NCBI GenBank assembly: GCA_029834535.1 | Contig: JAQMWT010000090.1 | Location: 1 to 35,660, forward strand | Direction of reading: 5' to 3' | Origin: Chrysophaeum taylorii | Lineage: Eukaryota > Sar > Pelagophyceae > Pelagomonadales > Pelagomonadaceae | Length of the DNA: 35,660 nucleotides | Shown: one piece after another, positions 1-35,660 of the stretch | How the letters are laid out: every line of letters starts with the position of its first letter | Numbering within the stretch: the first letter of the stretch is position 1 | Notes under the pieces: model-generated | Told to the model about the DNA's origin: nothing | Databases searched by the model: none | The model's input: only the letters and a program-made list of their open reading frames with translations | Program-made: the position numbers and the translations under genes

Positions 1-1255
1 CAGACGTCTCTCTAACTGAATACTCTTCATCCGAAGAAAGATGGACCGCACTTTTGTCCCACGGACAACCGTTTTCCGCGCCCACTCGAGGACTTGGAGA
101 TGGCCACCCCGAGCTGCAGAGGAGCACGTACTTTTGTCCCACGGACAACCGTTTTCCCGCGCCCACATCAGGACTTGGAGATGTCCCGAACCAGCTGCTT
201 CGGCGCACGTCCGCGCGTCCCACGGACACCCCGCTTTCCGCGCCCACGTCAGGATGTCGAGATGGCCTCCCCGAGCTGCGGAAGAGCACGTCCGCGCGTC
301 CCACGGACAACCGTTTTCCCGCGCCCACATCAGGACTTGGAGATGGCCCGAACCAGCCGCGTGAGAGCAGGTCCAACCATCCCACCGACACCCCGCTTCC
401 CGCGCCCACATCAGGACTTGGAGATGGCCCGAACCAGCCGCGTGAGAGCAGGTCTGCGCCCCAGGGACACCCCGCTTTCCGCGCCCACATCGATCTCGAG
501 ATGGCCGCCAAGAGCTGCGGAAGAGCAGGTCCGCGTGTCCCACCGACACCCCGCTTCCCGCGCCCACATCAGGATCTCGAGATGACCCGAACCGGCGGCT
601 TCTGAGCAGGTCGACCGATCCCACGGACAACCGTTTTCCCGCGCCCACGTCAGGATCTCGAGATGGCCACCCCGAGCTGCGGAAGAGCAGGTCCAACCAT
701 CCCACGGACACGCCTCTTCCCGCGCCCACGCGAGGACTCGCAGTTGGCCGGCTTCTGCGGCGACGCGGCAAACGTAGTTCCGGAGGTGCGGGTACCGCCC
801 GAGGAACCACTCTATCCACTCCATGGCGCAAAGCTCGACAAACTCCTTCAGCTCCTCCTGGGTTCCTGTCGCATCCGCCCCACGCCACTCGGCAGCCGGA
901 CGTTCTCGTCGACGTTCGGGTCGTAGATCTTAGGCACCATCATATTCAAGAGCTCGCGGGCGTGCCGTTGCGGGTCGACGCCGACCTTGTCGAAGAGTCT
1001 CGAGACTTCGACGATCTGGGTCTGCGTCGTGATGCGCTTCTGAGCTATCGACTCGAGGGCGGCCTCCGAGACGAGATCTAGAAAACTGTACACCCACTCC
1101 TCCTCGGCCTCGACCATCTCGACCAGCGCACACCGCTTCATCTCCAGGTCGTCGTCGATGCCGTTGAGAAGCGCGATAGGGTCCATCTCGACGAGCATCC
1201 GCAACACCAGGCGGCGGCGTCGGTTTTCGTCGTCAACACGTCCACAGTCATCCAT
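1..1255 (-). CDS. Ankyrin-repeat protein with unique N-terminal domain, frameshifted, open at the left edge
   Basis: The gene reads leftward from an ATG at 1255-1253 and is still open at base 1. The first ~115 residues form an acidic helical domain (start M-D-D-C-G-R, then stretches such as V-E-M-V-E-A-E-E-E-W) that I cannot assign. About 900 the frame shifts by one base and continues into E-E-L-K-E-F-V-E-L-C-A-M-E-W and then about nine 27-residue ankyrin-like repeats with the core G-H-L-E-I-L-x-W-A-R-E-x-G-C-x-W-D. Two 2-bp deletions (about 465 and 490) and a 1-bp deletion (about 80) break the repeat frame again. Such repeats normally form a protein-binding solenoid; the partner is unknown. 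In heterokont algae this class forms large families, so array decay or copying is expected. Function is not otherwise inferable. The ankyrin call is strong; treating both halves as one gene is likely but inferred from frame-compatible junctions. Confidence 0.7.
64..735 (-). repeat. 81-bp tandem array coding ankyrin repeats
   Basis: On the plus strand the word GACTTGGAGATG or its variant GATCTCGAGATG recurs near 91, 172, 253, 334, 415, 492, 573 and 654, giving an 81-bp (27-codon) period. The exception is 415-492, where 4 bp are missing. The unit encodes the ankyrin repeats of the minus-strand gene. Units differ mainly in codons of variable surface positions. Confidence 0.85.
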
Positions 1256-1785
1256 AATCGATCCACTTTTTGGTGATAACGTATCCATGCAGCAGCCGTT
1301 GGAAGGAACGGTTCTGCTGCGTACGGGGGTGGGTTTTACTGTTGATGAAGGGAAGGTTTTGGGGAAGGGCGTGGATTGGTACGCTACGCGGGGGTAGTCG
1401 GTGTCATCGCCGAGAGAGGACCAAGCCGGACGCGCGCATGTGCGACGACGTCCTGCAAAGCGCAACAGGGCGGTTCCAGGGCTGCCCGAGGCCGAGGCCG
1501 CAACAACATGGCGGCGAGGGCACTGCCCAATGCGGTGGCGATCCCCCACTCGCGGTAGACGCTGTGGTTTTGCGAAGAAGAACAACAAAGGTGGTGCGCT
1601 CAGGGTAAGGTCGCCGACACGGCGGTGATCTCTCTTGAGTCCGCCGCCGCTCTTCCGCTGCCACACGAACAACTCGCTCGCCAAGCCTCTCAACTCGAGG
1701 AAGTTGCGGGAGATCGTGCAAATCTTTACCTACTATTCTCGAGTTTTCTTCTGCAGGAAAAATAAAATCTCTCTCCAAGGTTACC
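1256..1785. other. Intergenic, no supported gene
   Basis: Between the divergent ankyrin gene and the plus-strand gene at 1786 I see no reading frame with a recognisable domain. Open frames exist on both strands but they overlap each other and lack similarity that I can name. A short stretch near 1397-1432 (GTCATCGCCGAG) resembles part of the Helitron-associated module at 8590-8640 and 19870-19920, so an old element end may lie here. The region probably also holds both promoters. Confidence 0.4.
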
Positions 1786-2151
1786 ATGGAGGTTCGTGGT
1801 GGAGGAATGAAGAGAGCTCGGGCCGAAAAAACGCGGCGTGGGGTTGGAGGTCAGCTACACAACGGTCGCAAAGCTGAAGGATGCCGGGGCGAGATGATCA
1901 AGGCGCACGCGCCGCCGGAGTTGCCGCTCGAGGAGCGCCTGAGCCTCAAGAAGACGAGCGCGGAGTGGGCGGCCGTCCTGGCTGTCGGGGGCCTTGAGAA
2001 GATCATGGACGATTGCAACAAGTGGGTGGGAAACTCGGTCGGGCATGCGCCGAGAGGAAGCTCAATACACCTCGAGGAGCAGGCTGTCTACTCAGTCAAG
2101 AAGATCAAGCAGATGCTCGAGACCTACCCAGGTTTTACGCCGGTAAGATGA
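1786..2151 (+). CDS. Small hypothetical protein, 121 aa
   Basis: An ATG in good eukaryotic context (TTACCATGGAGG) opens a 121-codon frame ending in TGA. The N-terminal third is basic (G-G-G-M-K-R-A-R-A-E-K); the rest is helical and charged, with L-P-L-E-E-R-L-S-L-K-K-T-S-A-E-W-A-A-V-L followed by a segment ending K-K-I-K-Q-M-L-E-T-Y. No family is recognised. It converges on the minus-strand coiled-coil gene at 2281, with a strong hairpin between them. The last codons contain GTAAGA, so a spliced extension cannot be excluded. Existence is judged from start context and codon-like composition only. Confidence 0.45.
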   Translation: MEVRGGGMKRARAEKTRRGVGGQLHNGRKAEGCRGEMIKAHAPPELPLEERLSLKKTSAEWAAVLAVGGLEKIMDDCNKWVGNSVGHAPRGSSIHLEEQAVYSVKKIKQMLETYPGFTPVR

Positions 2152-2185
2152 CCACCACAGTACGGCATCAACAACTCGCCTGGCT

Positions 2186-2219
2186 CCCCGAGAGCCTTCG
2201 CGCTAAGGCTCTCTCGGGG
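2186..2219. other. GC-rich inverted repeat between convergent genes
   Basis: CCCCGAGAGCCTT and AAGGCTCTCTCGGGG can pair into a 13-bp stem with a 2-nt bulge around a 6-nt loop. It sits 34 bp after the stop of the plus-strand gene and 61 bp before the stop of the minus-strand gene. A role in 3'-end formation or as a block between convergent transcripts is inference. Confidence 0.6.
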
Positions 2220-2280
2220 AGATGAGAACGGCTCGTCGTCGAATGAAAACGCCCGTGGCCATATTTTAAAAAACGGCGCC

Positions 2281-4739
2281 TCACGCCGTTTCATCCATAT
2301 CCTCGTCGTCTTCGTTGGTGTCGAGCTCGAAGCGCCAGGTTTGGAGCCTTGGAACAAAAAGTCGGACGATTTGCTTCGAGCCAACCGCCGGAGGAGCCGT
2401 CGTCGGTTGAACCGACGAATAGTCACAAGTTTTCTTTTTCTTTCTTTCTGCGGCCATCCTTTGAATTCGCATCCGAGACGACGGCCTCAATCTCGCCTGG
2501 CATCATCATCCAATGGTTTTCGCCCTCGAGCTCCCACAACACCAAAACTCGCTGGCCAACGAGAGAGTCGACAATCGAAGAAGAAGGCAGCTGGTCTCGC
2601 TTCGCCACTCGCTTGCGCTTTGCTCGCTTTGTGGCCAAAGCAGCCCCCGATTTTTCCTCCTTGAACTCAGCGTCGCTCACCACAAGGCGCGCGCCGCCGA
2701 GCGTCCAGGGCGGCCCTGCGCTCCCGTGTTTTCGTACCAAGCACCGGCGGCGGCGGTCGTCGCCGCTGCGGAACAACAACAACAACAACAGGCTTCATCA
2801 TCCGTCAACGCCCGCCTCTCCATTTTTTTGATCTTGCGGTAGATCTGCTGCTTGAGATGCTTGGTTAAAAAGACAACATTTGCTTCTGAACCAGACTGGC
2901 CGACCACACTGGCGTCCTTTGTCGAAGTGAAGGACACGGGCATGAGGTCACCCGTGCCAATGCCGTGGGTGTAGCGAGTAATGTTGCCGACGAGCATCTT
3001 GCATCGACCACTGTTGCTGCTACTACGGAGCTTGGCGAGTTCGGCGTCGACCTTTCTTTCCAACTCTGCGAGCCTGGGGTTTGTCCATCCAGCTCCTGGT
3101 TGCTGACAAGGAGCACCACCCTCTCGATGGCATCCCTGGGCCTCGTCAAATCGTGTACGCGTCGATCGAACGCCGCCGCCGCGATCGTTTCGGCATTTCG
3201 CGCACGGTGCTGATCGATCGATCGATCGCTGCTTGGCGACGAGCGGCGGCTTTCGCCTTGTGTAGTCCAGCCGCCCCATCCCATTCGCGCTGCTTCAATC
3301 AAGCCCGTCACAGTCTTGTCGTCATGCTGGTCGAGACGACCGCTGGCGGATTTCCTTCCGCCACTGCCACCTTTGTCTGTTCCTTCGGCAGCGGCGGTGG
3401 CTCGGGCGCTGACGCTAGATGACGGCATCGGCCCGCTCTCGGACGCTAGCCAAGGCCGCCCCAGAGTTGTCGGTCGTCCCGACAGCACCCGCAACACCGC
3501 GACCGCCGACGTCACCAATCGCTGAAAATTTTTCCGTCCGGCGCAACCATACGAAAGCTTCGCGTACACCCCACGGAAAAACTGATCATCGAGGGCGCTC
3601 TGGATGTCTCGCTAAAGCGGGCTGAAAAATAGCCTGGGATTCGCCGCGAGCGGTCTGGTCGGCGAACTCGGTGGCGCCCATGGCGTCCAGTCTCGAACTC
3701 CATGGTCGCCGTCGATTCGGAGTTGCGTGCAGATGAGCTCCTTGCCGTCGAGCGGCGACGCGTCCGATTATTGGAACGCGAGAAACCTCGCCCTCGCTGA
3801 GGTCGAGGGCTAAGGGAGCTCGTGGAGACGCCCCACCTCGCTTCGCAGGTTGCGGACGAAACGCAAGGATGGGAGCTCCATCTCGGCGGTTCTCTCTTCC
3901 CCGATGACCGCGATGACGATCGATGCGATGACTTCAGAGACCTCGGCCGGCGCGACGCGCAACGCCAACAGACGCATACAGAGGTGTCGCACCCACGGAG
4001 GCCAGGCCGGGCCCTTGCCAGCACCGACGCTTGCCGGCCGGCATGGAACTCCTCGAATAGTGGCGTCTCGCGTCTCCAGAGCTCGGCGACGCGCGCCCGT
4101 TGTCGATCACGATCTCCTCGTCCCGCGCTCTAAGCTCGGCCTCGGCCTTGTCGAGCTCAAGGGCCAGCTGCTTCGCATCCCTGTTGACGTCGGCGTAGCT
4201 GCGCTGGCGTTGGCGCATCTTCGCCGCGTCACACTTTTTAGCCAGCTGCGCCTTTGTCCGCTCCGTCGCCGCTGCCGCCGCCTCGGTCACTGCTCGCTTC
4301 ACTTCGGCGCGGGCGTCGGCCACTTCGTCGTCGCGGGCGTCGGCCGCCGCCTGCTTCTCTTCAGCCACCGCCTGCAGAGCGCGCTTCCGCTTCAACGCCG
4401 CAGCCTCATCGCTCCGCTAACGCTGGACCTTGAGTTGTTGCTCTCGACGGGCCGCCTCCCGGGCCTCGGCATCAGCTCGGCAGCGACAGCTGCCGCAACC
4501 TCCATAGCCTCGGCCTGCGAAGGCCTCTTCGGTTGCCACCATAATACGGCACGCTCGGCCGCGGCGGCACGGTGTTGCTGGGACGCCCTTGCTGCCTCGA
4601 GCTGCTGGACCTTGAGCCGTTCCGCCACCAACTGCCTCCTCTGCAACTCGGGCGACTGCGACGGCGATTGTGCTGGCTGCAGCGCAGGCGGCCGCCGGTG
4701 CAAAGCGGTTGATCGAGCGCGACTGGCGACGGCGTTCTC
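2281..4739 (-). CDS. Coiled-coil protein with possible Tudor/SH3-like C-terminal segment, heavily frameshifted
   Basis: Plausible coding runs leftward from about 4739 through several frames. The first part is glutamine/alanine-rich coiled coil (for example R-R-Q-L-V-A-E-R-L-K-V-Q-Q-L-E-A-A and A-E-V-K-R-A-V-T-E-A), interrupted by an in-frame TAG near 4418. A middle segment includes L-D-A-M-G-A-T-E-F-A-D-Q-T-A-R-G-E-S-Q and F-F-R-G-V-Y-A-K-L-S-Y-G-C-A-G-R-K. Another coiled coil lies near 3050, then V-G-Q-R-V-L-V-L-W and M-M-P-G-E-I near 2520-2560, which resembles the start of Tudor/SH3-type barrels. It ends in an acidic tail (D-E-D-M-D-E-T-A) at 2281. A CAA run at 2773-2790 encodes a cysteine or leucine run depending on frame. 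It may be two genes; an ATG at 3428-3426 could start the second. The domain hint is weak. Confidence 0.4.
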
Positions 4740-5300
4740 CTAGTCCGACGCTGCGCGGACACCGCTCAAGCCCACCTTGATGGTGCCGTTGGAGACGACG
4801 CCCTTGACCGCGAGAGTGTGGCCGAGCTCCTTGCCGCGTCGTCATAGTGGAGCCTCTGGACGGTAACCGCCTCGGCGTAGACTCTGACTCCCGCCGAAAG
4901 GCTGCCTATCGCCTCGACTCGATCGCCGGGCCGGATCTCCGTCTTCAAGCACGTCGTCAACGCCGCGCGCCGCCGAGATCCGACGTTTCTTGATCTCGAG
5001 GCCAGAAGTCGGCGTGGTACATTGGGGCAAAGTCGTTGCGGCAGCGCTTACTGCAGACGAAGAATTGAAGGGGCAGCTTGCCCTCGCACTCGTTCCAGGT
5101 CAATCGCCTTGCCCGGATCCATCCTCCTCCGGTAGTAGACAGCGACGCAGCAGCAACACTCTCCTTCCGACGGAGGTTGTTGGACCGGCGTACGCGCCGC
5201 TCGGCCGGTTTCATTGAATGATTCTGCGAGAGCCCACTGCTTCGGGGAGCTCGGTGACCGTATCAGGCAAGATCTGAACGGCGGCCGGGGCCCCAGCCAT
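4740..5300 (-). CDS. Hypothetical protein, frameshifted
   Basis: A likely start (M-A-G-A-P-A-A-V-Q-I-L-P-D-T-V-T-E-L-P) lies at 5300. After frame changes near 5225 and 5095 the reading continues through a Cys-containing stretch (F-F-V-C-S-K-R-C-R-N-D-F) and then, after another shift, a beta-rich segment (I-R-P-G-D-R-V-E-A-I-G-S-L and G-V-V-S-N-G-T-I-K-V-G-L) ending at TAG 4742-4740. The P-G-D-R-V and L-A-V-K-G-V-V pattern suggests a small barrel fold, but no family can be named. The next minus-strand gene begins immediately downstream in the same frame, so the two could be one protein with a nonsense codon. Confidence 0.4.
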
Positions 5301-5434
5301 CGTTCTAGACCGCGTCGGACGCGCGTAAGCACATCCCAACGGCTCGACAAACGGCTCTAAGGCTCGAGTTCGAACCGAGCCTGTCGCTTTTTGAATTTAG
5401 CAAGGATTTCGCGCTCAGTGTCAGAAACTCCTTC

Positions 5435-5532
5435 TGTTACGAATGGTATGTGAGGCGTTAGACTAGCGATAAGAGAAAGACGTATGGATACTGGATACGT
5501 GGTGCAGGGGTAAGTGTCATAGCTTCCTCACA
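5435..5532 (-). repeat. 3' LTR of the copia element
   Basis: 98 bp, TGTTACGAATGG to CTTCCTCACA on the plus strand. It differs from the other copy mainly by an extra TG after GGTATG. High identity suggests recent insertion or very short, conserved LTRs. Confidence 0.85.
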
Positions 5533-5637
5533 CACGTGCTGGAAAAGAAAGAAAAGGAAAAAGGGGTAAGTGAGGTCCTCACACAGGTGCTGGAAAAAGA
5601 AAGAAAAGGAAAAAGGGGTAAGTGAGACGCTCACAGA
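5525..5637. repeat. Two tandem ~54-bp units next to the 3' LTR
   Basis: Each unit reads CTCACACA(C/G)GTGCTGG, a purine run of about 25 bases, then GGGGTAAGTGAG on the plus strand. The copies overlap the LTR end (CCTCACACA). On the element's coding strand the tract is pyrimidine-rich, so it is not a normal polypurine tract. Confidence 0.75.
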
Positions 5638-5699
5638 GAAGCTTGAAGGAAGACGTCATAGAGGCATTGTGGCAAGAAAGAAAACAACAGAGATCAGGG

Positions 5700-7383
5700 C
5701 GAAGATCACGAAGTGAGGTAAAGAGCACGAAGCCGGAGGAAGGAAGGAGCTTCCGTACTGCGGGTGAAAATTTCGCTAAGATTGTTAAGGCGGGGTATTT
5801 GTTTGAGATCAATGATGTGGTTGCGATGATATTCGGCGGTACTGTAAAAGCGAATGTCAATATGGCGGGTGCGCCGTGTGAGACATTGGAGACGGACTTG
5901 GGTGACGGTGGTGCTATTATCAACATACATTGGGACGGTGTGACGAGGGAGATCAAAGTCATCACAAAAGTTTGAGAAACCAAGAGAGCTCAGCAGTAGC
6001 GGCGTAAAGAGCGAGCAATTCAGCTTCAAAAGAAGAGCGAGCAAGTAAGTACTGCGAGCGGGAGCAGTAGGCGATCATAGAGCCAGCAGAGAAAACAAAG
6101 AAACAGTTGTGGAGTGGCGGTCATCAGGGTCGTCGGCCCAGCTGGAGTCGGAATAACCACAGAGACGAAGGGTAGAATCGCGACCAAGAACAAGGGCAAG
6201 ATCGTGAGAGCCATTGAGATAACGCAGAGTGGGAGATAAAGCGTGCCAAGCGTTCCAGTGGGGTTTACCAGGATTGTGGGAAAAACGCGCACACTGATTG
6301 ACGGACCAAGTGATATCAGGGCGAGTCATGATGGAGATGAAGAGGACACAGCCAACAACACGGCGAAAAGGGATGCGTGCCATGAAAATGTGATCTGGAG
6401 AACCAGGAGTAGGACAGTCAGCCGCAAAAGATGAAGACCTTTGGGAGCGGGAGTGATTTCGGGTTTACTGTTGATGAAGCGATGTTCGGTATGGATTTCA
6501 CGGATAGCATGGGATTGGTCAAGAGTGAGGGTTCTCCGAGGGCGATGACGCGTAATGTGAAGACCAACGTAAGAGGTGAGATCAAGTTCATTGACGTCAG
6601 TGAAAGCGCGGAAACGGAGGAAAAAGGCTTGGTAATGGCCAATGCAATGACGAGGGTGCGCCACAAGAAGATCATCAACGACCAGAACGAGACGTAGAAG
6701 GACGGTAGAATTGAGCACGAGCTTGTAATGGCAAGTGTCACCAGATCCGCGGACGAAGCCACAGTCATTGACGAGAAAGCGTTCCAAATAAAGCCACCAA
6801 TTGCGACAAGCTTGTTTGCAACCATACCAAGAGCGACGGAGCTTGTAAACGATTTTGGAACCATCGGTGGGTTGGCGAGGAGCATAGCCTTCGGGTGGCC
6901 AGACATATAGATGTCTTCGTCAATGGGGGCTTGAATAAAAGCGGAGTTGACATCCAACTTATGCAAATCCCAGTCATGAACAGCAACGCCAGACAGGGGC
7001 TTGTATGAAAGCAGAGATGACATCTACAGGACGGCACGTGTCGTGGTAAGCAATGCCGTGAACCTGCGTGTAACCGCGGACAACGAGGCGAGCCTTGTAC
7101 GATTTGAAGCGGCCAGAGTCATACTTCTTGCGGAGGATCCACTTGAGGGTACAAATGTTGCCAGAAAACGTCGAAGGAAGGCGCATAACATCCCAGCAAC
7201 CAAGCTGACCAAGAGAGCTGTATTCTTTAGCGATGGCTTGCAACCAGCCAGGACGCTCAGGATTGGTCGGAGCTAAAGCTTCACGTAGATGGGTGGAAGT
7301 GATAGTGTATTCGTCAAGGTCGGAATATTGCGACAGTTCTTCGGAAGCAGAGTAATAAACGTGTGCATGAGGATCAACAAGGG
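5700..7383 (-). pseudogene. Copia reverse transcriptase / RNase H, frameshifted
   Basis: Read leftward, fragments in changing frames match the copia RT order. A segment with L-K-W-I-L-R-K-K-Y and K-A-R-L-V-V-R-G-Y-T-Q lies near 7150, K-L-D-V-N-S-A-F-I-Q-A-P-I-D-E-D-I-Y-M near 6940, and the catalytic-type V-V-D-D-L-L-V near 6680. They continue with T-R-P-D-I-T-W-S-V-N near 6330 and G-Y-S-D-S-S-W-A-D-D near 6150, ending in the RNase H region with Y-V-D-N-S and T-R-H-I-D-I-R-F near 5880. Together these are diagnostic for Ty1/copia RT-RNase H. At least four frame changes prevent translation. A 30-bp piece (6927-6956) is partly repeated at 6997-7026. The reverse transcriptase would copy element RNA in capsids; this copy cannot. 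Confidence 0.85.
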
Positions 7384-7470
7384 TGTTAGCTAAACAAGGG
7401 GAAAGGAAGACCTAATGAACTAACAAACGAAAGCTAACAGAAGAGACATACAAAGAGTTACAGGAGGAAA

Positions 7471-7850
7471 CAGAATGGCCCGTATCGACATCAGAATGGT
7501 CCGTATCAACAGCAGAATGGCCCGTATCAACATTGTGACAGGATGAAACAGAATGGCCCGTAAAAAAAAAAAAAGTTTGTTGGTTGTTGTAACGCGCGTT
7601 GGTCGACTTTGCGCGGTCGGCCCCGTTTGGCACGACTTTGTTTTGCACTTTCTGTTGTTTTCTCTCTTTGGTGCTCTTTTGCACTTTCTGTTGTTTTCTC
7701 TCTTTTGCACTTTCTGTTGTTTTCTCTCGAGCTCGTAGAATGGTCGGTTCACGTGATGTTTGTGATCAGTCCCAGTGAAACCGGCGCATTCTCATCAAAC
7801 AAGGGGCAAGGGGGCAACAGCGGGCAAGGGGGCAACAGCAGGAACAGGTG
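7471..7850. repeat. Three short minisatellites inside the copia element
   Basis: CAGAATGG(C/T)CCGTATC recurs at 7471-7560. TTTGCACTTTCTGTTGTTTTCTC occurs three times with overlaps at about 7640-7730. GGGCAAGGGGGCAACAGC recurs at 7803-7845. A run of 13 A lies at 7563. They lie where protease and integrase coding would be expected, so the interior may have been filled by repeat growth after deletion. Confidence 0.7.
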
Positions 7851-8364
7851 ACAATGGGGCAACAATAGACGAGAGCTTGGAAGCGTGATTCGAGAAAGTC
7901 AGAACAACGTTGAAGTTCCTTCGGTGGTTGACATTGCAGGAAATCGGGTAAGTGAAACTGTCAGCAAAATCGAGGTCTGAAGAACAATAGCGACAAAAGT
8001 GCCTGGGATGACGTGCGTTAGACCATTGTTGCCACTGAGGATCGCAGCGGGGCAAAGATAGCGGAAACACAAGCTGGTACATATGATGGCGGTGTACCAG
8101 ACGTCTGATGAGAACATGGCCTTTGGGCAGATAGGCTGCATGGTGCATGGTGACCAGGTTATGACGATGGTCGGAGTCGACAGAAGCAAAAACAGGTGTA
8201 AACAGGGTTGATGCGAACGTGGGTGTTTGGTTGTTGTGGCGCGAGCAAGTTGCCATGGGCACGACCGCGTCCTGTACGCGAAGATGGAAGACTTCGGACG
8301 CGGCAGCGGTGTAAGGAACGAACACAGGTAGACCAGGCTGCTGTATACCAGCCTGCTGTGACAC
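7795..8364 (-). pseudogene. Gag-like frame of the copia element
   Basis: A 189-codon frame begins just inside the primer-binding site and runs leftward. It is rich in P, Q and H and ends in a proline-alanine repeat (A-P-L-P-A-V) made by an 18-bp tandem repeat. There is no convincing CCHC zinc knuckle; the only Cys cluster is C-R-Y-C-S-S. Position directly after LTR and PBS is the reason for calling it gag-derived. It could instead be non-coding leader. Confidence 0.35.
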
Positions 8365-8373
8365 CTGCTACCA
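8356..8373 (-). other. tRNA primer-binding site
   Basis: Minus strand immediately after the 5' LTR reads TGGTAGCAGGTGTCAC. TGGTAGC is complementary to an initiator-tRNA(Met)-type 3' end (GCTACCA), as used by many copia elements. There is no spacer between LTR and PBS. Confidence 0.65.
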
Positions 8374-8469
8374 TGTTACGAATGGTATGAGGCGTTAGAC
8401 TAGCGATAAGAGAAAGACGTATGGATACTGGATACGTGGTGCAGGGGTAAGTGTCATAGCTTCCTCACA
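8374..8469 (-). repeat. 5' LTR of the copia element
   Basis: 96 bp direct repeat of 5435-5532, TG...CA ended. At this length it is unusually short for a copia LTR and leaves little room for U3 promoter elements; no TATA box is evident. Confidence 0.85.
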
Positions 8470-8487
8470 AGTTTGGTCACTTAAGTT

Positions 8488-8813
8488 TCGACTGCTAAGA
8501 GGGGGGTGTGAGGGGGGGGGGGCATGAAGGATGTGGGTGGTAGGAGGGATGTGCCTGACGGGCGGAGATAAGTATGCGGGACCTAGTCGGGGTCATCGCC
8601 GAGTCGTGGGGCAGGCGAAGAGAGGAGCCCCGCCTTTGGTAGGTCGCACGCATGCTGCCGCCGGACGTATGTGCGACTTAAGTTTGGTCAATCCGCATCT
8701 TGGTTGACTACACTGTAAACTTGAGCAAACATAAGGTTTCACTGACAAAACAAGAGCCCAAAACCGTATTCATCCTTCATGCACCACACACACACACCCC
8801 TCTTAGCAGTCGA
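8488..8813. repeat. Inverted pair of Helitron-family end fragments
   Basis: TCGACTGCTAAGAGGGG at 8488 is mirrored by CCCCTCTTAGCAGTCGA ending at 8813, with G/T-rich and A/C-rich flanks and GCATGAAGG / CCTTCATGC on the inner sides. The left arm and following ~190 bp match the module at 19761-19925. The right arm extends into TTTAAAGACAAAACAAG, matching the same family's 5' region. These are therefore two truncated ends in opposite orientation. Confidence 0.7.
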
Positions 8814-8925
8814 CCTTTAAAGACAAAACAAGAGCCGCCGTGATCAAGCTTTCAGCGGTTCTGGAAGTCGCGCTGTATCTCCGGAGCGTCCTTCGACTTG
8901 GAAACGAACGAGGAGGACGGTATCG

Positions 8926-9450
8926 ATGCGGGTTTCGTCGTCGCTCAGGTCGCGTGGTGGCATCACGCCGACGTCGGTTGACCACGGCGCCGAGAAAGAA
9001 AACAAGAAGTCGCGTGCCCAGACGAAGGTGGTAAACGACCATGAGAGATCGCCGAGTACGCTGTCGCAGCAGCTCGGACCGCGCAAAAAAATACGAGGGT
9101 AGTCCACCTTACTCGATCTAACCAAGATGCCAAGTTCAGCATGTGTGTTCTCGAGGCCGACTTGCAGCAGCATCTGATGTTCGACACGGGCGGCAAGTTT
9201 TTAGACGGCGCGTACAACAACATGGTCTACAGCGCGGCGTGATGTGCAAGTAGACAATATCGTCGCGTGTGTTGTAAGAGGCACACCTGCTCTTGGAACC
9301 TTCGTGCCGACAAAAAAGATCCAGCTATCGCGCGAAGAAAATCACGAGGCCGTGTCGGTCCTCGTCAAGGGCTTTACGGAGGGCACGTCAGGCGGCTCTT
9401 CTCGGCATATGCGTTTGAATGACATATGCAACAATGTCATCCGCTATTAA
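8926..9450 (+). CDS. Hypothetical protein, frameshifted
   Basis: From ATG 8926 the frame reads a basic/polar region (T-P-T-S-V-D-H-G-A-E-K-E-N-K-K). At a run of seven A near 9085 it must shift to continue as S-N-Q-D-A-K-F-S-M-C-V-L-E-A-D-L-Q-Q and D-G-A-Y-N-N-M-V-Y-S-A. A second shift near 9238 leads into V-Q-V-D-N-I-V-A-C-V-V-R-G and a stop at 9450. Coding character on both sides of each shift supports one ~175-residue protein. No family is recognised. Frames on the opposite strand here look like shadows. Confidence 0.4.
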
Positions 9451-9832
9451 AGGCACGAGATGACGAACCAGGATCGTTCGCTGTAGTCTGTCATAAACAT
9501 CGAGAACTAATAAGGCGCATCCGAATGAATAATCTTGGGGGACGAAAAAAACAGCGCGGTATCAGCGCTGTCTTGCGCAGGCCTTGTTTGTGGATGTTGT
9601 TCTGCGAGTGTTCGCATGTTGATGCGCGTGTGTGTATGGTCGGTCAAACGTGGAGGAGGAGGCTCTGTGACCAAACTTGTAACATCGTTGATCAAAAAAC
9701 TTTGTGATCAAACTTGCGACGACCTTGTGATCAAACTTCAATTCCAGTAATCAAACTTGCGTATTAGTGACAAAACTTGTATCTTTTTGTGATCAAACCG
9801 AATTCAATTTGGTGTGATCAAATTTCGAACAA
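9451..9832. repeat. Intergenic, iterated GATCAAACTT words
   Basis: No gene is supported. From 9668 to 9850 the words GACCAAACTT, GATCAAACTTG and TGATCAAATTT recur about every 20-25 bp with AT-rich spacers. The same word family is repeated at 10780-10945 and, in inverse form (AAGTTTGGTCA), at 8468 and 8682. Confidence 0.6.
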
Positions 9833-10442
9833 TCACATCAAACTTGTCATATTTGTGAAGACTCGTACTGATGATGACTGGGTTAGAATTACAGGGGTGA
9901 TGTCAGCGATCTTCCGGAGCGAGGCTGTCGACGTCTTGACATCCCTTCGCGCCGCAGCTTTTGTATTTGCCGACTTAAATTCTCGTAGTACAGTGCTCGA
10001 CGGTACAGCAGCAGCTCCCGGGGAGATCTTGCGGCGGGACGGGGTTGTCGAGATGCTCGAGGAGGAGGAGGATAAGGAGGTGTTCACACTTACGGTCGTG
10101 CGAGTAGTTTATGCAGGCGTAACGTGTTCGCGTTGCCGTTTTCCCACGTCCAAGCTGGACAGCTAACTCCGGATCGGGTACTGTGAGGAACTCCTGAACG
10201 TGGTCCTGTACGGTCCCGCACAAGTGTGGGACTACAATCAATATTTGGGTGCTCCCTCCAGGTGCGTTGCCTCTCGCAGTTTCTTCTCGAGGTCGTCGTC
10301 GAGTTTCGCGTTTTAACTCGACCCCGAGTCGATTATCAAAGACGCTCTCCCTCTCGGAGAGAAGATTTTGGGATGCGGGTGATCCGTCTCGCGCAGACCA
10401 TGTAAGAAGTCTGCATGTTGCTGAAGAATGACGTGCGACCAC
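9833..10442 (-). CDS. Hypothetical minus-strand protein, low support
   Basis: A 155-codon frame (10442-9975) is followed by a second frame (10087-9833) that continues with coding-like composition: L-R-E-F-K-S-A-N-T-K-A-A-A-R-R-D-V-K-T-S and I-T-P-V-I-L-T-Q-S-S-S. The upstream part has V-V-P-H-L-C-G-T-V-Q-D-H-V-Q-E-F-L. No domain is recognised. A plus-strand frame (9777-10166) overlaps it and cannot be excluded as the real one. Confidence 0.25.
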
Positions 10443-11221
10443 GGCAACAGCACCACCGCGGTAAGTCGCGGTGGCTTCTAAGAACGATGGAAGGTACGAG
10501 ACTGCGTGGGCCCCAAGTACGCCAAGCCGTGGGAAAAATCTGCTCTCGAGGCCGCGCGTCGCTGTCTCCTTGCGCGTATCGCCGCGCTGTCTTAGGATGG
10601 ATCTCCTTCTTTAAGGCGGGCGGTCACGGGGGGGGTGCCCATGCCCATGCCGCGCGGCCACGGTAGATTCTGCGTAGCTGCACCACCTAGGTCTCGTTTC
10701 AAAAGGCATTATTTTCGGCAAAACCAAAAGCGCCGCGCACGCGCCCCTTTAAAAAAAAAAAAAAAAAGCCTCCTCCTTAAGTTTGATTTAAAAAACCAAA
10801 GTGGAAGTTTGATCAAACTTGTTGACCAAACTTACAAGAAGGTTATTAATCAAACTTGATTGATCAAACTTAATGGAACTTTTTTCCTTAAACATACATC
10901 AAAATCGAGCAAACTTAAAAGAAATTGATTGTTGACCAAACTTGACCGACCCCTATTTTCAACCTCCGACCGCCTCGTCCCATGGGTAGGGTTTAGTCCC
11001 CCGACGGACCAAAGGCCCTGGCCATGGTCATATTTATGGTTCCTTAACCCTATTTTTTTTGCCAACTTGGTGGTTGTAAACATCCTCCGCCTTCCAGGTT
11101 ACCCACCCAGATACCTTCCCAAACCACTCCCGTCGTCAAAAAACTTCCGGGCAATTCCGTTGCACCGAAACGTAACGGAGCGCCCCACAAACAAGCGCCC
11201 AAGAGACGGACCGGGTCGCTC
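10443..11221. other. Intergenic; poly-A run and GATCAAACTT words
   Basis: I see no supported gene. There is a run of 17 A at 10751-10767, then AT-rich DNA (10780-10945) with palindromic AAGTTTGATCAAACTT and variants. The 10969-11221 stretch is unique sequence with no motif that I can name. Confidence 0.5.
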
Positions 11222-11289
11222 TTGGGATAATGGTTTACGTACGTACCCAGGGATAATAAATTTTGGGGAAAAACCCCTATGGCACTATA
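11222..11289 (+). repeat. Left terminal inverted repeat
   Basis: Contains the palindromic core GTTTACGTACGTAC, then AGGGATAAT, AATTTTGGG, an 11-bp insertion relative to the right copy, and TATGGCACTATA. Confidence 0.75.
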
Positions 11290-11445
11290 AGAAGTGTCAA
11301 TCTTGGGATCAAGTGTTGCTACGTGGCTGCAACCCTAACCCTGACTCGACGGCTTGAAACCGCTCTAGAAAGAGGGACGCGCACAGTGTCGTGGCGGTGC
11401 GGGTGCTTGAAGAAGGTTTTGGTGTGGTGTGTGGGCACGCGCACA

Positions 11446-11515
11446 GAGGTGGTGTGGTGTGGTGTGGTGTGGTGTGGTGTGGTGTGGGGTGGTGTGGGGT
11501 GGTGTGGGGTGGCAG
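11446..11515. repeat. (GGTGT)n simple repeat
   Basis: About 13 units of GGTGT with GGGGT variants. It lies inside the 3' part of the SWIM-finger frame, where it would encode a His/Thr/Pro-rich tail on the minus strand. The motif is not a standard telomere repeat. Confidence 0.85.
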
Positions 11516-12571
11516 CCGAGCCTGGAATGGCAGCGCGCATAGTTGCGGCCGCGATGTCCCGCGATGTCGAGCAGGCTTCGCGCTCAACGCCTCTCCGCCG
11601 CGCTTTGGCACCGCGGCCACGGCTGCGCTTGCGGAAGGGCAGGATAATCGTGTTTTCCGGGACTTGAGCGTGCTTGAGGCGGATTGCGAGAGCGAGAACG
11701 TGCTTGCACTTGTAATAGTGGCCAGAATTTGCACGGCAGCTGCACGTGTAGAACGTGTATGCGATTGATGTTTCCCGGGTCCAGCCTTTTTGAGGACGTG
11801 GGCCGCACCGACGATGCTCAGAGCCTCGTGTCCAGGGACTTCTCGTCCAGGGTGGTGCGAGACAAGCCGCCGTTTTCTGCGACGACGACAACAAAGTCAC
11901 GGAGAAATCGAAGGGTCTGCTCGCTCTTGGTCGCCTTGACAGGAAAAAAATGCCCCCCTTGACTGCTGCTTCGCGTCCGGACGACGACGAGAGTAAGACG
12001 AAGGAGTCGGACTTGACTTTCTTGAGGAAGTCGCCATATGGCGAGCTTGTCAGCGTGAATGTACTCCTGCGCCTCCTTCCAGTCCCTGCCGTTGATCTAT
12101 CTGCGGGTGCTGAGCAATAAAATAGCCATTGTTTTGGCTCCTCCGAGTCTCGACGTACCGGACGATGCTTCTCCAGAGGCTGGAACTACGCCAACGACCT
12201 CGCGGGCAGTGTCATCCTCCTTGATGAGGTTGTTGCAGGATTCGTTGTTTCCGTTGTTGTTGTTGTCGCGCGGCGTACCGGGAGCACCCGTTCGAGATCC
12301 AGCCGGCCTTTTTCTCATACTTGGCCAGACCGTAGTCTACGAGCACCAGAGACTTGGATGTGAATGCGGGGCACTTCTCGGTCCACTCGTCGGTGAAGCG
12401 ACGCAGGAGGTCGAGACAGACCGCCGACGCTAATTTGCGCCATGATTCTCGAGCACACAGGATATTCCGTCGCACTCGTTCGCATCTTCGCATCTTCGCA
12501 TCTTCAAAGCAGCGACAAATAATACCTCGAGTCGAGTGGTCGCAGCCGTCGCTCCGCCATATGCTGAACAC
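11500..12571 (-). pseudogene. Decayed SWIM zinc-finger protein (transposase-like)
   Basis: Coding runs leftward in changing frames. The first part includes F-T-D-E-W-T-E-K-C-P-A-F and S-L-V-L-V-D-Y-G-L-A-K-Y near 12350. After a frame change near 12270 it continues through an in-frame TAG near 12104 to N-G-R-D-W-K-E-A-Q-E-Y-I-H-A-D-K. A segment near 11900 reads L-R-F-L-R-D-F-V-V-V-V-A-E-N-G-G-L. Near 11744-11700 lies C-S-C-R-A-N-S-G-H-Y-Y-K-C-K-H, a C-x-C-x9-C-x-H SWIM finger followed by the usual helix (V-L-A-L-A-I-R-L). SWIM fingers bind DNA or protein and are common at the C-terminus of MULE transposases and of FAR1-like proteins. At least three frame changes and one nonsense codon make this copy inactive, unless sequence errors are to blame. 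Confidence 0.6.
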
Positions 12572-12619
12572 TGCTGATTTTTTTGGTCGTGTGCATCAGG
12601 AGTGACGTCACGACTTGAA

Positions 12620-12683
12620 TATAGTGCCATACCCAAAATTAATTATCCCTAAGTACGTACGTAAACCATTAATTATCCCCCAA
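12620..12683 (-). repeat. Right terminal inverted repeat
   Basis: Inverse of 11222-11289: TATAGTGCCATA, CCCAAAATT, AATTATCCCT, GTACGTACGTAAACC, then ATTATCCCCCAA at the outer end. Confidence 0.75.
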
Positions 12684-12906
12684 CGGAATTCGGAGACCGC
12701 AAGAGACTGTCGCGGAAGGACAAAATGGATGAGTCGCTTCAGCGACGCGCACACCAACAATCGGTGGGAGAGCTCACCTCGGTCTCCTTCAGAAGAATCT
12801 TTCGTATTTCAGCTGTTTTCGCAACCTGACGACGCGTACCGTACTTTTTTTGATCAGAAGCCGAACACAGCGACCGTTCTGAGACGCGCGAATAAACGAC
12901 CGCGAA

Positions 12907-13452
12907 ATGGAGCGGTACACTTACCCCACTTCGAAAACGAGGCGTCGATGGAGGCCGCGGCGGCTCGCACTTTGCTTTCGAGGACCGACGACGACGGGGG
13001 TTTGCGCGTACGAACGCGCTTCGTCGTCCTCGTCTTCCTCCCCAACACAATCGTTTCTGAAGCCTCGATGGCCAAAAGACACGAACCCCGTTCTTTGGTT
13101 GGGTCGAGTCCCCAACGAGGAACCTGTCAAGCCCAAGGAAGAGCGCGACATAATATTCATGGAGCGTCAGGTGGGGGCAAAAGCAATCGAGCGAGTTAGT
13201 CCCGTCGGGTGGGGGCAAAAGCCCAGACCGCGCCAAGCTCCAGAACGCAAGGGGGGGGGGGGGTCCTAAGCCCTCGAAAGATGGTTTGTCGATCCTGGTG
13301 CACCACAAGGCCTCGCGCACTTTCGAACTGCCGCACTCCCGGAGAACATCAAGTCTGAGCGCTCCGTCCTGTCGTATCGGTGCCACGGCCACGAAGCTAT
13401 CGTCCGCGATGCGAATCAGAAGAAGGTCGAAGAACTGATCTTCTTCCAGTAG
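12907..13452 (+). CDS. Hypothetical protein, frameshifted at a poly-G run
   Basis: Plus-strand reading from ATG 12907 gives a basic, serine-rich start, then W-P-K-D-T-N-P-V-L-W-L-G-R-V-P-N-E-E-P and K-E-E-R-D-I-I-F-M-E-R-Q-V-G-A-K. A run of G (13251-13263) breaks the frame, which resumes as D-G-L-S-I-L-V-H-H-K-A-S-R-T-F-E-L-P-H-S. A second shift near 13340 leads to S-V-L-S-Y-R-C-H-G-H-E-A-I-V-R-D and TAG 13450. Coding-like sequence continues beyond that TAG to about 13580, so the stop may be a lesion. No family is recognised. The overlapping long minus-strand frame (13392-12739) has poorer composition. Confidence 0.45.
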
Positions 13453-13675
13453 GAGACAACGCGAGGCCGTCGAGACAGAGAGGAAGGCGTCTGCTTTCAG
13501 GGCGTCGCTACCATCTCGAACATCGCGCGGCCGACCCAGTCGCTCTCGGGGGGGGATCGCCGACGTCGCCCGAACTTTTTATGATCGCGTTGTTCTTCGG
13601 GGTTCCAGACGCACGCTTGCGGTCCGACCCGGGCCAACAACGCACACGCTCGGCGTAATAATCATCGAGACGCCG

Positions 13676-14435
13676 CTAGTATTCGTCGACGTTAGTCGTC
13701 GTACCCCGCGCTCCTCCAAGAACTCGACAACGTCGGTGTGGCTTCCGCAAAGTCGTCGATGGCAGTAGTTTCGTCGAAATCGTCGTCGTCATCATCGAAC
13801 CCGGATATCGGATGCGTCCACGAGACGAACGACGATGTCGACGAATCCTTCTTCGATCAAGGATGTCCGACCCCTTGCGGTCCGTGGCGTTGACATCATC
13901 GACACGGCAGTGCCTTACCAAAGTAGGAGTTGACGTGCCCGCGAGCAGCGGCGTGATGCAACGTGTCCGCGATGGTTGAAGTCGCCTTTCTTCGCGTCTT
14001 TTTTCAGCTTCTTCGTGTGCGTCCAACAACTGGCGCCGACGTCTTCAGACAAAAAAACTTCTCGTATGCGGCACCTTCTTCTTCTTCTTCTTCTCTAGGA
14101 GCGCTGCGATCGTCTTGGTGTAGGCAGCGAAGCTCGCCGCTGCAAGACGAGTCACTTTTTTTTCGTACGCATCGAGAGAGCATCTTTTTTTGGCCACCCC
14201 CGTCGACCACCTTTCTCGCGGCCGTTTTGAACAGCCGAGCGTCGTCGAAGCGTTCAATATAGTGGCGCGCTTCAACAGGCCACCCGTCCTCGAGCACCCT
14301 TTCGTCTTTGTCGTCGCGCTCGTCGACATACTTCTCGAGCGCCTCCTCGAGTTTGAGCTCGCCCTCGACGCGTTTGTCAGCAAGACAAGCTTGTCGAGGC
14401 GCGAGAGCGTCCCCGCGTAGATGCGCAGCTTCCAT
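13676..14435 (-). pseudogene. Ankyrin-like gene fragment cut at a Helitron boundary
   Basis: The minus strand from an ATG near 14435 reads a charged helical region (L-K-L-E-E-A-L-E-K-Y-V-D-E-R-D-D-K-D-E-R) to a stop near 14004. In another frame near 13960 it reads L-H-H-A-A-A-R-G-H-V-N, a clear ankyrin helix, followed by D-D-V-N-A-T-D-R-K-G-S. The start lies 11 bp from the inner end of the Helitron copy (14446), so the upstream part of the host gene may have been displaced by that insertion. Frames change at least twice. The ankyrin motif is the only domain evidence. Confidence 0.45.
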
Positions 14436-14449
14436 TTGAAGAAGACAAG

Positions 14450-14720
14450 TGCAGGCCAGTAAGTTCACCTACTCCCAATCTCTAACCCCAGTAAGTTCGG
14501 CGTAAACCCACTCGTGCTCACACCCACTCACCCCACTCTCCTTTGAGCTCGTCGCTCTCACCCCCGCCAATCCAAGCTGCTTTGATCCGCACGCGCCGCC
14601 AACCCTTGAGTTTACTCTAAACACCCCAGTAAGTTCACCTGGTCCCAGTTAGTTCACCTGGTCACTCAGCTCACCTAGTCCCAATCTCTAACCCCAGTAA
14701 GTTCACCTGGTCCCAGTAAG
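14450..14720 (-). repeat. Subterminal iterated motif block, copy A
   Basis: CCAGTAAGTTCACCT(G/A) recurs at least six times, in runs at 14451-14500 and 14625-14725. A unique-looking ~120-bp GC-rich stretch separates the runs. It is the inverse of the block at 20580-20923. Confidence 0.8.
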
Positions 14721-15345
14721 TTAACCTATAGTGCGCGTGTAGACGCCGGGAGGGGGCTTATCGGTATTGCGCAGCACGTGTGAGGTAGGGTGGAGTCGTC
14801 GACACAGAAGAGGATATCCTCGGGGTTGCCGATCGACAGAGAGCCACGTAGAGCTGGACGTGACAGAAGACGGGCTTGTGGGCAAGAGGACGCGGACCTC
14901 GCGGGGCGTCTGGCCCTGGCTCTTGTTGATCGTTTGGCGTAGGCGGGCCTTAAGGGATACAGGTTGGAGGAGCCTCGGCGACACGACACGATCAATCATG
15001 TATCTGGTACCGTTGCAGTGGCCGTGCGACGGGTCGAGGTTGCGAAGACCTTAAGCTCGCGATCAAAGTCAGCATGCCGTTGGTTGTCAGGGAGTCGAAA
15101 ACTCGACTGTAAAGAGCGAGGCGTCGTCTTCCGACCTAACCTAGTCGGCCGAAAAGAACTCCGACGCCTCGTCTCCGGAAAAAAGGCCGCGGTCATGCGC
15201 GCGTTGTCAGCATCGACAACATCGTTTCGACGGGGCGTGAGAATGGCGCGCCGAAAGAGCCGCCGCGGGTCGTGGAAATAGTCTGCGAGGTCGCCGTAGA
15301 CGGCTTGGAGGATCACTGTCTGGCTCGCGGGCCAAACTGATCCTT
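14720..15345 (-). pseudogene. RepHel helicase C-terminus (Pif1-like), copy A
   Basis: Leftward reading gives V-Y-G-D-L-A-D-Y-F near 15300, A-I-L-T-P-R-R-N-D-V-V-D near 15240, and, after a shift, I-N-K-S-Q-G-Q-T near 14935 (helicase motif V region). S-I-G-N-P-E-D-I-L-F, the conserved region just after motif VI, follows near 14820. This order is that of the superfamily-1 Pif1-type helicase in Helitron RepHel proteins. Walker A and the Rep domain are absent. A TAG interrupts the S-A-D-x-V region, as in the other two copies. Not functional. Confidence 0.75.
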
Positions 15346-15412
15346 ACCCTAAATCGAGGGACAAACAAACAAACAAACAGACAGACAAACATCTGTCGAT
15401 TAGTAGTTAGGA

Positions 15413-17031
15413 AGCCGAGGTCGCCGAAACGGCCGTCTTGAATTCCTCGAGCAACTTCGTGATGTCTGCCATCGCGCACCTCGGTCGTTGATTCATTCGG
15501 GGGATAACTCGTCGACGCGCGACAAGTCGGAGGAACGCGAGGACATCCAGGTGAGGGGAATCGCCTTACCAATCGTCAAGATGGTCGAACCCGCTGTCGA
15601 TCGACGAGAGCGTCCGCTCGCTCATTCTCCTCTCTCTTGGGGTCCGCTCGATCGTCTCCTTTTTCCCCCAAGAATTATATTATTGCAAGAATTTTCGATA
15701 TTTCGTATAGTTAATAATTATTTCGAAATGTGCACCTCGAGCTTATGGGAGGTACTTACTAATCAACCGAGCATTTGTGGGAGGTACACCACTTGCGCCG
15801 AAGCCAGGATCGACCTGGCCCCGGGGGGGAGTCAACTTTGATCATCTGGCCTATCTCCGCGTTGCCCGGCCGACGAACTCAGAAGCTCCTTCGTGCTGGA
15901 GGGTGTACCCAGAGCTCGGCCCAGACGACTTGGACGTCAATGACATCGTCGATCGTTTCTGGCGCCTCGATGATGACGACTTCTCCGCCCCTAACGGTGA
16001 CCGACTTCGTCGGCGTTGCTCTGATTTTGTATATAAGAAATTTTATTGTTTTGAGGAGGGAAGGAAGGAAGTTAACGTCTTTCTGTGTCGTCCCCACCCC
16101 TAGTCGACGGAATTTAGTAAGCTCCGGGCGTTACTTATCTAACGAACCTGGCGGCGTTTAAGTACTTAGCTGGGTCCTCCTCCACTCGTCGACAGTAGAT
16201 TGCCGTCGTCTTCCTAACGCCCCGTGCTCGATCGTATCGCTCTCTTTCAAGCGACCGCAGCGCTGGCACCGTCGCGCGTTCCATCGTTCGTTCGTTCGCC
16301 CGGTAAGGGATTTGCGGTTGCGCCGGTTTCGACCTGAGTGTCTACAGGGGGGGCGCGTCGATGATCTGGAGGTCGTGAACAAGCGGCGGAAGGCAGAGCT
16401 GCCCTCGCGATCGATTGGGAGCTCGAAGATGGGCTTGGAGCGAAACCTTGTTTCGTGCTTGACTCTAGGATTTGAATTGGGCGCAACGACGAGGTCAATC
16501 CACCAGGGTTCCGCAGGACCGGCGTCTTCGACTTCATCTCTTGCGCTCCGTCAGTCATCGTTGCCAACGCAGCACCGCGACGACGGTCCGTCAGTAGGGT
16601 GCGGCATCGTCGTTTCAAAAGATACGTCTTTCGGCGCCACGTCCCGAGGTTGTTGCTACCAAACCGCTCGCGCACTGTTGCTGACGTCGCGTAGCGAACT
16701 AACCTCCCGTACACTTGCGAAGAGAATGGGCTGCTCGAATTTTACGTTGACCAATTTGGCTCGGAGAGTTTCCGACGATGAACTTGGCTGCTGTGGAGTT
16801 CGCCAGCGAGTTAGGAAATTCACTTCGGCGAGTGAACAACGTGAACCACTTCACCAGTCAACCTTTGTGAACTGAACGCCACCTTTTTTTTTAACGCCAG
16901 CGCCCGTCGCCCCGTCAGTTTTTTCCGTGCCCCCCGCGCGCTATTGCCTGCCTCCTAGGTCTGGTGCTCTTAGATTCATTCGCGTTTAATTCGGGCCGAA
17001 GGAGGAGTTACTACCGTGGATTCAGTGTTTC
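15413..17031. other. Region between inverted Helitrons, no supported gene
   Basis: Open frames exist (for example plus 15777-16103 with G-P-D-D-L-D-V-N-D-I-V-D-R-F-W-R-L-D-D-D-D-F, and overlapping frames on both strands at 16247-16875), but none has a recognisable domain or clean start. AT-rich DNA lies at 15670-15730 and TATATAAG at 16030-16037. (CGTT)n occurs near 16282-16297. GTGAA-type words near 16830-16860 resemble those at 19600-19690. Confidence 0.4.
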
Positions 17032-17045
17032 TTACTTTAGGCGGT

Positions 17046-17085
17046 GTGAACGAACGAACGAACGAACGAACCAACGAACGACCTC
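17046..17085. repeat. (GAAC)n microsatellite
   Basis: About nine GAAC units with one CAAC interruption. The inverse motif (CGTT)n occurs at 16282-16297. Confidence 0.9.
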
Positions 17086-17089
17086 GGTA

Positions 17090-17652
17090 CCTTCGTCTAG
17101 GTTCTTCCTCAGAGTCTTCGGGGAAGGAATCATGGTGGTGTGTCCCGGCGTTTTTTGAAAAACTCGGTCTCGTGTCCGATGTCCCTGTACTTTATCCGGG
17201 CCGCCGCCGCCGCAATGAAGAAATTTTTGTTCGTGCGCAGCAGTATGCTGGCAACAACTTTGTCCGTGGCGGTCCGCGCCGATCATGACCGTGTTTTTTT
17301 CCCTCGGTCAAGGACTACTAGATTTCCAATGCGCAGGCAGCGCTCGCAGTAGTAGCTCTGCGCGCCGCCATGTGTACTACCAATTGAAAAAACCCTTAAG
17401 AGGAGGAGGCTCTCGCCACGTCCGGAAAGAAGGAAAACCCATACTGCACAACCTTGGTGAGCGGTCGATGCGGCTTTCCAACGTCGAGCACAGCAGCCAG
17501 ATCTGTGAAGCCATCTTTCTTTCCTCGAGCTCGGGATAATGCTCTTTCCATTCGAGCGAGATCTCGACAGCAGCCTGATGATCCATAGAGTGAAGACCTA
17601 CCTGTTCAAACTCCTCCACATTGAAATCGCGCATCTGGTTCTTCTCAGGCAT
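17090..17652 (-). CDS. Hypothetical protein, frameshifted
   Basis: ATG 17652 opens a clean 91-codon frame (F-N-V-E-E-F-E-Q-V-G-L-H-S, then I-S-L-E-W-K-E-H-Y-P-E-L-E-E-R-K). Coding character continues after its stop in another frame with Y-Y-C-E-R-C-L-R-I-G-N-L-V-V-L-D-R-G-K near 17330, then near 17260 with Q-S-C-C-Q-H-T-A-A-H. The Cys/His pairs suggest a small zinc-binding fold, but no family fits securely. Its position just downstream of the decayed transposase-like gene leaves open that it belongs to the same mobile element. Confidence 0.4.
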
Positions 17653-17899
17653 AACAAAAGAAGGCTATGCGTCGCCACTAATGTCGTCGTCCCGAGCGTC
17701 GTCGGGTGCGTCGAGTGTCGCCAAGAGATTGCGGGCAGGCGCAGGCTCGGAGGGCGGCGCACACTCGGAGGAAGAAGTCTTCGCCTTTTCGTGGTGGAAT
17801 GCAGTCCGTGCGTAAATCAGAATTCGTAGTCGAAGTGACGCACGTAGTTGTTTTCATTATTCCCGCAAAAAAGCCGACGCTCACACTCGAGAATAATAG

Positions 17900-19584
17900 C
17901 CCGCTGAAGACAGATTTTTGCCGGTCTCGCTGAGGTCGTCAACATCGACAGTCTCTCTCTGGTATGGATTTCGCAGTTATTTATGTTCGGGAGATTAATG
18001 ACTCTTCTAGCGTCCCAGCTCGCAGAGAGTCGATCATGTTGTGCCTGATCAATGCGGCGTACGCCCCCCCCCAGGTATAAGTGTTCATGTTGCACGAAAA
18101 CAACGGCCGCATCCGTTATAGCAAAAATCGCCTCGAATTCAGCCAACGCCACCCATTGCTCATTTTCACTGATTATGTCCAAGGGAGTCCAATGTTGGTA
18201 GCCGCGTACAGTTTGAGCACGTGGCGCATACGCAGCAAGGAACGAATAAGTTGGTATCGCGCCCGGAACCTCGTCTTGTTGCTCGCTTGAGCTTCGGCGA
18301 TTTATTTCGCCGGCTGTAATGGCAAAAGCGCATGCAGATCCTTCAAACGCGTGCCGCCGTAAGAAAAGTACTTGGTTCCATCGTGGGCACTGTTCAGCAG
18401 CTCCTGGCCACCTGGGAACGGATTGATCACCTGCTTGCCTCTGGATCGTGTCAAGTCGCCACACATGCCGCTGCCGAGATCTTTGAGATATATCATGCAT
18501 GTCACACACGCTTCGACCTCAACAAAAAATTCTTCGGCGACGCCAATTTTGGAGCCCGGTCTCTTGAACAATGGTTGCGGCCGCCAAATCGATATCGATT
18601 CCCGCACGCTCCGCGACCACAGAACGGAGCAGAGAAGCCGTGCCGGAATCGGTCCCGTCGTCAGCTGGAACGAGGCCCACGCGGGAACACCGTCTCAACG
18701 CCACTCCAATCGGGCAAGATGAAGGATAGGCCAATGGCTTGTCGCTTGAACTTATCCTTGTGGATGTCCCGCCGTCCATGCAGCACACACCTGGGCGAAT
18801 GGATTGCCGAAAGCCGCTTCATAAATAACACTCCGTGCTTCAAGATTCGAACAACAAAACAACGATATTCGGCGTTGTTCCACCCATTCATCAAACAGCG
18901 CCTCAATTATTTGGTTGCGATGATCTTCGTCGTCAGTCAAAGGTGCGCTTGCAAAAAATCCGCTGCGACGTGTACGCGTAGTGCCGAGCCGAGAACGCCA
19001 TCAGGGATGAGTGCTTTTTTTGCCTGGCTGGGCATGGCCATGAAGTATCTCGTAATATCTTATTTACCCTTCGAGGCTGCTGCCACAACGCCCACGGCCG
19101 TCATAAAAAACGCCCCCCTTATCTTGGTCTGTCTTCTGTTTCTTGGTGAGCTGTCAACACGTCCCAGCTCGTCGAATCCTCCTCCTCCGGATGCACAGCC
19201 TTGAATTGGGCCGGCCCCAAGAGGGCTTGGTCGTCTGTCTGCCATGTGCCCCTTTCTTGAAGTCTCTCGTCACCATCCAGGCGCTCCCAGCACCGGATAC
19301 ACACGTGCGTCGTCGCCTTCCCACTGGTCAGTCAACGCGGTGGGTGGTCGGGATGATATTCCTTCGGTCGACGCACGCAGTCCCACCACCACACCTTGAA
19401 AAAAAAAAAACTGGTTGTTGATCGTCCACTTTTGTTGCCGGGTGGTGTGCTCCACGTCACAACATCGACGTCGCAATCGGCTCGTTCTTGTGAACTTCCT
19501 CCTTCTGTTAACACCGCGTTTAAATTCCTCATCATCATCAACATTATCCTCCACCTCCAGGTAGTGCGCCTCGACTTCGCTCAT
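17900..19584 (-). pseudogene. Possible hAT-like transposase, frameshifted
   Basis: Minus-strand coding starts at ATG 19584 (M-S-E-V-E-A-H-Y-L-E-V-E-D-N) and runs leftward through many frames. A segment T-H-V-C-I-R-C-W-E-R-L-D-G-D near 19300 has the C-x2-C of a possible BED-type finger. N-Q-I-I-E-A-L-F-D-E-W-V-E-Q-R-R follows near 18910. Then come N-P-F-P-G-G-Q-E-L-L-N-S-A-H near 18410 and Y-Q-H-W-T-P-L-D-I-I and V-A-L-A-E-F-E-A-I-F-A-I-T-D near 18150. A finger followed by a helical core with late Trp-containing segments is compatible with hAT-type elements, but no catalytic residues can be assigned. The long plus-strand frame at 18332-19204 overlaps it and looks like a shadow. A run of 12 A near 19400 is one likely shift site. 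Confidence 0.35.
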
Positions 19585-19599
19585 CAGACTTGGCCGTCA

Positions 19600-19700
19600 G
19601 CCGAAGTGAATGAACGTGAAGTGAACATTGGACTTCGGACGGAAAATTTCGGTGAAGTGAAGTGAACCGAATTCAGTGAACCTAGTGAATTCCCATCGCT
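19600..19700 (+). repeat. GTGAA-rich iterated stretch
   Basis: GTGAATG, GTGAAGTGAAC, GTGAAGTGAAGTGAACC, AGTGAACC and AGTGAATTC occur within 90 bp directly before the Helitron 5' end. Similar words occur at 16830-16860. Confidence 0.55.
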
Positions 19701-19978
19701 CGGGAGATCCTAACTACTAATCGACAGATGTTTGTATGTCTGTTTGTTTGTCTTTAAATGTCGACTGCTAAGAGGGGGGTGTGTGTGGGGAGCATGAAGG
19801 ATGGGGGTGGGTGTGTGGGGTATGAGGGATGTGCCTGGCGGACGGGCGGAGATAAGTACGCGGGACCTAGTCGGGGTCATCGCCGAGGCGTGGGGCAGGC
19901 GAAGAGAGGACGGGCCCCGCCCGTCTGTCTATCCCTCGATTTAGGGTAAGGATCATGTAGGCCCACGAGCCGGCCATT

Positions 19979-20575
19979 GATCCTCGAAGCCGTCTACGGT
20001 GACCTCGCAGACTATTTCCACGACCCGCGGCGGCTCTTTTAGCCAGCGCGCCATTCTCACGCCCCGTTGAAACGATGTTGTCGATGCTGACAACGCGCGC
20101 ATGAATGACCGCGGCCTTTTTTTCCCGGAGACGAGGCGTCGAAGTTCTTTTCGGCCGACTAGGTTGGGTCGGAAGACGACGCCTCGCTCTCAAGAGTCGA
20201 GTTTTGAACTCCCTGACAACCAACGGCATGCTGACTTTGATCGCGAGCTTAAAGTCTTCGCAACCTCGACCCGTCGCACGGCCACTGCAACGGTACCAGA
20301 TACATGATCGATCGTGTCGTTGTCACCGAGGCTCCTCCAACCTGTATCCCTTAAGGCCCGCCGACGCCAAACGATCACCAAGAGCCAGGGCCAGACGCCC
20401 CGCGAGGTCGGCGTCCTCTTGGCGAAGCCCGTCTTCTGCCACGTCCAGCTCGACGTCGCTCTCTGTCGATCGGCAACCCCGAGGATATCCTCTTCTTGGT
20501 CGACGACTCCACCCTACTCCACACGTGCTCCGCAATACCGATAAGCCCCCTCCCGGCGTCTACGCGCGCACTGTA
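19979..20575 (+). pseudogene. RepHel helicase C-terminus, copy B
   Basis: Reads L-E-A-V-Y-G-D-L-A-D-Y-F-H-D-P-R-R-L-F and then an in-frame stop created by a 4-bp longer segment (TAGCCAG) than in copy A. It continues in other frames with L-T-T-N-G-M-L-T-L-I near 20220, S-Q-G-Q-T-P-R-E-V-G-V-L-L near 20390, P-V-F-C-H-V-Q-L-D-V-A-L near 20440 (motif VI, normally H-x-Q-L-Y-V-A-L-S-R) and P-R-I-S-S-S-W near 20480. Diagnostic for the Helitron helicase C-terminus. Disabled by several shifts and stops. Confidence 0.8.
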
Positions 20576-20579
20576 GGTG

Positions 20580-20923
20580 GACTTGCTGGGACCAGGTGAA
20601 CTTACTGGGGTTTGAGATTGGGACTCGGCGAATATAGTGACCAGGTGAACTCACTGGGACCAGGTGAACTTACTGGGGTTTTTAGAGTTAACTCTAAGGT
20701 TAGCGGCGTGTGCGGATCAAAGCGGCTTAGATTGGCGGAGGCGAGAGCGACGAGGTCGGAGGAGTGGTGTGACTCACTGTGAGCACGAGTGGGTTTACGC
20801 CGAACTTACTGGGGTTAGAGATTTGGACTAGGTGAACTTACTGACCAGGTGAACTTACTGGGACCAGGTGAACTTACTGGGGTTAGAGATTGGGACTAGG
20901 TGAACTTACTGGCCTGCACTTGT
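20580..20923 (+). repeat. Subterminal iterated motif block, copy B
   Basis: ACCAGGTGAACTTACTGGG and close variants occur at least eight times in two clusters (20585-20675 and 20805-20915). Between them lies a GC-rich ~130-bp stretch that includes CGAGTGGGTTTACGCCGAAC. The word contains a short self-complementary part (CCAG...CTGG), so each unit could form a small hairpin. Confidence 0.85.
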
Positions 20924-21056
20924 ATAATCCATTTTACTCTCATAGTTGATTTTGACGTTTACTAGATCTAAGGGCGTGACGTCAATGGCAAGACTTTTGA
21001 CGTGGCAACAAAAATTAATTAAGTTCGAGTCACGGCGCAGCCCTTTACAATAGGTT

Positions 21057-21341
21057 TTACTCCAACTTCAGAGTTACGGCTAATATTACCTCATGATCTC
21101 GGAGTTGACCTTGTTGATGTGGCCTTCCTTCTCCACTTTGTACTTTGTAAAATCCTTGTTCACGCGCAGGGTCGTGCCCAGCGCAGGAGGGTATAAAGGG
21201 CAAATTCCTCGGCCATGCGAACGATAAGTTGGCAGCTGCGATGATGCGCTTTGCAGAACCACCTCTCAGCAGGGAGTGCGCCGATATTGATTGAAATTCG
21301 CGTTTCGAGAGCTTGCCGACGTTGAGCATCATCCGGTCCAA
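21057..21341 (-). CDS. Small hypothetical protein
   Basis: 94-codon frame from ATG 21341 with coding-like composition (N-V-G-K-L-S-K-R-E-F-Q-S-I-S-A-H-S-L-L) to a stop at 21057. No domain is recognised. The simple repeats at 21352-21482 lie directly upstream and separate it from the next minus-strand frame; it may be a 3' exon of that gene. Confidence 0.3.
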   Translation of the reverse strand: MDRMMLNVGKLSKREFQSISAHSLLRGGSAKRIIAAANLSFAWPRNLPFIPSCAGHDPAREQGFYKVQSGEGRPHQQGQLRDHEVILAVTLKLE

Positions 21342-21351
21342 GAGCCTGGGA

Positions 21352-21482
21352 ATCCGATCCGATCCGATCCGATCCGATCCTGGAGGTGCAATTTATTTAT
21401 TTATTTTATTTATTTATTTTAATTTATTTTATTTATTTATTTATTTATTTTAATTTATTTTATTTATTTATTTATCTATTTT
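21352..21482. repeat. (GATCC)n followed by (TTTA)n low-complexity block
   Basis: Five to six GATCC units at 21352-21380, then about 95 bp of TTTA/TTTTA units (21388-21482). This is the most AT-rich block in the window and lies between two minus-strand frames. Confidence 0.9.
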
Positions 21483-22249
21483 TTCTCCGAGAGGTCGTCA
21501 GGTAATAGATTGCTTGAGCACTCAATCGATGCTGGACCCACTTCACGAAGGCGCGTTCGAACTCCACGTTGAAGTCCAGCGTCTCGCCCCAGCTTGCTGC
21601 TGCTCCTCGGAATTATAATCTGCCCTCCTTTCTTGGTGGCCGTTCTTAGGATATCAAGCCGTTGCCGTCCTCCTCCCCATTCATCCTCGCTCTCACCCTG
21701 TACCTTGTGGCACGCCACCGGAGGGGTCTCTAACGCAGACGACAGGCTACGCGCGTCGAACAATTTTGATTGGATGTCGTATTGGAAAGAATGTCGCTTT
21801 AAAGGTTTGAGCAAGTGCACAACCCTACGATAGAGTCTCGAGGAGTTTCGATACGTCCTTATTTCCGAGCAAAACGCGCGTGTTTTCGAGCGACGGTCCG
21901 CTTCGAAGTTTTTATTGTACTCCTTGAAACACCTACCCTCTCGGGGTCGCCGAAATCTCGTATCCAGCTCGTATCCAGCTCGCCCAGCTCGCCGAACTCT
22001 CGTATCCAGCACGAGATCCTCCAACACCACTTTCCGGTCATTTCGTGAAAACGAAAAATGCCACATCGAGAAGAATTTCGACCAGTGCCAAGGTAGCGCT
22101 GGAAGAGCAACAGACCTACGACGAGCACCGTAGAATTGTGCGACTTGAAAGGCTGCCGCGAGCTCCAACGCATTGACCCGCCGCCGGCCGAGGAGCTCTG
22201 ACCACCAATGAGGACGAAAAACTCGGAGGCGTATGCGGCCAAAGACCAA
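21476..22249 (-). CDS. Hypothetical protein, probable late frameshift
   Basis: A 257-codon frame opens near 22249. It includes R-N-D-R-K-V-V-L-E-D-L-V-L-D-T-R-V-R, F-Q-Y-D-I-Q-S-K-L-F-D-A-R-S-L and L-D-I-L-R-T-A-T-K-K-G-G-Q-I-I-I-P. The last ~40 codons read better in a neighbouring frame (E-T-L-D-F-N-V-E-F-E-R-A-F-V-K-W-V-Q-H), implying a 1-bp shift near 21587. No family is recognised. It is followed directly by the (TTTA)n block. Confidence 0.4.
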   Translation of the reverse strand: MVFGRIRLRVFRPHWWSELLGRRRVNALELAAAFQVAQFYGARRRSVALPALPWHWSKFFSMWHFSFSRNDRKVVLEDLVLDTRVRRAGRAGYELDTRFRRPREGRCFKEYNKNFEADRRSKTRAFCSEIRTYRNSSRLYRRVVHLLKPLKRHSFQYDIQSKLFDARSLSSALETPPVACHKVQGESEDEWGGGRQRLDILRTATKKGGQIIIPRSSSKLGRDAGLQRGVRTRLREVGPASIECSSNLLPDDLSEKK

Positions 22250-22266
22250 AGATTCGTTTCACTCGT

Positions 22267-22937
22267 TTACTTGATCACGAATCCTGCGAGGGAATGCACG
22301 ACCGCCAAGGTCTCTGGTTTAAAGACACAACATTTGTCGAGAGCTGAATGGACTCCTCCTATCATCGCTCTTAGTGATGCGCGAGTCAGACGACGACTTT
22401 CTCCAAGGACAAGCCCGTGGTCTGCGACCCCAAGATCAATCAAGCGCACCGCTGCTTGCGCCCTCAAGGCTCGGACCGCTTTTCGCCGGGTCTGCGCGAC
22501 CACCATCCGACGCCGTCTGACGATGATTGAGCCCGGCCTCGAGGAGTAGCAACGAGTGCTCCCATGCGCGACGACGATCTCTGTCCTTGCCCCCACTTGT
22601 GCCGCCACTGCGAAGCCCGAACTCTCCGCTTATAAGATCAGCGCCGAAATGCTCTTGTCGGAAGGACGACATAAGAAAGGACAATCAGACGAGCCACAAA
22701 GATCATGTTCGCCGGAATTCTGTCGCGCAACGGTAGCTTGGCTAAGCCTCCTGCTGTCATTGCTCGAAGATCCTCTGACCTGCACCTCGGTCCGCGAGTG
22801 GGACGGGCATGTGGCGTAAGGAGAATTTTAGGGGCTACCTGGCGTGCCTTCGAATCCTGGCTCGCCGCTCGCGTCCGTGCCCTTGGTGGAGTCACTGGAC
22901 GAGGATAGCCGTTCTCCCGCCACACAACCACAAACAA
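22267..22937 (-). CDS. Hypothetical protein, frameshifted
   Basis: Three minus-strand frames follow each other with little overlap: 22937-22638, 22684-22436 (S-F-R-Q-E-H-F-G-A-D-L-I-S-G-E-F-G) and 22608-22267 (A-A-V-R-L-I-D-L-G-V-A-D-H-G-L-V-L-G-E-S, ending L-A-G-F-V-I-K). They may be one protein with two single-base shifts. No domain is recognised. It lies between the gypsy 3' end and the next hypothetical gene. Confidence 0.3.
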
Positions 22938-23039
22938 CTTCCGTGTCTCGTCCTCACAACTTGAGGATCGGCTGTTGCTTTATGATCAAGATATTATCGA
23001 AACACAGAAATCATGGTGACACATGTCTCGGAAAAGAAA

Positions 23040-23069
23040 GATGATGTCATAAAGAAAACTGACATCATC
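23040..23069. other. Perfect 10-bp inverted repeat near the gypsy 3' end
   Basis: GATGATGTCA and TGACATCATC flank a 10-nt A-rich loop. It lies about 120 bp beyond the polyprotein stop, where a 3' LTR would be. TGACATCA also resembles a bZIP-type binding half-site. Function is inferred only. Confidence 0.7.
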
Positions 23070-23187
23070 ACGACGGAGTAGGGTGCCCCTGATAAGGGGG
23101 GGCTCTAGAAGAGGGGTAAGCCTTAGGAGGCGGGAGTTGCCGCCGCTGGACTCCCCTGGTAAGAATTCGAGCTGCCCCAGCGAGGTG

Positions 23188-24287
23188 CTAGCGCGAGGAG
23201 CGCGGCTTCGCCTTACGAGCATCTCGTGAACGAATCTTCTGGTAAACGCGGGTGATGACCGGTTCAGGAACTCGGCCACTGCGTAAAGTAAACTTGGGAA
23301 TCAACACATCAATCTCGTGCGGAGCGAAATCCGTGACACAAGGAGTTGTGTTGGAAGAAACTCTGGACTTGTCGGTGAAACTTCGACCTTCAACGTCCTT
23401 GAACTCGGGCTTGAGCTTGCGGTGCGAAAGGTGAGAGGTCGGCTTGAAACAAGAGACATCATCGTTCGGACCCAAATCGGAATAGAAATGTAGAGCAACA
23501 CGATCATTTTGGTAATCGTAAGGCTCATAAACTTCAGCAACATAAATCTTCTTGCGCCAATCAGAGCACCTCCGGGCAGGAATCCGGAAAACAACAAACT
23601 TACCGTGCTGATAATCATCACGGAAGGTTTCTTCGGGTTTGCGGATGGCTTGATCAACGATCGCAGGTACCATCACAGGCGTGATCTGACTTACATGAGC
23701 ACGTCGTTCTTCGGGCGGAGAGTCGAGAGACTCAATCCTATAGGTGACCGGGGAAAGGCGTTCCTTGATAATAAACGGCCCTCGCCATTCCGGTCGAAGT
23801 TTGTTCTGAAGGAAAGGGATGTAGAGCAAAACGTGCGATCCTTCCTTGTATTCAACATCAACATGATCAGCATTGTAAGCCAATCGCTGTTTCTTCAAAG
23901 CTTTATCACGAGCCTCGCGGACGAGCTTTGTATAATATTTCAATCGTTCGCGAGTCACGGCGACTGCATCAGAGCGAGTCTTCGGCAATAATCGTGTATC
24001 AAAATCCATGAGCGTGTAGTCAGTCGGTAGCATCGGCTGACGGTTCAGGCGTAGCATAAAGGGAGAAATCTGCGTGCCTGGAATAAACTTGCGGTTGTAG
24101 CAAAACGCAATATAATGAGCAAAGTCAGGACAATCCGTGATGTTCCGGCCCTGCAAGCACGGATGAAGGCCTTGATAAATCGGTTTACACGCTCAGCCGG
24201 GTTCGACTGGGCATGATAAGGAATCGTAGTTTGGTATCGTGTGTTAAAGAGATGGCAAAACTCGCGCATCAACTTGTTCACGAACTC
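23188..24287 (-). pseudogene. Gypsy integrase C-terminal half plus extra module
   Basis: After the nonsense codon at 24290-24288 the integrase core continues (E-F-V-N-K-L-M-R-E-F-C, then P-Y-H-A-Q-S-N-P-A-E-R-V-N, which contains the third catalytic acid). A 1-bp shift near 24156 leads to a 322-codon frame. That frame carries the GPY/F-type C-terminal domain (W-R-G-P-F-I-I at residues 124-130). It then adds about 150 further residues, with a module at residues 182-255 (G-K-F-V-V-F-R-I-P, K-I-Y-V-A-E-V-Y-E-P-Y-D, V-A-L-H-F-Y). That module is barrel-like and in the place where other gypsy elements carry chromodomains. It is not a canonical chromodomain; a BAH or SH3-like reader is a guess. Confidence 0.75.
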
Positions 24288-25485
24288 TTAACCGTTGTCG
24301 GTACGAATCATCTGGGGCAAGTAGCCCTTGAGTAGGATGTTGATGACAAAAGACTCGAGGACAGACTCAGCAGTCTTATCGTTCAAAACACCCAGAATCA
24401 AGAAATGCGAGAACGGATCAAAAAATACTAGAAGATACGTCTCGGGACCAGCGCTAGGCAAGGGCCCAAATAAACCCATGCAAAGAACAGCACCATCACC
24501 ATCGTAGACTGGCTGCTGCAAGAGTCCAGCTCGTTTCGGCTCAGGCGTACGAGCTTTCTGGCAAACTAAACATTCAGCAATGAAGATTCCAACTTCGTTC
24601 GACATGTGAGGCCACCAAAATCGTTCTTGGATAGCCTGGACGGTACTGTGACGTCCCATATGACCACCGTTAACCGGAGTGTCATGGTAGAGTCGAATAA
24701 TGCGCTTGCGCAACGTAGCAGGTGCAACAATCATCGGGTGCGAATCAGCAGAAATGCGATAAAGAACATCTTTAACGACTTCGAATCGTTCGTTCGCTCG
24801 GGAACGTCGCGGCGTCTGACCTTGGGCCATTCGGTAGCGAATATCCTCGCAAGCAGCATCAGATTCTTGCTCACGTGCGATCTCAGCGAGCGTTATATTA
24901 TCGGGTATCTTATCGATATAATCTTTGTAAGCGGCTGCGTCCTTGAAGATCTGTGGCTCATCGCGCGCACGGTTCTTCCGACGTTGTCTCGTAGCGTGAG
25001 ACGTAGCCAATTTCTTCGGATCTTTTTCAGGATCTTCTTCCTCGTCTTCCGGCAGTTCGGTCGTAATAAACGACATTATGAAGTGGCAGCCGGAGGCGGG
25101 AATTCCTCGGTCATCAACAGGTCGGGGAAGCTCTTGGAACACCAAATAAGCGTGGTTCAAAGGATCTCCAAACTCGTCAGTCTCGATGACGTGATCTATC
25201 GGATTGCGGGAGAGACAGTCAGGGATACTCATTCCTGGTGACTTTCCCGGCTTGTAACCAAGTTCAGGGTCAAAATTGGCGAGGCGCATCGCCCAACGAG
25301 CAAGCTGCCCAGACGAGTGCATCGCCTTACGTAAAAACGTCAAATTTCGGTGATCGGTCTCCAAAACAGTCCGGTTCCCTTCGATGTAGGCTCGAAAGTG
25401 CTCTAGAGAAAGTATAACTGCCAGCAGCTCTAGCCGACGGGGCTCGTAATTGCGCATCTCCTTCGGCACAGCTCGGCTCCAATAT
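24288..25485 (-). pseudogene. Gypsy RNase H end, integrase zinc finger and core
   Basis: A 393-codon frame. It begins in RNase H (R-R-L-E-L-L-A-V, T-D-H-R-N-L-T-F-L), then a linker with acidic and K/R-rich stretches. The integrase HHCC finger follows (Y-H-D-T-P ... G-G-H-M-G ... C-L-V-C-Q-K) and then the core. Where gypsy cores normally have M-D-L-F-G-P-L-P this copy has M-G-L-F-G-P-L-P, so the first catalytic aspartate is glycine. The second, in R-T-D-N-G, is present and is followed at once by TAA. Joined upstream to the RNase H start by a 1-bp shift near 25490. Confidence 0.8.
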
Positions 25486-25878
25486 TCAACACACTCGTTC
25501 TTCTCGAGTCACTCTTCCGGCATCGTCCTTGATTTCGACAATCTGGAAGAGATATGCTCCAAGTCCATCCTTGGAAGCATCGGATCGGATCTGAAAAGGC
25601 GGATCATAATCGGGGTGGTAGACTCCACGGGAATCAAACAGAGCTTCAATAATCGCATCCCAAGCTTTCTGACACTCGGGCGTCCACTCGAACTTTACAC
25701 CTTCGAGGCATAATCGTCTCAATGGTTCCACGATCTTCGAGTAGCCCTTCACATATCGCCGGCAGTAATTACTCATGCCGATGAAAGAGCGTATCTGGGT
25801 CTTCGGGGAAGTATTCGGTATAGTACCTGGAATCGGCATCTTCGGCAGTGCTTCCAGCGTCTTCGGATTCGGCTTCAA
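25486..25878 (-). pseudogene. Gypsy RT thumb and RNase H start
   Basis: 130-codon frame with R-S-F-I-G-M-S-N-Y-C-R-R-Y-V (gypsy RT connection), F-E-W-T-P-E-C-Q-K-A-W, and the first RNase H acid in R-S-D-A-S-K-D-G-L-G-A-Y-L. It continues the RT frame after a 1-bp deletion at about 25879 and precedes the rest of RNase H after another shift near 25490. RNase H would remove the RNA template strand during cDNA synthesis. Confidence 0.8.
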
Positions 25879-26831
25879 GCTTCTGGGGTCGAGATGTGTC
25901 CCAGAAATTCTATATCATCCTTGAGAAGGTGGAACTTCGCGGTTCGACCGCTGTACCCTCTCTGTGCCAAATGACACATCACTTCGATCAAAACTTGTAA
26001 ATGTCGATGAAGATCGTCGGATCCCATCATAATATCGTCAACAAACGCAACCAAGTCTTGATACATCCATTTCGAAAGGTCGCTCGCCATTTGCTTGCGG
26101 AAAAGAGCTCCGGCCGTCTTCACACCTAGAGGTAATCGCAAGAAACTATGAGCGCCAAGTGGGCTAACCATCGTGACAGCGTCTTGCGCTGCCGGATCCA
26201 GACGAAGGTTGTGGTATCCCCATCTAATATCAATGCATGTCCGCCATCGTCTCATAGCGAGAAAAGCTAAAGCATCATCTTGTCGAATGTTCGGCCAACT
26301 GTCATTGACCAATTGATCGTTGAGTTGACGTAAGTCAACTGCAGCACGGAACGCGTTTGACGTTCCAATCTCAGCTCCTTTCTTCGGAAGCATCAACACA
26401 GGAAAGCCCCAAGGTGAGTTGGCCGGACGAATGACACCATCCCGGCACCACTCGCTGATCTGCTTGCGGAGACAATCGAGCTTCGCAGGCGTCAATCGGT
26501 AGGGCGTCATCTTAATCGGTCGCGGATTCGCGTCTTTGAATCGTAGAGACACAGGAGGTGAGTCCACAGGTCTCATAATCGGGTCGAAAAAGGCCCAAGA
26601 ATATTGCACACAGTGACGGAGCATCAGTTTCGCCTCGTCATCTAAGTGCGGATTGTCAGGAATTCCCAGCTCCTGAACAACCTTGTCAACTTCTTCCTTC
26701 GTAGGAACTTGAACTTTCATAGCTTCATTATCCTTGACATGCTCGGGAGTTTGCGGCAGCGGTGCACCCTCAGCATCGCGCGGCGCATCTTTCCATGGCA
26801 CATCGAACTTCTTCTCATATTTTAGTCTCAC
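25875..26831 (-). CDS. Gypsy reverse transcriptase domain
   Basis: A 318-codon uninterrupted frame. Motifs in order: N-S-P-W-G-F-P-V-L-M-L-P-K-K (residues ~140-155), A-A-V-D-L-R-Q-L-N near 175, C-I-D-I-R-W-G-Y-H near 205, L-P-L-G-V-K-T-A-G-A-L-F near 240, and F-V-D-D-I-M-M, the catalytic Y/F-x-D-D box, near 265. It ends F-L-G-H-I-S-T-P-E, where a 1-bp deletion breaks the frame. All RT catalytic acids visible are intact. N-terminal ~90 residues are the usual linker before RT, directly following the methyltransferase module. Confidence 0.9.
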   Translation of the reverse strand: MRLKYEKKFDVPWKDAPRDAEGAPLPQTPEHVKDNEAMKVQVPTKEEVDKVVQELGIPDNPHLDDEAKLMLRHCVQYSWAFFDPIMRPVDSPPVSLRFKDANPRPIKMTPYRLTPAKLDCLRKQISEWCRDGVIRPANSPWGFPVLMLPKKGAEIGTSNAFRAAVDLRQLNDQLVNDSWPNIRQDDALAFLAMRRWRTCIDIRWGYHNLRLDPAAQDAVTMVSPLGAHSFLRLPLGVKTAGALFRKQMASDLSKWMYQDLVAFVDDIMMGSDDLHRHLQVLIEVMCHLAQRGYSGRTAKFHLLKDDIEFLGHISTPEA

Positions 26832-26909
26832 TTCCGGGTGGCTTTGTTGATCCTCTCGCCTTTGACACGAACACTCGGCTCGCTCTTAATCTTCGGTTCC
26901 CGATCTCGC

Positions 26910-28622
26910 TCAGGATCTGGCAGAACGTCCAAATTTGGTTGTCGGGGGGGGGGCAGCAGAAGAAGCATGAGACGTCCCCGGCTCATCTGTTGCGGGCGGA
27001 ATCAACGGTACCTCTGGAGGTTTCCATTTGGTGCGATCTTGGAGATCATCAGTCGACACCCATCTTACGACACGTGTGCGCGTGTTTAACAGCGGAACTT
27101 GTACGTGACGAAGGGTGGTTTCATCAATTTGTAAATAATAATCAAACGGTCGGTCTGCAGGACTCAACGCTGACGGCAAAGCTTCGCCGCTCAGGTGAAA
27201 ATTCTTGGTCACAGAGTTGTGCAGATCGAGCACTAATAAGGCCATCGTGTCAGGTGGCACGACGGACGCCAAGTGTTTCAACGAGGTCGTCCTGGAGAAG
27301 CCGGCCCAATCAAAATCAAGGGGCATCGTCAGCAACTCTGAAGTCATTTTCAGATTCAGAGATCTGTAATCGGAACGGTTCTGTCCTACGTGAAGCGGGA
27401 CACGCGCAACCGTATAAGCTGCGTCTGTCGCGGCTCGTGATGATCCTAGATTGTTCATCTGAAGTAAATGTCGTTCGTCGGCGTAGCCAAGTGCTGCGGC
27501 GAACTGTTGCTGCATATTCTTGCAAGTCTTCGGAACTGCGCGCAAATGGAGCGGATGGCTGGAAACCAACAATCGCACGCGACAGCTCATCAAACTGGGC
27601 GTTATGTCGTAAAAATTGACTACGTACACGTAAGGGTGCAAACGCGCAACGTAAGAAATAATCGAGGCCTCCTGCTCTATCAACCGCATGAAGAAACCAG
27701 CCATCTTGCATAATTTCATCGTCCAGTGGGTAGCGGTGACTCCCTTGCCAACATCTCTGGAAGTCAAGTTGCGCAGAGCGGAGTGTACGCAGGGTGCCGA
27801 CGCGATACACATCGACGACGACCATTCCGCGTAGGGCAAATAAGATTCGATCAACCGTAAGGTTGTAACATAGCGACCACACAGTGTGTGCCGCACCACA
27901 GGAATATTCGGAAAGTTCTTGTGGTGGATCTGGTTGGCGGTGTCCGAAGCATCGAGTGCTAGCACGACTCGAAACGACGTCCCACACGTTTCGTTGGCTC
28001 GTTGGAGACCTAAAGTACTGCCTCCGGCTCCACTGAACAGCATCACCACCTTGCGATAAGTGATTGGAAGCCATTGAACCTTTTCGTATCGGCGGCGGAT
28101 CTCCGCTTCGGTGATCTCGCGGCATTTCTTTTCATCTTCTTCCGACCTTCGAGCGAAATCGTCGCTGCCTTCAGGTCGTTTGAGGGTGGACTTGTCCGCC
28201 ATAGCGGTCTTAGCGTCCTTCTGCGCCGTGCTCAGCAACATCGGCGGGGGAGACGCGTCGCAATGCGTCAAATGACTCGCGACAGAAACGGTGAAAGAAA
28301 GGTTCCCCTTGTCGTATCCTTCTTCACATTCTTTCGTAAGTTCGTTGATCGTAGAGACGTTCAACTCATCTTCGTACCTAACGATACCGCCAATCGCAAG
28401 GACTTCGCCTTGAGTGACGACCGTCGGCACTTCTTCCGCGGCAGTAACCGCAATCCGAGCAGCGGACCGGTCGTGCTCTTCGCAAGAAGAACACATTCCT
28501 TCGACAACTCCCAACTGCTCGTTCTCAGCAAACGTAGCGACAAAACCTGTCCCATTTCCATAGGTTTCGACAAAATAACCGGTAGATTGTAAGTTCGACC
28601 GGGCTCGATGTGAAGCGTGCAC
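26910..28622 (-). CDS. C5-cytosine DNA methyltransferase module inside the gypsy polyprotein
   Basis: One uninterrupted 570-codon frame, the longest in the element. Residues 1-100 finish the protease-RT linker. Residues 190-466 match a C5-cytosine methyltransferase. Motif I is V-M-L-F-S-G-A-G-G-S-T-L-G-L (193-206), motif II A-L-D-A-S-D (222-227), and motif IV A-S-A-P-C-V-H with the catalytic P-C at 277-278. Motif VIII-like C-R-V-R-L-L-V-S-S is at 347-355, and the motif IX-X region runs from A-Y-T-V-A-R-V-P-L (402) to S-V-V-P-P-D-T-M-A-L-L-V (453-464). The usual P-P-C-Q is A-P-C-V and motif VI (E-N-V) is not clear, so activity is uncertain. The target-recognition region is short (~50 residues). 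It would transfer methyl groups from S-adenosylmethionine to cytosine in DNA. Residues 467-570 lead into the RT linker through an acidic/proline region broken by a G-run frameshift near 26945. Confidence 0.85.
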   Translation of the reverse strand: MHASHRARSNLQSTGYFVETYGNGTGFVATFAENEQLGVVEGMCSSCEEHDRSAARIAVTAAEEVPTVVTQGEVLAIGGIVRYEDELNVSTINELTKECEEGYDKGNLSFTVSVASHLTHCDASPPPMLLSTAQKDAKTAMADKSTLKRPEGSDDFARRSEEDEKKCREITEAEIRRRYEKVQWLPITYRKVVMLFSGAGGSTLGLQRANETCGTSFRVVLALDASDTANQIHHKNFPNIPVVRHTLCGRYVTTLRLIESYLPYAEWSSSMCIASAPCVHSALRNLTSRDVGKGVTATHWTMKLCKMAGFFMRLIEQEASIISYVARLHPYVYVVNFYDITPSLMSCRVRLLVSSHPLHLRAVPKTCKNMQQQFAAALGYADERHLLQMNNLGSSRAATDAAYTVARVPLHVGQNRSDYRSLNLKMTSELLTMPLDFDWAGFSRTTSLKHLASVVPPDTMALLVLDLHNSVTKNFHLSGEALPSALSPADRPFDYYLQIDETTLRHVQVPLLNTRTRVVRWVSTDDLQDRTKWKPPEVPLIPPATDEPGTSHASSAAPPPTTKFGRSARS

Positions 28623-28930
28623 GCAGCGTAAGCAACTACTTTCCGCGCGGCTTCTCCCGGAGCTGGGGAGAATTTGGTCGTAGCATGTCCTCGCGTAGCC
28701 AAGGCTACCGTACGTTCCGGCGGCGGGGTTCGGAGATCTTTAATCGTGCTCAAACGAGCGTAAACTCGAGTCTTGACCAGGTCGAGACTCTTCCGAAAGA
28801 CATCGTGTTGATGATTGTAGATCGGCACGGTTATCGGATCTCGATCGTAAATAGATCGAAAGGTCACGATGGGTGCATCGATTCGTTCATCCTTGAACTT
28901 AATCTTCTTGCGCCCGTAGACGACTTGGGT
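28361..28930 (-). pseudogene. Gypsy protease-to-RT linker
   Basis: A frame from about 28930 to 28575 reads I-Y-D-R-D-P-I-T-V-P-I-Y-N-H-Q and E-A-A-R-K-V-V-A-Y-A-A-C-T-L-H-I-E-P-G. It then reads Y-N-L-P-V-I-L-S-K-P and, after a 1-bp deletion in a G run, the frame of the methyltransferase protein. This beta-rich spacer between protease and RT is usual in gypsy elements. The upstream junction lies at an A8 run near 28940. Confidence 0.65.
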
Positions 28931-29725
28931 TCGAAAAAAAACAGATCTGATCGTGGGGGTAGTCCACGACGGCTCCTAAAACTCGTATATCGCGCCCTCC
29001 CAACAGGAACAGATAGTTCGTATCGGCCACAATAGCGACAATGGGGGCAGCGATGTTGTCGGCGAGGGCGACCCGAATCGCGATCCAACGAAAGATCGTC
29101 GTCGTATTCAATCCTGATCCGTACAGCTTGCGCTTAATCGGAAGTTCGCCTTCATCGAAAATCAACTGATCTTGGCCAACCTTCTGACCATTTCTCGGCA
29201 AATATAAGAAACATCTGCCATTCCATCGACACCGATGGTCGTCGAGAATTTCGGTCCGTCACGATTCCTGTAGATGTGACAGGCTATAAACGTAAGAGTA
29301 CCCGTATCTAAACAACTGAGGGTAACCAAATCATCTTCGATCGTCTTGCCGTCTCGCGGCGTCAACGAAGTGTGAGCACATCGGGCTCTGACTCGCTCAT
29401 CTCCGGGGTTGGGCATCGATACCGCGGCTTGAGCTTTCGTATCATCTGTTGTTGGCGTCATCGACGTAACGCTCGCGGCAGCCTCTTTGTCTGGCGGCTT
29501 CCGCTCTTCCTCCAAGACAATCTCAGTGCTGGTAGGGGATCCTGGTCTTCGTAATCCTTGGAAGCAAACCACCCCTCTCCATAAGTCATTCATTTCGTCT
29601 TTCCAGAATGCATCTGTAAATTCATTCGTCATCGGTTGATCATCACCCTCATCGGCGATCGGTTCCGTGTCGGATGCAGCTTCGAGTCCGTAGCTGAGCG
29701 GTTGTTCTGGTGGCTTCTTTAGCAA
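28899..29725 (-). pseudogene. Gypsy aspartic protease region
   Basis: The frame 29725-29162 ends in a retropepsin-like start (T-T-I-G-V-D-G-M-A-D-V-S-Y-I-C-R-E-M-V-R-R-L). It continues after a 1-bp shift near 29175 into the frame 29201-28899, which has the flap-distal part L-L-G-G-R-D-I-R-V-L-G-A-V-V-D-Y-P-H-D. Retropepsins normally show D-S-G or D-T-G at the active site; here the aligned residues are D-G-M, which would disable the enzyme. The preceding ~180 residues are acidic and Pro/Thr-rich, probably the C-terminal part of gag. No zinc knuckle is evident. Confidence 0.65.
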
Positions 29726-29729
29726 GAAG

Positions 29730-31252
29730 TTCTGAGTTCTCGTGCACCAATCCTGCAGGTTCCACGTCGGCTCGTCTTCGTCCCACTCGAGAACGCTGCT
29801 ACTCTCTCTTCTTAAATCTATCCTTTTCTTCCGGCGGCGTATCGGTGGCTCGATCCGTCGTACCCGAAACCGTTTCGGGGGGGTCCGCAGGAAAAGATGG
29901 CGTCGTCCCCGACGTCAACTCTATCGTAAGATCGCCATCTGCATCACTCGCGGTGGTCATCGTCTCTCGTCAGTCGAATGAGCGCGCAAGCTATCACTGC
30001 AGAAATCCATGTCTGGCTCACAGCCAGTTCGGTCGCCAGAGGTCGTCCCTGGAGGGTCCAAAGATAAGCCGATGGCATCGAGGGCTTCCTCGTCAAAAAT
30101 AAACGGCGGGTCGTCCGTGGACGACTCGTCAAATAACGTTATCGCGGACACTGGTTCACAAGGTGCAGCTTCTTCATCTTCCGAATCTGAATTGTCTTCC
30201 CAGTACCGTGGAGCTTCTTCGAGTTCATCGCTCGAATCTTCGAGTTCATCGCTCGACATCTGCTCATAAATCTGTGCCAAAGACCGACGATTGGTCAGCA
30301 CGTCGTTGGGTGGCTCGTCCATCGGCGGGCGAGCAAGATCGTCGAATGCGGCAAGGGCGTCGGCTGCGTCGTCGGTGCGGGTGTCCGCGTTCGGGTACAC
30401 CGTCACTCTTAATGGTAACTGTTGACCGCAAGGGGTCGTAAACGCGAGCGTTGCGCTCAAAAAACCCAAATTATATTGGTGTCGGCCTCCGTCGTATTCG
30501 TCGTCGCGCGATCGGCGTCGTCTGTGCCGGTGCGAACTTCGACTGGGGCTCTTGTTATCTTTGTCTCTCTCTGGCGTCAGTTCGGCAGGTCCTAGTACCT
30601 CTGAATCGTCCCTGTAGGCGACTGGTGCTCCCAAGCCGATCCGAACTGTCTCAATCGTCTCGTCTATCGAAACATCGACACATGCATCGTCTTCTTGCCA
30701 AAACTCCGACCAAACGTAAATTAAATCTCCGTTGGCGAATAAATCCGTGCCTCGGGGTCGGAATTGCACTTCTTTCCGCTCTGGCGGTTTCTTCCTTAGG
30801 AAACAGTGAGCTCGTATCCATATCGTCGGTACGCTCATCTTCTTCTTATCCATGCTGATCGTCCCATCCAAATTCGATTCCGGGCGGCAGCTATACTCAT
30901 CCCTCATAGTATGTTCGGGATCTTTCTTTATCACGTAGCCATCATCATATGCAGGCTGAAAATCATTGAACTCTTCGTTCGTGAGTAATACGCCAGGGCT
31001 TTCACAGAGCTCCAAAGGCAGTTCATGCGTTATAAGATTCTTCACCTCTTCCGCTTTCGTATTCATTTTCTCGGCCGTTTCGCTCGGCCTATCATCCACT
31101 CCATCGCTTAGAATATCGGCAATCGCCTCGTCACTAAAAATGTCGGCACACGAAATGTCTGCCATCGTCAAAGGGAACAAAACATCTGCAAAGACGTCTG
31201 CAATCGGTTCGTCGGGGGGCCCTGTGGGACGGGAATCCCCAACATGTCTTCA
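29730..31252 (-). CDS. Gag-like acidic protein of the gypsy element
   Basis: A 407-codon frame (31180-29957, open upstream to 31252) and a short following frame to about 29730. It opens with a repeat-like acidic segment (I-A-D-V-F-A-D-V-L and C-A-D-I-F-S-D-E-A-I-A-D-I-L-S-D). A folded-looking region follows (V-P-T-I-W-I-R-A-H-C-F-L, N-G-D-L-I-Y-V-W-S-E-F-W, T-V-R-I-G-L-G-A-P). Then come an R/S/D-rich stretch (S-S-H-R-H-R-R-R-R-S-R-D-D) and a long acidic tail. Position before protease makes it gag by context; no capsid or CCHC motif can be pointed to. The first ATG in frame is M-A-D-I-S-C at about 31165. Confidence 0.5.
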
Positions 31253-31389
31253 GTGCCGTTGACCCTTTTTTTTTCCAACGGACCTCAGCGAGTCGTCGCA
31301 ACGACGCGGACACCATTAAAAAAAGGCGCCGCGACGACGACGACGATCGGAAGAACTGGCACGTCGACGAGCCTCGCGGCGGTCGACGG
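31253..31389. promoter_or_regulatory. Divergent intergenic stretch between gypsy and OPR-RAP gene
   Basis: 137 bp with a run of nine T at 31266-31274 and A7 at 31317. It separates the 5' end of the gag-like frame (minus) from the likely start of the OPR-RAP gene (plus). No LTR sequence is recognised, so the element has lost its 5' LTR or joins host DNA here. Promoter function is inferred from orientation alone. Confidence 0.3.
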
Positions 31390-34330
31390 ATGGTCGACCC
31401 GTGGCGCAGCGATGATGGCCGTCCTCGACGGGGAGGGGACGCGCGACCCCCGGACCTTTCCAAAAAGCGACGCGTCGACGAGCGCTACCAAACAAGGCCA
31501 AGGCCGTCGTCGTCGTGGCTTCACGAAGCGAGTGATCGAGGGCAAGGCGGCCGGCGGCGCGATCCAAATCGAGACCACTCGCCGATGCGACGACGACGAC
31601 GACGAATCCCCGACCGCGCAGCAGACAACCCGTGCAGCTGCCGCCGCGACGGTCGAGACTTGCCGCACCGTTCTCGATCGCCAGGGCGAAGACGACGACT
31701 TGGTGCGCACGACCACTGGCGGCGCGACGGTGGTCAGAGAGACTGGCGCCGTTCTCAGTCGCCGGCGCGACAACAAGTGGGTGAGACGCGGCGCACCCGG
31801 CATGGCCCCGAAGGTCGCGCTGCTCCCTCGAGCCCCGCGCTAGCCAGCCGTTCCGAGGCACCGCGATGGCAACAAATTGAATGGGGGAAGCAGATGACGG
31901 ACCGCGGTGCGACTCCCGAGACGACACTTTCTCTCTTCGCGGCTCAAGGTGAAAAATTTAGCGCTCGGAACTTGTCGACTGCCGCGCACCGCGTTGCCAA
32001 GTTTGGAGGCCGCCGAAACCGCGACGTGCAGCGCGATCGCCGTGTGATGGCCCTCGCGAACGCTTGTCGGCGCCGTGTTAACGATTTTAATCCGCAGGAG
32101 ATCGCCAACACGGCGTGGGCCTTCGCGACGGCGCGCATGGAGGCACCCGAGCTCTTCGCGGCGATCGCCAGGGCGGCTTCATCGCGGCTGGGCGAGTTCA
32201 ATCCGCAGGATCTCGCCAACACCGCGTGGGCCTTCGCGAGGGCGGGCATCGATGCACCCGAGCTCTTCGCGGCGATCGCCGACGCGGCTCCTTCGCGGCT
32301 AAGCGAGTTCAATCCGCAGCAGATCGCCAACACCGCGTGGGCCTTCGCGACGGCGCGCATCCAGGCACCTGACCTCTTTGCGGCGATCGCCGGCGCTGCA
32401 CCCTCGCGGCTTGCCAAGTTCAATCCGCAGAACCTCAGTAACACGGCGTGGGCCTTTGCGACGGCGGGCATAGAGCCGCCCGAGCTCTTCGCGGCGATCG
32501 CCGGCGCGGCTTCATCTCGGCTTGCCGAGTTCAATCCGCAGGACCTCGCCAACACGGCGTGGGCCTTCGCGACGGCGCGCGTCGAGGCGCCCGAGCTCTT
32601 CGCGGCGATCGCCGGCGCGGCTTCATCTCGGCTTGCCGAGTTCAATCCGCAGGACCTCGCCAACACGGCGTGGGCCTTCGCGACGGCGCGCGTCGAGGCG
32701 CCCGAGCTCTTCGCGGCGATCGCCGGCGCGGCTTCATCTCGGCTGCCGCGTTCAATCCGCAGGACCTCGCCAGCACGGCGTGGGCCTTCGCGACGGCGCG
32801 CGTCGAGGCGCCCGAGCTCTTCGCGGCGATCGCCGGCGCGGCTTCATCTCGGCTTGCCGAGTTCAATCCGCAGGACCTCGCCAACATGGCGTGGACCTTC
32901 GCGACGGCGCGCGTCGAGGCGCCCGAGCTCTTCGCGGCGATCGCCGGCACGGCTTCTTCGCGGCTCGGCGAGTTCAATCCGCAGGAGATCGCCAACACCG
33001 CGTGGGCCTTTGCGACGGCGCACATCGAGGCACCTGAGCTCTTCGCGGCGATCGCCGGGGCGGCTTCATCGCGGCTGGGCGAGTTCAATCCGCAGGAGAT
33101 CGCCAACACGGCATGGGCCTTCGCGACAGCGCGCGTCGAGACACCCGAGCTCTTCGCGGCGATCGCTGGCGCGGCTTCATCTCGGCTTGGCGAGTTCAAT
33201 CCGCAGAACCTCGCCAACACGGCGTGGCCTTTGCGACGGCGCGCATCGAGGCGCCTAAGCTCTTCGCGGCGATCGCCGGTGCGGCTTCATCGCAGCTTGC
33301 CAACTTCAATCCGCAGGAGCTCGGCAACACGGCGTGGGCCTTCGCGACGGCGCGCGTCGAGGCGGCCGAGCTCTTCGCGGCGATCGCCGGTGCGGCTTCA
33401 TCGCAGCTTGCCAACTTCAATCCGCAGGAGCTCGCCAACACGGCGTGGGCCTTCGCTACGGCGCACATCGAGGCACCTGAGCTCTTCGAGGCGATCGTCC
33501 GCGCGGCTTCATCGCAGCTTGGCGAGTTCAATCCGCAGAACCTCGCCAACACCGCGTGGGCCTTCGCGACTGCGCGCATTCAGGCACCTGAGCTCTTCGC
33601 GGCGATCGCCGGCGCGGCTTCATCGCGGCTTGTCGAGTTCAATCCGCAGAACCTCGCCAACACCGCGTGGGCCTTCGCGACGGCAGGCATCGAGGCACCC
33701 GAGCTCTTCGACAGGATCGCTGGCGCGGCTTCAACGCGGTTGGGCGAGTTCAATCCGCAGGAGCTCGCCAACACGGCGTGGGCATTTGCCTGCGTCGACT
33801 GGAAAAATAACCCTGGGATTTTCACGGAGCTCGCCTACATCGTTGTCACAGATCTCGATGCTCTCGATGATCGCGAACTGTCGCAGCTCCACCTTGCTTC
33901 GCTGCACTTTCACCTCGAGTGGCCCGACCTCCACCGGAACTTTCGGCTGTCAAAACACCAGCAGATGCTTCAGGAAGCGTATCAACGTCAGGACCCATCA
34001 CCATCCCAACTCCAGCGCGACGTTGCGACCGCGCTCGACGAATTGGCTGGACGCACGTCTTCGAGCACGTGACCGAAGAGGGATTGTCGCTCGACATGGC
34101 TCAACCCGACACGAAGCGCGCGGTCGAAGTCGACGGGCCATACCACTACCTGAAGAGAACGAGGGTTGAGAACGGCGCTACGCGCTTCAAGTCCCGTTGC
34201 TACGGCGGCTTGGCTGGGACGTTGCTCACGTCCCGTTCTTTGAGTGCAGGCCCTCGACGGCGAGCGAGAACAAGACTCTTACCTCCGGGCAAGGCTGCAA
34301 ATAATGCTTGCAGCATCGCGCAATATGTAA
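31390..34330 (+). CDS. Octotricopeptide-like repeat protein with RAP domain
   Basis: From ATG 31390 a ~230-residue Arg/Asp/Ser-rich leader (for example S-P-M-R-R-R-R-R-R-I) precedes 15 full and one partial 37-residue repeats of the form F-N-P-Q-x-L-A-N-T-A-W-A-F-A-T-A. A helical region follows (D-L-D-A-L-D-D-R-E-L-S-Q-L-H-L), then a RAP domain (W-T-H-V-F-E-H-V, A-V-E-V-D-G-P-Y-H-Y, L-G-W-D-V-A-H-V-P-F-F-E) and a natural TAA at 34328-34330. Such proteins bind organellar RNA, controlling chloroplast or mitochondrial transcript stability, splicing or translation; RAP is a restriction-nuclease-like fold. Five single-base deletions (about 32745, 33227, 34045, 34203, 34243) interrupt the frame; three are in short G runs. 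The rest is intact, so sequencing error is as likely as recent decay. No clear transit peptide is seen. Confidence 0.85.
32086..33800 (+). repeat. 111-bp tandem array (OPR-like repeats)
   Basis: TTCAATCCGCAG recurs every 111 bp, 16 times. Units 5-7 are almost identical at the DNA level, pointing to recent duplication or gene conversion. Protein variation is concentrated at two sites per unit: the pair after F-N-P-Q (E-I, D-L, Q-I, N-L, E-L) and the triplet before A-P-E-L-F (R-V-E, G-I-E, H-I-E, R-I-Q). Confidence 0.95.
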
Positions 34331-35051
34331 TTATTATTACTTCCTCTGTCTTTATCCTGTTATAACCTCCGGACGGATCTCTATGATGGTTGCGATACTT
34401 CCCGGGAGAGCTGCGCTTAACGTCGATCGAAGCGGTTGCGCATGAAAACCGTATACTATTCTGGTGCGTTTTGTTTTTCTTCGCTTCCGAACTACTACCA
34501 TGGCACTCAAGCGGACGGACCATTTCGAATGAAAGAAAGCTTTGACGACACGTTTCCATGGTTCAATGCCATCTTCAAAGGCTCAAGGTGCGTCGACAAT
34601 CCCGGCCGAACGCCGCGCTGCGATTTGTAGCTCCGCGACAACGAGGCGCGCGCGCGTATGTCAGAGACGGTCTTCTTTTGCGCGAAAAATCTCGAGCATC
34701 ATCTAGAGTAAACCTTCAATTCATTGTTCGAAGGACGGTAGTCGCCTCGAAGGTTCTTATGATGTGCAGAGCGAGGTCGGCAATTATATTTCGCGTGGAT
34801 GACTTCAAGTTTTACAAAAAGCAGTTCACTCCACAGAAAGAAAATCTGAATTAGGGCTAGTACCCCCTATTCTAGGGTTAGTTCCCTTAACTTTAGCACC
34901 TTATACCCATACATTAATAATCCGATGCAGAGAGAGAGGCCATTGATTAGTGTCCTCATATACTCAAAAGTACTAGAAACGGACGCCGAAACGGACATTA
35001 TTGTTAGTACGAATTCAAAATTTCGGGATGTTTGTGCGCGCTACAGGCGGG
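34331..35051. other. Intergenic, no supported gene
   Basis: Short open frames occur on both strands but none has a domain or convincing composition. The first 50 bp downstream of the OPR-RAP stop are T-rich (TTATTATTACTTCC). The 34850-35000 part contains repeated TAGGGTTAGT-like words (34868, 34883), possibly fortuitous. Confidence 0.5.
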
Positions 35052-35660
35052 TCCTTACTACTACTAATTAGCAGATGTCTGTCTGTCTGTCTTTAAATGT
35101 CGACTGCTGAGAGGGGTGTGTGCATGAAGGATGTGGGTGGTTTTGTGGAGTAGGTCGACTCTCCCCAAATCAGGGTAAGGCTCAGGTAGGCGCGCGACCC
35201 AAACATTGATCCTCCAAGCCGTCTATGGCGACCTCGCGGACTATTTCCACGACCCGCGGCGGCTCTTTTAGCCAGCGCGCCATTCTCACGCCCCGTCGAA
35301 ACGATGCTGTCGATGCTGACGACGCGCGCATGACGGCGGCCTTTTTTCCCCGGAGACGAGGCGTCGGAGTTCTTTTCGGCCGCCTAGGTTGGGTCGGAAG
35401 ACGACGCCTCGCTCTCAAGAGTTTTTTTTCATCTCCCTGACCACCAACAGCATGCTGGCTTTGATATCGAGCTTAAAGTCTTCGCAACCTCGACCCGTCT
35501 CGCACGGCCACTGCAACGGTACCAGATACGTGATAGATCGTGTCGCGTGTCGCCGAGGCTCCTCAACCAGTATCCCTCAAGCCCCACCGACGCCAAACGA
35601 TCAACAAGAGCCAGGGCCAGACGCCCCGCGAGTCCGCGTCCTCTTGCCCACAAGCCCGTC
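35052..35660 (+). mobile_element. Helitron-like element, copy C, runs off the right edge
   Basis: Begins TCCTTACTACTACTAATTAGCAGATG, a variant of the 5' end of copies A and B. It is followed by (GTCT)n, TTTAAATGTCGACTGCTGAGAGG and a shortened G-rich module, then the helicase remnant from 35205. It shares with copy B the 4-bp longer TAGCCAG segment that puts a stop after R-R-L-F. The 3' end is outside the window. Confidence 0.75.
35205..35660 (+). pseudogene. RepHel helicase C-terminus, copy C (partial)
   Basis: Contains the V-Y-G-D-L-A-D-Y-F-H-D-P-R-R-L-F segment, the shared stop, A-I-L-T-P-R-R-N-D-A-V-D in the following frame and, near 35600, the start of the N-K-S-Q-G-Q-T region (CAACAAGAGCCAGGGCCAGAC). 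Broken by the same kinds of shifts as copies A and B and truncated by the window edge. Confidence 0.75.

Follow-up and report, generated by a model that had tools for sequence, protein, structure and literature searches.

The window, the whole 35,660-nucleotide stretch of DNA analysed here, is contig C90 of the 70.8-Mb, 697-contig genome of Chrysophaeum taylorii, and it holds one decayed, broken copy of a Ty3/gypsy retrotransposon with a cytosine methyltransferase frame inside its Pol region. The features of this copy are:

22810..31224, minus strand: Ty3/gypsy element copy lacking its 5' part and 5' LTR, 94-95% identical in DNA to two copies on contig C5
22810..23144, minus strand: 3' LTR of about 335 bp with one end altered, 91% identical to an LTR of the intact C5 element (ends TGTGGC...GCCACA)
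23188..24192, minus strand: integrase C-terminal frame (PF22938 1.7e-5, 25.3 bits, under the cut-off of 27)
24288..25914, minus strand: RNase H and integrase (H2C2, rve) frames, broken (PF17919, PF17917 and PF17921 above cut-off, PF00665 below)
25875..26885, minus strand: reverse transcriptase (RT) frame (PF00078 3.1e-13)
26910..28739, minus strand: 609-aa open frame holding the methyltransferase, residues 1-62 off register (ORF listing, comparison with the intact copy)
27141..28094, minus strand: C5-cytosine methyltransferase domain, 318 aa (PF00145 borderline in this frame and matched in four related domains; structure model and fold match)
27249..27269, minus strand: motif X, ASVVPPD (alignments)
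27573..27581, minus strand: motif VIII, Arg-x-Arg (RVR; alignments)
27669..27677, minus strand: motif VI, EQE replacing ENV, Glu retained (alignments)
27789..27803, minus strand: motif IV with the catalytic Cys, ASAPC (copy alignment)
28020..28037, minus strand: motif I, FSGAGG, AdoMet binding (copy alignment)
28361..28975, minus strand: protease-side linker frame upstream of the methyltransferase (no Pfam match; by eye in agreement with about residues 1150-1277 of the intact ORF; DNA alignment)
29162..31249, minus strand: gag-like and protease N-terminal frames of 250 and 430 aa (no Pfam match; by eye in agreement with about residues 388-1069 of the intact ORF; DNA alignment to 31224)

The methyltransferase frame is stop-free over 609 aa on the minus strand (28739..26910, from the ORF listing and a translation of the window). 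A sequence-only reading had reported a shorter frame of 570 codons here; the frame exists and all the motifs quoted for it are found, including CRVR (27573-27584) and SVVPPDTMALLV (from 27266, minus strand), but it is read on the minus strand, and translation of the plus strand of 26910-28622 gave no open frame and stops throughout. It was described as the least broken frame of the element, and it is the longest open one, the others being 430, 406, 336 and 334 aa long. Of the gypsy protease and RT said to flank it on the same strand, the RT is the next frame downstream, and the protease, which has no Pfam match, is placed by position and pattern. Residues 63-597 of the frame align to an intact copy on contig C5 at 94%, and residues 1-62 are out of register with that copy; thus the methyltransferase's own frame starts near 28553 and the coding frame changes upstream.

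The intact copy on contig C5 (L023:484-9672:-) is a single frame of 3063 aa that encodes, in order, a gag-like region, a protease-like stretch, the methyltransferase from about residue 1443, RT (1997-2161), RNase H (2231-2368) and integrase (2552-2897). Its LTRs are direct, about 341 bp long and 98.2% alike, with the ends TGTGGC...GCCACA, and this Pol order together with direct LTRs identifies the element as Ty3/gypsy. The protease-like stretch has VDGMADVSYI...LLGGRDI at the expected place and no Pfam protease match; inspection of this element by eye showed no target-site duplication. A search of the genome with the window frame found other gypsy copies with the same insertion, at least 78 matched places at E <=0.001 (the window's own included, a few copies split in two, 72 of 1339 candidates scored), many of them about 94% identical and several lying in open frames of 1,500-3,067 aa. 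RT copies gave at least 150 matches of 90-100% identity, many of 98-100% (150 of 1013 candidates scored); such near-identical RT copies and the similarity of the two C5 LTRs suggest recent activity of the family. This gypsy family (family A) encodes a C5-methyltransferase within Gag-Pol, between the protease-like region and RT.

The assignment of the domain is supported by profiles, by a fold model and by invariant residues. The Pfam check called for by the sequence-only reading was borderline on the window frame itself (PF00145 at 1.5e-4, covering just the motif I region, with 21.8 bits where the cut-off is 22), and significant matches above the curated cut-off were found in four related isolated domains (L023, L029, L030 and L032; E 1e-5 to 2.7e-10). 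The same profile scored 18.4 bits in the whole 3063-aa frame and 13 bits in two relatives from other sources, P0003 and P0004, all under the cut-off; the Pfam scan did not report it in two further relatives, P0011 or P0009. The NCBIfam dcm model scored 18-22 bits against a cut-off of 100, and the best matches in PDB sequence searches had E 0.19 and 0.015. In a predicted structure of modest quality, an AdoMet-binding Rossmann domain, a target-recognition region and the C-terminal motif X helix are present, and human DNMT2 is the first Foldseek row for this model; a single-sequence model (pLDDT 35) was of no use.

The catalytic Cys, the Glu and Arg-x-Arg are invariant in a five-sequence alignment, and the Arg-x-Arg of motif VIII and the Pro of motif X in both domain alignments. 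Among family-A copies the catalytic Cys is kept in 18/18, the motif VI Glu in 17/18 and Arg-x-Arg in 18/18; FSGAGG is intact in 16/18 and the longer FSGAGGSTLG in 14/18. Motif IV reads ASPPC in 20 of the 21 copies examined, ASAPC being peculiar to the window copy, and Pro-Cys is present in all 21. Motif VI reads EQE, EEE, EQI or EQS across the domain alignments, with Glu kept and Asn-Val replaced; one copy of 21 has DQE. Some relatives depart further: P0009 retains a single motif I glycine of three and has TPDC as motif IV, and P0003 and P0004 have SPSC, all with the Cys kept, which means that in some lineages the catalytic loop can vary in part. The fold and the invariant residues rule out a conserved gypsy domain of another kind, the conserved interval being itself the methyltransferase, and a methyltransferase-derived domain that is part of the element is almost certain. 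Profile comparisons with two host enzymes were weak and did not resolve its class (Dnmt1, 3, 5, 6 or bacterial); membership in Dnmt3 was not demonstrable.

Substitution patterns indicate that the methyltransferase is under purifying selection both within family A and between two subfamilies. Pooled pN/pS within family A was 0.23 for the methyltransferase (18 copies), 0.13 for RT (16), 0.11 for integrase (9), 0.26 for the protease region (15), 0.44 for the linker (13) and 0.75 for mid-gag (4). Between A and B the methyltransferase gave dN 0.119 and dS 1.94 (ratio 0.061) and RT a ratio of 0.026, with dS near saturation.

Relatives from other sources came from an RT-side protein search only, in which the RT-to-integrase frame of another copy matched 148 proteins. 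Among the 120 listed, the methyltransferase profile is present in five (P0003, P0004, P0011, P0009 and P0002), of which the first three had gone into the profile and P0009 (1.4e-42) and P0002 (3.8e-27, later part of the domain only; labelled Chrysocystis, a pelagophyte) are independent matches. Nine proteins have an RT at least 38% identical over at least 150 columns, and the domain occurs in all five of these that reach at least 250 aa upstream of RT, the other four ending too early to judge its presence. In a wider set of 119 proteins with an RT match, 39 have at least 300 aa upstream; four of these carry the domain and 35, more distant, are without it. Thus the domain, found in all five close relatives and absent from the 35 more distant ones, marks one gypsy clade. 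Two trees of seven rows each, one for the domain and one for RT, agree in grouping P0003 with P0004 and A with B but place P0009 differently, its branch being long in the domain tree. With the methyltransferase region as query, two protein searches, whose candidate stage requires shared 5-letter words, returned nothing at E 0.001, and scans of viral contigs found no relative. In P0003 and P0004 an uncharacterised stretch of about 440 and 400 residues, respectively, separates the methyltransferase from the RT match, compared with about 105 residues in the intact C5 element.

Methyltransferase domains occur in other retrotransposons of this genome as well. In a divergent gypsy family (L030 and L032, on contigs C344 and C260) the domain upstream of RT is 37-38% identical to that of the window, and at least 134 places match (124 of 896 candidates scored). 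A Ty1/copia-type element (L031, L033 at C96:59500-68500, L034, L035 and L036) also appears to have taken up a methyltransferase, in the order protease-like motif (by eye), methyltransferase, integrase stretch (rve 0.0055, below cut-off) and RVT_2 (1.3e-17). Its PF00145 match is above cut-off (9.8e-8, 32.2 bits) over profile positions 39-159 only, that is, motifs II to VI; pN/pS over five copies was 0.23, and at least 129 places matched (121 of 652 candidates scored). No profile similarity was detectable between the gypsy and copia methyltransferase domains, which fits separate captures without proving them. The protease active-site patterns of the methyltransferase-bearing families are odd, DGMA in gypsy (about residue 1050 of L023) and DGGA in copia (L033 pol) compared with D-[ST]-G-A.

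Among 124 PF00145 matches in the genome, ten places were inspected for host enzymes and two free genes were found, a number that could miss intron-split enzymes or those among the uninspected matches. One is Dnmt2-like (C634) and the other Dnmt5-like with SNF2 (C621); both match PF00145 as the retrotransposon domains do, but they are free genes of weak similarity to these, the gypsy profile aligning to the Dnmt2-like enzyme with hhalign E 3.8e-4 (probability 36%) and to the Dnmt5-like enzyme with E 0.26. A frame neighbouring a host methyltransferase gene resembles, by its look, a light-harvesting protein; with the Dnmt5-like gene and the Chrysocystis relative it points, weakly, to a stramenopile alga as host.

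The ratio of observed to expected CpG was 1.28-1.33 in family A, 1.21 in family B, 1.02 in family C (one locus) and 1.01-1.05 in the copia methyltransferase family (three loci), compared with 1.10-1.43 outside these elements and 0.99 in a copia fragment of the window in which no methyltransferase was seen. In this small sample, family C and the copia family have lower CpG than most other stretches, with TpG/CpA raised (1.13-1.21), but the copia fragment of the window is just as low. No CpG depletion was found in family A; thus there is no footprint of methylated-CpG decay there.

Taken as a whole, the data are probably best explained by a family-encoded gypsy methyltransferase that is under selection, was acquired early and methylates cDNA. 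The domain would have been acquired before the gypsy relatives diverged. In LTR elements a domain made as part of Gag-Pol probably enters the particle together with RT and integrase and meets the cDNA there. Packaged in this way, the domain may methylate the double-stranded cDNA of its element at cytosines, either ahead of integration or as it takes place, and the new copy would then arrive already marked as self or quiet DNA; alternatively, methylation might shield the copy from host enzymes that attack unmodified DNA. Taken by itself, cDNA methylation as the role of the domain has about an even chance of being correct. Counting against the explanation are the undepleted CpG of family A, the EQE of motif VI, the altered motifs of P0009, P0003 and P0004, and the profile and PDB scores that stay weak or under cut-off.

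An assembly join, or a single chance insertion in one copy, would suit the broken frames of the window copy and its change of frame just upstream of the domain; but many other contigs show the same arrangement, in open frames of up to 3067 aa, as do proteins from other sources, which rules out an artefact of assembly and leaves practically no probability for either. It is unlikely, though the strongest of these alternatives, that the domain keeps the methyltransferase fold but is non-catalytic and serves Pol by binding nucleic acid or as a scaffold: the EQE of motif VI, the TPDC and lost glycines of P0009, the Ser that precedes the catalytic Cys in the SPSC of P0003 and P0004 and the undepleted CpG of family A would all suit such a pseudo-enzyme, whereas the retention of Cys, Glu and Arg-x-Arg in nearly all family-A copies, their invariance in the five-sequence alignment and the purifying selection argue against it.

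Less probable still is an RNA substrate, with the enzyme acting in the manner of Dnmt2 on element RNA or on a tRNA, for example the primer, rather than on DNA; the gypsy profile is nearer to the host Dnmt2-like enzyme than to the Dnmt5-like one, and the first Foldseek row points the same way. A similarly low probability attaches to the idea, raised as a possibility for known cases (PMC5890265), that the element methylates itself so as to be silent and limit harm to its host rather than to evade defence, since the many near-identical copies and similar LTRs suggest recent activity.

Retrotransposon-borne C5 methyltransferases described by de Mendoza et al. 2018 (PMC5890265) include SymbioLINE, SymbioDIRS-Dnmt3 and KnitGypsy-Dnmt3, and Iyer et al. 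2011 is cited there among reports of RT-linked methyltransferases. KnitGypsy-Dnmt3 of Klebsormidium nitens resembles the present element in belonging to the Gypsy superfamily and in having a cytosine methyltransferase inside Pol under purifying selection, but it is described with a DIRS-like repeat arrangement and a Dnmt3-class domain, whereas the present element has ordinary direct LTRs (in the C5 copy) and an EQ-type motif VI. SymbioDIRS-Dnmt3 and SymbioLINE-Dnmt share high copy number and purifying selection with it, and two SymbioDIRS domains methylated CG in yeast (PMC5890265); they are of the DIRS and LINE classes in a dinoflagellate host, with CpG depletion in SymbioLINE, whereas the present cases are LTR gypsy (and copia) elements with family A undepleted. 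DIRS elements with Dam-like enzymes (PMC5890265, PMC6338049) likewise carry a DNA methyltransferase, but it is a structurally unrelated adenine methyltransferase and a tyrosine recombinase takes the place of integrase. Sola1 of Ectocarpus (PMC12477816) is likewise a stramenopile transposon with a DNA methyltransferase domain, plus ParB, but it is a DNA transposon, with N4-methylcytosine or N6-methyladenine as the predicted product of its enzyme.

The copia elements of Symbiodinium are described as lacking a methyltransferase domain (PMC5890265). DNMT3 in LTR Copia and DIRS elements is mentioned in PMC12344493 with citation of the 2018 paper, which itself reports gypsy, DIRS and LINE, so that a copia precedent may or may not exist. 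Retrotransposons with adenine or cytosine methylases are stated to occur in stramenopiles among others (PMC6338049), and the available portions of PMC9998398 and PMC3145265 make no mention of methyltransferase-bearing retrotransposons in stramenopiles. In the portion of the open-licence literature covered, neither this gypsy clade nor any pelagophyte example was found to be reported. Of the two origins that the sequence-only reading had offered, another such lineage or an independent capture, the ordinary LTRs, the occurrence in a pelagophyte and unnamed relatives and the lack of demonstrable Dnmt3 membership favour a lineage apparently separate from the known cases, one that may be an independent capture.

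It is possible, at somewhat less than even probability, that LTR elements of this stramenopile-type alga represent at least two captures, one in an old gypsy clade with an EQ-type enzyme spread across several protists and one in Ty1/copia, both placed right after the protease region, with methylation of cDNA in the particle as a general strategy. If so, a host in which only Dnmt5-like and Dnmt2-like genes were otherwise identified would hold about 300 retrotransposon-borne copies of these enzymes, going by 341 matched places among which some copies are split into pieces. Silencing-type host enzymes on elements were previously known from dinoflagellates and one charophyte, to which a further gypsy clade and a neighbouring copia family would be added, and the two cases would mean that LTR elements have captured cytosine methyltransferases more than once and in a repeatable position. 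The intact, decayed and motif-changed copies form an abundant natural set in which methylome and transposition data could test what the enzyme is for.

Several other repeats were noted in the window. A short copia-like fragment (5435-8470, RVT_2) has near-identical ends of 98 bp and no close similarity to the methyltransferase-bearing copia family. Dispersed copies of a repeat of about 0.9 kb lie at 14454-15370, 19923-20846 and 35172-35660 (the last cut by the window end), and the repeat is present on contig C5 too; the copies are 89-91% alike, and the first is inverted relative to the other two. At positions 47-750 a unit of about 80 bp is repeated in tandem, and the minus strand there encodes ankyrin-like units (WARENGCPWD). 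Between 32007 and 33858, fifteen repeat copies at 110-111-bp spacing form long open frames that encode NPQ..ANTAWAFATA-type units, each of about 37 aa.
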